In this document: in pieces, positions 1 to 64,000 of the stretch
Layout: each line of letters opens with the position of its first letter
How positions within the stretch are numbered: the first letter of the stretch is position 1
Origin: Flavobacteriaceae bacterium
GTDB taxonomy: Bacteria > Bacteroidota > Bacteroidia > Flavobacteriales > Flavobacteriaceae
Direction of reading: 5' to 3'
Assembly (NCBI GenBank): GCA_029243245.1
Contig: JAQWSK010000004.1
Coordinates: 62,001 to 126,000, forward strand
Length of the DNA: 64,000 nt
Made by a program: the position numbers and the translations under genes
Notes under the pieces: generated by a model
Told to the model about the DNA's origin: nothing
Database searches by the model: none
Seen by the model: the letters and a program-made list of their open reading frames with translations, nothing else

Positions 1-804
1 TATGTATTTAAAGATGTTTTTATAATTGATCTCACCTGTAGTAGGTTCTTTTCGTCCAGGATTGTCTCCAATTTGGAAGTAGCCAATTTCATTCCAGCAT
101 TTTTCTATGTTTGGGATTAAGTTTCCTTCTTGAATTTGCTGATGATAAATATCAAAAAGAATTTTACATGATGGAGAATCAACTGATTTACATATTTCAT
201 ATGCCTGAGGACTATCAGTCAAAAATAAGCCAGGATGATCTCTAAAGTTTAAAGGCTCCAATACCATTACAATTCCATGCGGTTCTAATAATTCAGCAGC
301 TTGTTTTAAACTCTCAATAACATGTGCTGTTTGATAAGCCATATTTTGACGTAAATCAACATGTCCTGGAACAACAGTTACCCATTTGGCATTAACTCGC
401 TTTGCAATAGGAATAGCTTTTTTGATATAGTCCAAAAACTCTTCACGCAATACCTTATCACCACTTGCTATATTTGGCTTTTGCCAATAGATTTTATGAG
501 CAACAAAAACACCCATTTTCAAATTACGCTTGGTCATGGTTTGAGCCATTTTTTTCTGTAATACAACATCTCTATTTCGCATATCATTATCCTCAAAAGC
601 TCTAAAACCTTGATCTGCCATAAAGTTTAGTTGATCAATAGGATCATTGCCTGCATGATAACGAAACATACCCAAGTGTGGGGCATAATTTAACTTAAAT
701 GGTTTTTTTAAAATACTTTGATTAGTATTTGCAAAAGCAGACTTTCCTGATAGTACTCCTAAACTTGAAATACCGACTAATTGTGAAAAACTTCTTCGAT
801 TCAT
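1..804 (-). CDS. Tat-exported hydroxypyruvate-isomerase-like TIM-barrel protein (partial, 3' end outside window)
   Basis: This is a sugar-phosphate isomerase/epimerase of the AP-endonuclease-2 TIM-barrel type. It starts at ATG 804 and runs off the window edge, so 268 codons are visible. The N-terminus MNRRSFSQL is a twin-arginine signal, so the enzyme probably acts folded in the periplasm. Family motifs are clear: VLEPLN and DIYHQQ (metal-binding Glu and Asp) and QIGDNPGRKEP followed by GEINY, which is typical of hydroxypyruvate isomerase (Hyi). It starts one base after the stop of the oxidoreductase gene and is the third gene of an operon. The true substrate is unknown; an exported copy argues against the cytosolic hydroxypyruvate role and for a keto-sugar. 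Confidence 0.85.
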   Translation of the reverse strand, partial: MNRRSFSQLVGISSLGVLSGKSAFANTNQSILKKPFKLNYAPHLGMFRYHAGNDPIDQLNFMADQGFRAFEDNDMRNRDVVLQKKMAQTMTKRNLKMGVFVAHKIYWQKPNIASGDKVLREEFLDYIKKAIPIAKRVNAKWVTVVPGHVDLRQNMAYQTAHVIESLKQAAELLEPHGIVMVLEPLNFRDHPGLFLTDSPQAYEICKSVDSPSCKILFDIYHQQIQEGNLIPNIEKCWNEIGYFQIGDNPGRKEPTTGEINYKNIFKYI

Positions 805-805
805 C

Positions 806-2122
806 TTAAATAAATTTTGTTTTTCCTGGAGTTGGGATAGAATAGTTTCCGTTTGAATCTGGAATTGATGGAGGCGTACTATCCCATGTTAAGGATTCTG
901 GCATTAAATGCAATTGAGAATTTAAAGCCTCTTCAAAGGTGATTTTCTTACCAGTATAAGTAGCCATTCTTCCTAAAATAGCGGAAAGTGTACTTTTGGC
1001 ACCATTTTCAGTATCTGAAATTACACCTCCACTGCGAATTGAAGAAAATAATTTATCATGTTCTACTTGATATGGGTTGGGATCTTCACCCCACTTTATA
1101 GGATAGCTAAATTGGTGGTTACCTTCTAAATCTTTAATCACCCCATTGCCAAGTGTAATACTCCCCTTAGTCCCTTGAAAAACTTCATCCACTCGACTCA
1201 TTGTTCCTGGTATATGGCGACACTGACTTGAGATAACTGCACCATTTGCATAAGTAAATTCAACAAAATGATGATCAAATATTTCACCGTGATCTTTTCC
1301 ATTTCGTACTTGACGTCCACCCATTCCCTGAGCCGATAATGGATAATCACCAATAAACCAGTTTGCTACATCGATATTGTGAATGTGTTGCTCCAAAATA
1401 TGATCACCACATAGCCAATTGAAATAGTACCAGTTTCGCATTTGATATTCTAACTCTGATTGACCAGCCTTACGTTTTTTTACCCAAACACCAGCGTCGT
1501 TCCAGTAAACTTGACCGCTTCTAATTTGCCCTATAACTCCATTGTCAATCCGTTTTTTCAAGTCAATATATTTGGATTGATAGTGGCGCTGAAGACCAAC
1601 AACTACATTGAGTTTTTTTGCTTTAGCAATTTTAGCCATTTCCAATACTTTTCGAACGCCTACAGGGTCAGTGGCTACTGGCTTTTCCATAAACACATGC
1701 TTATCGTTTGTAATCGCATATTCAAAATGGTATGGACGAAAACCAGGCGGAGTAGTTAAAATAACCACATCCGCTAAGTCAATAGCTTTCTTATAAGCAT
1801 CAAAACCATCAAAACGATTCTTTTCTTTGACATCTATTTTTTTGTCTTCACCAAAATGTTCTTGGATTCCTTTTAAACTTTTTTCAATTCTATCATGAAA
1901 AGCATCTGCCATGGCTACAAGTTCAACATCAGGATCGGCAGTTAATGCCTGAACAGTTGCTCCCGAGCCACGTCCACCACAGCCAACTAGTGCAAGTTTC
2001 AATTTTTTATTTCCTAAGCCTGGAGCCATAAAATTCATTTGGAGTGGAGCGGTTATTACTGCTCCAGTGGCAAGGGTTGTAGTTTTGATAAAATTTCTTC
2101 GTGAATTGCTTTGTTTTTTCAT
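806..2122 (-). CDS. Tat-exported Gfo/Idh/MocA family oxidoreductase
   Basis: This is a 438-residue NAD(P)-dependent sugar oxidoreductase. The N-terminus has a Tat motif (SRRNFIKTT) and a short hydrophobic stretch, so the protein is probably exported folded with bound cofactor. A Rossmann fold begins near residue 40 (LALVGCGGRGSG), and the family signature FMEKPVA follows near residue 143. The C-terminal GFO/IDH/MocA sheet domain fills the rest. It lies 8 nt after the SUMF1-like gene and 1 nt before the isomerase-like gene, which suggests one transcript. The substrate cannot be read from sequence. Members in similar bacteroidete loci oxidise or reduce sugars at C3, so a keto-sugar role is inferred. 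Confidence 0.9.
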   Translation of the reverse strand: MKKQSNSRRNFIKTTTLATGAVITAPLQMNFMAPGLGNKKLKLALVGCGGRGSGATVQALTADPDVELVAMADAFHDRIEKSLKGIQEHFGEDKKIDVKEKNRFDGFDAYKKAIDLADVVILTTPPGFRPYHFEYAITNDKHVFMEKPVATDPVGVRKVLEMAKIAKAKKLNVVVGLQRHYQSKYIDLKKRIDNGVIGQIRSGQVYWNDAGVWVKKRKAGQSELEYQMRNWYYFNWLCGDHILEQHIHNIDVANWFIGDYPLSAQGMGGRQVRNGKDHGEIFDHHFVEFTYANGAVISSQCRHIPGTMSRVDEVFQGTKGSITLGNGVIKDLEGNHQFSYPIKWGEDPNPYQVEHDKLFSSIRSGGVISDTENGAKSTLSAILGRMATYTGKKITFEEALNSQLHLMPESLTWDSTPPSIPDSNGNYSIPTPGKTKFI

Positions 2123-2130
2123 AAGATTTA

Positions 2131-3105
2131 TTAATTAGTTGAGTAATTCCAATATTTTTTTTGTATTTCTATCTTTGGGGGTTTTGCAGGACGTACTATC
2201 CGGAAACCTACAAAAGGTGCATCAGTATGCCACCATAAACTTTTTGGTATTTGTGGATCGCGCTGTTTCCATTTTTTTGATGATCCTCTTCTTGTGGCAC
2301 TTCTTAATCTGCTTGCCCGATCCATCCACGAACCTCCGCGAACCACACGAGGGTAAATTTTTGTTGGGACTATATAAGGATTATCATTATTATTCTTTTT
2401 TCTAATGCGATAGGCTTTTATTTCATATGCATCTAAAGTCCATTCTGATACATTACCATGCATATCGAAGAGCCCCCATTGATTAGGTTTTTTTAAACCC
2501 ACTTTTTGATACGTGTCATCAGAGTTATCCTTAAACCATGCATATTCGGATAAATTTTCACTAGTCTCTCCAAAAGAATAGGCTGAAGAAGTCCCGGCTC
2601 TACAGGCATATTCCCATTCTGCTTCAGTCGGTAAACGATAAAAATTCCCAGTCATTGCCGATAACCATTCACAAAATTTTATTGCAGCAAGTTGTGTCAT
2701 GCAAATAGCTGGATAACCGTCAGTGCCCATTCCAAAACTCATGTCTGTATATGGAGTCGTAGCACCAGAAATTGCATCCACTTCCAAATCAACCTCATTT
2801 GCAAGAGAGGAGTATATTTGATATTTATCAATAGTTCGTTCCATGAATAATGTATACAGATCCCAAGTAGTTTCAAACTCTGCCATCCAAAATGGATCAA
2901 TAATCACTTGATGTTGAGGGCCCTCATCTGCAAAATGCCCTTTCTCAGTGGGCGCACTTCCCATCGTAAATGTTCCTCCGGGAATAAACAGCATCGCAAT
3001 TGATTTCTCAGTTCCAGGGAGTTGTTGTTTATAGTTTTGTTGTCCAAAACTTAAATATGTTGTTAAGTTTAAAAAAAGTAAAAGTCTTAAAAAGTCAGGG
3101 AACAT
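2131..3105 (-). CDS. SUMF1/FGE-fold protein without the catalytic cysteines
   Basis: This 324-residue exported protein starts with a plain signal peptide ending near FGQQ. Residues of about 35-310 form a formylglycine-generating-enzyme-type domain: MLFIPGGTFTMGS, PTEAEWEYACRAGT, a VVRGGSW motif and a final FVGFRIVR. True FGEs use a cysteine pair near the C-terminus of this domain. Here the matching stretch after GGSW (MDRASRLRSATRRG) has none, so it is probably not a sulfatase activator. It is the first gene of the leftward operon with the exported oxidoreductase and isomerase. It may bind ligands or partners in the periplasm; the function is unknown. Confidence 0.85.
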   Translation of the reverse strand: MFPDFLRLLLFLNLTTYLSFGQQNYKQQLPGTEKSIAMLFIPGGTFTMGSAPTEKGHFADEGPQHQVIIDPFWMAEFETTWDLYTLFMERTIDKYQIYSSLANEVDLEVDAISGATTPYTDMSFGMGTDGYPAICMTQLAAIKFCEWLSAMTGNFYRLPTEAEWEYACRAGTSSAYSFGETSENLSEYAWFKDNSDDTYQKVGLKKPNQWGLFDMHGNVSEWTLDAYEIKAYRIRKKNNNDNPYIVPTKIYPRVVRGGSWMDRASRLRSATRRGSSKKWKQRDPQIPKSLWWHTDAPFVGFRIVRPAKPPKIEIQKKYWNYSTN

Positions 3106-3202
3106 AAAATTTAAGCAAATAACTTATTATAAAGTATTTATTTTGCTTAAATATAATCAATTTTAACACACCTCTGGTTATTGATTAAGGGGGGTAGAAT
3201 AT

Positions 3203-3228
3203 AAAAAAACCTCACTTTTAAAAGTGAG
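3203..3228 (-). terminator. Hairpin with T-run on the minus strand
   Basis: The perfect inverted repeat CTCACTTTT/AAAAGTGAG (3211-3228) is followed on the minus strand by GTTTTTTT, the form of an intrinsic terminator. No minus-strand gene lies just upstream of it. It sits in the 5' region of the DCC-family gene and just before the SUMF1-like gene. It may stop antisense transcripts coming from the DoxX-like gene, or end an unseen small RNA. Confidence 0.55.
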
Positions 3229-3356
3229 ATTAATTTGGCGGACTTCTCGGTCTTTATTTCGAACTTTTCTTAGGATATTATTGAGTAAGTTTAATGTATG
3301 AAAAAAACACTACAAGTATTTATAATTTCTTTGACTTTAGCAATATCATTCTCTAC

Positions 3357-3761
3357 ATGAAAAATAGTAAAATAGTATTTTTTGATGGTGTATGTAATTT
3401 TTGTAATGTGACTGTAGATTTTGTTTGGAAGCGTAATAAAAGAAGAAATTTATATTACGCTTCTTTACAATCTGATATTGCAAAAGAAAAACTGATGAAA
3501 AGAGGAATCAATGATATTAAACTAAGAACAATTTATTATGATGATGGAGACAGAATCTACCAAAAGTCACAAGCAATATTTATTATATTAACAACCTTGG
3601 ATGGCATCTTCTACCCTTTATTAGGTAAAATCGCTCTTATTTTCCCAAGAGTTATTTCAGATTATCTTTATGATATTATTTCAAGAAATCGATATAATAT
3701 CATGGGAAAGAGAGATTCATGTCGTATTCCAAGCATAGAAGAAGAAGAATATTTCCTTTAA
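3357..3761 (+). CDS. DCC family (DUF393) thiol-disulfide oxidoreductase-like protein
   Basis: This is a 134-residue protein of the DUF393/DCC family, named for its N-terminal Asp-Cys-Cys motif. The start IVFFDGVCNFCN contains the D and the CxxC pair, and a later stretch (RIYQKSQAIFIIL) matches the usual family S-x-A segment. I chose ATG 3357 because family members begin with a few residues before FFDG; the upstream in-frame extension to 3294 is not family-like. It is presumed to be a thiol-disulfide redox protein, but no precise substrate is known. It converges on the broken DoxX-like gene. Confidence 0.85.
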   Translation: MKNSKIVFFDGVCNFCNVTVDFVWKRNKRRNLYYASLQSDIAKEKLMKRGINDIKLRTIYYDDGDRIYQKSQAIFIILTTLDGIFYPLLGKIALIFPRVISDYLYDIISRNRYNIMGKRDSCRIPSIEEEEYFL

Positions 3762-3836
3762 TTAATATTTCAGTTTCAGCTACTTGGAATATAATTATCC
3801 ATGTTATCATTGTAGGGGTTGAATTTCTTGCGTTTA

Positions 3837-4407
3837 TTATCCTTTTCCATACCCAAAAAAGTTCACGATTAATTGATCTCCTATAAAAATTAAAACTATT
3901 ATAACTAGAACTATTAAATATTTAAGGATTTTTTCTTTGGATGATGTCTTAGGCAGTTTCTTGTTGTTTATCAGGTCATTGAAAATAGATATCATTTTTT
4001 CTTTGTTGATAAAAAGGATTGCAAATAGCATAAATAAATACAAGGTTGCTCCTGCTAACGCACCGTATTCGTCTAAGAAAAAAATATCGAACACAATTAC
4101 ATTTACCATAATTGGAATTAAAATAAGGGTTCCTATTAGTTTGGTTTTATTAAAGAGTAGTAGAAGCTCCAATAATTTCAGCTAGACCAATGAAAAGAAT
4201 ATATCCAAATGAACGACCCATAAAAGTCCAAGCCAACTCAAAGTCTGGTAATAGTCCGATCGGCATTAGAGCTATTTCATCTGGTATTCTTGCTTCTGTA
4301 TAAAATTGTCCACCAATAATCTTTCCAATCCCATAAATAGTTAAGAAAAAGAATACATAAAGACGGCAAGTAATTTCCATTATTTCTTTAAAGTCAAATT
4401 TCTTCAT
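3837..4407 (-). pseudogene. DoxX-like membrane protein gene split by a one-base frameshift
   Basis: Two overlapping minus-strand frames read as one membrane protein. The first runs from ATG 4407 (MKKFDFKEIMEITCRLY) to a stop at 4150 after GLAEIIGASTTL. The second frame carries on with LLLFNKTKLIGTLILIPI to a stop at 3837. Removing one T from the pair at 4164-4165 restores GLAEIIGALLLFNKTKLIG and a single 189-residue protein with several membrane helices, similar to DoxX-type proteins. The full span is 571 nt, one more than a multiple of three. It may be a recent mutation, a sequencing error, or less likely a programmed frameshift. Confidence 0.7.
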
Positions 4408-4440
4408 AATGATTATTTTTATTATTCGGCAATTATACAA

Positions 4441-4464
4441 AAACCCACTCATTTGAGTGGGTTT
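4441..4464 (-). terminator. Terminator of the tmRNA gene
   Basis: The inverted repeat AAACCCACTCA/TGAGTGGGTTT lies 6 nt beyond the 3' end of the tmRNA and is followed by more T residues on the minus strand. This is a strong intrinsic terminator. Confidence 0.85.
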
Positions 4465-4469
4465 ATTAT

Positions 4470-4870
4470 TGGTGGAGTCGGAGGGAATCGAACCCTCGTC
4501 CAAACACGCCATAAAAAAGCGTTCTACAAGCTTAGTTTTTGTATAGTTTTAGACTTATTGCTGAACAAAAACAAGCTACAATAAGCTTAGCATATTGAGA
4601 TTGAAAAAAACGAAAAATGCGTTCGCTTTTCGATGTTGACTTTTATGGTGCCTCTATATTAATCGCCGTCAACAAGGGCTATTATGAGACATCCAGCTTT
4701 CTGACCTAGTCAGAACTTGGCATTAACTTACTATAATTCAGTTAATTATGCAGCCAGAGCGTAGTTATTTTCGCCATTTAAAGTGTGAAACATATGATTT
4801 ACGAGCTAATGTATCAACGCTCGACCTGCTTACTTATTCATTAAACATGCTGTCAAAACCAGTCGACCCC
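4470..4870 (-). ncRNA. ssrA: Transfer-messenger RNA (tmRNA)
   Basis: This RNA of about 401 nt rescues stalled ribosomes. The 5' end GGGGTCGACTGGTTTTGACA and the 3' end GACTCCACCA pair as a tRNA-like acceptor, and the T-arm GGTTCGATTCC is present. CCA is encoded. The tag frame is seen near 4754-4783: resume codon GGC (Gly), then GAA AAT AAC TAC GCT CTG GCT GCA TAA, giving GENNYALAA, the tag known from several Bacteroidota. Its SmpB partner is not in the window. The region contains no protein gene. Confidence 0.97.
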
Positions 4871-4908
4871 AAAATTTCAAAGAACCTTTTGTGAAACACA
4901 AAAGTTTA

Positions 4909-4916
4909 CAAAGATA
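4909..4916 (-). promoter_or_regulatory. -7 box of the tmRNA promoter
   Basis: The minus strand reads TATCTTTG, matching the flavobacterial -7 consensus TAnnTTTG, about 39 nt upstream of the mature tmRNA 5' end. A small hairpin (CTTTTGTG/CACAAAAG, 4886-4904) lies between them. No clear -33 TTG was found. Confidence 0.6.
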
Positions 4917-4935
4917 ATTAATATAAAATTTATAA

Positions 4936-5751
4936 CTAGAGTTGGTTAATTACTTTACGGATATGGGATAACTTAATAAGTAATTGTTCAAGATTTTCTA
5001 TGTCAAGCATATTTGCTCCATCGCTTTTCGCGTTTTTAGGATCAAAGTGTGTTTCAATGAACAAACCGTCAACTCCTACAGCAATTCCAGCTTTAGCAAG
5101 GGTAGTTATGGCCTGTGGATTACCTCCTGTTACTCCACTATTTTGATTGGGTCGTTGAAGAGAATGAGTAACATCTAACACGGTAGGAGCAATTTTTCTC
5201 ATTATTGGAATTCCTCTATAATCAACTATAAGATCTTGATAACCAAACTGAGTTCCTCTATCTGTAATCCAAGCATTTGAGTTTCCAGAATCTTTAACTT
5301 TTTGAACAGCAAACTTCATACTATCAGGACTCATGAATTGACCTTTTTTGAGATTAATTATTTTACCTGTATTTGCAGCAGCAATAACTAAATCTGTCTG
5401 CCTTACAAGGAAGGCAGGTATTTGAAGTACATCAACATGATTTGATGCTTTTTCAGCATCATTTACTTCATGAATATCAGTTAAAGTAGGTATATTGAAT
5501 GTGTCACCAACTTTAGATATTATTTTTAAAGCTTTTTCATCACCTATACCTGTAAAGCTATCAATACGACTTCTATTAGCTTTTTTAAAACTGCCTTTGA
5601 AAACGTATGGAATTTTTAAATTATCACAAATAGTATTGATTTTTTCAGCAATATTGAGCGCCATACTTTCATTTTCAATCACACATGGGCCAGCAATTAA
5701 AAAAAATTGATCACTTTCAGTATGTTTAATTTTGGGGACGTTTTTAATCAT
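4936..5751 (-). CDS. kdsA: 3-deoxy-8-phosphooctulonate synthase (KDO-8-phosphate synthase)
   Basis: The enzyme condenses phosphoenolpyruvate with arabinose-5-phosphate to make KDO-8-phosphate for lipopolysaccharide inner core. It is 271 residues long, normal for the family. Conserved motifs include FLIAGPCVIE, FKGSFKKANRS, DVLQIPAFLVRQTDL and TDRGTQFGYQ, and there is DVTHSLQRPN near the C-terminal third. I prefer ATG 5751; a GTG one codon upstream is also in frame. It is transcribed away from typA, and a -7 box lies just upstream at 5766-5773. The cytosolic product implies a Gram-negative envelope with LPS. Confidence 0.95.
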   Translation of the reverse strand: MIKNVPKIKHTESDQFFLIAGPCVIENESMALNIAEKINTICDNLKIPYVFKGSFKKANRSRIDSFTGIGDEKALKIISKVGDTFNIPTLTDIHEVNDAEKASNHVDVLQIPAFLVRQTDLVIAAANTGKIINLKKGQFMSPDSMKFAVQKVKDSGNSNAWITDRGTQFGYQDLIVDYRGIPIMRKIAPTVLDVTHSLQRPNQNSGVTGGNPQAITTLAKAGIAVGVDGLFIETHFDPKNAKSDGANMLDIENLEQLLIKLSHIRKVINQL

Positions 5752-5765
5752 CACAAAAGTTTAAA

Positions 5766-5773
5766 CAAATGTA
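5766..5773 (-). promoter_or_regulatory. -7 box upstream of kdsA
   Basis: The minus strand reads TACATTTG (TAnnTTTG type), 15 nt before the kdsA ATG. No -33 TTG at the usual spacing was found, so support is partial. Confidence 0.45.
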
Positions 5774-5842
5774 CAATAAATATAGTGTCTATCTAACAGG
5801 ATAAAGAAACTCCAATTTTAATTTTTTAGCTTTTGAATACAC

Positions 5843-5850
5843 TATATTTG
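5843..5850 (+). promoter_or_regulatory. -7 box of typA
   Basis: TATATTTG matches TAnnTTTG and lies 18 nt before the typA ATG. The longer string ACACTATATTTG also occurs at the tRNA-Lys promoter on the other strand (58391-58402), which suggests an extended promoter element. No -33 TTG at normal spacing was seen. Confidence 0.55.
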
Positions 5851-5868
5851 CCAAAATTTTAAGTTAAT

Positions 5869-7671
5869 ATGCAAGAATTAAGGAACATAGCTATTATTGC
5901 ACATGTTGATCATGGCAAGACAACATTGGTTGATAAAATATTACATCATTGTTCTTTGTTTCGTGATAATCAAGAAACTGGAGAGTTGATTTTGGATAAT
6001 AATGATTTAGAAAGAGAAAGAGGAATTACTATTTTATCTAAAAATGTTTCAGTTCAATACAAAGGAATTAAAATAAATATAATAGACACCCCTGGTCATG
6101 CAGATTTTGGAGGTGAGGTTGAAAGAGTTTTAAATATGGCAGATGGAGTTCTACTTCTTGTAGATGCTTTTGAAGGCCCTATGCCTCAGACAAGATTTGT
6201 TCTTCAAAAAGCAATTGATTTAAAGTTAAAACCTTTAGTTGTAATAAATAAAGTAGATAAAGAAAATTGCACACCTGAGGAAGTCCATGAAGCTGTTTTT
6301 GATTTGATGTTTGAATTGGGTGCAGAGGAATGGCAATTAGATTTTCCTACTGTATACGGTTCTGCAAAGAATAATTGGATGGGCTCTGACTGGTCTAATC
6401 CAACAAATTCAATTTCTCCTTTAATTGACATGGTGTTGGAACATGTACCTTCTCCAAAAATATCTGAAGGCTCCACACAATTGTTAATCACTTCTTTAGA
6501 CTATTCATCTTTTACAGGTAGAATAGCAATTGGGAGACTTCAACGCGGAATACTATCTTCTAACATGTCAGTTAGCTTATGTAAACGACATGGTAAAATA
6601 GAAAAGTCTAAAGTTAAAGAACTACATGTTTTTGATGGATTGGGTAGGAAAAAAGTAGATGAGGTGGTTGCAGGTGATTTATGCGCAATATTTGGGTTAG
6701 AAAATTTTGAAATTGGAGATACTGTTGCTGATATAGATTATCCAGAAGCTTTACCTACAATTAATATAGATGAACCGACAATGAGCATGTTGTTTACTAT
6801 TAATGATTCACCTTTTTTTGGTAAGGATGGAAAATATGTAACTTCTCGTCATATTAAGGATCGTTTAGAGAAAGAATTAGAGAAAAACCTAGCCATGAGA
6901 TTAGAGTTTACTGATTCAGCTGAAAAATTTATAGTTTTTGGTAGAGGAGTATTACATCTATCTATTTTAATTGAAACCATGAGAAGAGAGGGTTATGAAA
7001 TTCAAATAGGACAGCCACAGGTTATTATTAAAGAGATCAATGGTGTTAAAAATGAGCCTTTAGAGGAGCTTACTATAGATTTACCTGAAAGTGTTTCAGG
7101 TAAGGCAATTGAAATGGTTACGCTTAGAAAAGGAGAAATGACTAGTATGACTCCTAAAGGCAGTCGAATGGTTTGTGAGTTTCTTATACCTTCTAGAGGT
7201 ATAATAGGGCTAAGGAATCAATTGTTAACTGCTACTGCTGGAGAGGCTATTATGAATCATAGGTTTAAGGAGTTTCAACCTTATAAAGGAGATATTCCAT
7301 GTAGAATCAATGGCTCTATGATTTCAATGGAAAATGGAACGGCTATTCCTTATTCTCTTGATAAACTTCAAGAAAGGGGTAAATTTTTCATTGGTCCAAA
7401 TGAAAAGGTATACACTGGTCAAGTAATAGGTGAAAACTCAAGAGGAGATGATATGGTTATTAATGTTACTAAAACAAAAAAACTTTCAAATGTAAGAGCT
7501 GCAGGTTCAGATGATAAAGTAAAGCTTGCTCCTCCAATAAAATTTTCCTTAGAAGAAGCTCTAGAATATATTCAAATAGATGAATATGTAGAAGTAACAC
7601 CAAGTTTTATTCGTCTTCGAAAAGTATATTTAGATGAAAATGAAAGAAAAAGAGTGTCTAATAAAGTTTAA
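5869..7671 (+). CDS. typA: GTPase TypA/BipA
   Basis: This 600-residue translational GTPase acts on the ribosome in assembly and in stress adaptation. The G1 loop AHVDHGKTT lies at residues 11-19, DTPGHADFGG (G3) near 74, and NKVD (G4) near 128. EF-G-like domains follow, and the C-terminal TypA-specific domain includes GEMTSMTPKGSRM and IPSRGIIGLRNQLLTAT. The length is normal. No Shine-Dalgarno sequence precedes the ATG, only a -7 box close upstream. The stop overlaps the ftsE stop by 4 nt in tail-to-tail arrangement. Confidence 0.96.
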   Translation: MQELRNIAIIAHVDHGKTTLVDKILHHCSLFRDNQETGELILDNNDLERERGITILSKNVSVQYKGIKINIIDTPGHADFGGEVERVLNMADGVLLLVDAFEGPMPQTRFVLQKAIDLKLKPLVVINKVDKENCTPEEVHEAVFDLMFELGAEEWQLDFPTVYGSAKNNWMGSDWSNPTNSISPLIDMVLEHVPSPKISEGSTQLLITSLDYSSFTGRIAIGRLQRGILSSNMSVSLCKRHGKIEKSKVKELHVFDGLGRKKVDEVVAGDLCAIFGLENFEIGDTVADIDYPEALPTINIDEPTMSMLFTINDSPFFGKDGKYVTSRHIKDRLEKELEKNLAMRLEFTDSAEKFIVFGRGVLHLSILIETMRREGYEIQIGQPQVIIKEINGVKNEPLEELTIDLPESVSGKAIEMVTLRKGEMTSMTPKGSRMVCEFLIPSRGIIGLRNQLLTATAGEAIMNHRFKEFQPYKGDIPCRINGSMISMENGTAIPYSLDKLQERGKFFIGPNEKVYTGQVIGENSRGDDMVINVTKTKKLSNVRAAGSDDKVKLAPPIKFSLEEALEYIQIDEYVEVTPSFIRLRKVYLDENERKRVSNKV

Positions 7672-8339
7672 TTTCTTTTCGGAACAACTTCAAATATACC
7701 CTCTTCTTCACACTTAAAAATTTTACCAGGAAATTTCATTATCATATTATAATCATGAGTAGCCATTAATATTGTTATTCCAGTTTCATGCAATTTTTTT
7801 AGAAGTTGCATTATAGTCTGACTAGTTTCTGGATCAAGATTTCCTGTTGGCTCATCAGCAATAATTAATTCTGGCTGATTTAAAAGAGCTCTAGCAATTG
7901 CAATTCTTTGTTGTTCTCCACCAGAAAGCTCAAAAGGGTATTTCTCTGAAGGAATATCTATTGAAACAAGATCTAAGACCTTTTGAATTCTGTTTTTAAT
8001 TTTTAATTTATTTTTCCATCCTGTAGCCCTAAGAACAAAATTAAGATTTTCATAAACTGTCATGTCTTGAAGTAGTTTGAAGTCTTGGAAAACAACACCA
8101 ATTTTCCTCCTCAATAAATGAATTTCTTTACTTTTAAGTTTTTTTAAATTAAACCCAACCACATTTCCGTCTCCTTGTTCAATAATTAGATCTCCACATA
8201 AAGTTTTTATTAAACTACTCTTTCCGCTTCCTGTTTTACCTATTAAAAAAACAAATTCTCCAGAATTAATTTTAAAGTTAACATTCTTAAAAATAATTTT
8301 ATTTCTTTGACTGATTGTGACCGAATTTAATACAACCAT
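7668..8339 (-). CDS. ftsE: Cell-division ABC transporter ATP-binding protein FtsE
   Basis: This 223-residue ABC ATPase is expected to pair with the membrane protein FtsX and control septal peptidoglycan hydrolases at the inner membrane. Walker A is GKTGSGKSS (near residue 34), the Q-loop segment is VFQDFKLLQDMTVYENL, the signature is LSGGEQQRIAIARAL and Walker B is IIADEPTGNLD. The DFKLL segment and the size are typical of FtsE rather than LolD, but LolD remains possible. ftsX is not adjacent. It is transcribed against typA. Confidence 0.88.
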   Translation of the reverse strand: MVVLNSVTISQRNKIIFKNVNFKINSGEFVFLIGKTGSGKSSLIKTLCGDLIIEQGDGNVVGFNLKKLKSKEIHLLRRKIGVVFQDFKLLQDMTVYENLNFVLRATGWKNKLKIKNRIQKVLDLVSIDIPSEKYPFELSGGEQQRIAIARALLNQPELIIADEPTGNLDPETSQTIMQLLKKLHETGITILMATHDYNMIMKFPGKIFKCEEEGIFEVVPKRN

Positions 8340-8459
8340 TTTTTATTTAATTGATGTGATACTGTAAAAATACCTTTTAAGTACAATCTTTCTTAAAATT
8401 GTTGATAAAATATACCTTTTTACTAAATCTAACGTTATAAATAAGCAGGTTAAAAATAG

Positions 8460-8467
8460 TAATTTTG
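8460..8467 (+). promoter_or_regulatory. -7 box very close to the start of the TPR gene
   Basis: TAATTTTG matches TAnnTTTG and ends only 3 nt before ATG 8471. If used, transcription would begin at or inside the start codon, giving a leaderless mRNA. No clear -33 TTG was seen. Confidence 0.4.
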
Positions 8468-8470
8468 TAT

Positions 8471-11467
8471 ATGTCTAATAATAGAATTTTTTCCTATTTA
8501 TTTTTTTTAATTACATCGACTTTATTTGCTCAGAATTTTCATTTTGACAATTTTGATAGATCTAAAAACTTGTTTCACAATAATGCATTTTCTAATGCAT
8601 TAGCTTCATTTAGATTATCATCAAATCTTAAAGAAAAAGAATCTATTGAGTATTTAATCTTGTTGTCTTCTTTAAAAAATAATCAAACTGGCTCTGACAA
8701 ACAATTACCTTATTTTTTAGAACAAAAGCCTTTAAGTTCTTTGGGAAGCAAACTTCCATTTGATTTAGCTAATTTCTATTTTGAAAATCAAAAATACTCA
8801 TATGCTTTAAAATGGTATAGAAATTTGAATGAAAATCATTTTTCCAAATCTCTAAGAAACAAATTTAATTTTAATAAAGGATACTCACTGTTTCATGTTA
8901 AAAGATTTCGAGCTGCAAAACCGTTTTTTGAAAAGGTTAAAATGATTCCTAAATATGAATCAGATGCACATTATTATTTAGGTCACATTTCTTATCAAAT
9001 GGATGATTACGAGAAAGCAGAGGATGAATTTAATAAAGCTAATAAAAATGTTGGGCAAAATGATTTGGCTTACTTTCAAGTAGACATGAATTTTAAGTTA
9101 GGTAGATTTCAGAAGGCAATTGACCTTGGGTCTAATTTAATGGTAGATTCTAATGAATCTGTCAGATCAGAATTGTCTAAAATAATAGGAGAGAGTTTTT
9201 TTAATTTAAAAAAATACAATGAGGCTCTAACTTATTTACAAAACTATAAAGGAAAAAAAGGTAAATGGTCTAATGATGATTTTTATCAATTAGGATATGC
9301 ATACTATATCACAGGAGATTATTTAAATTCAATAGATCAGTTTAATAAGATTATTAATAAATCAAATTCATTATCACAAAATGGTTATTACCATCTTGGA
9401 GACAGCTATCTCAAGGTAAATAAAAAGATAGAGGCATTAAGTGCTTTTAAGATAGCTTCAGAGATGAATTATGATTCAAAAATTTCAGAAGACTCATTAT
9501 TACAATATGCTAAATTGAGTTATGAATCAGGCAATCCCTTTGAGTCTGCTCAAAAAGTAATGGTCCGTTTTTTAAATTTATTTCCTAAAAATGATCAGGT
9601 AAAAGACGTAGAATCTTTATTAGTTTCATCATACACTGAAGGAGGTAATTACGATGCTGCTATATCAATACTAGAGTCTGGAGGTGATTATAAAGACGAC
9701 ATAGCTCTTCAAAAAGTTCTATATCTAAAAGGAATAGACTCTTATAAATCTCGGGATTATTTAACAGCTCAATTATTATTTAATAGATCTATAAAAATCA
9801 ATAAAATAAATCAGGTAACTGCAAAAAGTTTATTTTGGAAAGGCTTATCTTTATTCGAATCAGGTTCATTTTCAGGATCTAAAAAGTCATATGAAGAATA
9901 TTATAAAAAGATTACTCAAAATGACTTAAAAATGCATGAAAATTTCTGGTATGAAATAGGGTATTCATATTTTAAACTAGAAAATTATCCATTAGCAATA
10001 GATTGTTTTAAAAAGCAACTACAAAATCCCAATGAGCAAAATTCAAGTTACTTGTTAGATACCTACCTACGTTTAGCAGATAGTTATTTTGCAAATTCCA
10101 ATTATTGGCCAGCTCTTGAAAACTATAATATCTCAATTAATTTGTCAAATAAAAATATAAATTATTCCAAGTTTCAAAAAGCACTATCATATGGATTTTT
10201 ACAAAAATTTGATAATAAAATTGATGTTTTAAATGATTTAACTTCTGGAGATCAAAATCATTTTTTAGTAGAAAAATCCCTATATGAATTAGCTAAAACA
10301 TACGCAACCCTAAAAAACCATCCAGCTGCTTTAAACATATACGATGATTTAATAAGTCGTTATCCAAATGGTAATTATATAAGTAGAAGTCATTTAAATA
10401 TGGGCTTGATTTTATATAATAATGAGCAGTTGTTAAAAGCTCAACAAGTTTTAGAGGTTGTTGTAGAGCGCTATAGGAACGATAGAATTACATCACAGGC
10501 ATTGATTACATTAAAAGAAATTGCTATTGAGTTAGGGGAGGTTGATGTTTTTACTGAGTGGTTACAAATACAAAATATTGATTCATTTACCGAGGGAGAT
10601 CTTGCTAATTCAGCATTTGAATCTGCTGAAAAATTTTATTTTGAAAAAAAGAATAGACAAGCTGAAAGGCAAATTAAGGATTTTTTAATTCGTTATCCTG
10701 ATTATAGTGACGTTACAACATTAAAATACTATTTAGCAGACATAAATTTTCAAAATAAGGATTGGAATAATGCAATTATTAATTATGAATATCTTTTGAA
10801 TTTACCTGACAATCAATATACTGAAAAATCTTTGGTTAATGCCATTTTAGTGCTTCAAAATTTAAATCAAACCAAAAAATTAATTACGTTATTAATTAGA
10901 TTAAAAAAAACTACTTCATATGAAGAAAATAAAAAATTTGCTCGTTATAATTTGATGAAAATATACATGAAAATTGAGAATTATGCAGAGGCTATTTTAT
11001 TATCTAAAGAAGTTTTAAATGAGGAGAATTTAGATCCCAATATTCGTTGGGATGCAATTGAGATCTTCGCTCGTTCTGCATTAATTAAAAAAGATTCTAC
11101 TGCAGCTTTCAAAAAATTTAAAGAATTAGAAAATTCACCAAAAAAAATTCTAGCAGTTGAGGCTCGGTTTTTCAAAGCTTACCAGCTTTCCAGGTCAGGA
11201 AAATATGATTTATCTAATGATGTGATAGCTGAATTATCAAAAGTTTATGGAAATTCAAAAATTTGGAGCGCAAGAAGTCTTTTGTTAATGGCTAAAAATT
11301 TTAAGAATCTTGATGATGATTTTCAATCAAATTATTTACTAGAAACTCTTATTAAAAATTTTGATCAATATCCTGAAATAATTAATGAAGCCAAAGAGTT
11401 GCTTTATAAAGTTAAAGAAAGTGCATCTAAAGAGAATTCTTCAATACAGCCTAACTCCACCAGATGA
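8471..11467 (+). CDS. Large periplasmic tetratricopeptide-repeat protein
   Basis: This 998-residue protein has a signal peptide ending FLITSTLFAQ, then TPR-type helical repeats through most of its length. Recurrent patterns include YLGHISYQMDDYEKAEDEF, YQLGYAYYITGDYLNSIDQF, WYEIGYSYFKLENYPLAIDC and LNMGLILYNNEQLLKAQQVL. I chose ATG 8471 over an upstream in-frame TTG because it opens directly on the signal peptide. The stop overlaps the next start in ATGA form, so translation is probably coupled with the outer-membrane barrel gene. It is probably a periplasmic scaffold for that barrel. The exact function is unknown. Confidence 0.85.
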   Translation: MSNNRIFSYLFFLITSTLFAQNFHFDNFDRSKNLFHNNAFSNALASFRLSSNLKEKESIEYLILLSSLKNNQTGSDKQLPYFLEQKPLSSLGSKLPFDLANFYFENQKYSYALKWYRNLNENHFSKSLRNKFNFNKGYSLFHVKRFRAAKPFFEKVKMIPKYESDAHYYLGHISYQMDDYEKAEDEFNKANKNVGQNDLAYFQVDMNFKLGRFQKAIDLGSNLMVDSNESVRSELSKIIGESFFNLKKYNEALTYLQNYKGKKGKWSNDDFYQLGYAYYITGDYLNSIDQFNKIINKSNSLSQNGYYHLGDSYLKVNKKIEALSAFKIASEMNYDSKISEDSLLQYAKLSYESGNPFESAQKVMVRFLNLFPKNDQVKDVESLLVSSYTEGGNYDAAISILESGGDYKDDIALQKVLYLKGIDSYKSRDYLTAQLLFNRSIKINKINQVTAKSLFWKGLSLFESGSFSGSKKSYEEYYKKITQNDLKMHENFWYEIGYSYFKLENYPLAIDCFKKQLQNPNEQNSSYLLDTYLRLADSYFANSNYWPALENYNISINLSNKNINYSKFQKALSYGFLQKFDNKIDVLNDLTSGDQNHFLVEKSLYELAKTYATLKNHPAALNIYDDLISRYPNGNYISRSHLNMGLILYNNEQLLKAQQVLEVVVERYRNDRITSQALITLKEIAIELGEVDVFTEWLQIQNIDSFTEGDLANSAFESAEKFYFEKKNRQAERQIKDFLIRYPDYSDVTTLKYYLADINFQNKDWNNAIINYEYLLNLPDNQYTEKSLVNAILVLQNLNQTKKLITLLIRLKKTTSYEENKKFARYNLMKIYMKIENYAEAILLSKEVLNEENLDPNIRWDAIEIFARSALIKKDSTAAFKKFKELENSPKKILAVEARFFKAYQLSRSGKYDLSNDVIAELSKVYGNSKIWSARSLLLMAKNFKNLDDDFQSNYLLETLIKNFDQYPEIINEAKELLYKVKESASKENSSIQPNSTR

Positions 11468-13209
11468 TGAATAAATATATATTAATATTTCTTTTTGTTG
11501 TCTCGATTGTTAATTCTCAAGATATTAAAGAAAGTATCAAAACTCAGCAAATAACCGTTTCTAAATCATATGCTCCTGAGCTAACAAATATTAATAAAAT
11601 TAGATCTGTAATTTCAATTAATGATTTGCTTAGAAGTGATAAAGTGACTGTTACTTATAATTTAATTGAAATACCTGTTGCCTCTACATTTAAGCCAAAT
11701 AAAGCAAGCCCCTTAACATTAAAAAGAAATTTTGTTGATGAATCTAGTTTTAATAGTCATTTTGATCTTGGAATAGGTAATACGGGTCAATTAAATTTGG
11801 ATTTTAGTAGTCATATGATTATTGATCGATCTCAAGGTGTTGGTTTGGATATAATAAATACAAATTATGGAGATGTTAATTTAACTCAAATTTCAAGTGA
11901 TGAATCGCTATTTGTTTTTGGATTAGATCATATTTTGTCATCTCAAAAGATGGAAATAGTTCACAAAATATTTTTAAATCAACATAGTGTTAACTATTAT
12001 GGTATTTATCATGATTCTTCTAAATTATCAGACCCTTTGCTGTTTGAAAAAATAATTAGTATTCAGGAAAGAAATAGCATCAACTTATTATCTAATTGGA
12101 AATTTTATAATAGTTTTTTAAAAGGAGCATTATTAAATGTGAAATTTCTTAATGATAGTTCTGATTCAAAAGAAGAGATGATTGATTTTAAAACTGATAT
12201 GTTAATTCCAGTTTTCAGAATGAATCTTTTATTAGTTCCAAAAGTGTCATATGTAAATACATTTTTTAATGAAGATTATTTTAATAGACAAAAAATCAAA
12301 TCTTTTTACACAAAGTTTGAAACATCAATTCAATTAAGCAGTATTGAAGATAAGTTGAAATATCAAGTTGGAGGAACAATCAATTATATTTTAAAACAAT
12401 CTAGTATATTAACCCCTGAAATTTCAATAAGTCCAAAAATAATGATTTCATATGGTTTAAATGGTTCAAAATTCCAATCATATCTAATATTAAATGGAGG
12501 GGTGGAAATAAATAATTATTCTGTTCTTTCAAATTCAAATCCTTATGTAGCACCTACATTAAATTTAATCCCAACTCAAAACCTATATATTGGAAGAATA
12601 GGATTTAAATCATCTTTTGATTCAGGTCTTGATTTAAATGTTGGTTCGCATTTTAAAAAACAATTGAACGCACCTTTATTTAAACGTTATGCTTATGATC
12701 CGTCAATAAGTAATCAAGGCTATAGATTAGCTAATTCATACGGTTTGGTGTATGATGAAATTAGTCAATATGGATTTTTTGGTGAGGCATCTATTAATTT
12801 TGGTAAAGAAAACTTTTTTAAAATTTCATTATGGCAATTTAACTATGATTTAGATAAAGTTTCACATCCATGGAATCTTCCCAATTTTGAAGGTAGGGTA
12901 ACATTAGATTTAAAAATAGCTGATAAATTAAGAATAAATTTGTTGACTAGACATATAGGGGAAAGACCATCAGCTTATAGAAGAGTTTTTTTAAATCAAG
13001 CACCTGAAAACAGTCCAACTGAATTAAAAATTCTATCTCCAATATCTCAAATTAAAGCTGAAATAAATTATAGGTTAGCACCCAAATGGCAAACCTACTT
13101 GCGTTCTCAGTTTAACATTGGGAGCTCTATAAGTCAATGGGATTCCTACGTATTAAATCAAAAGTTGCTTTTAGTCGGAATGAGATATAGTTTTGACTTA
13201 ACATTTTAA
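11464..13209 (+). CDS. Outer-membrane beta-barrel protein coupled to the TPR gene
   Basis: This 581-residue exported protein has a signal peptide (ILIFLFVVSIVNSQD), then a roughly 90-residue region (QQITVSKSYAPELTNI and onward), then alternating amphipathic strands and a final strand ending LLVGMRYSFDLTF. The closing aromatic residue is typical of outer-membrane barrels. It resembles proteins annotated as TonB-dependent receptors in flavobacteria, but I do not see a clear plug domain, and the size is small for a full receptor. It shares an ATGA overlap with the TPR gene, so the two products probably work together at the outer membrane. Confidence 0.75.
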   Translation: MMNKYILIFLFVVSIVNSQDIKESIKTQQITVSKSYAPELTNINKIRSVISINDLLRSDKVTVTYNLIEIPVASTFKPNKASPLTLKRNFVDESSFNSHFDLGIGNTGQLNLDFSSHMIIDRSQGVGLDIINTNYGDVNLTQISSDESLFVFGLDHILSSQKMEIVHKIFLNQHSVNYYGIYHDSSKLSDPLLFEKIISIQERNSINLLSNWKFYNSFLKGALLNVKFLNDSSDSKEEMIDFKTDMLIPVFRMNLLLVPKVSYVNTFFNEDYFNRQKIKSFYTKFETSIQLSSIEDKLKYQVGGTINYILKQSSILTPEISISPKIMISYGLNGSKFQSYLILNGGVEINNYSVLSNSNPYVAPTLNLIPTQNLYIGRIGFKSSFDSGLDLNVGSHFKKQLNAPLFKRYAYDPSISNQGYRLANSYGLVYDEISQYGFFGEASINFGKENFFKISLWQFNYDLDKVSHPWNLPNFEGRVTLDLKIADKLRINLLTRHIGERPSAYRRVFLNQAPENSPTELKILSPISQIKAEINYRLAPKWQTYLRSQFNIGSSISQWDSYVLNQKLLLVGMRYSFDLTF

Positions 13210-13268
13210 CTTGTGTATAAAAAAATTTTCAACCTCCAAGTATTTGGATTAAATTTAGCAACTTATTA

Positions 13269-14903
13269 ATGATATTCATGCAAAAAGTTTTACACATTTC
13301 CTTGCTTATTCTTATTTTTTCTTGTGGAGAAAAAGTTGATTTATTAGTTCATAACGCAAAAATTTATACAGTTAATGAAACCTTTGACGAGGCAACAGCT
13401 TTTGTAGTTAAAGATGGTATTTTTGTTGAAGTAGGTGGGGAGGAGATAAAAAATAAATACAATCCTAAAAGTGTCGTTGATGCTCATGGCTTGACAATCA
13501 TCCCGGGTTTAATAGATGCTCATTGTCATTTTTTACAATATGGTTTAGAAAGTCAGCAAATCAATTTGCGAGGCACTAAGAGTTTTAATGAAGTTCTTAA
13601 AAAGGTTAAAAAATTTGTATCAGAAAATAATCCAAAAATCGTTTATGGAAGATATTGGGATCAAAACGATTGGAAAGTAAAAGAATTTCCAAATAAAAAA
13701 GAATTAGATATACTTTTTCCTGATATTCCCGTTGTTCTAGAACGTGTAGATGGTCACGCTTATCTAGTAAATCAAAAAACTTTGGATATTTCGGGTATTA
13801 ATTCTTCAACAAAAGTTTCGGGAGGTACAGTTGTTTTAGAAAATGGAAAGCCTACAGGAATTTTAATAGATAGTCCTATGAATTTGGTAAAGAAGTCTTT
13901 ACCTAATCCTAGTCTTGAAGATAAGATTAAGGCCCTTATGATTGCAGAAGAAAAAAGTTTTGAATACGGTTTAACAACAATTGATGAGGCTGGGCTTTCA
14001 AAAGATAATATTTTATTAATTGATAGTTTACATAAATCTAACACTCTTAAAATGAGAGTTTATGCAATGATATCTAATGATAAAGATGATGTGAACTATT
14101 TTTTAAATAGGGGTGTTTTAAAAACTGACAAATTAAACGTTAGATCAGTAAAGGTATATGCAGACGGAGCTCTTGGATCAAGAGGAGCGTTGTTAAAAAG
14201 CCCCTACAGTGACAAGGTTGATCATATGGGTAAATTTATAACTTCATATGAGTCGATGGATAGTTTAGCAAAAATCATCGCCTTAACTAATTTTCAGATG
14301 AACACGCATGCAATAGGTGATGATGCTAATCATTCTATTTTAAAAATCTACAATAAAGTTTTAGATAATATAGATGATCCACGTTGGAGAATTGAACACT
14401 CTCAGATTATTTCTTCTGATGATTTCCAAATGTTTAATTCAAAAATAATACCCTCGGTCCAACCAACCCATGCCACGAGTGATATGTATTGGGCTGAGGA
14501 GCGTTTAGGGCATAAAAGAATTAAAGAGGGTGGTTATGCATATAAAAAATTACTGGACTGGTCAGGAGTTCTTGCTTTAGGAACTGATTTTCCTGTTGAA
14601 AAAATTAATCCTTTTCATACTTTTTATGCTGCCGTTGCAAGAAAAGATTTAGCAGGATTTCCTTATGGTGGATTTCAAAGTGAAAATTCTCTATCTCGAT
14701 ATGAAGCTTTAATGGGGATGACGGCTTGGGCAGCATATTCTAATTTTGAAGAAAATGAAAAAGGAAGTATTGAGTCAGGGAAAATGGCCGATTTTGTAAT
14801 ACTTGATCGTGACATTATGAAGGTTGAAGAAAAACAAATTCCAACAACTAAAGTAGTAGCTACAATTTTAGGGGGAAATGTTGTTTACAACAATCGTTTA
14901 TAG
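13269..14903 (+). CDS. Lipoprotein amidohydrolase (YtcJ-like)
   Basis: This 544-residue metal-dependent hydrolase belongs to the amidohydrolase-3 group. The N-terminus is a lipoprotein signal with a lipobox (LILIFSCGEK), so it is anchored in the cell envelope. Metal-site motifs include GLIDAHCHF near residue 90, then YADGALGSRGALL, NTHAIGDDAN, WRIEHSQ and LGTDFPVE. The usual YtcJ layout is complete. The substrate is unknown; related enzymes hydrolyse amide or carbamate bonds. ATG 13278 is an alternative start. It stands alone, 59 nt after the barrel gene. Confidence 0.9.
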   Translation: MIFMQKVLHISLLILIFSCGEKVDLLVHNAKIYTVNETFDEATAFVVKDGIFVEVGGEEIKNKYNPKSVVDAHGLTIIPGLIDAHCHFLQYGLESQQINLRGTKSFNEVLKKVKKFVSENNPKIVYGRYWDQNDWKVKEFPNKKELDILFPDIPVVLERVDGHAYLVNQKTLDISGINSSTKVSGGTVVLENGKPTGILIDSPMNLVKKSLPNPSLEDKIKALMIAEEKSFEYGLTTIDEAGLSKDNILLIDSLHKSNTLKMRVYAMISNDKDDVNYFLNRGVLKTDKLNVRSVKVYADGALGSRGALLKSPYSDKVDHMGKFITSYESMDSLAKIIALTNFQMNTHAIGDDANHSILKIYNKVLDNIDDPRWRIEHSQIISSDDFQMFNSKIIPSVQPTHATSDMYWAEERLGHKRIKEGGYAYKKLLDWSGVLALGTDFPVEKINPFHTFYAAVARKDLAGFPYGGFQSENSLSRYEALMGMTAWAAYSNFEENEKGSIESGKMADFVILDRDIMKVEEKQIPTTKVVATILGGNVVYNNRL

Positions 14904-15030
14904 ACTTAATAATATTTACCTATTACATATAATTTCAAAGCATTAATTAAAATTTATTAAATAAAAATGTATTATAATTGATATTTTAAACCATATTCTC
15001 TTTTTTAAATTATTTTAAACTAATTATGTA

Positions 15031-15038
15031 TATTTTTG
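15031..15038 (+). promoter_or_regulatory. -7 box of asnB
   Basis: TATTTTTG fits TAnnTTTG and lies 15 nt upstream of the asnB ATG at 15054. It also contains the TTG that makes a false upstream start. Confidence 0.45.
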
Positions 15039-15053
15039 ATTAAAAATTTATAT

Positions 15054-16724
15054 ATGTGTGGTATAGTTTGTGCTTTTGATTTAAAATCATCTCCAGATAA
15101 TTTAAGGTCTCAGTTGTTAGAGATGGCTAAACGAATTAGACATAGAGGTCCAGATTGGAGCGGGATTTATTGTCATAAAAATGCTATTTTGGCTCATGAA
15201 CGTCTAGCCATTGTTGACCCTACATCTGGTCAACAACCTATTTACAATATCGATCGAAATTTAATTTTAGCTGCTAATGGTGAAATATATAATCATGTTG
15301 AGTTAAGAAAAAAATTCTCGAATGATTATTCTTTTACTACAGCTTCAGATTGTGAAATTATTCTTGCATTGTATCAAAAAATGGGAAAGGATTTCATTAA
15401 TCACCTTAACGGCATTTTTGCTTTTGCTATATATGATTCTATTAATGATCAGTATTTAATAGCAAGAGATCATATGGGTATTATTCCATTATACATGGGT
15501 TGGGACTCAGACGGGACATTTTATGTAGCTTCTGAATTAAAGGCTCTTGAGGGTGTTTGTAACAAAATTGAACTTTTTCCTCCTGGTCATTTTTTGATAA
15601 GTGGTGATGAAAAACCAACTAGATGGTATAAGAAAGAATGGAGAGAATTTAATAACGTTAAAGAGAATGAAACATCAATGAACGATCTACACGATGCTTT
15701 ATCTGATAGTGTTCATCGTCAATTAATGAGTGATGTTCCATATGGAGTTCTACTTTCAGGTGGATTAGATTCTTCGATAACCTCTGCTTTAGCTAAAAAG
15801 TTTTCTTCTAAAAGAATAGAGTCAGGAGATAAGCAGATGGCGTGGTGGCCTCAACTCCACTCTTTCTCTGTTGGATTGGAGGGCTCTCCTGATTTAAAAG
15901 CTGCTAAAATAGTTGCTGATCATATAGAGACAATTCATCATGAAATTAAATTTACAATACAAGAAGGTTTAGACGCAGTAAGAGAAGTAATATATCATTT
16001 AGAAACATATGATATTACAACTGTTAGAGCATCTACCCCAATGTTTTTAATGGCAAGGGCAATCAAATCTCTAGGCATAAAAATGGTGCTTTCCGGTGAG
16101 GGGGCTGACGAATTATTTGGAGGCTATTTATATTTCCATAAAGCTCCTTCTGTCAAAGAGTTTCATGATGAAACAGTAAGAAAACTAGATAAACTTCACC
16201 AATACGATTGCTTAAGAGCAAATAAATCTCTTGCTGCATGGGGGATAGAAGGAAGAGTTCCTTTTCTTGATAAAGAATTTATTGATGTTGCTATGAGAAT
16301 AAACCCTAAAGATAAAATGATAAGTAATAATAAAATGGAAAAATGGGTTTTGAGAAAAGCTTTTGAAGATTATTTACCTGAAAGTGTTGTTTGGCGTCAA
16401 AAAGAACAGTTTTCGGATGGTGTTGGTTATAGCTGGATTAATGCTCTTAAAGAAACTGTTGAAAAGGAAGTAACTGATGATCAAATTAAAAACGCCCATT
16501 TCCGTTTCCCAACTCAACCTCCACAAAACAAAGAAGAGTTTTATTATAGGAGAATTTTTGAAGAACACTTCCCTAGTGATGCTGCAGCTTTAAGCGTGCC
16601 CTCTGACCCATCTGTAGCTTGCAGTACACCAATCGCTTTAGAGTGGGATGAAGCATTTAAGAATCAAAATGATCCAAGCGGAAGAGCTGTATCAAGAATT
16701 CATGAAAAAGCTTATAATAAATAA
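15054..16724 (+). CDS. asnB: Asparagine synthase (glutamine-hydrolysing)
   Basis: The enzyme makes asparagine from aspartate, ATP and glutamine. The start is fixed by chemistry: the N-terminal Cys of MCGIVCAFD must be exposed as the glutaminase nucleophile, so ATG 15054 is correct and the upstream TTG at 15036 is not. The glutaminase domain spans roughly residues 1-190. The synthetase domain has a PP-loop SGGLDSSI near residue 236 and SGEGADELFGGY near 341. The 556-residue length matches the AsnB type. It is monocistronic, with about 150 nt gaps on both sides. Confidence 0.95.
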   Translation: MCGIVCAFDLKSSPDNLRSQLLEMAKRIRHRGPDWSGIYCHKNAILAHERLAIVDPTSGQQPIYNIDRNLILAANGEIYNHVELRKKFSNDYSFTTASDCEIILALYQKMGKDFINHLNGIFAFAIYDSINDQYLIARDHMGIIPLYMGWDSDGTFYVASELKALEGVCNKIELFPPGHFLISGDEKPTRWYKKEWREFNNVKENETSMNDLHDALSDSVHRQLMSDVPYGVLLSGGLDSSITSALAKKFSSKRIESGDKQMAWWPQLHSFSVGLEGSPDLKAAKIVADHIETIHHEIKFTIQEGLDAVREVIYHLETYDITTVRASTPMFLMARAIKSLGIKMVLSGEGADELFGGYLYFHKAPSVKEFHDETVRKLDKLHQYDCLRANKSLAAWGIEGRVPFLDKEFIDVAMRINPKDKMISNNKMEKWVLRKAFEDYLPESVVWRQKEQFSDGVGYSWINALKETVEKEVTDDQIKNAHFRFPTQPPQNKEEFYYRRIFEEHFPSDAAALSVPSDPSVACSTPIALEWDEAFKNQNDPSGRAVSRIHEKAYNK

Positions 16725-16823
16725 ATAATTTAAATTATTTATTCATGTTACTGACATAAAAGATTGTTGATAACTCACACTTAGTATTTACATGCTAACA
16801 CCAATAATAGCCAGTGTTTTTAG

Positions 16824-16831
16824 TATATTTG
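16824..16831 (+). promoter_or_regulatory. -7 box of gyrB
   Basis: TATATTTG fits TAnnTTTG and lies 39 nt before the gyrB ATG. No convincing -33 TTG was seen at 17-23 nt spacing. Confidence 0.45.
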
Positions 16832-16852
16832 ATAGTATATAAAAATAACTAA

Positions 16853-18811
<1,959 letters not shown>

Positions 18812-18829
18812 AAATAAAAAATCATATTT

Positions 18830-19765
18830 ATGAAAGTAACCATTGTTGGAGCTGGAAATGTAGGGGCTTCTTGTGCCGAATATATTTCTATCAAAGAAAT
18901 TGCTAGTGAAGTGGTTTTATTAGATATTAAAGATGGTTTTGCAGAGGGTAAGGCTTTAGATTTAATGCAGACATCCACAACCTTAGGCTTTGACACTATA
19001 ATTTCTGGAGTAACAAATAACTATAAAGCTACTGAAAACAGTACGGTTGTAGTTATAACATCAGGTATCCCTAGAAAACCTGGAATGACTCGTGAAGAAT
19101 TAATTGGGATTAATGCTGGAATTGTCAAATCTGTTACTCAAAACATTTTAGAATATTCTCCGGATGCAATTATTGTTGTTGTATCTAATCCTATGGATAC
19201 AATGACTTATTTAGCTTTAAAATCAACGGGCTTGCCTAAAAACAGAATAATTGGTATGGGGGGAGCCCTTGATAGTTCGAGATTTAAGACATACTTATCA
19301 TTGGCTATAGAAAAGCCTGCTTGTGATATTGATGGAATGGTTATAGGAGGCCATGGCGATACGACAATGATTCCTTTGACTAGACTAGCTAGTTATAATG
19401 GAATTCCAATAAATCAATTTTTAGATGATAAAACTCTTGATAAAATTTCTTCTGCTACTATGGTTGGTGGCGCAACTTTAACCAAACTTCTTGGTACATC
19501 TGCATGGTATGCTCCTGGAGCTTCAGTTTCATATTTAGTTGCTAGTATTTTAAGTAATCAGAAAAAAATAATTCCATGCTCTGTGATGTTAAATGGTGAA
19601 TATGGATTAAATGATATTTGTATAGGTGTTCCAGTTATAATAGGTAGTAATGGAGTTGAAGAAATTATTGATATTAATTTAAATAATATTGAAAAAGAAA
19701 AACTTCAAAATAGCGCATTTACCGTAGCTAATATGAATTCAGCATTAAATACTATTCTTAATTAA
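18830..19765 (+). CDS. mdh: Malate dehydrogenase
   Basis: This cytosolic TCA-cycle enzyme interconverts malate and oxaloacetate with NAD. Its 311 residues start with the Rossmann glycine loop VGAGNVGAS. The Asp of VVLLDI selects NAD. Substrate-binding arginines lie in the SGIPRKPGMTREEL segment, and the catalytic His is in GGHGDTTMIPLTR. The form is the LDH-like type common in Bacteroidota. It follows gyrB closely, without its own visible promoter. Confidence 0.95.
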   Translation: MKVTIVGAGNVGASCAEYISIKEIASEVVLLDIKDGFAEGKALDLMQTSTTLGFDTIISGVTNNYKATENSTVVVITSGIPRKPGMTREELIGINAGIVKSVTQNILEYSPDAIIVVVSNPMDTMTYLALKSTGLPKNRIIGMGGALDSSRFKTYLSLAIEKPACDIDGMVIGGHGDTTMIPLTRLASYNGIPINQFLDDKTLDKISSATMVGGATLTKLLGTSAWYAPGASVSYLVASILSNQKKIIPCSVMLNGEYGLNDICIGVPVIIGSNGVEEIIDINLNNIEKEKLQNSAFTVANMNSALNTILN

Positions 19766-19809
19766 AAGTTTTTTTTCCCAAGATTATTTAACCTTATAAC
19801 TTATATAAG

Positions 19810-19840
19810 TTGTTAAATACTAGCTTAAAGATTATATTTG
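19810..19840 (+). promoter_or_regulatory. Promoter of secDF
   Basis: TTG at 19810-19812 is followed after 20 nt by TATATTTG at 19833-19840, a full match to the flavobacterial TTG-N17-23-TAnnTTTG form. The secDF ATG is 31 nt downstream. Confidence 0.65.
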
Positions 19841-19871
19841 CTCGCCTAAATAATGCACAAATTTAAATCAA

Positions 19872-22829
19872 ATGCAAAATAATTATCTGATTCGTGTTTT
19901 TGCAATCCTTTTTGGATTGGTAAGCTTATATCAGCTTTCATTTACTTTCATTGCAAATAATGAAGAGGAAAAAGCTGAAAAATATTCTGAAAATTTAATT
20001 TCTGATTCTACTGAAAATTATTTAAAACTTAGAGAAAAATCAATTGCCTCTTATCTTGACTCAATTGGAAATATAAGTATTTATGGTTTTACATCATATA
20101 ATGATGCCAAAGGAAAAGAACTTAATAAGGGATTAGACCTGAAGGGAGGAATAAATGTGATCCTTCAAATATCTATACGTGATGTTTTAAAGGGTTTATC
20201 AGAAAACTCTAAAAACCCTACTTTTAACCAAGCACTTGATGAGGCCGATGTCCTTCAAAAAAGTACTGACGAACCATATATAGAATCTTTTTTTACTGCA
20301 TTTGAAAATATTAAGGGTAATCAGTTACTCTCGGACCCTTCAATCTATGGGAATAAAACTTTAAGTGATGAGATAAATTTTGAAATGACAGATGATCAAG
20401 TTCGTCCCGTCATAACAAGAAAGGTTGATGAATCAATTGTATCGGCATTTGAAGTATTAAGAAAACGAATTGATAAGTTTGGAGTTACTCAACCAAATAT
20501 ACAAAGATTAGGGTCTTCAGGAAGAATATTAGTTGAGTTACCAGGAGCAAAAGATGTTGATAGAATTAAAAACTTATTACAAAGTACAGCTCAATTAGAA
20601 TTTTGGGAAACTTTTAAAAATGATCAATTGTTTTCATTTTTAGTTTCTGCAAATGAAGTTGTAAAATTAAAAGATGAAGAAAAATTAGCAGATAATAAAA
20701 TTGGTAATGAGGTAGAAAATGAATCAAATGCTATTGATGATCTTTTAGCAGATGTTGTTACTAAGGACACAACTTCAGTAATTAATCCAATTCTTGATCG
20801 TGTTCTTGGAAGCGGATATCAAGGTGGACCAATTTTAGCTCAGTTTTCATCTAAAGATCAAGAAAAAATAACAAATTATCTTAATTTACCTGAGGTTCGT
20901 AGACTTCTTCCGGTAGAGTTTAGGTATATTAAATTTGCGTGGGGAAAATCTATTCCAGATAGTGATATTTTAGATTTATATGTTTTAAAATCAAATCGAG
21001 ATAATCTAGCTCCTTTAAGTGGCGGAGTAGTTGTTGACGCTGTTCAAACTTATGATGCTTTAGGAAACCCGGCAGTTTCTATGCAAATGAATGGAAAAGG
21101 TTCGCGGGTTTGGGAAAATTTAACAGGGAATGCATTTAAACAGGCGAGTAACATAGCAATAGTTTTGGATGATATTGTTTATTCTGCACCTGGTGTAACA
21201 AAAGGAGCAATAGCTGGAGGACGTTCAGAAATTTCTGGAAGCTTTACGTTGAATGAAGCAATTGACTTAGCTAATGTTCTTCGAGCCGGTAAACTTCCTG
21301 CATCTGCTGAGATTATTCAGTCTGAAATTGTAGGACCATCTCTGGGTCAAGAAGCAATTGAATCAGGCATATATTCATTTTTAATTGCACTAGTTTTAGT
21401 TTTACTTTGGATGGTATTTTATTACGGCTCTTCAGGAATTTTTGCAGATATAGCATTGGTGCTAAATATTCTATTGATTTTTGGAATTCTAGCTGGTTTA
21501 GGAGCCGTTTTGACGCTTCCAGGTATAGCGGGGATAGTTTTAACAATAGGAATATCTGTAGATGCTAATGTGTTAATCTTTGAACGTATTCGTGAAGAAT
21601 TAAATAAAGGTAAGGGGCAGATTAAAGCGGTTTCAGACGGTTTCAATAATGCACTGTCTTCTATTTTAGATGCTAATATTACAACTGGTTTAACAGCTTT
21701 TATCTTATTTATTTTTGGAACTGGACCTATAAAAGGATTTGCAACAACTTTATTAATTGGTATAGCAACTTCATTATTTACAGCAATTTTTATCACTAGG
21801 ATTTTAGTTGATTCAAGAGTATCAGTTGGAAAAACAGTAAAATTTGCAACTAAAACTACTAAAGGTTTATTCACTAATTTCAATATTTCATTTATTCAAT
21901 TAAGAAAAATATCATACTTTTTTTCAACAGTATTTGTGTTAATTAGCTTAATTTCATTAGGATCAATTGGATTAAACCAGGGTGTTGATTTTGTTGGAGG
22001 CAGGTCCTATACTGTGAGATTTGAAAATGCAGTTAATCCAGCTGATATCCAAGAAGATTTAATTACTGAATATGGAAGTGCTGAAGTTAAAACTTTTGGA
22101 GAGGCTAATCAGTTAAAAATTACTACTAAATATAAAGTCGATGTGGAAGGTATTGAAGTTGATAATGAAATTCAAAAAAAACTCTTTGAAGCATTAAAAA
22201 AGTACCTTCCATCTTCTATAACCTATGATTCTTTTGTCAATGGTGCTGACGACAAGCAAGTTGGCATAATGTCTTCGATAAAAGTCGGCCCAACTATAGC
22301 TGATGATATTAAAAATAATTCATTTTTGGCAGTTATAGGCTCATTAATTGTTGTGTTTCTATATATCCTTTTACGATTTAGAAGGTGGCAATATTCATTA
22401 GGAGCAGTATCAGCTGTTTTTCATGATATTGTAGTTGTACTTGGAATTTTTTCTTTGACATATAAATTTATGCCATTTAATATGGAAATAAATCAAGCTT
22501 TTATTGCAGCTATTTTAACTGTTATAGGATACTCTTTGAATGATACTGTGGTTGTTTTTGATAGAATTCGTGAATATGTGAATGAACATTCGAAATGGTC
22601 GTTAGATGTAACTTTAAATAGTGCATTAAATAATACTCTAAGTAGAACATTGAACACTTCTCTAACAACATTAATTGTGCTTTTAGCTATTTTCATATAC
22701 GGTGGAGAATCTATAAGAGGCTTTATGTTTGCATTAATAGTAGGCGTATTAATTGGAACATATTCATCAGTATTTATTGCAACACCAATAATGTTTGACA
22801 CTATAAAAAAGAAGGCAATTAAAGAGTAG
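19872..22829 (+). CDS. secDF: Protein translocase SecDF fusion
   Basis: This 985-residue fusion of SecD and SecF uses the proton gradient to help pull proteins through SecYEG into the periplasm. After one N-terminal membrane helix comes GLDLKGGINVIL, typical of SecD, and a large periplasmic domain. SecD membrane helices (for example GIAGIVLTIGISVDANVLIFERIREE) are near residues 500-630. SecF begins near 680 with its own motifs (GVDFVGGRSYTVRF, and SLNDTVVVFDRIRE). Fusion is normal for Bacteroidota. A weak hairpin at 22877-22897 may terminate it. Confidence 0.95.
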   Translation: MQNNYLIRVFAILFGLVSLYQLSFTFIANNEEEKAEKYSENLISDSTENYLKLREKSIASYLDSIGNISIYGFTSYNDAKGKELNKGLDLKGGINVILQISIRDVLKGLSENSKNPTFNQALDEADVLQKSTDEPYIESFFTAFENIKGNQLLSDPSIYGNKTLSDEINFEMTDDQVRPVITRKVDESIVSAFEVLRKRIDKFGVTQPNIQRLGSSGRILVELPGAKDVDRIKNLLQSTAQLEFWETFKNDQLFSFLVSANEVVKLKDEEKLADNKIGNEVENESNAIDDLLADVVTKDTTSVINPILDRVLGSGYQGGPILAQFSSKDQEKITNYLNLPEVRRLLPVEFRYIKFAWGKSIPDSDILDLYVLKSNRDNLAPLSGGVVVDAVQTYDALGNPAVSMQMNGKGSRVWENLTGNAFKQASNIAIVLDDIVYSAPGVTKGAIAGGRSEISGSFTLNEAIDLANVLRAGKLPASAEIIQSEIVGPSLGQEAIESGIYSFLIALVLVLLWMVFYYGSSGIFADIALVLNILLIFGILAGLGAVLTLPGIAGIVLTIGISVDANVLIFERIREELNKGKGQIKAVSDGFNNALSSILDANITTGLTAFILFIFGTGPIKGFATTLLIGIATSLFTAIFITRILVDSRVSVGKTVKFATKTTKGLFTNFNISFIQLRKISYFFSTVFVLISLISLGSIGLNQGVDFVGGRSYTVRFENAVNPADIQEDLITEYGSAEVKTFGEANQLKITTKYKVDVEGIEVDNEIQKKLFEALKKYLPSSITYDSFVNGADDKQVGIMSSIKVGPTIADDIKNNSFLAVIGSLIVVFLYILLRFRRWQYSLGAVSAVFHDIVVVLGIFSLTYKFMPFNMEINQAFIAAILTVIGYSLNDTVVVFDRIREYVNEHSKWSLDVTLNSALNNTLSRTLNTSLTTLIVLLAIFIYGGESIRGFMFALIVGVLIGTYSSVFIATPIMFDTIKKKAIKE

Positions 22830-22876
22830 AAATAATAAATTTACCCCTCAACAAGTTTGGGGATTAGGTAGGGTTT

Positions 22877-22899
22877 AGGATATTATTTGAATATCCTTT
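22877..22899 (+). terminator. Possible terminator after secDF
   Basis: AGGATATT and AATATCCT form a hairpin with a 5-nt loop, followed by a short T-rich stretch. It lies about 50 nt after the secDF stop. The T-run is interrupted, so support is moderate. Confidence 0.4.
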
Positions 22900-22974
22900 C
22901 TTTCCCAACCATATCCTTTATGTTTTCAATGGTTTTGTCCATATCATATACTAATATGTCCATGTTGATTAAAA

Positions 22975-23232
22975 TTGTTCTTAATATATATATCTAGAAA
23001 AAGTCCATTAGAGACTCCTAAAAATTTAAACACTGAAAAATTAATAAAAATATATGATGAAAATTTAGATTTTAATTATGAAAAAAATCTTTTAATCCAA
23101 AATCTAAATAGTCTATCTAATTTAGAAGGAAGAATTATTCATCCTATATATGGTAGAATGGAAAGTAAAAAAATTATTTTTCTAATTATTCATCACACTA
23201 CTCATCATTTTAACCAATATGATTTGATTTAA
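22975..23232 (+). pseudogene. Relic of a DinB/DUF1569-like protein
   Basis: In the 425-nt stretch between secDF and lgt, the only coding signal is a frame of 85 codons without a convincing start. Its end (IIHPIYGRMESKK, then HHTTHHFNQYDL) resembles the conserved C-terminus of DUF1569/DinB-fold proteins, where HP-FG-L and H-x-x-HH-x-x-Q motifs occur. The earlier part (RKSPLETPKNLN) also fits. The N-terminal half, which should hold an LWG-x-M segment, is missing or broken by stops. I read it as a decayed gene, with limited certainty. Confidence 0.45.
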
Positions 23233-23254
23233 TTATATCAAAACCGATCAGTTA

Positions 23255-24112
23255 CTATTGAATGCTTTTATTTAGTCTAGCTTTATAAATTATAAATAAT
23301 CCTGAAATAATTAGAGGAATGCTTAGCCATTGACCTGTTGAAAGTATTGGCATGTATAATTCAAAACCCCCCTGACTCTCTTTAACAAACTCTACTAAAA
23401 AACGTATACTAAAAATACCTGAAAGAAATACTCCCAATAAGTATCCTGGTATATGATATATTTTACTATATATTTTTCTTAAAAATAGAAATAAGAAAAA
23501 ATAACCAATTGATTCATATAGTTGTGCAGGATGTCTAGGTAAAATTTCACCTCTATTTTCAAAAACTACACCAAAATCAGACCCAGTATATTTTCCCACA
23601 ATTTCCGAATTAATAAAATTTCCTAGTCTAATGAAAACTCCACCTAAGGTAACGGGTACAGTAAGTCTATCAAAAATCCATAGAGTCGATTTAAGCTTAT
23701 TCTTTAACTGAAAAATAATTATTCCAGTAATGATTCCAATTGCAGCTCCATGACTTGCTAAACCTCTAAAACCAGTAAACTCATATCCTTTTATAAATCC
23801 AAGTATTGATCCGTTAATATTTTCTCTAATGGGCAATAGGATCTCTAAAAAATGATTCTGATAATAATCCCAGCTGTAAAAAAACACCTCTCCTAATCGA
23901 GCACCTAAAAGAGTAGAAAAAACCATATAAACAAATAGTGGTTCAAGATAATTTTTAGAAACATTTTCTTCAACAAAATATTTTTCTACTATTTTATATC
24001 CAATACTGAATGCTATGACAAACATGAGGCTATAGTAATGCAATCCAAAGGAGCCTATTTGAAATAAAACCTCGTTAGGAGACCATTTAATTTGTAAAAG
24101 ATTTATCATCAT
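23255..24112 (-). CDS. lgt: Prolipoprotein diacylglyceryl transferase
   Basis: This inner-membrane enzyme adds diacylglycerol to the lipobox cysteine of prolipoproteins. It has 285 residues and about seven membrane helices. Conserved segments include GLHYYSLMFVIAF near the start, GLASHGAAIGIITGI, LGNFINSEIVGK and RHPAQLYES. It is the downstream member of a leftward group with yidD, cysS and folE. It supplies the many lipoproteins predicted in this window. The start may be 24112 or the next ATG, 24109. Confidence 0.95.
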   Translation of the reverse strand: MMINLLQIKWSPNEVLFQIGSFGLHYYSLMFVIAFSIGYKIVEKYFVEENVSKNYLEPLFVYMVFSTLLGARLGEVFFYSWDYYQNHFLEILLPIRENINGSILGFIKGYEFTGFRGLASHGAAIGIITGIIIFQLKNKLKSTLWIFDRLTVPVTLGGVFIRLGNFINSEIVGKYTGSDFGVVFENRGEILPRHPAQLYESIGYFFLFLFLRKIYSKIYHIPGYLLGVFLSGIFSIRFLVEFVKESQGGFELYMPILSTGQWLSIPLIISGLFIIYKARLNKSIQ

Positions 24113-24152
24113 GCTAAAAAATTATATTTTTAATAAAGTTAAATTTTTGATT

Positions 24153-24383
24153 TTATGGAACTGGGTCATACCCATTTCCTCCCCAAGGATGACATTTTAA
24201 AATTCGAATTAAACTAATCCATATTCCTTTAACTGGCCCATGTTTTTTAAAAGCTTCAGCTGAATATTGAGAACAAGTAGGGGTGAACCTACATTTTGGT
24301 CCTAATAGTGGAGAAATTAAATTTTGATATAAAAATATTAAGAACAAAAAGGGTGCGTTAATAATATTTTTTATTTTTTTCAT
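24153..24383 (-). CDS. yidD: Membrane protein insertion efficiency factor YidD
   Basis: This small 76-residue protein helps YidC-dependent membrane insertion. The family core is clear: [23 protein letters not shown] followed by [12 protein letters not shown] at the C-terminus. The N-terminus is a short amphipathic/hydrophobic segment. It overlaps cysS by 4 nt (ATGA), so it is translationally coupled. YidC is not in the window. Confidence 0.95.
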
Positions 24384-25858
24384 TTTCGAGTAATACTAAA
24401 ACTTGAATTCTCTTTTTCATCTTTTAAATTGATTCCAATTGAACTTAGTTCATCTCTGATTAAATCTGCAGTTTTGAAATCTTTATTAAGCCTCGCATTA
24501 TGTCTAAGCTTCATCAAGAGTTTAATTGCTTCCTCTAAAGTGTTGGATTGATTATTTGATTTTGATGAATCATTAGATTTTAACCCAAGTATTTCAAAAA
24601 CAAAAAGATTTAGTTGAGTTGAAAGAATTAGTTTTTGATCCTTAGATAAAGACCCTTCGTTGGTTTTCAGTTTATTAATAAGCTTGACAGCTTCAAATAG
24701 ATTTGCAATCAACACTGGGCTATTAAAATCATCATCCATAGCCTTGTAGCAGTCTTCATTCCATTTATTAATATTAAATTTTGCTTTTCCTTTCTCAGTA
24801 ATTGAATCTAGTGTTTTAATAGCGCCAATCAATTTATTATATCCCTTTTCTGAGGCTGAAAGCGCAACTTCACTTATATCTAAAATACTTCTATAGTGTG
24901 CTTGAAGAAAAAAGAATTTAACAACTGATGGGGAAAAAGGTTTTGAAAATTTATTATTGTTTCCACTAAAGACATCTGAGGGAAGGATATTATTTCCGGT
25001 AGATTTAGCCATTTTTTTACCATCAAGAGTCATCATATTTGCATGAAGCCAATACTTTACTGGGGGTTTTTTATTTACTGATTCTGCTTGAGCAATTTCA
25101 CATTCATGGTGAGGAAATTTCAAGTCAAGACCTCCTCCGTGTATGTCGAATGATTCACCAAGATACTTAGTACTCATTGCAGTGCATTCAAGATGCCAAC
25201 CAGGAAACCCATCACTCCATGGAGAATTCCATCTCATTATATGTCGAGGTTCAGCTTTTTTCCAAAGCGCAAAATCTTGAGGGTTTTTTTTATCATTTTG
25301 ACCTTCTAAAGATCTTGTATTATGAACTAAATCTTCAAGCTTTCTTCCTGATAATTTACCGTAATTATTAGACATATTAAACTTATGAACATCAAAGTAA
25401 ATGGATCCATTTACTTCATATCCAAAACCTTCTTTAATTATTTTTTTTATAAATTCAATTTGCTCTACTATGTGTCCAGTGGCAGTAGGTTCAATTGACG
25501 GAGGTAGAGTGTTAAATTTAGCTAAAGTATCGTGAAAATCTAATGTATATCGTTGAACAATTTCCATTGGTTCAAGATTTTCTAATCTCGCTTTTTTTAC
25601 TATTTTATCTTCACTAACATCTTCATCATTTTCAAGATGTCCAGCATCAGTAATATTTCGAACATACCTTACTTTAAATCCTAGATGCTTTAAGTATCTA
25701 TAAATAAGATCAAATGAAATAAATGTTCTACAGTTACCTAAGTGAATATTACTATAAACTGTTGGTCCGCAAATATACATTCCAACTTTCCCATCAGTTA
25801 TTGGGATAAACTTTTCTTTCTTTGAATTTAAAGTATTATAAACTTTTAGATTAGTCAT
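24380..25858 (-). CDS. cysS: Cysteine--tRNA ligase
   Basis: This class I aminoacyl-tRNA synthetase charges tRNA-Cys. It has 492 residues, with the zinc-binding MYICGPTVY near the start, the HIGH-type motif as HLGN, and the KMSKS motif as KKMAKSTGN. The [13 protein letters not shown] segment is also conserved. It lies between folE (8-nt overlap) and yidD (4-nt overlap) in a leftward operon. The length is normal and nothing is missing. Confidence 0.95.
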
Positions 25859-26537
25859 TAAAATCAGTAGATAGTTGTATATATTCTAAAAATTCTTGTT
25901 TTTTAGTTGGACTTTTAAAAACCCCACCAAACTCACTTGTTATAGTACTGCTACCGGTATCAGAGATACCTCTTGAATTAACACACAAATGTTTAGCATC
26001 AATCACGCAAGCTACATTATCAGTGTTTAAAATATTTTGCAGCTCTTCTACAATTTGAAGAGTAAGTCTTTCTTGAACTTGAGGTCTTTTAGCAAAATAG
26101 TTAACTATTCTATTAATTTTTGACAGACCAACAACAGTTCCATTAGAAACATATGCTACATGAGCTTTTCCAACTATAGGTAATAGGTGATGTTCACACG
26201 TTGAATATAGGTTGATGTTTTTTTCAACCAACATTTCACCATAACGGTATTTGTTAGTGAAAGTTGAAGCTTTGGGCTTTTTATTTGGACTTAAACCACC
26301 AAAAACTTCTTTAACAAACATTTTTGCAACCCTCTTAGGAGTCCCTTTTATACTGTCATCTGTTAAATCCATACCAAGTATATCAAGGATGTCATTAATT
26401 TTCTGCTTAATTAAAGAGATCTTTTCATCATCTGATTTTTCAAATGCATCTTTACGAAGAGGAGTTTTCCTTGAACTTGAGACATGATCATTCTCTAACT
26501 CATCTTCTTGTTCTAATAAAATTTTTTCTATTTTCAT
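25851..26537 (-). CDS. folE: GTP cyclohydrolase I
   Basis: The enzyme converts GTP to dihydroneopterin triphosphate, the first step of tetrahydrofolate synthesis. Its 228 residues end with the homologous core. The zinc ligands lie in STCEHHLLP and in [11 protein letters not shown], and [20 protein letters not shown] is the usual central motif. The first ~45 residues are charged and variable. folP, the later enzyme, lies elsewhere in the window (37336). A -7 box lies just upstream. Confidence 0.95.
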
Positions 26538-26554
26538 TGGATGTGTTAATCTTG

Positions 26555-26562
26555 CAAAGATA
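26555..26562 (-). promoter_or_regulatory. -7 box of the folE-cysS-yidD operon
   Basis: The minus strand reads TATCTTTG (TAnnTTTG), 18 nt before the folE ATG. The nearest TTG upstream is 26 nt away, longer than usual, so the -33 element is uncertain. Confidence 0.45.
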
Positions 26563-26640
26563 TGTAATTACATGGATTTTAATATATTCAATAACGTTTT
26601 GTATAAGATAAGATGCTATGTCTAAACACCTAATTTAGAA

Positions 26641-28158
26641 CTAAAGCTTAAAATTATATGAGGCCATTACTGAAGTTTGTTTTTGGTTAGCTGAAAAATT
26701 ATCATTTATTCCTGATGCAGAAAGTGAGTTGATAAGATTTATGTTAGAATTCTTTATGGCCAAACTAAGAATGCTACCATTTTTAAAATCGAATCCTATT
26801 CCAAAAGTAACTCCTGAATGAGAATTATCAGCATTTACCATACTACTTTCCTCATAATAATAACCAACTCTATAACTTAATTGCTTTTGTCTTAGCTCCC
26901 CTCCAAATCTATACATTGATGCTGATTTGTAGTTTGAAGCTAACTCCTGATTTAGAGATCTTAGATAAGCATTCTGACTCGTTATAAAATTTATATTTCC
27001 ATAATCCTTTGAACTGAATTCAGCGCTAATCAATCCTTTTGATTCAATTATAAATGATCCACTTATTGAAGTTTTACCTGGAGTTGAAAGCTTATATTTA
27101 GAAATATTTAATATTTGTGGAGCTACAACATCTCTAATTAGGTTTTCTTGTGGAGAATTTAAATGATCAGTAATTATAAATTGCATAGATTCTTCTGTTA
27201 AATTCAACCAAGTAGGTGATTGATAATTAAATCCAAGTCTAAAATTATTTTTAATTTTTGCAATTATACCTAGTTGAGCTGAAAATCCAGAACCTTGAGT
27301 TAGCACATCATTGTTGAACTGAATTAAATTAATATTTGAATCAAAAGAGTAGTTAGATTCATAAAGATCAGATATTTCATGATAATATACTTGATGACTA
27401 TTAATATTAAAGCCTAAATAAAAAGAATTTTCATATTGAGTGGCTACTGTAAAAGTATATTTTTTGTGATCACCAGCTCTATCTATATAAAAATCATGAT
27501 CTAACGTGTTATACTTAGCTGCAGAAACATAATTAATATTATTCTCTTCATTTGAAACAGGATCAATTATATATCCGTTGAAACCTAAAAAAGCTTGTTG
27601 AGTGCTGTAACCATAATTATTACCTAAAAAGTCATACAATTCATCAATTGTTTCATTATCTCTCGTCATTAAATCATCTAGGGGTACCCCTTGGGCATTA
27701 TTTAAAAAAAATTGATCTAAACCTATATTTCTTGTAGAAATTGAATTTATATTATTTTTAAACTCTTGGACTTTTTGGATATTGAAACCAAAATTTAACC
27801 GATTAAATGGTCCGTCTTCAGAGTTTTTTAAAGAAAAGATTACTCCAAATTGGTTTAAATCTGAAAAGTACCCCTTTACTGGTAAATTTCTGTTATCACC
27901 ATTTGAAATAGAATTGTTGAAATTAGTCTCAAAACTAATGCCCATTTCAGAAAATAAAAAAACTGCTGCTCCTGCTGGATTATCACTTATTGAGCTAAGA
28001 TCACCTCCTAATGAACTAAATGCTCCTCCCATTGAGGTATATCTTGCTGAGCCAAATATACCAGAGGTGCTTAAGTTAAAAGCGTCTTGACTTGTTTGAG
28101 CTTTTGAATAAAATGTTAATAGGAAGGTTAGAATGATATAAATTAAATTTCTCTTCAT
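26641..28158 (-). CDS. OmpP1/FadL-type outer-membrane transport protein
   Basis: This 505-residue outer-membrane barrel has a signal peptide ending YSKAQ. The N-terminal segment (SARYTSMGGAFSSLGGDLSS, then NPAGAA) is characteristic of OmpP1/FadL/TodX proteins, where it forms part of the hatch and entry region. Many beta strands follow, and the C-terminal strand ends ASYNFKL. The family carries hydrophobic compounds such as fatty acids across the outer membrane. It follows the Asn/Tyr-rich lipoprotein gene after 14 nt, so the two are probably cotranscribed. Confidence 0.85.
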   Translation of the reverse strand: MKRNLIYIILTFLLTFYSKAQTSQDAFNLSTSGIFGSARYTSMGGAFSSLGGDLSSISDNPAGAAVFLFSEMGISFETNFNNSISNGDNRNLPVKGYFSDLNQFGVIFSLKNSEDGPFNRLNFGFNIQKVQEFKNNINSISTRNIGLDQFFLNNAQGVPLDDLMTRDNETIDELYDFLGNNYGYSTQQAFLGFNGYIIDPVSNEENNINYVSAAKYNTLDHDFYIDRAGDHKKYTFTVATQYENSFYLGFNINSHQVYYHEISDLYESNYSFDSNINLIQFNNDVLTQGSGFSAQLGIIAKIKNNFRLGFNYQSPTWLNLTEESMQFIITDHLNSPQENLIRDVVAPQILNISKYKLSTPGKTSISGSFIIESKGLISAEFSSKDYGNINFITSQNAYLRSLNQELASNYKSASMYRFGGELRQKQLSYRVGYYYEESSMVNADNSHSGVTFGIGFDFKNGSILSLAIKNSNINLINSLSASGINDNFSANQKQTSVMASYNFKL

Positions 28159-28172
28159 AATTTATTTATATT

Positions 28173-29054
28173 TCATTGATTATTTCTTCCGCCTCCTTTT
28201 GATCTAGTTGAACTGACTGAAGGTCTACTTCTGCTAGAAGAGTTATTCACACTTTGTGAACCTCTTGAATAGGTTTTTGAATTAAGATTAGACCTATTAG
28301 AATTACTATTACCTCGATTTATTTGAGAATAAGATTGATTTTGAGGTGAAAAATTACCAAGTGCTTTTCTTATTTTTCGTCCAATATTAGTTCTGGAATT
28401 CGTAGTTGATTTTCCATTTTGCGGACTAATTATACGATTACTACTTAAGCCTCTTGATGACAACCGCTTATTAAAAGATCTTTGGTTTACAGCACCTCTA
28501 TTGTAAGGGACCTTTCTTCCATAACTATTTTGGTTTGAGACAATGTAATTGTATGAATTATAATTATTCCATCCATAAAGAGAATACCCATACCCCCAAG
28601 CATTATTGAAATAGAGCCCTTGGTATCCAAAATTCCAGTAAGGATTGTAATAAGGAGAATAAAATCTATTATAAGGAGACCAAAAATCATTAAACGCCCA
28701 ATTATTCCAATAGTCAAAACTATTGAACCCATATCTGAAGGTTATGCTAGGAGTATTATCAATTATGTAAATTTTATTATTTTCTTCGTTTGAAGAATTA
28801 GAAATGTCTTCTGTTTGATTTGATGAATCATTTGAAAAATTTCTAAAATAATTCTCATAATATGTTGTAGATTGATTGATTAAATTATTAGACTCTGTAT
28901 TTTCTGATTGAGTTTTGATTGAATCATCATTATTATAAATGCCATCTGTAGCATAATATGAAACTCCTTCAAATGAACCACAGCCAATAAAAACAAATAA
29001 AAATGATAATATAATTATTGAAAATAAATTTTGATTTAAGTTGTTTTTATTCAT
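28173..29054 (-). CDS. Asn/Ser/Tyr-rich low-complexity lipoprotein
   Basis: This 293-residue protein has a lipoprotein signal (LSFLFVFIGCGSFEGV). The middle (about residues 105-165) is rich in aromatic and Asn residues with repeated Tyr-Asn, Trp-Asn and Phe-Asn pairs. The C-terminal third is basic and rich in Ser, Arg and Asn (for example SSRSRPSVSSTRSKGGGR). No catalytic motif is seen. It lies directly upstream of the FadL-type barrel gene, and I infer a shared envelope role. The composition suggests a disordered or fibre-like surface protein. Confidence 0.75.
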   Translation of the reverse strand: MNKNNLNQNLFSIIILSFLFVFIGCGSFEGVSYYATDGIYNNDDSIKTQSENTESNNLINQSTTYYENYFRNFSNDSSNQTEDISNSSNEENNKIYIIDNTPSITFRYGFNSFDYWNNWAFNDFWSPYNRFYSPYYNPYWNFGYQGLYFNNAWGYGYSLYGWNNYNSYNYIVSNQNSYGRKVPYNRGAVNQRSFNKRLSSRGLSSNRIISPQNGKSTTNSRTNIGRKIRKALGNFSPQNQSYSQINRGNSNSNRSNLNSKTYSRGSQSVNNSSSRSRPSVSSTRSKGGGRNNQ

Positions 29055-29149
29055 AACTGTTTTTTTTTAGATGTCCGTTCAAAAAAATAGTAATTTTGTC
29101 TATTAATTAACTATATAAATATAAAGGCAAATTTTGTGCCAAATAAAAA

Positions 29150-30628
29150 ATGGCTGAAAAACTTACATCTAGAAATCAAGATTATTCAAAGTGGTATAAT
29201 GAATTAGTGATTAAGGCAAATCTTGCTGAATTGTCTGCAGTAAGAGGTTGCATGGTAATTAAACCCTATGGTTATGCTATATGGGAAAAAATGCAGGCAG
29301 AGCTGGATAAAATGTTTAAAGCTACTGGACATGAAAACGCATATTTTCCATTGTTTGTTCCAAAAAGTTTGTTTGAGGCTGAGGAAAAAAATGCTGAAGG
29401 TTTTGCTAAAGAATGCGCTATAGTAACTCATTATAGGTTGAAGAATGATGAAGAAAAGCCTGGAAAGTTAAAAGTTGATCCAGAATCAAAATTAGAAGAA
29501 GAATTAATAGTTCGTCCAACTTCTGAAGCAATTATATGGAGTACATACAAAAAATGGATTCAATCATATCGTGATCTACCAATACTTATAAATCAATGGG
29601 CTAATGTTGTGCGATGGGAAATGAGAACTAGACTTTTTTTGCGTACTGCAGAATTTTTATGGCAAGAAGGACATACAGCACATTCAAGTAAACAGGAAGC
29701 TGTTTTAGAAGCAAAACAGATGAATGATGTTTATGCTGATTTTGCCGAAAAATTTATGGCTATGCCTGTTATAAAAGGATTAAAATCTGAATCAGAAAGG
29801 TTTGCGGGAGCATTAGAGACGTATTGTATAGAAGCTTTAATGCAAGATGGAAAGGCTCTTCAGGCAGGGACAAGCCATTTTTTAGGTCAAAACTTCGCAA
29901 AGGCTTTTGATGTTAAGTTTACAAATGAAAAAGGTAAATTAGATTATGTATGGGCTACTTCATGGGGAGTTTCAACAAGATTAATGGGTGCTTTAATTAT
30001 GACTCATAGTGATGATAATGGTCTTGTTTTACCACCAAATTTAGCTCCTATTCAGGTAGTAATAGTCCCTGTTTATAAAGGAGATGTAGAATTAAATAAA
30101 ATTTCTATTGTTGCAATTAAAATAAAAAATGAACTTGAGTCTAAAGGTATTTCTGTAAAGTATGATAATAGAGATAATTTTAAACCCGGTTTCAAGTTTA
30201 ATGAATATGAATTAAAGGGTGTTCCTGTTAGGATAGTGGTAGGTCCTAAAGACATTCAAGGCAATTCAGTAGAAATAGCTAGAAGAGATACTTTAGCTAA
30301 GTCTAAAGTTGAAATTAATAATGTAGTTGATACAGTTAGTAATTTATTGTCAGAAATACAGGATTCACTTCTTATTAGAGCACTTAATTATAGAAATAAA
30401 AATATAACAATAGTAGATTCATTTGAAGATTTTCAAAGTGTTTTAAATGAAAAAGGAGGTTTTATTTCTGCACATTGGGATGGTACTACTGAGACAGAAG
30501 AACTAATAAAGAAAAAAACCAAAGCAACTATAAGATGCATTCCTTATAATAATGAACAAGAGGATGGTGTTTGTATCTATTCTGGAAACCCTTCTAAGCA
30601 AAGAGTTTTATTTGCAAAAGCTTACTAA
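29150..30628 (+). CDS. proS: Proline--tRNA ligase (archaeal/eukaryotic type)
   Basis: This class II synthetase charges tRNA-Pro. Its 492 residues begin [21 protein letters not shown] and include the motif 2 region RPTSEAIIW and [20 protein letters not shown]. The C-terminal anticodon-binding domain starts near residue 300 ([11 protein letters not shown]), and there is a C-terminal extension. It lacks the editing insertion of the common bacterial ProRS. This form is usual in Bacteroidota. It stands alone and is divergent from the lipoprotein gene. Confidence 0.95.
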
Positions 30629-30838
30629 TTCAGGAATTTTAATAACTTATATTGGGAAAATGTACATAAATATATACCTCTAAGGTTATTTGTTACTCTT
30701 CGAAAAGTTCATTTTCATTATCTGGCTCGAACCCATTAATTTATAGCAAACAAATTTTTTCTTATATAGAAAAAACATACTAATTTATTTTTATTTAAAT
30801 TCACAAAAAATTTTTATTTGAAATTTTAAATAGAATTG

Positions 30839-30868
30839 TTGTTCAATTCTATTTTTCCGTTAAATTTG
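30839..30868 (+). promoter_or_regulatory. Promoter of tRNA-Glu and rpsT
   Basis: TTG at 30839-30841 is followed after 19 nt by TAAATTTG at 30861-30868, a full TTG-N19-TAnnTTTG promoter. The tRNA starts 14 nt further on, and rpsT may be read from the same start. Confidence 0.75.
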
Positions 30869-30881
30869 CAAACTGATTTAC

Positions 30882-30953
30882 GGCCCGTTCGTCTATCGGT
30901 TAGGACGTTAGGTTTTCATCCTAGAAAGAGGGGTTCGACTCCCCTACGGGCTA
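30882..30953 (+). tRNA. tRNA-Glu (anticodon TTC)
   Basis: This 72-nt cloverleaf has acceptor GGCCCGT paired with ACGGGCT, anticodon loop TTTTCAT, giving TTC, and T-loop TTCGACT. CCA is not encoded; the next bases are CAA. It sits 31 nt upstream of rpsT. The 250 nt before it, after proS, hold no gene I can support. Confidence 0.96.
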
Positions 30954-30984
30954 CAACAAATAATAAATAAAAAATAAAATATTT

Positions 30985-31236
30985 ATGGCAAATCATAAAT
31001 CCGCTTTAAAAAGAATTCGATCTAATGAAAAAAAACGTCTTAGGAATCGTTTTCAACACAAAACAACACGTAATGCTATAAGAGACTTGAGGTCGTTGAC
31101 AAAGAAAAAAGAAGCCGAAAAAGATCTTCCTATTGTTGTTTCAATGATTGATAAATTAGCTAAAAAAAATATAATTCATTCTAATAAAGCTGCTAATATT
31201 AAGTCAAAACTTTCAAAGTTTGTTGCTTCATTATAG
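30985..31236 (+). CDS. rpsT: 30S ribosomal protein bS20
   Basis: This 83-residue basic protein binds 16S rRNA. The start MANHKSALKRIRSNEKKRLRN and the later KAANIKSKLSKFV are typical of bS20. It follows tRNA-Glu by 31 nt, so the two may share a transcript. A symmetrical terminator at 31261-31287 ends it. Confidence 0.97.
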   Translation: MANHKSALKRIRSNEKKRLRNRFQHKTTRNAIRDLRSLTKKKEAEKDLPIVVSMIDKLAKKNIIHSNKAANIKSKLSKFVASL

Positions 31237-31260
31237 AATATTTTATTAAACTTCATAAAA

Positions 31261-31287
31261 AAAAGCTTCCAATTGGAAGCTTTTTTT
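31261..31287. terminator. Bidirectional terminator between rpsT and rho
   Basis: The palindrome AAGCTTCC-AATT-GGAAGCTT has T-runs on both sides (plus-strand TTTTTTT at the right, A-run at the left). It serves the convergent rpsT (+) and rho (-) genes. Confidence 0.85.
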
Positions 31288-31305
31288 GATTTCAGTTATA
31301 TTCTT

Positions 31306-32880
31306 TTACGAATTCATTGAAATTAAGAATTCTTCATTATTTTCAGTTCGTTTGAATCTATCAATGATAAATTCCATTGCTTCAACAGGATTCATGTCGG
31401 CTAAATATTTACGCATTATCCACATTCGCTGAATAGTTGCTTCGTCTAATAATAAATCATCACGTCTAGTGCTTGATGATACAAGATCAATGGCTGGAAA
31501 CAATCTCCTATTTGATATTCGGCGGTCCAATTGTAGTTCCATATTACCAGTTCCTTTAAATTCTTCAAATATCACTTCATCCATTTTTGATCCAGTATCT
31601 GTTAAAGCAGTAGCAATAATAGTCAATGACCCCCCATTTTCTATATTTCTTGCAGCTCCAAAAAATCTTTTAGGTTTATGTAATGCATTTGCATCTACAC
31701 CACCACTTAATATTTTTCCTGATGCTGGCTGAACTGTATTATATGCTCGGGCTAGTCTTGTGATTGAATCAAGTAAAATAACAACATCATGTCCACATTC
31801 TACAAGTCTTTTTGCTTTTTCTAAAACAATATTTGCAACTTTAACATGTCTATCAGCGGGTTCATCAAAAGTAGAGGCAACAACCTCACCATCAACATTT
31901 CTTTGCATGTCAGTTACTTCTTCAGGCCTTTCATCAATAAGTAGAATTATCTGGTATACTTCAGGGTGATTAGCAGCAATTGCATTAGCTATATCTTTTA
32001 ATAGCATAGTTTTTCCAGTTTTTGGCTGGGAAACTATCATTCCTCTTTGTCCTTTTCCTATCGGAGAAAAAAGATCCATAATTCTTGTAGAAACAGTATT
32101 TTGTTTCTCAGCTAATTTAAACTTTTTTTCAGGGAATAAAGGAGTTAGGTGTTCAAATGACACTCTATCTCTAACAACTTTTGGGTCAAGTCCATTTATA
32201 GTATCTACCTTAATTAAAGGAAAGTATTTTTCCCCTTCTTTTGGTGGACGCACTGCACCTATAACAGTGTCTCCAGTTTTTAGCCCGAATAATCTTACCT
32301 GTGATTGTGAAATATAAACATCGTCCGGAGATGATAAATAATGGTAGTCGGAGGACCTTAAAAACCCATAACCTTCTTGCATTTTTTCCAAAACACCCTC
32401 TGCTTTAATTATTCCTTCAAATTCAAAATCAGGCTCACGATATCTATTTCGATTATCTCTGTTATGATTTGAATCTCTTTTTTGATTGCTGTTTTTGTTT
32501 TGAAAATGTGATTTTGGTTTTTGATTTTCATTTTTTTGATTAACCTCATTCCTTGGAATATTTTTTGATTTCTTATTGTCATTTTGATTTTCCTTGGAGT
32601 ATTTTGAAGGTTGCGTATTAGAAACTTTAGATTCTTTATCATTTATATGCCTAGGATTTCTGATTTCTTTATTATTTTCACTTGAAACTTCTTTAAAATC
32701 AGTATTAGGTTTTTCTTTCGGCTTTTGACTATTTTGAGTAGGGTTTGCAGATTGATGATCTATTATTTGGTAAACTAGATCTTGCTTTTTTTGACCTGAA
32801 ACGCCTTTTAAACCAATAGATTTGGCTATTTCTTGAAGGTCAGATAATTTTTTACTTTTTAAAGTGTGGAGTTCGAGCAT
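31306..32880 (-). CDS. rho: Transcription termination factor Rho
   Basis: This hexameric RNA helicase ends transcription. It has 524 residues from ATG 32878-32880, which opens on the Rho N-terminal motif ([19 protein letters not shown]); the track-length upstream extension is not family-like. Residues of about 45-150 form an Asn/Lys/Gln-rich, probably disordered insert. The RNA-binding domain ([20 protein letters not shown]) and the ATPase core with Walker [14 protein letters not shown] follow. Similar inserts are known from other Bacteroidota, where condensate formation has been reported for one. Confidence 0.95.
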
Positions 32881-33007
32881 AATTTTATTAGTATTTTCAA
32901 ATCTTAAATAATGGGATATGACAATCAAAACTATGAAGTGTGTTTGTTTTGATATAAAGTCGATACAATATTACAAATTATTATTTTAATCTACTCATAT
33001 AATAATG

Positions 33008-33015
33008 TAATTTTG
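33008..33015 (+). promoter_or_regulatory. -7 box of the DUF4293 gene
   Basis: TAATTTTG fits TAnnTTTG and lies 15 nt before ATG 33031. The -33 element is not clear. Confidence 0.4.
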
Positions 33016-33030
33016 TTTAAATAGATTTTT

Positions 33031-33420
33031 ATGATTCAAAGAATTCAGAGTGTTTATTTATTGCTAATTATTATTGTAAATGTTATTTATAAATTAATTT
33101 TGAATACTTTTTCAAATATAATTTTCCCTGGATATTCAATGATTTCTAATTGGACATCTTCCGTTTACGTATATCTTATTCCAACCATATTAATTTCATT
33201 GACATCTTTACTTTTGTATAAGTATCGTACTCGTCAATTACTTCTTAATAGGCTTAATATATTTTTTCAATTACTTCTTTTAGCTTCCTCGTTTGATAAT
33301 CTAATTAGCTTTAATATCTTTTATATTTTATTGTTAATTAATCTAGTATTAATTAATCTTGCTAATTATGGTATAAAAAAAGATGAAAATTTAATCAAGT
33401 CTATAGACCGTCTTCGTTAA
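33031..33420 (+). CDS. DUF4293 membrane protein
   Basis: This 129-residue protein has about four membrane helices and the start MIQRIQSVYLLL that is typical of DUF4293. The family is common in Bacteroidota and often lies next to rho, as here (divergent). The function is unknown. The 3' end overlaps the 3' end of the phosphoesterase gene by 20 nt. Confidence 0.85.
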   Translation: MIQRIQSVYLLLIIIVNVIYKLILNTFSNIIFPGYSMISNWTSSVYVYLIPTILISLTSLLLYKYRTRQLLLNRLNIFFQLLLLASSFDNLISFNIFYILLLINLVLINLANYGIKKDENLIKSIDRLR

Positions 33421-33919
33421 TATAGGACCTGTTTCCTAAATCAATAACAAAAAGATTTTTTATTTCAGTATCATCGATTTCGAATCTGACCATGGTCCTT
33501 TTTTTATGAAAACCAATTATACCAGATGCTCCAGGATTTATATATAAAAGATTAAACTTTTTATCTTGAATTATTTTTAAAATATGAGAATGTCCTGAAA
33601 TAAATATTTTAGGTTTATGTTTAGATAATAATAGTTGAACTCTTTTTGAATATTTTCCTGGGTATCCTCCAATATGAGTAATTAACACAGAAGTACCTTC
33701 ACAATTAAAAAATATATTTTCAGGATAAATTTTTCTAGTTAAGTGATTATCAATATTTCCATAAACAGCCCTAACTAAACTCTGTTTTTTTAAACTATCA
33801 ATTACTTTAATGTTTCCAATATCTCCCGCATGCCATATTTCATCAGACCATTTAGCATGATTAACAATATTATTGTCTATATAACTGTGGGAATCAGAAA
33901 GTAACAGTATTTTTTTCAT
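33401..33919 (-). CDS. YfcE/MJ0936-type metallophosphoesterase
   Basis: This 172-residue calcineurin-like phosphodiesterase has the metal-site motifs LLSDSHSYID (D-x-H), HAGDIGN, VYGNIDNH and ISGHSHI. I chose ATG 33917-33919 because it opens directly on KKILLLSDSH. Substrates of this family vary (2',3'-cyclic or phosphodiester bonds), so the role is not fixed. It is convergent with the DUF4293 gene. Confidence 0.88.
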   Translation of the reverse strand: MKKILLLSDSHSYIDNNIVNHAKWSDEIWHAGDIGNIKVIDSLKKQSLVRAVYGNIDNHLTRKIYPENIFFNCEGTSVLITHIGGYPGKYSKRVQLLLSKHKPKIFISGHSHILKIIQDKKFNLLYINPGASGIIGFHKKRTMVRFEIDDTEIKNLFVIDLGNRSYINEDGL

Positions 33920-34002
33920 TAGTAATACAAATGTAATTTGTGATTTTGATTTATCAACTAACAAATTAAAATAGAATCAAATATCTTTACAAAAAAAAAC
34001 TT

Positions 34003-34764
34003 TTGCGTTATTTTATTGAGTTTTCTTATAATGGATCTGATTTTCACGGTTGGCAACGACAAAATAATGCGATAAGTGTTCAACAAACTCTTGAAGAAGC
34101 GATGACCCTAATTCAAGGTGAAGTTGTTTCCGTAGTTGGAGCCGGGAGAACTGACACAGGTGTTCATGCTAAATACATGACGGCTCATTTTGACGTTAAA
34201 ACATTCTCTAAAAACAAAATTGATTTTATTTTTAAATTAAACCAACTCTTACCTAAATCTATAGTGATTAATAATATTAGAAAGGTTAAGAGTGATATTC
34301 ATGCTCGATTTGATGCAATTTCAAGAACTTATTATTATTATATAAGTCAAGTTAAAGACCCTTTTAATTATCCTTTACATTATTATTTTAAAGAAAAATT
34401 AGACTGGGATATAATGAACGAAGCATCAAAAATCATTATGAATCATAATAATTTTGAATGTTTTTCAAAGTCTAATACTGATGTTAAAACATTTTCATGT
34501 GATATTGATGTGGCTTTTTGGGAGACAAATGTAAATGGAGCAGTATTTAAAATCACTGCAAATAGATTTCTAAGAAATATGGTAAGAGCAATAGTTGGAA
34601 CTTTAATTGAAATAGGTCTTGGAAAAAAAAATCTTAAAGATTTAGAAAAGATATTAGTTAGTAAAGAAAGAGGTAATGCTGGTTATTCAGTTCCAGCCAA
34701 CGGTTTGTTTTTAACTAAAATCACATATTCGAACTTAATCTATTTAAATAATGAGGACAACTAA
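34003..34764 (+). CDS. truA: tRNA pseudouridine(38-40) synthase TruA
   Basis: The enzyme isomerises U38-U40 in the anticodon stem of tRNAs. Its 253 residues include the catalytic Asp in GAGRTDTGVHA and RFLRNMVRAIVGTLIEIG. The start is TTG at 34003; no in-frame ATG exists near it. It overlaps the ABC exporter gene by 14 nt, so the two are probably cotranscribed. Confidence 0.93.
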   Translation: MRYFIEFSYNGSDFHGWQRQNNAISVQQTLEEAMTLIQGEVVSVVGAGRTDTGVHAKYMTAHFDVKTFSKNKIDFIFKLNQLLPKSIVINNIRKVKSDIHARFDAISRTYYYYISQVKDPFNYPLHYYFKEKLDWDIMNEASKIIMNHNNFECFSKSNTDVKTFSCDIDVAFWETNVNGAVFKITANRFLRNMVRAIVGTLIEIGLGKKNLKDLEKILVSKERGNAGYSVPANGLFLTKITYSNLIYLNNEDN

Positions 34765-36523
34765 AGGTAAAATTTTCAATTTCAAGTTGTTTAAAAAGCT
34801 AATGGGCTTTGTGAGCCCTTATAAAGCAAATTATTACTTAGTTATGTTTTTTGCTATATGTTTATCAGTTTTTTCAATTTTGACACCCTATTTACTTAAA
34901 ATAACAGTTGATGATTACATAACTAAAAAAGATTATGAGGGAATGCTTGTTTATCTAGGATTAATGCTTATTACATTGATATTTGAAGTTTGTTTTCAAT
35001 TTCTTTTTGTTTTTTATGCAAATTTTTTAGGTCAAAGAGTTATCAAAGATTTAAGAGTTTCCTTATTTGATAAAATAATTAATTTTAAAATGTCTTATTT
35101 TGATAATTCGGCAATTGGCAGATTGGTTACAAGAGTAGTTAATGATATTGAAACAATTGCAAGTATTTTTTCTCAAGGACTATTTATGATAATTGCTGAT
35201 CTTCTTAAGATGTTCTTGGTGATTATAATAATGATAGTAATTAATTGGAAACTATCTTTAATTGTATTTTCAATATTACCAGTAATCTTATATGCTACTC
35301 GATTGTTTCAAAAGTCAATGAAAATTGCTTTTGAAGAAGTAAGAAAAGAGGTTGCAAATTTAAATACTTTTGTTCAAGAAAGATTATCAGGAATTAAAAT
35401 AGTTCAAATTTTCCATAGAGAAACTATAGAATATAAAACATTTGTTGACATTAATAATAAGCATAAAAAAGCATGGTTAAAAACAGTATGGTTTAATTCA
35501 ATTTTTTTTCCTGTTGCTGAAATTTCTTCATCTATTACCATTGGATTATTAGTTTGGTATGGAGGTTTAAATGCAAGTAGTGGAGATGGAGTAACTTTAG
35601 GAATAATCTTTCTTTTTATTCAGATGTCCCAAATGTTGTTTCGACCTTTAAGACAAATAGCAGATAAATTCAATTCGCTTCAAATGGGTATGGTCTCAAC
35701 ATCAAGAATCTTTGAAATATTAGAGACAAATAGTTCGATTTCTGATTTTGGCAATTTAACTCCTCAGAATTTAAAAGGATCAATCTTTTTTAAAGATGTT
35801 CGATTCTCATATATATCAAATGAAGAAGTTCTCAGTGGTATTAATTTGAAAGTAAATTCTGGAGAGAGTATTGCTATTGTTGGTCCAACCGGTGCAGGAA
35901 AATCTTCAATTATTAACTTGCTTTCACGTTTTTATGAATTCGAAAGTGGCGAAATAACAATAGATGATATTTCAATTAAAGAAATAAAATTAGATTTTTT
36001 AAGAAGGCATATTTGCACTGTGAGTCAAGATGTTTTTTTATTTGCTTCATCTATTTATGATAATATTACATTATTTAATCCTTCGATTAAAATAGATGAA
36101 GTAATAAACGCAGCAAAAAATATAGGAGTTCACGATTTTATAAGCAAACTTCCTCAAGGGTACGACTATAACGTTAAAGAAAGAGGTGCAATGTTATCGT
36201 CTGGACAAAGGCAATTAATTGCTTTTTTGAGAGCTTATTTAGCTAATCCAACTATTTTGATTTTAGATGAGGCTACTTCTTCAATTGATTCAAATTCAGA
36301 GGAGTTAATTCAAAAAGCCACTGCTAAAATAACTGAAGGAAAAACATCAATAATAATTGCTCATCGTTTAGAAACAATAAGAAAAGCTGATAGAATTGTA
36401 GTTATGGACAATGGACAAATTGTTGAACAGGGCACCCATGAAGATTTGATGAAAATAGAATCTGGAAAATATTCCCAATTATACAATATTCAGTTTGCCT
36501 CACAAGAGATTTTAGCAGGTTAA
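34751..36523 (+). CDS. ABC transporter, MsbA/lipid-exporter type
   Basis: This 590-residue half-transporter has an N-terminal membrane domain of six helices (about residues 15-320) and a C-terminal ATPase domain. Walker A is GPTGAGKSS, the signature is MLSSGQRQLIAFLRAYLA and Walker B/D-loop is ILDEATSSID. It resembles MsbA-like exporters, but lipid A, drugs and peptides are all possible substrates. The start overlaps truA. The stop overlaps the cdaA stop by 4 nt. Confidence 0.88.
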   Translation: MRTTKGKIFNFKLFKKLMGFVSPYKANYYLVMFFAICLSVFSILTPYLLKITVDDYITKKDYEGMLVYLGLMLITLIFEVCFQFLFVFYANFLGQRVIKDLRVSLFDKIINFKMSYFDNSAIGRLVTRVVNDIETIASIFSQGLFMIIADLLKMFLVIIIMIVINWKLSLIVFSILPVILYATRLFQKSMKIAFEEVRKEVANLNTFVQERLSGIKIVQIFHRETIEYKTFVDINNKHKKAWLKTVWFNSIFFPVAEISSSITIGLLVWYGGLNASSGDGVTLGIIFLFIQMSQMLFRPLRQIADKFNSLQMGMVSTSRIFEILETNSSISDFGNLTPQNLKGSIFFKDVRFSYISNEEVLSGINLKVNSGESIAIVGPTGAGKSSIINLLSRFYEFESGEITIDDISIKEIKLDFLRRHICTVSQDVFLFASSIYDNITLFNPSIKIDEVINAAKNIGVHDFISKLPQGYDYNVKERGAMLSSGQRQLIAFLRAYLANPTILILDEATSSIDSNSEELIQKATAKITEGKTSIIIAHRLETIRKADRIVVMDNGQIVEQGTHEDLMKIESGKYSQLYNIQFASQEILAG

Positions 36524-37308
36524 AAAGTTAAATCCTCAATTATTAACTTGTTTAATTCTCCTTGAGAATCAAATTTCACAAATTCACCATCTTTGAGATA
36601 TGAAATTTCACCTGTTTGCTCGGAAATAACTAAAGCTGTTGCATCTGTTTTCTCACTTATTCCCATACCGGCTCTATGTCTCAAGCCAAATCGTTGAGCT
36701 AGTTTTTTGTTATCAGAGACTGGTAAAACTACTCTTGTAGCAGTTATATAATTACCTTTTATAACTATAGCGCCATCATGGAGTGGACTATTTTTAAAAA
36801 AAATTGTTTCTAAAATTTGGGATGATAGAAAAATACTCGCAGTGTCTCCGGTATTTTTTATAAAATCTAAGTTAGTATTTCTTTCTAAAATAATAATTGC
36901 CCCAGTTTTATCTTTAGACATCTTAATACAAGAATCTAAAATCATTTTGACATCAGTTTCATTTGTAATTTGAGGCTGGTTGAAGAACTTGAAATATTTT
37001 AAAACATTTTTTTTTGACGTAAAGTTAGAAGAGCCAACTAATAATAAAAATTTTCTTATTTCTTGTTGAAAAACAACTATTAAGGCAAAAAAGCCAACAC
37101 TTATAAAGTTTCCTAAAATATTACTGAGAACATCCATATTGAGTAAGTCAGTTATTTTCCATATCATATATATGATGACTATTCCTAAAAAAATATTTAT
37201 AGCAACAGTTCCTTTGACAAGCCTATAAAGAGAGAACAATAGAAGAGCTACAAGTGCAATATCGAAGAGATCAATAAAACTTATATTTAAAAAATCGAGA
37301 GTTTCCAA
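36520..37308 (-). CDS. cdaA: Diadenylate cyclase CdaA (c-di-AMP synthase)
   Basis: The enzyme makes the second messenger c-di-AMP from ATP. It has 262 residues with three N-terminal membrane helices (about residues 10-90) and a DisA_N catalytic domain. The DGA motif appears as SPLHDGAIVIKGN and the RHR motif as GLRHRAGMGISE. The start is TTG (37308). It follows folP by 27 nt and is likely in the same transcript, an arrangement known in Bacteroidota. c-di-AMP usually controls potassium and osmotic balance. Confidence 0.94.
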   Translation of the reverse strand: METLDFLNISFIDLFDIALVALLLFSLYRLVKGTVAINIFLGIVIIYMIWKITDLLNMDVLSNILGNFISVGFFALIVVFQQEIRKFLLLVGSSNFTSKKNVLKYFKFFNQPQITNETDVKMILDSCIKMSKDKTGAIIILERNTNLDFIKNTGDTASIFLSSQILETIFFKNSPLHDGAIVIKGNYITATRVVLPVSDNKKLAQRFGLRHRAGMGISEKTDATALVISEQTGEISYLKDGEFVKFDSQGELNKLIIEDLTF

Positions 37309-37335
37309 TAGATGAATTTTTGTAAAAGTATAAAA

Positions 37336-38157
37336 CTAACTTAGTGCATGCAATAAATCAATGCATTCTTTAGCGCTTTTAACATCATGAACTCTAAGTA
37401 ATTGAGATCCACCTTGTAAGGCAAAAGCGTGCAAAAAGGTAGTTCCATTTAATGATTTTTCGGGCAAAATATCTAAATATTTCCAAATCATTGATTTTCT
37501 GGAGAGACCTGTTAAAACGGGACAGTTTAATGCCTGAAAGAGTTTAATATTCTTTAATAACTCAAAATTATGTTGAATGGATTTACCAAACCCAAAACCT
37601 ACATCAATAATAACATCTTTAATTCCATTTCTATTAGCAATTTGAATTTTGTTTGAAAAGCTAGAAATCACTTCAGTAACAACATTTTTATATTTAGGAT
37701 TATTTTGCATTATTTTTGATTTTCCTTTACTATGAGTTAATATATAAGGAGAATCATATCTTCCTACGACACTAAACATTCTTTTATCAAAATCTCCACC
37801 AGAGATATCGTTTATTATAGCAGCCCCCATATTCAATGTCTCTTCAGCTATTTCAGAACGAAAAGTATCAATTGAAAACATACAATCTGGAAAATTTTTT
37901 AATAGGTTTTCAAAAACAGGTAAAAGCCTATTTTTTTCAATTTCTAACGTTAACTCCTTTGCACCAGGCCTTGTGCTTACCGCACCAACATCAATAAAGG
38001 TTGCGCCCTCTTTTATTAACTTATCACACTTTTTTAATGATTTGTCAATAGAATTATATTTTCCACCATCATAAAATGAATCAGGTGTAATATTTAAAAT
38101 TCCAATAATTTTGGGTGTGTTTAAATCTATTAATTGTCCTCTACAATTCAAGTTCAT
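37336..38157 (-). CDS. folP: Dihydropteroate synthase
   Basis: The enzyme joins pterin diphosphate with 4-aminobenzoate in folate synthesis and is the sulfonamide target. Its 273 residues include GILNITPDSFYDGGKY, DVGAVSTRPGAKE, SIDTFRSEIAE and DVGFGFGKSIQHN. The length is normal. It is the first gene of a folP-cdaA pair, divergent from the DUF1599-tpiA operon with 85 nt between. Confidence 0.95.
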   Translation of the reverse strand: MNLNCRGQLIDLNTPKIIGILNITPDSFYDGGKYNSIDKSLKKCDKLIKEGATFIDVGAVSTRPGAKELTLEIEKNRLLPVFENLLKNFPDCMFSIDTFRSEIAEETLNMGAAIINDISGGDFDKRMFSVVGRYDSPYILTHSKGKSKIMQNNPKYKNVVTEVISSFSNKIQIANRNGIKDVIIDVGFGFGKSIQHNFELLKNIKLFQALNCPVLTGLSRKSMIWKYLDILPEKSLNGTTFLHAFALQGGSQLLRVHDVKSAKECIDLLHALS

Positions 38158-38242
38158 AATTTTATTATTTGTTTTGGATATCTTTTTTAAAAGTTGCTAA
38201 ATTGCATTAAATATTTTTCGAAATTTACTATAAAATTTTTCC

Positions 38243-38782
38243 ATGACAACAACAGAAGATCAATACATTGAAATAATAAGTCAGTGTAAAGGATTATTTA
38301 AAAATAAAATGAAAGATTATGGTTGTGCATGGCGTATTTTAAGATTAGAGTCTTTGACAGATCAAATTTTCATTAAAGCTCAAAGAATTAGAGGTCTACA
38401 GACTAATAAGGAACAAATGATTTCCGATGGTCAAACTGATGAGTTTATTGGTATAATAAATTACTCTATAATGGCTTTAATCCAAATTGAACTAGGGGTT
38501 GCAGAACATCCAGACCTTACTGATAAACAGTCCATGGATTCATATGATAAGCATTCACAAACAACTTGTGATTTAATGCTTGCAAAAAACCATGATTATG
38601 GTGAGGCATGGCGTGAAATGAGAGTCTCTTCTTTAACTGATTTGATTTTGCAAAAATTACTTCGGGTTAAACAAATTGAGAAAAATAAAGGCAAGACCAT
38701 AGTCTCTGAGGGAATTGATGCTAATTATCAAGACATGATAAATTATTCCGTCTTTGCTTTAATCCATTTAAATAAAAATTAA
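38243..38782 (+). CDS. DUF1599 protein (two tandem repeats)
   Basis: This 179-residue protein consists of two copies of the DUF1599 motif. The first has KMKDYGCAWRILRLESLTDQ and the second NHDYGEAWREMRVSSLTDL; both are followed by INYS-x-x-ALI. The family is typical of Bacteroidota, and the function is not known; the charged, repeated DYG-AW motifs suggest a ligand or nucleotide-binding helical protein. It starts the operon with tpiA, 14 nt ahead of it. Confidence 0.9.
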   Translation: MTTTEDQYIEIISQCKGLFKNKMKDYGCAWRILRLESLTDQIFIKAQRIRGLQTNKEQMISDGQTDEFIGIINYSIMALIQIELGVAEHPDLTDKQSMDSYDKHSQTTCDLMLAKNHDYGEAWREMRVSSLTDLILQKLLRVKQIEKNKGKTIVSEGIDANYQDMINYSVFALIHLNKN

Positions 38783-38796
38783 CAAAAGCTTTAAGA

Positions 38797-39567
38797 ATGA
38801 GACAAAAAATTGTAGCAGGAAATTGGAAAATGAATAATACAAATTCTGAAAGTAAATTGCTTTTAAAGAAGCTATTGAGTTACAAATTTCCCCCTGATGT
38901 GAGAGTAATTGTGTCTCCACCTTATACTCAATTAAGTCTTATAAGTAATAAGCTTAAAAATTTAAAAATTGAAGTTGCCTCTCAAAACATGCATTATGCT
39001 TCAAATGGAGCGTTTACTGGTGAAATCTCAGCATCGATGTTAAAAAGCTCAGGAGTTTTTACTACTATTTTAGGCCATTCAGAAAGAAGGTTATACTTCA
39101 ATGAAACGAATAAAAGCTTAAATGAAAAGGTTAAAAAGGCAGTAAATGAAAATATTGAGATTATTTTTTGCATAGGAGAGGAACTTGATGATCGAAAATC
39201 AGGAAATCATTTTGAATATGTAAAACTTCAACTTGAAAAAACTGTTTTTTTACAACCTATTGAATCTTGGAAAAAAATTATTATTGCGTATGAACCTATC
39301 TGGGCTATTGGTACAGGAGAAACTGCCTCTCCAGACCAAGTCCAAGAAATGCATTCATATATACGAAATATAATTTCAGAAAACTATAATGAATCTTTAG
39401 CAGAATCTACATGCATAATTTATGGGGGAAGTGTAAAGCCCTCAAATGCAAAGAATATTTTTTCTCAACCTGATGTTGATGGAGGTCTAATTGGTGGAGC
39501 TTCATTAAAATCAGAAGATTTTGCAGCTATAGTTAAAGCAACAAAATGTCAGTCATATACCGCATAA
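38797..39567 (+). CDS. tpiA: Triose-phosphate isomerase
   Basis: This glycolytic enzyme interconverts dihydroxyacetone phosphate and glyceraldehyde-3-phosphate. The 256 residues have GNWKMN at the start, ILGHSERR (catalytic His), AYEPIWAIGTG (catalytic Glu) and YGGSVKPSN. The length is normal. Its 3' end overlaps the old prmA start by 22 nt, so prmA was once read from the same transcript. Confidence 0.97.
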   Translation: MRQKIVAGNWKMNNTNSESKLLLKKLLSYKFPPDVRVIVSPPYTQLSLISNKLKNLKIEVASQNMHYASNGAFTGEISASMLKSSGVFTTILGHSERRLYFNETNKSLNEKVKKAVNENIEIIFCIGEELDDRKSGNHFEYVKLQLEKTVFLQPIESWKKIIIAYEPIWAIGTGETASPDQVQEMHSYIRNIISENYNESLAESTCIIYGGSVKPSNAKNIFSQPDVDGGLIGGASLKSEDFAAIVKATKCQSYTA

Positions 39568-40351
39568 TTTCATTCAAAGTTAATCCAGTAAAAATTGAAT
39601 CTGAAATTTTAATTGCAGAGTTAGCTGAGTTTGGATTCGATAGTTTTGAATAAAGAAGTGATGGTATTGACGCGTATATAGTTGATGATGATTATACAAA
39701 AAATATTTTCACGAATCTTCATATTGTCAAATTCAGCTTTTGAAATCAGTTATTCATCTAAAACAATAGATTTAAAAAATTGGAATGAAATATGGGAAAG
39801 CAATTTTAAGCCTATTATAATTAACAATGATTGTGGAGTAAGAACAGGTTTTCACCTTCCATTAAATTTAAAATATGAAATAGTAATTACACCAAAAATG
39901 AGTTTTGGAACGGGTCATCATGAAACCACATCAATGGTTATGAATTACATTTTTAAGTATAAATTTAAAAGACTTAAAAGTTCTTGATATGGGCTGTGGC
40001 ACTGGAATTTTAGGAATTTTATGTGAAAAAATTGGTGCTGTTTCAATTGATGCATTATATATTGACCAATGTTGTTATGAGAATACCATAGAAAATGCAC
40101 GTTTAAATAAATGTATGTTTATAAATACTATTTGTGGAGACATTAATTCAATTAAAGAAAATAATTATGATATAATTTTGGCAAATATTAATAAAAACAT
40201 TATTATGAATGATATTTCTATTTATAAAGATTTATTAAATGATGGTGGTCAGTTAATTATAGGTGGATTTTATGTTGAGGATATAATTGAAATTAATAAA
40301 AAAGCTAAACCTTTAGGATTAGAATTAGTTTCAAAAAAAAGTAAAAAATTT
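39546..40351 (+). pseudogene. prmA: Decayed ribosomal protein L11 methyltransferase
   Basis: Pieces of one PrmA protein lie in all three frames. Frame one starts at ATG 39546 and reads to AELAEFGFDSFE, then hits TAA at 39651 where a sense codon is expected; beyond it the frame goes on as RSDGIDAYIVDDDY. Near 39729 two A residues are missing, shifting to the frame NSAFEISYSS through SFGTGHHETT. At the A-run 39967-39970 one extra A moves to the frame DLKVLDMGCGTGILGI through ILANINKN. The SAM-binding and catalytic motifs are intact but scattered. No stop remains before clpS. L11 is unlikely to be methylated by this gene. Confidence 0.85.
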
Positions 40352-40666
40352 ATGCACTTCCATGTATTATATAAAAGTTTAATCTTTTCATCTAAACCAA
40401 AGATTAATCCCGAAGATGATATTCAGCAAGTTGTTCAAACTGATAGGGAACATGAGCTTGTTTTGTATAATGACGATGTTAATACTTTTGATCATGTAAT
40501 CAATACTTTAGTCGCAGTGTGCGATCATTCAATTATGCAAGCTCAACAATGTGCCTATATTATTCATTTTTCAGGTAAATGTGTTGTAAAAACAGGTTCA
40601 ATTTCTGTTTTAGAACCTCAATGTATTAAGCTTCTTGAAGCAGGACTATCTGCAGAAATTATATAG
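40352..40666 (+). CDS. clpS: ATP-dependent Clp protease adaptor ClpS (start uncertain)
   Basis: ClpS delivers N-degron proteins to the Clp ATPase. The core is complete: HELVLYNDDVNTFDHVI (N-D-D substrate pocket), CAYIIHFSGKC (conserved His) and the ending LEAGLSAEII. The homologous part begins about 25 residues before LVLYNDD, near 40388, but no start codon lies there. The frame is open upstream into the prmA relic, so the options are the in-frame ATG 40352 used here (104 residues) or ATG 39989, which would give a 225-residue fusion. The coordinates here are therefore a choice. Confidence 0.75.
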   Translation: MHFHVLYKSLIFSSKPKINPEDDIQQVVQTDREHELVLYNDDVNTFDHVINTLVAVCDHSIMQAQQCAYIIHFSGKCVVKTGSISVLEPQCIKLLEAGLSAEII

Positions 40667-40717
40667 CTATTTTTTTGAATTAAAAAATTGTAATTTTACA
40701 AGTCAAATTCTAATGTT

Positions 40718-41272
40718 GTGAGATTTCTAACATTCATTTATTTATTTATTTGTATATCTTTTATACAAGCTCAAAATCAAGATAAAATGGACAGAACTAT
40801 ATACCAGTTTGTTGTAGAGGATTTATATGGAGAAACTTTTGATTTTTCTGAATTGAAGGGGAAAAAAGTAATGATTGTTAATACTGCATCCAGATGTGGA
40901 TTAACTCCTCAGTACAAGTCATTACAGACTCTTTATGAAAAGTATAAAGACAGCAACTTTATTATCGTTGGGTTTCCTGCAAATAATTTTTTATGGCAAG
41001 AGCCCGGTTCGAATGAGGAAATTGCTGAGTTTTGCAAGAAAAATTATGGTGTTTCATTTCCTATGATGAGTAAAGTATCTGTAATAGGATTGAATCAGCA
41101 TCCTATCTATTCTTTTTTAACTAGAAAAAAATTAAATGGTAATATTGATGCAATGGTTACTTGGAACTTTCAAAAGTTTTTAATAGACGAAAATGGCTAT
41201 GTTGTTAAATCTATTTCTCCAAGAAAAAAGCCTGATGATGGTGAAGTTCTTAATTGGATAACTGGATCATAG
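40718..41272 (+). CDS. Exported glutathione-peroxidase-family thiol peroxidase
   Basis: This 184-residue thiol peroxidase has the peroxidatic Cys in NTASRCGLTPQY, the segment GFPANNFLWQEPG and the conserved WNFQKFLI. The N-terminus is a signal peptide (FIYLFICISFIQAQ), so it acts in the envelope. The start is GTG (40718); the nearby ATG meets a stop at once. Members without selenium usually take electrons from thioredoxin. Its TAG stop abuts the next ATG with no gap, so it forms an operon with the trans-sulfuration enzyme and bshB1. Confidence 0.9.
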   Translation: MRFLTFIYLFICISFIQAQNQDKMDRTIYQFVVEDLYGETFDFSELKGKKVMIVNTASRCGLTPQYKSLQTLYEKYKDSNFIIVGFPANNFLWQEPGSNEEIAEFCKKNYGVSFPMMSKVSVIGLNQHPIYSFLTRKKLNGNIDAMVTWNFQKFLIDENGYVVKSISPRKKPDDGEVLNWITGS

Positions 41273-42427
41273 ATGAGTAAATATAAAATTCAAACGATAT
41301 GCTTACACGAAGGAGCTTTAGAGGATCCTATCAATAAGGGGGCAATTTCTCCATTGTATATGTCTACAGCATATCAGTTTAATGATGTAAAAGAGAAAAG
41401 GTATCCCAGGTATATAAATACTCCAAATCAAGAGGGGGTATGTAAAAAGATTGCAGCTTTAGAAGGAGGAGAGCATGCTCTTATTTTTGGATCAGGAATG
41501 GCAGCTGTAACTACTTCTCTTATGTCACACCTTAACTCTGGAGATCATATTATTTTTTTTAATGATCTATATGGCGGCACTCGAAACTTGATTAAAAAAG
41601 AGTTTTCTAATTATAATATTTCATACAGTTTTGCTGCAGGATCATCTTTAGATGATTTTAAGGCATGCATTAAAGAAAATACTAAAGGAATATATATTGA
41701 AAGCCCAAGCAATCCATTACTTAAGATTGTTGATATGGAGGCTATTTCTGATTTGGCTAAATCAAATAATTTATGGACTATGATTGATAATACTTTTGCA
41801 AGCCCAATTAATCAGAACCCAATTTCTTTTGGTATTGATCTTGTTATTCACAGTGCAACAAAGTATTTAGGAGGACACAGTGATATTTCTGCTGGAGCTG
41901 TAATAGCTTCAAAAAAACACATAGATAAGGTTTATGAATTAGCAAAGAATTTAGGGGGAACCATTAGTGAATTTTCAGCCTGGCTTCTAGAAAGAAGTAT
42001 AAAAACATTACCTATAAGAGTTCGTGAACAAAATAAAAATGCGTTAGAGTTATCCTGTTTTTTAGAAAGACACCCACAGATATCTAAGGTTTATTATCCT
42101 GGATTAGTTTCACATGAAGATCATGAAATTGCTAAAAAACAGATGAGTGGTTTTGGTGGTATGCTTTCAATTGAAATTAGTTCTAAAATTGACCCTAGTT
42201 TATTTTTAAAAAATCTTAAAATAGTAAAACCTGTAATGAGCCTTGCAGGGGTTGAAAGTACTGCTAACTATCCTAAATTAACTTCTCATTTCTCACTCAC
42301 TCAAAAGGAAAGAGATGATCAAGGAATATCAGATCACTTAATCAGGCTTTCTGCTGGAATTGAATCTATTGAGGACTTAAAGAATGATATTGATAATGCA
42401 TTAAAAACATCATTACATGAAAGTTGA
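41273..42427 (+). CDS. PLP-dependent trans-sulfuration enzyme (cystathionine gamma-synthase/lyase type)
   Basis: This 384-residue Cys/Met-metabolism enzyme uses PLP. The PLP lysine is in HSATKYLGGHSD, and other core motifs are GSGMAAVTT, YGGTRNL and ESPSNPLL. The C-terminus has RLSAGIESIEDL. Cystathionine gamma-synthase, gamma-lyase and methionine gamma-lyase are hard to tell apart by eye. It lies between a peroxidase gene and the bacillithiol gene bshB1 (11-nt overlap), which suggests a role in supplying cysteine for bacillithiol. Confidence 0.88.
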   Translation: MSKYKIQTICLHEGALEDPINKGAISPLYMSTAYQFNDVKEKRYPRYINTPNQEGVCKKIAALEGGEHALIFGSGMAAVTTSLMSHLNSGDHIIFFNDLYGGTRNLIKKEFSNYNISYSFAAGSSLDDFKACIKENTKGIYIESPSNPLLKIVDMEAISDLAKSNNLWTMIDNTFASPINQNPISFGIDLVIHSATKYLGGHSDISAGAVIASKKHIDKVYELAKNLGGTISEFSAWLLERSIKTLPIRVREQNKNALELSCFLERHPQISKVYYPGLVSHEDHEIAKKQMSGFGGMLSIEISSKIDPSLFLKNLKIVKPVMSLAGVESTANYPKLTSHFSLTQKERDDQGISDHLIRLSAGIESIEDLKNDIDNALKTSLHES

Positions 42428-43136
42428 TATTCTCGCATTCGGAGCACACCCTGATGATGTTGAGTTGGGTTGTGGAGGTACAATAGCTAAAAGTGTTTCT
42501 GATGGAAAATTAGTTGGAATTATTGATTTAACTCAAGGAGAAATGGGAACTAATGGTTCTCCAGAAATAAGAAATAAAGAAGCAACAAAAGCAGCCTCTA
42601 TCTTAGGAGTTAAATTCAGAGAAAATCTAGAATTTAAAGATGTTTACTTTAAAAATGATGAAGCTCATCAAAACAAAATTATTGAGTTATTAAGATTATA
42701 CAAACCTGAAATAGTTTTATGTAATGCGATTGAAGATAGGCATATTGATCATAGAAGGGGGTCTGACTTAGTCTCTCATTCATGTTTTTTAAGTGGCTTA
42801 AGTAAAATTGAAACATCTGACTCTTCAGGGCAGAAGCAATTACCTTGGAGACCAAAAGTTGTATATCACTATATTCAGTGGAAAGAAATTGAACCAGATG
42901 TTGTTGTTGATGTTTCAGCATTTCTAGATAAAAAAATATCAGCTGTTAAAGCATTTTCAAGTCAATTTTATACTTCAGATAGTTCTAAAGAATTCACCCC
43001 AATAACCTCACAGAACTTTATTGAGAGTGTTCGATATAGAGCCTTTAATTTGGGAAGGTTAATTGGTGTTGATGCTGGTGAAGGCTTTACAACTGAGAGG
43101 TATCCTTCTGTTAATAGCATAACAGATTTGATTTAA
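42417..43136 (+). CDS. bshB1: Bacillithiol biosynthesis deacetylase BshB1
   Basis: The enzyme removes the acetyl group from GlcNAc-malate to give GlcN-malate, the second step in bacillithiol synthesis. Its 239 residues carry the LmbE-type zinc motif GAHPDDVELGCGG, DLTQGEMGTNG and ILCNAIEDRHIDHRRG in near-standard form. bshA and bshC are not in the window. It is cotranscribed with the trans-sulfuration gene, overlapping it by 11 nt. Confidence 0.94.
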   Translation: MKVDILAFGAHPDDVELGCGGTIAKSVSDGKLVGIIDLTQGEMGTNGSPEIRNKEATKAASILGVKFRENLEFKDVYFKNDEAHQNKIIELLRLYKPEIVLCNAIEDRHIDHRRGSDLVSHSCFLSGLSKIETSDSSGQKQLPWRPKVVYHYIQWKEIEPDVVVDVSAFLDKKISAVKAFSSQFYTSDSSKEFTPITSQNFIESVRYRAFNLGRLIGVDAGEGFTTERYPSVNSITDLI

Positions 43137-43154
43137 AAATATTTTTCAAGTCGC

Positions 43155-43184
43155 TTGTCTTCGAAATAAAAAAGTTTAAATTTG
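43155..43184 (+). promoter_or_regulatory. Promoter of tRNA-His
   Basis: TTG at 43155-43157, a 19-nt spacer and TAAATTTG at 43177-43184 form a complete flavobacterial promoter. The tRNA 5' end is 11-12 nt downstream. Confidence 0.75.
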
Positions 43185-43194
43185 CACCCTAAAT

Positions 43195-43272
43195 GGTGGT
43201 TGTAGCTCAGCTGGTTAGAGCGCCTGGTTGTGGTCCAGGAGGTCGCCGGTTCGAACCCGGTCTTCCACCCCA
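43195..43272 (+). tRNA. tRNA-His (anticodon GTG)
   Basis: The anticodon loop TTGTGGT carries GTG. G-1 (43195) can pair with C73, the normal histidine identity pair, and CCA is encoded. The acceptor GTGGTTG against CTTCCAC leaves two U-U mismatches near the middle of the stem. The T-arm GCCGG/CCGGT and the D-arm are normal. Confidence 0.95.
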
Positions 43273-43273
43273 A

Positions 43274-43305
43274 AAAAAACCTTTGATTTATCGAAGGTTT
43301 TTTGT
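43274..43305 (+). terminator. Terminator after tRNA-His
   Basis: AACCTTTGA and TCGAAGGTT form a stem with a TTTA loop (one T-G pair), with an A-run before and a T-run after. It starts 1-2 nt after the encoded CCA. Confidence 0.75.
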
Positions 43306-43330
43306 TTTCTTAGATTTAATAAAAAACACA

Positions 43331-43360
43331 ATGAAAAAGCTACTTCTTCTTTCACTTTAG
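43331..43360 (+). pseudogene. Signal-peptide relic MKKLLLLSL with immediate stop
   Basis: ATG 43331 opens the frame MKKLLLLSL and then TAG at 43358. It looks like the 5' stub of a lost exported-protein gene, placed just after the tRNA-His terminator. It overlaps the last codons of the convergent DUF1080 gene. At nine codons it could be chance. Confidence 0.3.
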
Positions 43361-44134
43361 CTCTTTAATTTTTATATTTTTAAAATAGGCTCTTCCTGGG
43401 TGATCTTGCAGACAAAGATAACCCTCATCAAATTTTCCAAAATCGTACCATCTTTTTTCCCCTAAATATTCAGATTCACTAGCCATTGACTTACTAAATT
43501 TACTTTTATCTATCATTTTATTCCACCTTTCTCCTCTCAATTCAAACTCATTTATTAAGACATCATTTAACTTAACAATTCCCAAATTATTTTTTTGGTC
43601 TATTTTAATGTAATATTTATTCCATTTACCGGCAGATTTATATGTATTAATTTGTTTTGGTGAATAGATATCATAAACAGCTCCTAAATAATGTTTTTTT
43701 TCATCTAAGTCTGATAAGACATTATTTAACTCAATCTCTCCTCCTAAAACACCTTTTGGGTTATTATATATATCAATATCAATAATTTGAACTTCAGGAC
43801 CAGTTTGATAAGGGAATTTGTAAATAGAATCTTCATTAACACCCCACATAAAACCACTATTTCCACCTTTCTCAATTTTCCATTCAAAAATAATTTCAAA
43901 GCTTTTATATTTTTTATTTGTTAATAAGCTTGCATCATCATTTCCAGATTCTAAACCAGATAATGCATCAAATATCAGAATATTATCTTCAACACGCCAA
44001 CCCTTTTTTGAACCATCATCTTGAAAAATATGCCATCCTTCAAGAGAATCATTAATAATTAGATTTTTCCACTCTTGTTTTGGTGTATTGCAACCAAGAA
44101 TAAGAAAATAAATTAAAATATAGTAGTATCTCAT
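43352..44134 (-). CDS. DUF1080 lipoprotein (3-keto-disaccharide hydrolase family)
   Basis: This 260-residue protein has a lipobox (FLILGCNTPK), then a DUF1080 domain of the concanavalin-like fold. Typical motifs are SLEGWHIF, GWRVEDNILIFDA, FEIIFEWKIEKGGNSG, GPEVQIID and GYLCLQDH. Known members act on 3-keto glycosides, hydrolysing or eliminating the sugar. I chose ATG 44134, which opens on the signal peptide. It is the last gene of the leftward block, and such genes usually work with Gfo/Idh/MocA oxidoreductases, which lie elsewhere in this window. Confidence 0.88.
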   Translation of the reverse strand: MRYYYILIYFLILGCNTPKQEWKNLIINDSLEGWHIFQDDGSKKGWRVEDNILIFDALSGLESGNDDASLLTNKKYKSFEIIFEWKIEKGGNSGFMWGVNEDSIYKFPYQTGPEVQIIDIDIYNNPKGVLGGEIELNNVLSDLDEKKHYLGAVYDIYSPKQINTYKSAGKWNKYYIKIDQKNNLGIVKLNDVLINEFELRGERWNKMIDKSKFSKSMASESEYLGEKRWYDFGKFDEGYLCLQDHPGRAYFKNIKIKELK

Positions 44135-44200
44135 AGTTATTATTTTTATCAAATTAGTAATTTATATTTACTTAATTTAAAATATAATTGAATTTTCAAA

Positions 44201-45367
44201 TTATCCCTTTATTATAGATTTATAGATTTCAGGATCAGTTGCACCTTCAGTACCAAATAGAAGAACAATACTTTCTTTATTAATTCCTATTTTTTTTACA
44301 ACATCATTTTTTTTCATTAAATCTATAAGAGCATCCAACCCTGCAACTGATGATTCTCCGGATTCAATTTTTGGAATATTATTATAAAGCAATCGCATAG
44401 TATTGGTTATTGATGAATCATCAATTGTGATAAAGTGATCAGCAGATTGATTCAGTATTTCCCATCCTAACAAAGATGGTTTACCGCAAGATAATCCTGC
44501 CATTATTGTTTCTTCTTTGATTTTAAATGAAGTCAATGTATTATTTTGAGCACTTTTAATTAGACAATGTGCTAGCTCAGATTCAACAACTACATTCTTA
44601 ATATTTGTATTATGCTCTTGCCAAAAGTAACTACTAATTGATGCAGGAAACGATCCAACTCCTCCTTGCAGAAACACATGAGTAGGCATAGATTTATTTT
44701 TTAATTGTTCTCCTATTTCTTTTGCCATTACTGTGTATCCAGCCATAATGTATTTCGGGTACTTTGTATAGCTTTCGTAAGATGTGTCAGAAATAATATG
44801 CCAACCATTTTTATTTGCTTCATTAATACAAACACGAAATGATTCATCATAATTCCCTGAAACACGTATAACATTAGCTTTAAGACTTTCCATTGCTTTT
44901 TGACGTCCTGAACTAACTTCTGAATGGATATAGATTTGACACTTGCAACCAAATAGTTTTGCGCCAAATGCTACTGCCCTTCCATGATTTCCATCTGTAG
45001 CAGTTGTAACTGTAAGTTTTGAAATAAGATTCGTATAGCTCCCTTTTCTTATTCTCTCAATTGTAACTTCATCACCAACTTCTTTTTTTAAAGTATTATA
45101 AAGAAATTTTAAAACACCATATGTTCCTCCAAGAGCTTTAAAACTTCCAAGACCAAACCTTGAGCTTTCATCTTTGTAGTAAATATTTTTTACTCCAATT
45201 TTTGAAGCAATTTTTTTTAGGGAAAGAAGGGGAGTTGGATTATAATTATTCCATGTTTTTATTTCATCATATGCCAATCTGCAATCCTCAAAATCTAAAA
45301 TTGATTTCAGTTCATCAGGATAATCACCTTTTTTTTTATTAGAATTCTGATAATGTTGGATCAGCAT
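44201..45367 (-). CDS. Diaminopropionate ammonia-lyase-like PLP enzyme
   Basis: This 388-residue enzyme belongs to the fold-type II PLP group. The PLP lysine is in GLGSFKALGGTYG, and ATDGNHGRAVAFGAKLFGC, AGLSCGKPSLLGWEIL and SGESSVAGL follow the pattern of diaminopropionate ammonia-lyase (DpaL/YgeX), which breaks 2,3-diaminopropionate into pyruvate and ammonia. The order of motifs fits well over the whole length. A related hydroxy-amino acid dehydratase cannot be excluded. It lies 66 nt upstream of the DUF1080 gene, with no clear pathway link. Confidence 0.82.
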   Translation of the reverse strand: MLIQHYQNSNKKKGDYPDELKSILDFEDCRLAYDEIKTWNNYNPTPLLSLKKIASKIGVKNIYYKDESSRFGLGSFKALGGTYGVLKFLYNTLKKEVGDEVTIERIRKGSYTNLISKLTVTTATDGNHGRAVAFGAKLFGCKCQIYIHSEVSSGRQKAMESLKANVIRVSGNYDESFRVCINEANKNGWHIISDTSYESYTKYPKYIMAGYTVMAKEIGEQLKNKSMPTHVFLQGGVGSFPASISSYFWQEHNTNIKNVVVESELAHCLIKSAQNNTLTSFKIKEETIMAGLSCGKPSLLGWEILNQSADHFITIDDSSITNTMRLLYNNIPKIESGESSVAGLDALIDLMKKNDVVKKIGINKESIVLLFGTEGATDPEIYKSIIKG

Positions 45368-45442
45368 TTAAATATGAGTTTTTCTATTTATTATAAACCT
45401 ATTTTTAAATTCATAATTGACACCAATATTTCTCAAATTTTT

Positions 45443-46555
45443 TTAATTACCTATATTGATTGAACCAATACCACCTGTTGCCTCCCAGAAGTTAAATAAA
45501 GAACTTTCATCAGGTCCTTTAAATGAAAACCATTCAGCAGCACTGTTTATAGAATTCCATTGTTCATCAGTAAGAGGAGAGTCTGTTAATACAATAATTA
45601 ATAATTCAAATTCTTTTTGGGATTCTAAATAGCTTGGAGTTCTTACACCTAATAAACTTTCCAATTCATTTGGTCCATAAGTAACTTTCGTGTTTGCGGT
45701 GAACAACCATTTTGTATTAGTGATTTGAAGTGAAGTAATGTCATTAAATAAATCAAATGGATTTACAGAGCTAACGGGAATCATCCCCATTAAATATAAT
45801 TCTAATTCATTAAAAGGCACACCATTCCCTCCATTTGCATAAGGGCCGAAAGAATTGACGGAATATTGACTACTGCCAAGATCCTCCAGAGTACTTTGTT
45901 TAAACCCCCCTAATTGACCTGGGGTACTTCCTCCAGTAAAACCCCAATGTCCATAATATGAATATGAATCAAGATTATTACCAGTTTGATCTACATTTTC
46001 TGTAGGTAAGCCATAATTAGCCCAATTATGCATTAATTCATGTAATGCAGGTCCGTTTTGGAGAAAACCTAGACTAGATAATTGCATTACGGATTTTAGT
46101 TTTCCTGACGAGCCATAGTTGCTGGTGAAATCATAAATTTGATCTGATTCAATTCCAGTTGAAATTCCCATGATATTGTTTGAAACACCAATATTTTTAC
46201 CATAATAACTTATCCCTTCAGGAATTTCATCTTCATTTAATACAAGAAAAATAAAATCATATTGATCAGAAAAATGTTTATATATATCATTCACTAAAGG
46301 CTCTCTATATGCTCCATCTGAAAACTGATCACTGCTTTTCCAATCACTATATTCAGTTGAGGACATTAATAAAGAATAAACATTATTACTTGAATCAGTT
46401 GTTATAAGATGATCAGAACTTTGACTTGGATTATTATTAGAGTTTTCCCCTGATTCAACAACAGCTTGTGAATCATTTTGGGGATCTTCATCACTACTAC
46501 ATGATGAAATTAATAAAGTAAAAACGGTAATAATATATATTTTAAATAATTTCAT
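45443..46555 (-). CDS. Lipoprotein with HELMH zinc-metallopeptidase motif
   Basis: This 370-residue protein has a lipobox (LISSCSSDED) and a Ser/Asn-rich linker of about 25 residues. The rest is a single domain of unknown family. The motif ALHELMHNW near residue 165 matches HExxH of zinc peptidases, and YYGHWGFTG lies about 35 residues later, but I cannot assign the third zinc ligand. The C-terminal part resembles no family I recognise. It starts 17 nt after the DUF5009 stop, so it is probably in that operon. It is possibly a secreted or surface peptidase. Confidence 0.65.
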   Translation of the reverse strand: MKLFKIYIITVFTLLISSCSSDEDPQNDSQAVVESGENSNNNPSQSSDHLITTDSSNNVYSLLMSSTEYSDWKSSDQFSDGAYREPLVNDIYKHFSDQYDFIFLVLNEDEIPEGISYYGKNIGVSNNIMGISTGIESDQIYDFTSNYGSSGKLKSVMQLSSLGFLQNGPALHELMHNWANYGLPTENVDQTGNNLDSYSYYGHWGFTGGSTPGQLGGFKQSTLEDLGSSQYSVNSFGPYANGGNGVPFNELELYLMGMIPVSSVNPFDLFNDITSLQITNTKWLFTANTKVTYGPNELESLLGVRTPSYLESQKEFELLIIVLTDSPLTDEQWNSINSAAEWFSFKGPDESSLFNFWEATGGIGSINIGN

Positions 46556-46572
46556 TTGTGTTTAATTTAGCA

Positions 46573-47685
46573 TTAAACTCTTAAAAAAATTTTCTTTCTA
46601 TATAGTAGATATAAAAACATCCATTGAACTGTTAATAAGCAAAAAACATAAATAACAGAATCATATGGCTCTCCAATAAGATGAAATAACCATTTGAAAA
46701 GAGAATTTGTTGTATAACTCCAATTAATAAATAAGCTTGACATATAAATTAATATTGAATTCATACCAATAATTTTAAAGATAAAAGCCCACTTATTATA
46801 TTCTAAAACATCAATTAAATAATAAAAAACCGCCATAAGTAACATGCTTATTCCTCCACACTGAAGAACAAATGAGCTCGTCCATAAGTTTTTATTGATT
46901 GGAAAGAATAAATTCCAGATTTGAGCAGCAATTATTAGTAAAAAACTGATTGTTATAAGTTTAAAAGTAGTTTGTTTTCTTTTATTCACAGCAGTATTAA
47001 TTAAAATATTTCCAGTATAAATTCCTAATAAAGCAGTTGATATTGCTGGGATTGTGGAAAACAAACCTTCTGGATCATGAATTCCCAAAAACAACTTACC
47101 TGGCATAATCATTCGATCAAGATAAGAGACGATATTTCCTTCTATCGATAAATCACCTGCTAAAAATCCAGGAGCTGAGAAAAATATAATAAGCCCCCAG
47201 TATCCAATAAGTAAACTGAAAAACCAAAGAATTTGATTTCTTTGATTAGCATATAGATATATAATGTTCGCAAACATATATGCTAATCCAATCCTGCCTA
47301 AAACACTGCCAAACCTGATTTCTTCTATAGATTTAATTTCAAGTCCATTGTTGTATATGATCCCTAATAAAACAAGTATTATGCCTCGTTTGATTACTCT
47401 TTTTAATAAATCAGTTCTATTTTTACCTTTAGCTAGTTGTTTGCCTATAGAGAATGGAGTTGCAATTCCTGATAAAAATAAAAATAAAGGAAAAATTACA
47501 TCATAAAAAACAAAACCATTCCATTGTGGATGAATAAATTGATTAGATAATCCATGCCAAAAATTATTGGATTTAATCTCAGCCATTTTATGAAATATTT
47601 CCTCTGCACCAATAATCCAAAACATGTCAAAACCTCTTAGGGCATCTAAAGAATATAAACGATTATCTTTAGCAAGTTCTTTCAT
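46573..47685 (-). CDS. DUF5009/NagX-type membrane acyltransferase
   Basis: This 370-residue inner-membrane protein has about ten hydrophobic helices. The start LYSLDALRGFDMFWIIGAEE and the segment FYDVIFPLFLFLSGIATPFS fit DUF5009, a group related to heparan-alpha-glucosaminide N-acetyltransferase. Such proteins transfer acetyl groups to sugars across the membrane. It is the first gene of the leftward block that includes the HELMH lipoprotein. The substrate is not clear. Confidence 0.82.
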   Translation of the reverse strand: MKELAKDNRLYSLDALRGFDMFWIIGAEEIFHKMAEIKSNNFWHGLSNQFIHPQWNGFVFYDVIFPLFLFLSGIATPFSIGKQLAKGKNRTDLLKRVIKRGIILVLLGIIYNNGLEIKSIEEIRFGSVLGRIGLAYMFANIIYLYANQRNQILWFFSLLIGYWGLIIFFSAPGFLAGDLSIEGNIVSYLDRMIMPGKLFLGIHDPEGLFSTIPAISTALLGIYTGNILINTAVNKRKQTTFKLITISFLLIIAAQIWNLFFPINKNLWTSSFVLQCGGISMLLMAVFYYLIDVLEYNKWAFIFKIIGMNSILIYMSSLFINWSYTTNSLFKWLFHLIGEPYDSVIYVFCLLTVQWMFLYLLYRKKIFLRV

Positions 47686-47818
47686 TTCATAGCATTATAG
47701 TTTGTATTCTTAACCTTTCTATTGCAATATATAAATTTAATGTTTATAAAAATTATTCATCTTATTAAAACTAGACATTACTAAATAAATTATATATTTA
47801 CTATCCCAATTAAGTAAG

Positions 47819-47974
47819 ATGATAAGAAATATTTTAGATATTGATTTTCCTTCTGGTGTAAAACACCTTTATATGAATGGTAGAAGATATACTAAAAAAG
47901 ATTTTTTAAAGGCTAGAGCACTCGAGAAAAGACGAGGAAAAAAAGGCAGATTTATTTCATTAAATAAATTATAG
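47819..47974 (+). CDS. Small basic orphan protein (51 residues)
   Basis: ATG 47819 opens a 51-residue frame ending TAG at 47974. It starts MIRNILDIDFPSGVKHLYMN, is strongly basic in its second half (KARALEKRRGKKGRF) and has no signal peptide or membrane helix. I do not recognise it. Support comes from its position alone in a 350-nt gap and from a strong terminator just after the stop; a near-consensus TATATTTA lies 19 nt upstream of the ATG. The basic tail suggests RNA or ribosome binding, which is only a guess. Confidence 0.6.
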   Translation: MIRNILDIDFPSGVKHLYMNGRRYTKKDFLKARALEKRRGKKGRFISLNKL

Positions 47975-47989
47975 CAATTAATACTGAAA

Positions 47990-48021
47990 AAAAGCCCTTA
48001 AATTAAATTTAAGGGCTTTTT
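47990..48021 (+). terminator. Terminator after the 51-residue gene
   Basis: GCCCTTAAATT and AATTTAAGGGC (47994-48016) form a near-perfect inverted repeat flanked by an A-run and a T-run. It separates the small gene from the next hydrolase gene at 48032. Confidence 0.85.
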
Positions 48022-48031
48022 AATTAATCAA

Positions 48032-49036
48032 ATGAACATTAAGAATCAATATCTATTTTATAAAATAATTTTAAAAGCTTTTGTTATTTGCTTTTTACTT
48101 TTTTCCTGCTCATTTAACGATAAGAAACAAAACACTTCAAGTCAAGAAAAAAATAAATCTCGTTATGAATATATTGTTAAGAATGATGATTTTATAAATG
48201 AGATAGAGCAGTCCCTATCCGGAAATTTCATTGAATTAAGCAATGGAAATACTTATTATGAATTAGCAAATTTTAAAAGCCTTGGGCCTGTAATAGTTTT
48301 AATTCATGGATTTTCTGTTCCATCATATATTTGGGAACCAACATTTCAAAAAGCAAAACAATTAAGATTTAAGGTTTTGCGTTTTGATTTATATGGTAGA
48401 GGATATTCAGATAATCCAAATATAAACTATACTGATGAGCTTTTTGCAAAACAAAGTTGGGAGCTTTTAGATTCTTTATCTATTAACAAAGCGGTTTTAA
48501 TTGGACTTTCTAATGGTGGACGAGTAATTTCCAAAATGGCTCAAATAAATCCAGGCAGGGTTGAAAAACTAGTATATGTGTCTTCAAACGGGTTCAAAGA
48601 TGTAAAAGAAATGAATAATAAATCTGTTGGAGAAGCTGAAATTTTAAAGTTTATAGATAATTATAAATTTCTTTCTAAGAGTCAAATGAATGATTTTAAA
48701 AATCCAAATCAATTTAAAGATTGGGATAAAAAATACAGTGAATTACAAAAATTTAAAGGTTTTGCAAGAGCTTTAATTTCAACTAGTAAAAATCATGTTC
48801 CCTTAGATGATATTCATAAGCAAATTGCTAATAATAAAATTGAAGTCTATACATTGTGGGGAAAATATGATAATGTAGTTGTTTTTGAAGATTTCAAAAA
48901 TAAATTAAACCAAATTATACCAAATAGAAAGGAATTTTTTTTTAAATCAGCAGGTCACTTACCTCAAATGGAATCTCCAAAAGAATTTAACACAGTCTTA
49001 TTTGAAAAGATACTTGATTTCACTGAAAAAAAGTAA
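48032..49036 (+). CDS. Lipoprotein alpha/beta-hydrolase
   Basis: This 334-residue protein has a lipobox (ICFLLFSCSFND), a 40-residue linker and an alpha/beta-hydrolase fold. The oxyanion segment is VLIHGFSVPSYIWEP, the nucleophile Ser is in LIGLSNGGRV, and the His is in SAGHLPQMESP, with an Asp in WGKYDNVV. It is thus probably an esterase, lipase or peptidase acting on the periplasmic face. The substrate is unknown. The 3' end overlaps the LysE gene by 39 nt, tail to tail. Confidence 0.88.
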   Translation: MNIKNQYLFYKIILKAFVICFLLFSCSFNDKKQNTSSQEKNKSRYEYIVKNDDFINEIEQSLSGNFIELSNGNTYYELANFKSLGPVIVLIHGFSVPSYIWEPTFQKAKQLRFKVLRFDLYGRGYSDNPNINYTDELFAKQSWELLDSLSINKAVLIGLSNGGRVISKMAQINPGRVEKLVYVSSNGFKDVKEMNNKSVGEAEILKFIDNYKFLSKSQMNDFKNPNQFKDWDKKYSELQKFKGFARALISTSKNHVPLDDIHKQIANNKIEVYTLWGKYDNVVVFEDFKNKLNQIIPNRKEFFFKSAGHLPQMESPKEFNTVLFEKILDFTEKK

Positions 49037-49627
49037 AATAGAAATACTTGCAAGTATAAAAGAAGATAAATAAGAAAAATATTTAGAGTTAAATTTTGAT
49101 AAAATTTTTTTTCTAAAAAGAGAACTTAAAATAGAAACTAGACTAAAAATTAAAAGAGCTATTATAATAAAAGTAGCCCCAAGAACAAAAAACTGATATT
49201 TGATAGACCAGTCATTATGAAAAACAAACTGAGGAAATAAACTAATAAAAAACAATATAATCTTTGGATTGCTTAGATTCATTATCAATCCAATAGTATA
49301 AGGATCTTTATTATAATCTGTTGATTTTTTGATTTTTCTTTTTTCTTTTTTTGGAAACTCGAGGTAAGCTAAATAACCAATGTATATAGCTCCGAAAATT
49401 TTGATTGAAGATGAAATTTGGGGAAATTGATTTAAAACCCATGAAAGTCCAAGGATTGATGCTATTGTATATAAAAATAATCCAGTTATAAGACCTAATG
49501 AAACCTTAATGCCATATTCATAACCTTTTTGTAGACTTTGAGATATTACAAAAATTATGTCGGGACCAGGACTTAGTGTAATGATAATAACGGTACTGCA
49601 AAACAGCAAGAAAATTGAATCATTCAT
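48998..49627 (-). CDS. LysE-family amino-acid exporter
   Basis: This 209-residue inner-membrane protein has about six helices. The start FCSTVIIITLSPGPDIIFVISQSLQKG has the SPGPD motif of LysE/RhtB exporters, and MNLSNPKIILFFISLFPQFV is the conserved NPK segment. It probably exports an amino acid such as homoserine or lysine; the substrate is not known. It is likely cotranscribed downstream of the M28 gene, 16 nt after it. Confidence 0.88.
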   Translation of the reverse strand: MNDSIFLLFCSTVIIITLSPGPDIIFVISQSLQKGYEYGIKVSLGLITGLFLYTIASILGLSWVLNQFPQISSSIKIFGAIYIGYLAYLEFPKKEKRKIKKSTDYNKDPYTIGLIMNLSNPKIILFFISLFPQFVFHNDWSIKYQFFVLGATFIIIALLIFSLVSILSSLFRKKILSKFNSKYFSYLSSFILASISILLFFSEIKYLFK

Positions 49628-49643
49628 GTTTTACATAAGAAAA

Positions 49644-50624
49644 CTAATCTTTCAATTTAATTCTGTTTTCTTGATTTGCTAATTTCCATGCAGTGAAGAA
49701 AATCAATTTACTACGCTTAGATAGCATAGTATAGTTTATTTTATCAGGGGTATCAGTAGGCTTGTGGTAATCATCATGTGTCCCGTTAAAATAGAAAATT
49801 ACAGGTATATTTTTCTTTGCAAAATTATAGTGGTCGCTTCTAAAAAAAAAACGATTTGGATCGTCTTCTTCATTAAAAGTATAATCAATTTTAAGATTGG
49901 TAAACTCTGAATTCATTTTTTCTGATAAATCATGAAGTTCTTGACTTAATTTATCAGACCCTATTAAGTAAATATAATTAGGATCTTTATCTTCTCTTTT
50001 TGGATCCAACCGTCCAACCATATCAACATTTAAGTTTGCCACAGTATTTTCTAAAGGATATAATGGGTTTTCTGTATAATATTTAGAACCAAGTAAACCT
50101 TTTTCTTCTCCTGTTATATGTAGAAAAATAATAGATCTTTTGGGGCCATCACCATCGATTACTGACTGTTGAAAGGCCTCTGCAATTTCAAGAAGAGCTA
50201 CTGTTCCTGAACCATCATCATCGGCTCCATTATAAATATCCCCATTATTTTTACCCACATGATCTAAATGAGCTGAAAGAATTATATACTCGTCTGGTTT
50301 TTCATTTCCTGGAATGATAGCAACCACATTCTCTGTTTCAATTTTTTCTTCTTTTATTTCTAGAATCATTTTTTGCAAAAATTTTTCAGTATTTTGAGCT
50401 GAAGAAATTTCATGATTTATATAATAATCTCTTAAAAAATCAATTGCGATTTTTTGTCCTTTTTTTCCTGTTTCTCTTCCTGAAAAATAATCAGAAGCGT
50501 AGGTGTATAATAATCCTTTGAGTTCTTCAGAAGTTATACTTTTAGCATAAGTTTCTGGATTTGTTTGTGCATTTGTCACTAAAAAGTTGAATGACAATAT
50601 GGTTAAAAATATTTTTTTTATCAT
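49644..50624 (-). CDS. M28 family exported aminopeptidase
   Basis: This 326-residue zinc peptidase has a signal peptide (LTILSFNFLVTNAQ). Metal and catalytic motifs of M28 are intact: LSAHLDHVG, NGADDDGSGTVALLE (Asp), TGEEKGLLGS (Glu pair), NVDMVG and THDDYHKPTDT (His). It is probably a periplasmic aminopeptidase for peptide uptake. It has no inserted domain visible. LysE, 16 nt downstream, may be in the same transcript. Confidence 0.92.
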   Translation of the reverse strand: MIKKIFLTILSFNFLVTNAQTNPETYAKSITSEELKGLLYTYASDYFSGRETGKKGQKIAIDFLRDYYINHEISSAQNTEKFLQKMILEIKEEKIETENVVAIIPGNEKPDEYIILSAHLDHVGKNNGDIYNGADDDGSGTVALLEIAEAFQQSVIDGDGPKRSIIFLHITGEEKGLLGSKYYTENPLYPLENTVANLNVDMVGRLDPKREDKDPNYIYLIGSDKLSQELHDLSEKMNSEFTNLKIDYTFNEEDDPNRFFFRSDHYNFAKKNIPVIFYFNGTHDDYHKPTDTPDKINYTMLSKRSKLIFFTAWKLANQENRIKLKD

Positions 50625-50752
50625 ACGCTAATCTATAACTTTTCTTAAACTCTATAACTCTTTCTTAATTAAAAGGCTTGTTTTGGCTTGAAAATGGATT
50701 TGTTCCATTTAACGTAATATGTTTCACTTATATATTATATCATCTAAAATAA

Positions 50753-50779
50753 TTGCTAAGATTTTATTTTGTAAATTTG
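50753..50779 (+). promoter_or_regulatory. Promoter of guaB
   Basis: TTG at 50753-50755 and TAAATTTG at 50772-50779 are separated by 16 nt, one less than the usual range. The guaB ATG is 29 nt downstream. Confidence 0.55.
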
Positions 50780-50808
50780 CATGCAATTACATTTTATATG
50801 AATTGCAG

Positions 50809-52275
50809 ATGGATTTCAAAAAAAAAATAGAGCAGGGTTTAACATATGATGATGTGTTGCTTATTCCTGCCTTTTCAAGTGTTCTTCCAAGTGAAGTATC
50901 AATTACTTCAAGTTTTTCTAGAAACATTAAGCTAAATGTACCTATATCTTCAGCGGCTATGGATACTGTTACTGAAAGTAGAATGGCTATTTCTATAGCT
51001 CGAGAGGGAGGAATAGGGGTCCTTCATAAGAACATGACTATAGATCAACAAGCTCAAAAAGTTAGAAAAGTAAAGAGATCTGAGTCTGGTATGATAATGG
51101 ACCCTGTTACATTATCATTAAACTCAGTAGTTTCGGATGCTAAATTGTCAATGGAACAAAATAGTATCGGTGGAATTCCAATAGTTAATAATGATGGAGA
51201 ATTAAAAGGAATTGTCACAAATAGAGACTTGCGTTTTGAAAGAAATAATAAAAGACCAATTACTAAAGTAATGACTTCTAAGAATCTAATAACAGTTAAA
51301 AAAGGAACTTCTTTAACTGATGCAGAAGAAATTCTTCAAAAACATAAAATTGAAAAACTACCTGTGGTTGATTCATACAATAAATTAGTTGGTTTAATTA
51401 CTTTTAGAGACATAGCTAAGCATAGTTCCAAACCTATAGCTAATAAAGACAGTTATGGTCGTCTTAGAGTTGCGGCTGCAGTTGGAATTAGTGGTGATGT
51501 CATGGATAGAGTTAAAGCTTTAGTTAATGCTCAAGCTGATGCAATAGTTATAGATACAGCTCATGGTCATTCTAAGGGCGTTTCAATTGTTGTTAAAAAA
51601 ATCAAAAAAATGTATCCAGAACTTGATCTTGTTGTAGGTAATATAGCTACTGCTGAGGCTGCGATTTATCTTGCAGATCTTGGAGTAGATGCAGTTAAAG
51701 TAGGAATTGGCCCCGGATCAATATGCACAACTCGAATTATTGCTGGTGTTGGATATCCACAATTTACTGCTTTAATGAATGTAGCTAATGCAATTCAAGG
51801 AAGAGGTATTCCTGTTATTGCAGATGGAGGGATTAGATATACAGGTGATATTCCAAAAGCATTAGCTGCTGGAGCTGATTGTGTAATGTTGGGATCATTA
51901 CTTGCAGGTACAAAAGAATCTCCTGGAGAAACAATTATATATGAAGGAAGAAAGTTTAAATCATATAGGGGTATGGGGTCATTGGAAGCAATGAAAAAAG
52001 GTTCAAAAGATAGATATTTTCAAGATATTGAATCAGATATTAAAAAATTAGTTCCTGAAGGAATTGTAGGTAAGGTTCCTTATAAAGGTGAGCTCTTTGA
52101 AAGTATTCATCAATTTGTAGGTGGATTAAGAGCGGGTATGGGTTATTGTGGAGCAAAAGACATAGAGTTTTTACAAAAGAATAGTCGTTTTGTAAAGATT
52201 ACCTCATCAGGAATAGTTGAAAGCCACCCTCATAATATTAGCATAACCAAAGAGGCTCCAAATTACAGCAGATAA
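50809..52275 (+). CDS. guaB: Inosine-5'-monophosphate dehydrogenase
   Basis: The enzyme oxidises IMP to XMP, the committed step to GMP. It has 488 residues from ATG 50809, the normal length; an upstream in-frame extension is not family-like. The start has [15 protein letters not shown], two CBS domains lie at about 95-205, and the catalytic loop is [15 protein letters not shown] (Cys). The C-terminal motifs [12 protein letters not shown] and [12 protein letters not shown] are typical. The promoter lies just upstream. Confidence 0.96.
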
Positions 52276-52287
52276 AAAATAGAATTA

Positions 52288-52611
52288 CTAGGCTATAATT
52301 TTAAAGGTCTTTACTTTATTGCCTGAATGAATTTGAATTATAAACATGTTTCCAGTTTTGAGATTCACCGATAACTCCCTATTTGAGTTTAAATCAGAAA
52401 CTTCTGCTGAAAAAATTTTATTTCCAATAATAGAATAAATTGTTATTACTCCAGACCCCTTAAATCCATCTATATAAAGTGTTCCATCTTTGTAAAAAAC
52501 TTGTTGAATAGTCTTTTCAAAAATATTTATGTTTGAAAAACGAGTTGAATTAAAGGCATACCCACTACTAAAAGAAAAAAGTACGATTAAAATTAATAAT
52601 TTTGTTCTCAC
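52288..52611 (-). CDS. Mini-protein made of a type IX secretion-like sorting domain
   Basis: This 107-residue protein has a signal peptide (ILIVLFSFSSGYAF) and little else besides a C-terminal beta-domain: GVITIYSIIGNKIFSAEV, a Leu/Asn turn, then GNMFIIQIHSGNKVKTFKII. That pattern is the type A sorting domain, normally at the end of much larger cargo secreted by the type IX system. The start is GTG. Here no cargo domain remains. It could be a truncated gene, a regulator of sorting, or a free domain. Confidence 0.65.
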   Translation of the reverse strand: MRTKLLILIVLFSFSSGYAFNSTRFSNINIFEKTIQQVFYKDGTLYIDGFKGSGVITIYSIIGNKIFSAEVSDLNSNRELSVNLKTGNMFIIQIHSGNKVKTFKIIA

Positions 52612-52733
52612 CCTAAAATTATATATTGCAATTTACAATTTTTTTCTAATGTAATTAATATTATAAAATACTTTAAATCAGTATTTTAATAATTAATAGT
52701 AATTTAAGCATTTAAGATTTATTAACTGTTGAG

Positions 52734-52741
52734 TAATTTTG
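52734..52741 (+). promoter_or_regulatory. -7 box of the SurA pair
   Basis: TAATTTTG fits TAnnTTTG, 42 nt before the ATG of the first gene. No -33 TTG was found at normal spacing. Confidence 0.4.
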
Positions 52742-52783
52742 TAGAATTGTATGATACGTATAAGTCTTTTAAAATTAATATAA

Positions 52784-53635
52784 ATGAAAATCTATAGACT
52801 CTTTTTAATAGTAGTGTTTTTCCTTATAATTGGATGTGATGAATTAAATAAAACTAGACAAAATCAATTGATTGCTAGAGTTGATAATAATTATCTATAT
52901 ATGTCTGATATTGATCAACTTAAATTAAAATTCTCATCTGCTTCAGACAGTATTATTAAAATCCAGAATTATATAAACACATGGGCTAAAAATCATTTGT
53001 TCTATGATAAATCTCTATTAAACATAAATGTTGAAAATAAAAATTTACTTGATAAACTTGTAGACCAATATAGATTGGACTTATATAATAACAATTATAA
53101 GGCGTCAATCATCAAAGCTCAGATTGACACATTGATTACTCAAAATCAACTAGTTGAATATTATACTGATAATAATTCTATTTTTAGGTTAAAAGAACCA
53201 TTGTATAAGTATAGATTTATAAAGTTTCATAAAAATAATGTTGATAGAAATGAAATAACCAATCGATTTATTAGATATTCAAATATGGATAAGGTTTTTC
53301 TTGACTCTTTATCATTTCAGTTTTCAAATTCATTTTTAAATGACAGTATATGGTTTACTAAAAAAACTCTTATTCAGAATGCTAATTTTTTATCCTCAAA
53401 AGATTTATTAAGTATAAAAAAATCACAAATATTTAAACTAGAGCAGTCAAACCAAGTATATTTGTTTAAAAGTGAAGACTATTTGCCTAAAAATGAAATT
53501 GCGCCTTTATCCTTTGTGGAAAATACAATTAGAAATATAGTTTTTAGTCAGCGAAAGTTAGAGTTTATAAAAAAATTTGATCAAGAAATTATAAATGATG
53601 CCATCCAAAATAAAAAATTCGAAATATATCAGTAA
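52784..53635 (+). CDS. SurA-like periplasmic lipoprotein without a PPIase domain
   Basis: This 283-residue protein has a lipobox (FFLIIGCDEL). The N-terminal part (NQLIARVDNNYLYMSDIDQL) looks like the opening of SurA/PpiC proteins, and helices follow, but I find no parvulin motif. It ends by overlapping the next gene, a clear SurA-type PPIase, by 41 nt. I infer that it is a chaperone partner for outer-membrane protein folding. The exact role is unknown. Confidence 0.75.
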   Translation: MKIYRLFLIVVFFLIIGCDELNKTRQNQLIARVDNNYLYMSDIDQLKLKFSSASDSIIKIQNYINTWAKNHLFYDKSLLNINVENKNLLDKLVDQYRLDLYNNNYKASIIKAQIDTLITQNQLVEYYTDNNSIFRLKEPLYKYRFIKFHKNNVDRNEITNRFIRYSNMDKVFLDSLSFQFSNSFLNDSIWFTKKTLIQNANFLSSKDLLSIKKSQIFKLEQSNQVYLFKSEDYLPKNEIAPLSFVENTIRNIVFSQRKLEFIKKFDQEIINDAIQNKKFEIYQ

Positions 53636-54986
53636 ATTATTTTTTTTAGTACTTGTATTATTTTTTAATCTAAATGTTATATCGCAATCAAACTCTGCAA
53701 GAATAAAAGTTGATGGAGTAGCATCAGTTGTTGGAGATTTTGTTATTCTTGATTCTGATATTGATAGAATGTTTGTTGAAATGGAGTCACAGGGGATTTC
53801 CACAAAGGATGTTTCTAGATGTGAATTAATATCTAAATTAATGGAAGATAAGCTTTATGCCCATCATGCCATACAAGACAGTCTGGAGGTTAGTGATCAA
53901 GAAATATATGATTATGTGGGACAAAGTATAGACTATTTCACTGAACAATTAGGTAGCATTGAAAAGGTTTTAGAGTTTTATAATAAACCAGATGAAGCAA
54001 GCTTCAGAGATGAACTTTTTGAAATTAATAAGATTCAAAAACTTTCTGCTAATATGCAATCTGAAATTGTAGATAAAATTTCTATAACACCAGAAGAAGT
54101 TAGAGAATTTTTTGAATCTATACCTAATTACGATTTACCTGTTTTTGGAACAGAATTAGAGATTTCCCAAATAGTTATATCACCAAAAGTTTCAAAAGAG
54201 GAAGAGAATAGAATAATAAACCAACTGAGGTCCTTTAAAGTTGACATTCTTGAACGGGGTTCTAGCTTTGCATCTAAAGCAATATTATACTCACAAGATC
54301 CAGGATCTAGATCTAACGGTGGAAAATACACCCTGCAAAGGAAAAAACCTAGAATGGTTAAAGAGTTTAGAGATGTAGGATTTAGATTACCAGAAGGTGA
54401 GATATCGGATCCTTTTAAAAGTGATTATGGATGGCATATTTTAAAAGTAGATAATATTCGAGGACAAGAAGTAGATGTCAGACATATATTGTTAACTCCA
54501 AGGATAGATGATAAAGATTTGGCTGAATCAAGAAAAGTTTTAGACACTTTACGAAAAAGAATTATCGATGAGGAAATAAGCTTCAAGGATGCTGCAATAT
54601 ATTTTTCTTCTGAAAAAGAGACAAAAAATAATGGTGGTGTTTTAATCAATCCAATTACTGGTGATACTCGTTTTGAGTTAACAAAAATTGATCCTGTTTT
54701 ATATAATCAAATAAGATATTTGAATGATAATGAAATTTCTGTTCCATTAATAGAGGAAGATAAGTCTGGTCTTAAAAAATATAAAATACTAAAGGTCAGT
54801 AACAGATATGACGAGCATACTGCAGACTTTTCTCTAGATTATATTAAAATCAAAGAACTTGCTTTAAAAAAGAAGAAATTAGATGCAGTTCAAAAATGGA
54901 TGCGAGAAAAAATTGAGTCAACCTATATAAATGTTAATAAAGTATATAGATCTTGTAATTCTAAATACAATTGGTTAAAAAAATAG
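53595..54986 (+). CDS. surA: SurA-type periplasmic peptidylprolyl isomerase
   Basis: This 463-residue periplasmic chaperone has a signal-like start (FFLVLVLFFNLNVISQS). The N-terminal region (ASVVGDFVILDSDIDRM) has the SurA entry motif. Two parvulin domains follow, roughly residues 180-275 (GGKYTLQRKKP, GWHILKVDN) and 285-390 (DVRHILLTP, NGGVLINPITG). SurA escorts barrel proteins to the outer membrane. ATG 53595 or 53598 is the start. It is cotranscribed with the lipoprotein ahead of it. Confidence 0.9.
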   Translation: MMPSKIKNSKYISKLFFLVLVLFFNLNVISQSNSARIKVDGVASVVGDFVILDSDIDRMFVEMESQGISTKDVSRCELISKLMEDKLYAHHAIQDSLEVSDQEIYDYVGQSIDYFTEQLGSIEKVLEFYNKPDEASFRDELFEINKIQKLSANMQSEIVDKISITPEEVREFFESIPNYDLPVFGTELEISQIVISPKVSKEEENRIINQLRSFKVDILERGSSFASKAILYSQDPGSRSNGGKYTLQRKKPRMVKEFRDVGFRLPEGEISDPFKSDYGWHILKVDNIRGQEVDVRHILLTPRIDDKDLAESRKVLDTLRKRIIDEEISFKDAAIYFSSEKETKNNGGVLINPITGDTRFELTKIDPVLYNQIRYLNDNEISVPLIEEDKSGLKKYKILKVSNRYDEHTADFSLDYIKIKELALKKKKLDAVQKWMREKIESTYINVNKVYRSCNSKYNWLKK

Positions 54987-54987
54987 A

Positions 54988-55437
54988 CTATTTAAAATAT
55001 TTTAACGGAACCCACAACATTCCAAAGCATTCACCATCTTTTTTATTAATATTTTTGTGATGGATTTTATGAGCTCTTCTTAATCCTTTAGCATATTTGT
55101 TATTAATTTTTTTGAACATTTTAAATCTTTGATGAATAAAAATATCGTGGACAATAAAATAAGATAGCCCATATGCAAAAATTCCAATTCCAATTGGAAG
55201 ACCAGCCCAGAAATCATATTCTCTCCAGGCATAAAGATTTGATGAACTTACAATCGCATAAAAAATAAAAAACAAGTCATTTCTTTCAAACCAAGAATTA
55301 TGATCTTTTTTATGATGGTCTTTATGTAGCTTCCATAAGAATCCATGCATAATATATTTATGACTAAACCATGCCATAAACTCCATAATTAAATATGTAA
55401 TCGTAAAGACTAAAATAAAAAGTAATATTTTGATCAT
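54988..55437 (-). CDS. crtZ: Beta-carotene hydroxylase CrtZ
   Basis: This 149-residue membrane di-iron hydroxylase adds 3-hydroxyl groups to beta-carotene to make zeaxanthin. Histidine boxes are present: HKYIMHG, HKDHHKKDH, HDIFIHQR and HKIHHK. It has about four helices. It lies 2 nt after crtB, and the two form a leftward operon. crtI and crtY are not in the window. The 3' end is close to the surA stop. Confidence 0.93.
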   Translation of the reverse strand: MIKILLFILVFTITYLIMEFMAWFSHKYIMHGFLWKLHKDHHKKDHNSWFERNDLFFIFYAIVSSSNLYAWREYDFWAGLPIGIGIFAYGLSYFIVHDIFIHQRFKMFKKINNKYAKGLRRAHKIHHKNINKKDGECFGMLWVPLKYFK

Positions 55438-55439
55438 TT

Positions 55440-56279
55440 CTATAAGAGGTTTAAATGGTATTTTAAATAAGAATTAATTAAGATTATCATTTTTTTATAA
55501 TTAGGAACTCGAATTCTTGTTTTTTTAATACTTAATGAAGGTGTTTTTTTAATTTTTTTTAGAAGAGTATTATAATGTTTGTATGCGGTGTAAACCGCAA
55601 GCCTTGCTTCGTTAGGTAACTCAAAAACTCCTTTTAATCCCATTTTAAAATCATTCTCAATTTCTATAATTATTTGAGTTTTTGATTTTTCGTCAAAATT
55701 TTTAACATCTACTCCTGGAAAATAAGTTCGATTTAGACTTTCGAAGTCAAGGTTTAGATCTCTTAGAAAATTAACCTTTTGAAAACCAGATCCTAAATAC
55801 ATTGCAGATGATTTGAGTTTAGAATATTTTGCATAATCCCCTTTAACAAAAACAGTTAAACACATCAATCCAACGACATCAGCAGACCCATAGATATATT
55901 CTTTATATTCAGCATCTGACAAATAAATTTTTTTATCTAAATCTAACCTCATACTCTTAAGAAATGCTTTTATTAAATCCGTATCAATCTTATATTTATT
56001 TACAGTTTTTTGGAAAGAATTTAAAATTGGATTAAGACTTATGCGTTGTTTAATTGAAAAGTATAGTTCTTTCTCAAACCTATTAAGCAAGTCTTCTTTT
56101 GGATAATCATGGAATGTGTCTACAATTTCATCAGCAAAACGAACAAATCCATAGATGTTATAGATGTCTTGTCTAATAGAGTTGTGTAAAAGTCTAGTGG
56201 CTATTGAAAACGATGTGCTATATTTCTTTGTGACAGTACGACTAAATTGTTCTGAGAGAGAATCAAATATTTTTTTCAT
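55440..56279 (-). CDS. crtB: Phytoene synthase
   Basis: The enzyme joins two geranylgeranyl diphosphates to phytoene. The 279-residue protein has FVRFADEIVDTFHD (first Asp-rich motif) and NFLRDLNLDFESLNRTYFP (second). I chose ATG 56279 as it opens on MKKIFDSLSEQFSRT; the upstream in-frame ATG at 56306 is less likely. It is cotranscribed with crtZ, which points to zeaxanthin-type pigment. Confidence 0.93.
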   Translation of the reverse strand: MKKIFDSLSEQFSRTVTKKYSTSFSIATRLLHNSIRQDIYNIYGFVRFADEIVDTFHDYPKEDLLNRFEKELYFSIKQRISLNPILNSFQKTVNKYKIDTDLIKAFLKSMRLDLDKKIYLSDAEYKEYIYGSADVVGLMCLTVFVKGDYAKYSKLKSSAMYLGSGFQKVNFLRDLNLDFESLNRTYFPGVDVKNFDEKSKTQIIIEIENDFKMGLKGVFELPNEARLAVYTAYKHYNTLLKKIKKTPSLSIKKTRIRVPNYKKMIILINSYLKYHLNLL

Positions 56280-56307
56280 AAATTTTGATAAAATAACAAA
56301 CTGCAAA

Positions 56308-56315
56308 CAAATTTA
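56308..56315 (-). promoter_or_regulatory. -7 box of crtB-crtZ
   Basis: The minus strand reads TAAATTTG, fully TAnnTTTG, 29 nt before the crtB ATG. No -33 TTG was found at normal spacing. Confidence 0.5.
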
Positions 56316-56349
56316 CAAAAAAAGAAGAATTAACTTATTCGAGTTAATG

Positions 56350-56435
56350 TGCGCACGAGAAGACTCGAACTTCCACGGGATTTAATTCCCACTAGGCCCT
56401 CAACCTAGCGCGTATACCAATTCCGCCACGTGCGC
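56350..56435 (-). tRNA. tRNA-Leu (anticodon GAG)
   Basis: This 86-nt type II tRNA has acceptor GCGCACG/CGTGCGC, anticodon stem CTAGG/CCTAG with loop TTGAGGG (anticodon GAG), a long variable arm, and T-loop TTCGAGT. CCA is not encoded. No terminator was seen. The 269 nt beyond it (56436-56704) hold nothing I can support. Confidence 0.95.
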
Positions 56436-56704
56436 TTAAATTCAATTTTAGAAATGTATTTTTAGAATTTTGAACAATACTTTAGGCTTAATTTTTGTGA
56501 TTATTACTCATTAAATATAGAATGAGAGTTCTTATTTTAAAATTATATTCAGTCTCATTACAGAGCCTAAATATAATGTTTTAATAGTTCAATTAAAATA
56601 AATTTTAATGAGAGATCTAAATGTTAATTATTCAAATAATTCTGTTCAAAACCACTAAAATGATTTTAATTTCAACTTTTTTTAAAAAATTATTGTGAGG
56701 AATG

Positions 56705-58096
56705 CTAAAGCAACATCATTGTTTCAGGATTCCAGTTTACCGAACCTGCTTGATAATAACTTTCATTTGCTAAAAGTGCAGCTCCTGCAGCTCTTAAACC
56801 AAAAGTGGGGTCTTGTATGATCTTTCCTTTTCCTCTAATTGCTTGAAAGAAATTATAAAAATGATCATAATGCCCACCCTTGTAGCTTGCAGGAGCTTCC
56901 CAAAGTGTTTCACCAGTATTGAAAGACACAACTTTTTTTTCAATTTTTTTATCGTTATAATTTTCAGCTATTCTTTTTTGAGTCTCCTCGGTAAATGCAA
57001 TCATTGAATAATCACCTGGAATTGTTCCCTTTATTGGTCGAATGAGTTTACAGGAATTAGAATTCACTTCCATAGCACCTTCAGAACCTATAATTTTAAA
57101 ACTACCACCAGCACCTGAACCTGCAACAAAATTTACTCTTAAAGAAGCATTAAATGCAGTATGAGTTTTTGTTTCAGGGTAATCATAGAAACTAAGTGCT
57201 ATGTCTGGAACATCACGTCCGTCTTTCCAATAACGTAGTCCTCCTGTAGAAAGTGCTCTTTTTGGCCCTTTTGAACTAAGTATATAATTTAAGCTGGAAA
57301 ATGCATGGACAAACATATCACCCGCGATTCCGGTTCCATAATCCTGATAATTTCTCCATCGAAAAAAGCGTTTTGGGTCATAAGGAACCTTAGGAGCGCT
57401 TCCCAGAAAACGATCAAAATCGATGGTTTTAGGAGTCGCATCTGGTGGTATTGCATATTGCCAGGCACCTTCTGAAGAGAATCGATCATTATACATGTCA
57501 AGCATTATAATTTCTCCAATAGCTCCATCTTCATATAATTGTTTTGCTTTTTGATTTCCTAAGGATGACATACCTTGACTTCCAATTTGACAGATACTTC
57601 CCGTTTTATTGTACACTTTGATGATCTCATGACCTTCAGTAAAGTTTTGAACCATTGGCTTTTCACAGTAAACTGCTTTTCCCAATTGCATGGCTTCAAT
57701 AGTGATTTTTTTATGCCAGTGGTCTGAAGTAGCAATAATTACAGCATCGATATCCATTCTTTCTAATAATATTCTATAATCACGACTGGTAAAAATATCA
57801 TAACCCCAAAGTTCTTTAGCACGATCCAATCTTCCAGTATACAGATCGCAAACTGCAACTAATTTTACACCAGCTACTTTTAAAGCGGCATTTGTATCAT
57901 ATATCCCTTGAATACCACACCCAATCAACGCTAAATTGATTCGATCATTAACTAAAAAAGTTTCTGAGCTATAACTACGATCAAGGGTCAATTTTTGGTT
58001 ATAAGCACCTGAAAGCAAATAGGGAAATGAAGACATAACGGAAGAACCCAAGGTCAAATTTTTAATAAATGATCTTCTTGTTTTATTTTTTTTCAT
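56705..58096 (-). CDS. Tat-exported Gfo/Idh/MocA family oxidoreductase (second copy)
   Basis: This 463-residue protein has a twin-arginine signal (KTRRSFIKNLTLG) and a Rossmann fold near residue 55 (LALIGCGIQGIYD). The family motif YCEKPMVQ is at about 137, followed by GQIGSQGMSSLG. ATG 58096 opens directly on the Tat signal. It differs clearly from the oxidoreductase at 806-2122. Its substrate is unknown; sugar oxidation at a periplasmic site is likely. It stands alone between tRNA-Leu and tRNA-Lys. Confidence 0.9.
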   Translation of the reverse strand: MKKNKTRRSFIKNLTLGSSVMSSFPYLLSGAYNQKLTLDRSYSSETFLVNDRINLALIGCGIQGIYDTNAALKVAGVKLVAVCDLYTGRLDRAKELWGYDIFTSRDYRILLERMDIDAVIIATSDHWHKKITIEAMQLGKAVYCEKPMVQNFTEGHEIIKVYNKTGSICQIGSQGMSSLGNQKAKQLYEDGAIGEIIMLDMYNDRFSSEGAWQYAIPPDATPKTIDFDRFLGSAPKVPYDPKRFFRWRNYQDYGTGIAGDMFVHAFSSLNYILSSKGPKRALSTGGLRYWKDGRDVPDIALSFYDYPETKTHTAFNASLRVNFVAGSGAGGSFKIIGSEGAMEVNSNSCKLIRPIKGTIPGDYSMIAFTEETQKRIAENYNDKKIEKKVVSFNTGETLWEAPASYKGGHYDHFYNFFQAIRGKGKIIQDPTFGLRAAGAALLANESYYQAGSVNWNPETMMLL

Positions 58097-58223
58097 ACAC
58101 CTAATAACAGGATTTGTTAAAAATAAATATAACAAATTTTGGAGCTTAAAAGATATTAATAAACTTAAAGAATTTTAAGAAAGGATTCTTAATTAAATTG
58201 ACTAAAATAAAAAAAGGAAAAAG

Positions 58224-58296
58224 TGACTTGACTGGGGCTCGAACCCAGGACCCTCTCCTTAAAAGGGAGATGCTCTACCAACTGAGCTATCAAGTC
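58224..58296 (-). tRNA. tRNA-Lys (anticodon TTT), second in order
   Basis: This 73-nt cloverleaf has acceptor GACTTGA/TCAAGTC, anticodon loop CTTTTAA (TTT) and T-loop TTCGAGC. CCA is not encoded. It lies 8 nt after the other copy and is read second from the shared promoter. It differs from it by one base in the D-arm. Confidence 0.96.
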
Positions 58297-58304
58297 TAAA
58301 AAAG

Positions 58305-58377
58305 TGACTTGACTGGGGCTCGAACCCAGGACCCTCTCCTTAAAAGGGAGATGCTCTACCAGCTGAGCTATCAAGTC
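58305..58377 (-). tRNA. tRNA-Lys (anticodon TTT), first in order
   Basis: This is the same cloverleaf as its neighbour, with GCTCAGCTGG instead of GCTCAGTTGG in the D-arm. It starts 14 nt after the -7 box on the minus strand. Two copies in tandem give extra Lys-TTT supply, which fits an AT-rich genome rich in AAA codons. Confidence 0.96.
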
Positions 58378-58390
58378 AATTTTTAGGGAG

Positions 58391-58421
58391 CAAATATAGT
58401 GTCTATAAATTGATTATTCAA
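58391..58421 (-). promoter_or_regulatory. Promoter of the tRNA-Lys pair
   Basis: On the minus strand TTG (58421-58419), a 20-nt spacer and TATATTTG (58398-58391) form a complete promoter. The core is extended to ACACTATATTTG, as at typA. It overlaps the divergent aroK promoter. Confidence 0.75.
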
Positions 58422-58442
58422 TATTATTTTGTGTTAAATTTG
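58410..58442 (+). promoter_or_regulatory. Promoter of aroK
   Basis: TTG (58410-58412), a 22-nt spacer and TAAATTTG (58435-58442) form a promoter. It points opposite to the tRNA-Lys promoter and shares bases 58410-58421 with it. The aroK start is 20 nt downstream. Confidence 0.6.
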
Positions 58443-58462
58443 ATGACATTTATAATTTAATT

Positions 58463-58990
58463 TTGAATAAAAAGATAGTTTTGATAGGTTATATGGGGTC
58501 TGGTAAAACAGCTGTTGGTCAGGCACTTGCGAAAATTTTTAAAATACCTTTTATTGATTTAGATAACGAAATTGTGAAAGTTGAAAAAAAATCAATTGAT
58601 AAAATTTTCAATGAAAATGGTGAGTTGTATTTTAGAAAAATCGAATATAATTGCTTGAAAAACATTTTAAAGTTATCATCTCTAAGTATAATTTCTTTAG
58701 GGGGAGGAACCCCATGTTATTTTGATACTATGGAAATGTTAAATGAGAATGATAAAATTGATACTATTTTCCTTAGAACAAGTATTACCAATTTAACAGA
58801 ACGTTTATTTAAAGAAATTAATCATAGACCAAAAATTAAACATTTAAATAGAAAAAAAGTCTTAAATGAGTTTATTGGAAAACATTTATTTGAAAGAAAT
58901 AAATTTTATAATAAATCAAAACTTGTTATTAATACTGATGACAAGTCTATATTTGAAATTGCTGATGAGATCAAATTTAGACTAACTTAA
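58463..58990 (+). CDS. aroK: Shikimate kinase
   Basis: The enzyme phosphorylates shikimate in aromatic amino-acid synthesis. Its 175 residues have Walker A GYMGSGKTAVG, FIDLDNEI (substrate Asp), YFRKIE and SLGGGTPCY. The start is TTG (58463); the ATG at 58443 is out of frame. The 3' end overlaps the PRTase gene by 9 nt, tail to tail. Confidence 0.93.
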   Translation: MNKKIVLIGYMGSGKTAVGQALAKIFKIPFIDLDNEIVKVEKKSIDKIFNENGELYFRKIEYNCLKNILKLSSLSIISLGGGTPCYFDTMEMLNENDKIDTIFLRTSITNLTERLFKEINHRPKIKHLNRKKVLNEFIGKHLFERNKFYNKSKLVINTDDKSIFEIADEIKFRLT

Positions 58991-59482
58991 GTAAACTCCT
59001 TCTTTTTCCTTAGGATTAAAAACAACGTTAATGTGTTCTTTTACTGAAGTTGATAATGAAATACCCTTAAAGTCTGCTTTGATTGGAAATTTTTTATGAT
59101 TTCTATTTACTAGTACAACAGTTTGAATTTTTTTTAAATTAATGCTTAAGAATGCGTTTACTGCATAGAGTAGGGTAGAACCGCTATTTAAGACATCATC
59201 AATAACAACAATTGATTTGTTTTTTAATTTTTCAATATCAGTTGACATATGAGCTCCATTTCTCGGGTTTTTTTTATCAATTTTTAATTCAATTTGATGA
59301 ACTTTATATTGACTTATGTTTTTTAAAACTTCACCAATACGCTTACTTAAAATTATACCATTTAAAGAAATTCCAACGAGGTAAATTTCTTTAAGACTAA
59401 TATTTGATTCATATATCTGAAAAGCAATTCTTCTAGTAGCATCTTTTATTTTTAATTCATCAAGAATTTTATTTTCTTCCAT
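58982..59482 (-). CDS. PyrR-like phosphoribosyltransferase
   Basis: This 166-residue protein has the PRPP loop VVIDDVLNSGSTLLYAV and an N-terminal region (KIKDATRRIAFQIYE) similar to PyrR. PyrR can control pyrimidine genes and has uracil PRTase activity, but no pyr genes lie here. I would call it a PyrR-like PRTase without fixed function. It lies 29 nt after hslR and is probably cotranscribed with it. Confidence 0.82.
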   Translation of the reverse strand: MEENKILDELKIKDATRRIAFQIYESNISLKEIYLVGISLNGIILSKRIGEVLKNISQYKVHQIELKIDKKNPRNGAHMSTDIEKLKNKSIVVIDDVLNSGSTLLYAVNAFLSINLKKIQTVVLVNRNHKKFPIKADFKGISLSTSVKEHINVVFNPKEKEGVYLS

Positions 59483-59511
59483 TTGTTTTATTAATACATT
59501 AATATAAACAT

Positions 59512-59883
59512 TTATTTATCCTTTTCCTTAAATTCATCAATTTCTCTCCGATCCTTTTTTGTTGGCCTTCCCAATCCTTTAGTACGACTAATTATTTTAC
59601 TTAAATTCTGAATTTCATTTTGATTAAAGGCGTCTTTACTCGTTAAATCTTGACGATAAATATCTACAATTTTGGCTCCAACTCTTGATTTAGGTATGTC
59701 TAAAACTTTAAATTCTAAATAAACTTGACTCTTTCTAATAGAAATTATATCTAAGGGTAAAATATCTTTTGATGGTTTTAAAGCTTGTTTATTTAATCGA
59801 ACATACCCCTTTTTACATGCATTTGTTGCTAATGATCTTGATTTGTAATACCTCAAACACCAAAGTAATTGGTCAATTCTCAT
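59512..59883 (-). CDS. hslR: S4-domain RNA-binding protein (HslR family)
   Basis: This 123-residue basic protein has an S4 domain from residue 1: MRIDQLLWCLRYYKSRSLAT, then ACKKGYVRLN. A charged C-terminal tail (KGLGRPTKKDRREIDEF) follows. The family binds the 50S-nascent-chain complex after heat shock and frees stalled peptides. It is likely cotranscribed with the PRTase gene. Confidence 0.9.
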   Translation of the reverse strand: MRIDQLLWCLRYYKSRSLATNACKKGYVRLNKQALKPSKDILPLDIISIRKSQVYLEFKVLDIPKSRVGAKIVDIYRQDLTSKDAFNQNEIQNLSKIISRTKGLGRPTKKDRREIDEFKEKDK

Positions 59884-59950
59884 TTTAAAACTTAGTTAAA
59901 ATTTATACAAAAATAAAGTAAAATTGTATCTTGCGCTGCAATTTTATCTT

Positions 59951-60847
59951 ATGAAAATTAATTTTTTAGCACGTATCAATTTTATCTTTATTATAATTTT
60001 ATTTAGTTGTAAAAAAAACGATAATAATATTGAGGAAGTTGTTGTTAGAGATGCATCTGTCCAATCAGTTGCTGATGATGTTAAGTTAAGAGCATATTTA
60101 GAAAGTCATTTTTATAATTATGATGATTTTCAAGCTTCACCGGGTGATTATTCTATTAAAATTAGAATAGACACATTATCAGGAGATAATATTGATAAAA
60201 TACCATTAATAAATATGGTTCAAGAACAAAACTTAACTGTCAAACAAGATGATATTGACATACCTCATAAATTATATTATTTAGTTGCTAGGCAAGGAAC
60301 CTCTTCTAGACCTTCAAATATAGATTCAACATACGTTTCTTATGAAGGAAGCTTAATTGATGGTTCTGTTTTTGATAGCCGTGATTTGCCTTTATGGTTT
60401 GATTTAGCTCAGGTAGTTCAAGGATTTAGAATGGGTATAACAAATTTTAAATCAGGAACGTATTCAATAAATTCTAATGGAACATTTACTTATGAAAACT
60501 TTGGTCAAGGTGTTATGTTTTTTCCATCAGGATTAGGATATTATAGTAATTCTAATGGTGCCATACCCCAGTACTCCCCCTTGGTTTTTAACTTTTCTTT
60601 ATATACGATGAATATAACTGATCATGATAATGATGGAATAGCTTCTTATTTAGAAGATGTTGATCTTGACGGAGAGCCTTTAAATGATGATACTGATGAA
60701 GATGGAAATATTAATTTATATGATTCTGATGATGATGATGATGGTGTGCTTACCATAAATGAGATTGATAAAGACAATAATGGAGTGATTGATGATACAG
60801 ATGGGGATGGGGTTCCTGATTATTTGGATCCAGATACCACAGATTAA
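59951..60847 (+). CDS. FKBP-type peptidylprolyl isomerase lipoprotein with Asp-rich calcium-binding-like tail
   Basis: This 298-residue protein has a lipobox (IIILFSCKKNDN). An FKBP domain lies at about residues 100-225 (TYVSYEGSLIDGSVFDS, VVQGFRMGITNFKSG, FFPSGLGY). The final ~70 residues have repeated D-x-D-x-D/N-x-x elements (DHDNDGIASYLE, DTDEDGNINLYDSDDDDDG, DGDGVPDYLDPDT), like thrombospondin type 3 repeats. I chose ATG 59951, which opens on the lipoprotein signal. The fusion suggests calcium-dependent folding help in the envelope. Confidence 0.85.
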   Translation: MKINFLARINFIFIIILFSCKKNDNNIEEVVVRDASVQSVADDVKLRAYLESHFYNYDDFQASPGDYSIKIRIDTLSGDNIDKIPLINMVQEQNLTVKQDDIDIPHKLYYLVARQGTSSRPSNIDSTYVSYEGSLIDGSVFDSRDLPLWFDLAQVVQGFRMGITNFKSGTYSINSNGTFTYENFGQGVMFFPSGLGYYSNSNGAIPQYSPLVFNFSLYTMNITDHDNDGIASYLEDVDLDGEPLNDDTDEDGNINLYDSDDDDDGVLTINEIDKDNNGVIDDTDGDGVPDYLDPDTTD

Positions 60848-60918
60848 CTAACTAAACTAATTATATGAAGAAAAATTCAGCGACGTTTGATTATCTAAAA
60901 AACATAAAATAATAATCT

Positions 60919-61509
60919 CTAATCTTCATCATTTAACTTATAAGCAAAACCAATAGATAAAATAGATGCCCTATTATCTATTTTAACTATATCAAGATTG
61001 TTTTGATGTATAATTTTAGTTTCCATTGGGTTTAAGCCTCTTTCGTATCTTATGTCAAATTGAATTTTTCCTAAATGAATTCGAGTACCCAGATTTAACC
61101 CCATAGTTGTATTATCTTCAATTTTTTCCGTATTAAAAGAACTAATCTTGATTTTTTCATTTAAGATATATTGAAAAGATGGACCAATAAAAACACTTAA
61201 AAATGGTAACACTTTATACCCAATTGTAATTGGAAGTTCAATCTTGTTCTGAATTAAATTAATATTATTTTTTGTATTATTATATTGAAGCTCAGTCCTT
61301 AAATTAAAAATAGGTCCTTCAACAGAAATAAAACTTCCGATAAAAAAACCCTTGAAATCATCCTCAGTTACATTTAAATCAATCTCTTGATTAATCGTTG
61401 AAATATCCGAACTATTATTTAAATTAATTCCTGCTTTAAAGCCATAATCAACTTGACTGAAGATTGAAATTGGCAGTAAAACAAAAAAAGTTTTATAAAA
61501 AAGGTTCAT
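60919..61509 (-). CDS. Small outer-membrane beta-barrel (PorT-like)
   Basis: This 196-residue protein has a signal peptide (FFVLLPISIFSQ) and begins VDYGFKAGINLNN, which is usual for the outer-membrane PorT-family barrel of Bacteroidota. About eight amphipathic strands follow, ending ILSIGFAYKLNDED. The function is unknown. It lies 5 nt after the transketolase C-terminal gene. Confidence 0.8.
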   Translation of the reverse strand: MNLFYKTFFVLLPISIFSQVDYGFKAGINLNNSSDISTINQEIDLNVTEDDFKGFFIGSFISVEGPIFNLRTELQYNNTKNNINLIQNKIELPITIGYKVLPFLSVFIGPSFQYILNEKIKISSFNTEKIEDNTTMGLNLGTRIHLGKIQFDIRYERGLNPMETKIIHQNNLDIVKIDNRASILSIGFAYKLNDED

Positions 61510-61514
61510 TTAAA

Positions 61515-62468
61515 CTATTTTCTTTCAATTACTTTTTCAACTTTATTAATTATATTTTCGGTGTTTAAACCATATTTACCCATTAGTTGTTTAGGAGTGC
61601 CTGATTCCCCAAAAGTGTCATTAGTTCCAACAAATTCTTGAGGAGAAGGTAAGTTCGATGAAAGTGTTCTAGAAACACTTTCCCCAAGCCCTCCATAAAT
61701 ATTATGTTCTTCAGCAGTTACAGCAGCTTTAGTTTTGGAAACTGATTTAAGTATTATTTCTTCATCTAGAGGTTTTATTGTGTGAATATTAATTACTTCA
61801 GCTGAAATACCTTTTTTATATAAAACTTCAGCAGCTTTAAGTGATTCCCAAACTAAATGACCTGTTGCTATAATAGTTACATCAGAACCTTCATTCATTA
61901 AAATACCTTTACCAATTTGAAATGAATTCTTTTCTGGTGTAAAATTTGGAACTTTTGGCCTACCAAATCTTAAATAAACTGGACCAATATGATCTGCTAT
62001 GGCAAGAGTGGCAGCTTTAGTCTGATTAAAATCACATGTATTTATCACAGTCATTCCTGGAAGCATTTTCATAAGCCCAATATCTTCTAGTATTTGATGA
62101 GTAGCTCCATCTTCTCCTAGAGTAACACCAGCATGAGAAGCACAAATTTTTACATTTTTCCCTGAATACGCTATTGACTGACGAATTTGGTCATAAACTC
62201 GTCCTGTAGAAAAGTTTGCAAAAGTTCCTGTAAATGGAATTTTATCTCCAATGGTTAGCCCAGCAGCAATCCCCATCATATTTGCTTCAGCAACACCTAC
62301 TTGAAAAAAACGTTCAGGATTTTCAGCTATAAATTGATCCATTTTTAATGAACCAATTAAATCTGCACAAAGTGCAACAACTTTTGGGTTAGTTCTTCCA
62401 AGTTCTGTTAATCCTGCTCCAAACCCTGACCTTGTATCATTAGCACCAGTATCTATATATTTTTTCAT
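61515..62468 (-). CDS. Transketolase C-terminal subunit
   Basis: This 317-residue subunit has the Pyr and C-terminal domains of a split transketolase. The start TGANDTRSGFGAGLTELG and the motif VGVAEANMMGIAAGLT fit. The catalytic Glu region is conserved. I chose ATG 62468 because it opens on the family start. It lies 10 nt after the N-terminal half, with which it forms the working enzyme of the pentose phosphate cycle. Confidence 0.93.
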   Translation of the reverse strand: MKKYIDTGANDTRSGFGAGLTELGRTNPKVVALCADLIGSLKMDQFIAENPERFFQVGVAEANMMGIAAGLTIGDKIPFTGTFANFSTGRVYDQIRQSIAYSGKNVKICASHAGVTLGEDGATHQILEDIGLMKMLPGMTVINTCDFNQTKAATLAIADHIGPVYLRFGRPKVPNFTPEKNSFQIGKGILMNEGSDVTIIATGHLVWESLKAAEVLYKKGISAEVINIHTIKPLDEEIILKSVSKTKAAVTAEEHNIYGGLGESVSRTLSSNLPSPQEFVGTNDTFGESGTPKQLMGKYGLNTENIINKVEKVIERK

Positions 62469-62478
62469 ATTAATCGTT

Positions 62479-63324
62479 TTAATAATCACCTAATGTTTCT
62501 GGATTTTGTAAAAGTGCTAGTTTTAATTGATCATCATTTGGGGCTTTCCCATGCCAAGCATGAGTATTCATCATAAAGTCAACTCCATTACCCATTTCTG
62601 TTTTCATTAAAATAGCTACTGGAACTCCATTGCCAAGATTACTTTTTGCTTCATTTAGTTTAGCGATGATTAACTCAATATTATTTCCTTCTTCTAACTC
62701 TAAAGTTTTCCATCCAAAAGAATCAAATTTTGATTTTAAACTTCCTAGGTTAAGAACATCGTTAGTCGATCCATCAATTTGTTTACCATTTAAATCAATA
62801 GTAGCAATTATATTATCAACTCCTTTTGCTGCTGCAAACATTAAAGCTTCCCAATTTTGTCCTTCTTGAAGCTCCCCATCTCCCATTAAAACAAAAACAG
62901 TTTTAGGATCTTTATTGATTTTTTTACTTAATGCTGCTCCAATAGCAACTGATAATCCCTGTCCAAGTGATCCAGATGCAATTCTGATACCAGGAAGTCC
63001 TTCATGAGTTGTTGGGTGTCCTTGAAGTCTCGAATTAATTAACCTAAACGTATTAAGTTCCTCTACAGGAAAATATCTATTTCTAGCTAATACACTATAA
63101 AAGACAGGAGAAATATGCCCATTTGATAAGAAAAAAAGATCTTCTTTTTCACCGTTCATATTGAAATTCGGATTATGTTCCATCACCTCATTATATAGTG
63201 CTACAAAATACTCAGCACACCCTAATGAACCTCCTGGGTGCCCAGAATTTACTTTATGAACCATCCTTAAAATATCCCTTCTTACTTGTTGAACAAAGGC
63301 TTCTAATGTTAAAGTGTCTGACAT
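62479..63324 (-). CDS. Transketolase N-terminal subunit
   Basis: This 281-residue subunit binds thiamine diphosphate. The motif VLMGDGELQEGQNWEAL has the GDG and the Asn needed for metal and cofactor. The start VNSGHPGGSLGCAEY and the segment SLGQGLSVAIGAALS are typical. Splitting into two genes is common in Bacteroidota. It is the first gene of the operon with the C-terminal half and a small barrel, divergent from tgt. Confidence 0.94.
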   Translation of the reverse strand: MSDTLTLEAFVQQVRRDILRMVHKVNSGHPGGSLGCAEYFVALYNEVMEHNPNFNMNGEKEDLFFLSNGHISPVFYSVLARNRYFPVEELNTFRLINSRLQGHPTTHEGLPGIRIASGSLGQGLSVAIGAALSKKINKDPKTVFVLMGDGELQEGQNWEALMFAAAKGVDNIIATIDLNGKQIDGSTNDVLNLGSLKSKFDSFGWKTLELEEGNNIELIIAKLNEAKSNLGNGVPVAILMKTEMGNGVDFMMNTHAWHGKAPNDDQLKLALLQNPETLGDY

Positions 63325-63414
63325 GTCAAATGGAATTAATTTATTAACAATATTACATTAAATGAAAACGTTAGCAAAGCCCAAACTTTGATAATTTTTA
63401 TAGTTTATAACTAA

Positions 63415-64000
<586 letters not shown>

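Follow-up and report, generated by a model that had tools for sequence, protein, structure and literature searches.

The locus raises two questions: whether a 51-codon reading frame lying by itself in an intergenic gap of a Flavobacteriaceae genome is a gene, and, if it is, in what kind of process its short, basic product takes part. The window, i.e., the whole stretch analysed, comprises 64,000 nucleotides of contig JAQWSK010000004.1 (assembly GCA_029243245.1). The initial annotation, made from the letters alone, had described an orphan gene with its own strong terminator and a possibly undescribed ribosome- or RNA-associated product. The features discussed below are collected in Table 1, together with two further RNA features of the window.

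Table 1. Features of the microprotein locus and other landmarks, in window coordinates
Feature	Position	Strand	Evidence
NagX-like transmembrane acetyltransferase, divergent	46573-47685	-	NF046061, 9e-103
TATATTTA, promoter -7-like box	47793-47800	+	sequence; kept in 3/5 upstream regions
51-aa microprotein gene, architecture A	47819-47974	+	ORF; homologues; pS vs pN; family alignments
Terminator-like hairpin with T-run	47989-48021	+	fold z = -4.9; rare in window
Alpha/beta-hydrolase, lipoprotein-like start	48032-49036	+	PF00561, 5e-21
tmRNA, tag GENNYALAA	4470-4870	-	
Two tandem tRNA-Lys(ttt) genes	58223-58377	-	

The reading frame and its putative transcription signals

The frame opens with an ATG and closes with a TAG at 47972-47974. 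The interval 47819-48021 given in the initial annotation takes in a hairpin as well, whereas the gene itself stops at 47974. The product, MIRNILDIDFPSGVKHLYMNGRRYTKKDFLKARALEKRRGKKGRFISLNKL, consists of an FPxGV..NG core (approximately residues 5-35) followed by a basic RRGKKGRF tail; a hydrophobic start running into a Lys/Arg-rich end had been proposed, and the tail is indeed basic, but on inspection the N-terminus lacks a hydrophobic stretch of the membrane type. The frame is the sole occupant of the 346-nt gap 47686-48031. Its length is only mildly unusual and constitutes weak evidence (when the gap was shuffled 5000 times with dinucleotides preserved, an ATG frame of at least 51 residues turned up in 97 cases, six frames considered); gene status rests on conservation.

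Close homologues were found in four other genomes, with identities of 82, 76, 68 and 60% over 48-50 of the 51 residues, and a more distant one (42%) in G026. In total, ten of the 60 genomes searched, the window's own among them, gave some match at E <= 0.1; weak matches in G012 and G045 and a second match in G002 were not counted as members. Two close homologues are present in the public metagenome-assembled Flavobacteriaceae MED704 and FRAM18_bin185. When the window sequence and its four close homologues are compared in all ten pairings, pS ranges from 0.32 to 0.59 against a pN of 0.09-0.28, changes are most frequent at codon position 3 in every pair, and the other two frames contain 3-9 stops each; the weakest coding signal comes from the pair formed by the window's genome and G002 (pN/pS 0.70). 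Given homologue conservation, the excess of pS over pN, the third-position bias and the stops in other frames, the frame is very probably translated and under constraint, and on this comparative evidence it is a genuine gene of a lineage-restricted family. The proposal of an overlooked, basic, lone gene is thereby borne out by conservation in relatives and by coding bias, whereas the label "orphan" does not hold, as other genomes carry homologues and the window's own genome has two paralogues.

Upstream, the predicted -7 box is present within the block AATAAATTATATATTTA, which is kept in three of five aligned homologue upstream regions (G000, the window's genome, G005 and G003) and diverged in G010 and G002. 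TATATTTA resembles the Bacteroidota TAnnTTTG promoter box; a sigma-70 scan of the E. coli type listed no promoter before the gene.

The hairpin begins 15 nt past the microprotein stop and has a stem of 15 bp, a loop of 3 and a folding energy of -17.5 kcal/mol; none of 200 shuffles folds as stably. A strict terminator script reported it as one of two plus-strand sites in the 64-kb window and found none in each of five mononucleotide shuffles; the site also scores on the minus strand. A stock terminator scan did not list it. The other plus-strand site, a 13-bp hairpin at 31258-31287, scores on the minus strand as well. A similar hairpin occurs in G005 and is absent in G003 and G002, and the hydrolase frame starts only 10 nt past the hairpin end. 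The inverted repeat with its T-run is thus real, but with the hydrolase so close, and the hairpin in two of the four genomes that have this neighbour, it is probably a leaky terminator rather than a strong one. Partial read-through is the simplest reading, since full termination at this point would leave scant space for a hydrolase promoter. The microprotein would be made from its own promoter and be partially insulated from the downstream hydrolase.

The divergent NagX-like gene matches NF046061 with 344 bits, under the curated cut-off of 480. The order of NagX-like gene, microprotein and hydrolase is common to G000, G002, G003 and G005, so that within the genus hydrolase and microprotein are both found in four genomes; neither was found in G001, G004 and G006, three incomplete assemblies (83-85% complete). 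The entire segment may be absent from the latter, since the best NagX matches there are merely 33-35% identical.

Extent of the family and its three architectures

A shared core of about 30 residues, FPxGVxS(I/V)Yx-NG(K/R)xYTxxEF, occurs in three architectures. In architecture A, that of the window gene, it stands alone, followed by a highly basic R..KGRF tail. The B proteins, less basic paralogues, follow the pattern M(I/L)GEYLFxNDFPxGVKSIYCNGRTYTREEF and are devoid of the GRF tail. Family proteins are roughly 44-63 residues long. In the third architecture, F, a 110-residue protein carries the core in the form FPxGVxSVYxxG(R/K)RVKKxD, N-terminal to an HTH_17 domain.

At E <= 0.001 the A profile matched 18 of 397 sampled Flavobacteriaceae genomes. 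In 14 of these the match was as strong as E <= 1.4e-20, and the remaining four are B or F genomes; besides the 14, G002 and G005 hold the A type. The order-level sample yielded one match in 395 genomes, the window's own genome, and a wider profile run on a phylum-level sample of 345 added to the own genome one weak match (G907), not counted as a member. With a combined A+B profile, 20 of 299 family genomes matched at E <= 0.01; G034, G088, G118, G215, G243 and G266, at E 0.001-0.007, were left out of the A and B counts, and an F protein was later recognised in G215. When 60 relatives of G123 were searched, the four matches were all previously known. Every genome counted with A or B is a Flavobacteriaceae assembly of at most 2.2 Mb, several of them incomplete. 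The A alignment comprises 16 proteins from 14 genomes, two of which (from G317 and G109) are A-like copies that occupy the position of B, and leaves out the latest members, G352 and G383.

Homologues of the F protein occur in 19 of the 25 genomes of genus g206 (assemblies of 0.8-1.3 Mb), and all 15 that were read show both the core and the HTH_17 part. Pfam assigns HTH_17 below its curated cut-off (E 6e-05 and 1e-04 in the two proteins run), and the match of the F proteins to mad1 falls on the HTH part; G060 was rejected as a member, its match being to the HTH part only. Profile comparison with hhalign gave probabilities of 98.6% (A-B), 97.1% (A-F) and 96.9% (B-F) over a common region of 26-31 residues; a control, run for A-F only, reached at most 5.2% over 30 column shuffles. 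The F profile is narrow (Neff 1.9) because the set comes from one genus, so the case for homology of the three cores is strong but not beyond doubt. At the two F loci read, distances of 19 and 22 nt separate the gene from a downstream enolase-superfamily gene, after which comes a DUF1611 gene; the names were given by Pfam for one locus and by gene cluster for the other. At L097 (4965-5309) the fusion gene stands right before this pair, which resembles D-glutamate utilisation genes.

Net charge differs between architectures: +7 to +12 in the 16 aligned A proteins (pI 10.0-11.5), -3 to +8 in nine B proteins and -4 to +1 in the N-terminal parts of 15 F proteins. The core has no strong charge of its own, while the A tail is strongly basic; as the F cores are not basic and the B proteins span the range given, nucleic-acid binding need not be a property of the core. 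A single-sequence structural model (mean pLDDT 72) places strands at 4-9, 15-19, 22-24 and 44-48 and a helix at 26-39, and a three-sequence model (mean pLDDT 61) places strands at 16-19 and 22-25 and a helix at 26-38. Only two elements are common to both, a beta-hairpin around residues 16-25 and a helix spanning 26-38, and the core is accordingly predicted, with low confidence, to fold as a beta-hairpin followed by a helix. The best Foldseek match, an endolysin at E 0.16, was judged uninformative. An AP2- or integrase-arm-like fold (three strands, one helix) was considered and is backed by no match listed.

Pfam, NCBIfam, PHROGs and PADLOC gave no convincing match to the window protein or the core, the window protein having no Pfam match at E <= 1 and none of 13 scanned A and B members matching an HTH family. 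Weak single-member matches (SAND and FNIP; four PHROGs; PRK12812 and PRK10954; PDC-M13C) were discounted. PDB sequences contained no convincing relative, and the literature searched, with subscription journals and small-ORF catalogues outside its scope, contained nothing on the family and none of five motif strings. The term "undescribed" agrees with these results: this is apparently an undescribed, lineage-restricted microprotein family with an informative fusion.

Gene neighbourhoods of the B and A types

The window's genome contains two further members of the family, at G000:C14 (minus strand) and G000:C5 (plus strand). The survey of B covered 12 loci, ten with B genes and two with A-like genes in the same position (G317, G109). 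At nine (L088, L089, L091, L093, L094, L095, L096, L100 and L101), an ORF of about 25 residues and of membrane-spanning type overlaps or trails B, starting between -23 and +20 nt from the B stop; five of the nine start with TTG, and by the script's rule the ORF is absent at L090, L092 and L099. The 25-residue single-span peptide at L091 (5139-5216, plus strand) reads MSFKQFLQIILVVIITLVVFMFLKK.

At ten of the 12 loci (not L091 and L093) the next downstream gene of at least 100 aa belongs to one BLAST cluster, formed by TPR proteins with a LuxR-type C-terminus in which a hydrophobic segment is seen by eye. GerE was matched above cut-off in G277 (E 8e-07) and below it in G003 and G006. In the window's genus, the TPR-LuxR gene is followed at five loci (L090, L092, L099, L100 and L101) by a gene of the PorP/SprF cluster, an assignment made by Pfam for the G003 member and by cluster for the others. 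An OmpA-SPOR protein comes next in G003 and G006; the G006 cluster also contains a giant repeat protein bearing a CHU_C type IX signal, which has a relative in G003, and in the B cluster of G000 the immediately following gene encodes a repeat protein. G127 differs in having its PorP-cluster and OmpA-cluster genes on the upstream side of B. For the B-position genes of G317, G109 and G277, none of the neighbours seen was of the PorP cluster, and the G379 locus ends too early to show one.

Some B genes are preceded, about 50-100 nt before the start, by an element with variants like acgtagtagtaatgacgtagttataaattcacta (L090), seen at L090, L099, L100, L101 and L092. Other forms occur at L094 and L096, with GCAGT-type direct repeats, atgcagtagaaatgcagtg, at L094. 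The element is possibly an operator or a repeat element; an inverted repeat downstream of B at L011 (G003:C36), ctacgtcactactactac ... gtagtagtgacgtagtt, resembles it. In G003, one B copy follows a gene pair that we take to be topoisomerase-like and heads the TPR-LuxR/PorP cluster. The corresponding position in G000 holds a B copy and then an XRE-type gene, the TPR-LuxR/PorP cluster with the other B lying on a different contig (loci L090 and L091 versus L092 and L093). B copies may mark rearrangement points.

Neighbours of the A type outside the window's order of genes are an M28 peptidase gene in G010, a small membrane-protein gene near CAP-domain and presumably RbfA-like genes in G123 (the latter name read from sequence; G325 by gene cluster), a 3-keto-disaccharide hydrolase gene in G317 (G109 by gene cluster) and an integrase gene in G308 (G093 by gene cluster). 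As these neighbours vary between genera, the A type is without a fixed partner or a visible fixed target across them.

Candidate roles of the microprotein

The best explanation is that the microprotein is a small DNA-binding regulator or co-regulator with a role in DNA-related regulation, to which we give a probability of about 45%. This reading draws on charge, HTH fusion and context, the core recurring beside membrane regulators and in fusion with an HTH domain. The approximately 30-residue core would serve as a small interaction module, placed beside regulators or fused with them, and the strongly basic tail of A would provide nucleic-acid binding. Two known systems invite comparison. The excisionase- and MerR-like small regulators of HTH_17 (PF12728) include, in one flavobacterial genus, proteins with the core at their N-terminus, a segment outside the HTH that is probably homologous to the window family by the A-F comparison above; unlike them, the window protein has no recognisable HTH, merely the core and a basic tail. 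The TPR-LuxR (GerE) regulators that stand with PorP/SprF-OmpA-CHU_C clusters have B upstream at most loci surveyed, but the window gene lies outside any cluster of this kind and showed no adjoining ORF for a membrane peptide.

The ribosome- or RNA-associated role first suggested, as a lineage-specific ribosomal protein or an RNA chaperone, appears unlikely. The protein resembles small basic ribosomal and RNA-binding proteins in size, charge and the conserved basic tail, which suits RNA or the ribosome equally well, and some structural look-alikes found by VIA with the pLDDT 72 model are archaeal and eukaryotic ribosomal chains. These, however, reach a Z of at most 4.7, below the tool's usual background; endolysin domains and TolR/ExbD appear at similar Z, and with all Z < 5 no look-alike is a firm match. 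Searches of PDB sequences with the A3 and A4 profiles returned no ribosomal chain at E <= 5 and E <= 1, respectively. The narrow distribution of A (strong matches in 14 of the 397 family genomes and only the own genome at order level) speaks against a ribosomal component too, and gene regulation is suggested instead by the fusion to an HTH domain and by the regulators encoded next to the paralogues.

Even less probable is a relic or accessory of mobile elements, comparable to a recombination directionality factor. In G308 a Phage_int_SAM_5 integrase gene on the same strand precedes the microprotein gene by 55 nt, and the HTH_17 type found in the fusion is common in excisionases; the Pfam scan covered a few neighbours of the other A genes, so further integrases may lie beside them. 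Yet G093 has an intact microprotein next to a shorter integrase ORF (262 aa), and tblastn was negative for two members against phage records and for the window protein against plasmid records. IMG/VR gave five matches, all rejected: the one read (L045) is a 16-residue motif match inside a 237-aa phage-type protein, and the other four, set aside with it, show the same match length and E.

A leader peptide or attenuator, in which translation of the frame controls the hairpin and thereby the hydrolase, is very improbable. ORF, hairpin and hydrolase do stand in series, with 57 nt between the stop and the next start, and microprotein and hydrolase co-occur in the genus; but the amino-acid sequence is conserved in genera with different next genes, and G003 and G002 keep the frame where the hairpin is missing. 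Small basic proteins are common in toxin-antitoxin and defence modules, but a part in one is just as hard to credit here, as a weak PADLOC match (PDC-M13C, E 0.002) concerns one B member out of 19 members and the window gene has none.

Beyond the regulator reading lies a broader proposal, tentative and rather doubtful at present, that the FP-GV-NG core is a new regulatory module of about 30 residues in small-genome Flavobacteriaceae and the microprotein a detachable co-regulator of one-component systems. The module would have three uses: as a stand-alone protein whose tail binds nucleic acid; as part of a mini-operon that also encodes the 25-residue membrane peptide and a TPR-LuxR regulator, itself membrane-spanning, of type-IX surface adhesins; and as an HTH fusion before the enolase-superfamily/DUF1611 pair.

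Lineages with reduced genomes should lose the genes they can spare. A microprotein family that they retain, and that length cut-offs readily overlook, is therefore likely to benefit the cell. Should the core prove to be a regulatory module, it would offer a handle on how marine bacteria with few regulators control surface adhesins and peptide use, and it would illustrate that microprotein families may be read by comparing their stand-alone, operonic and fused forms.
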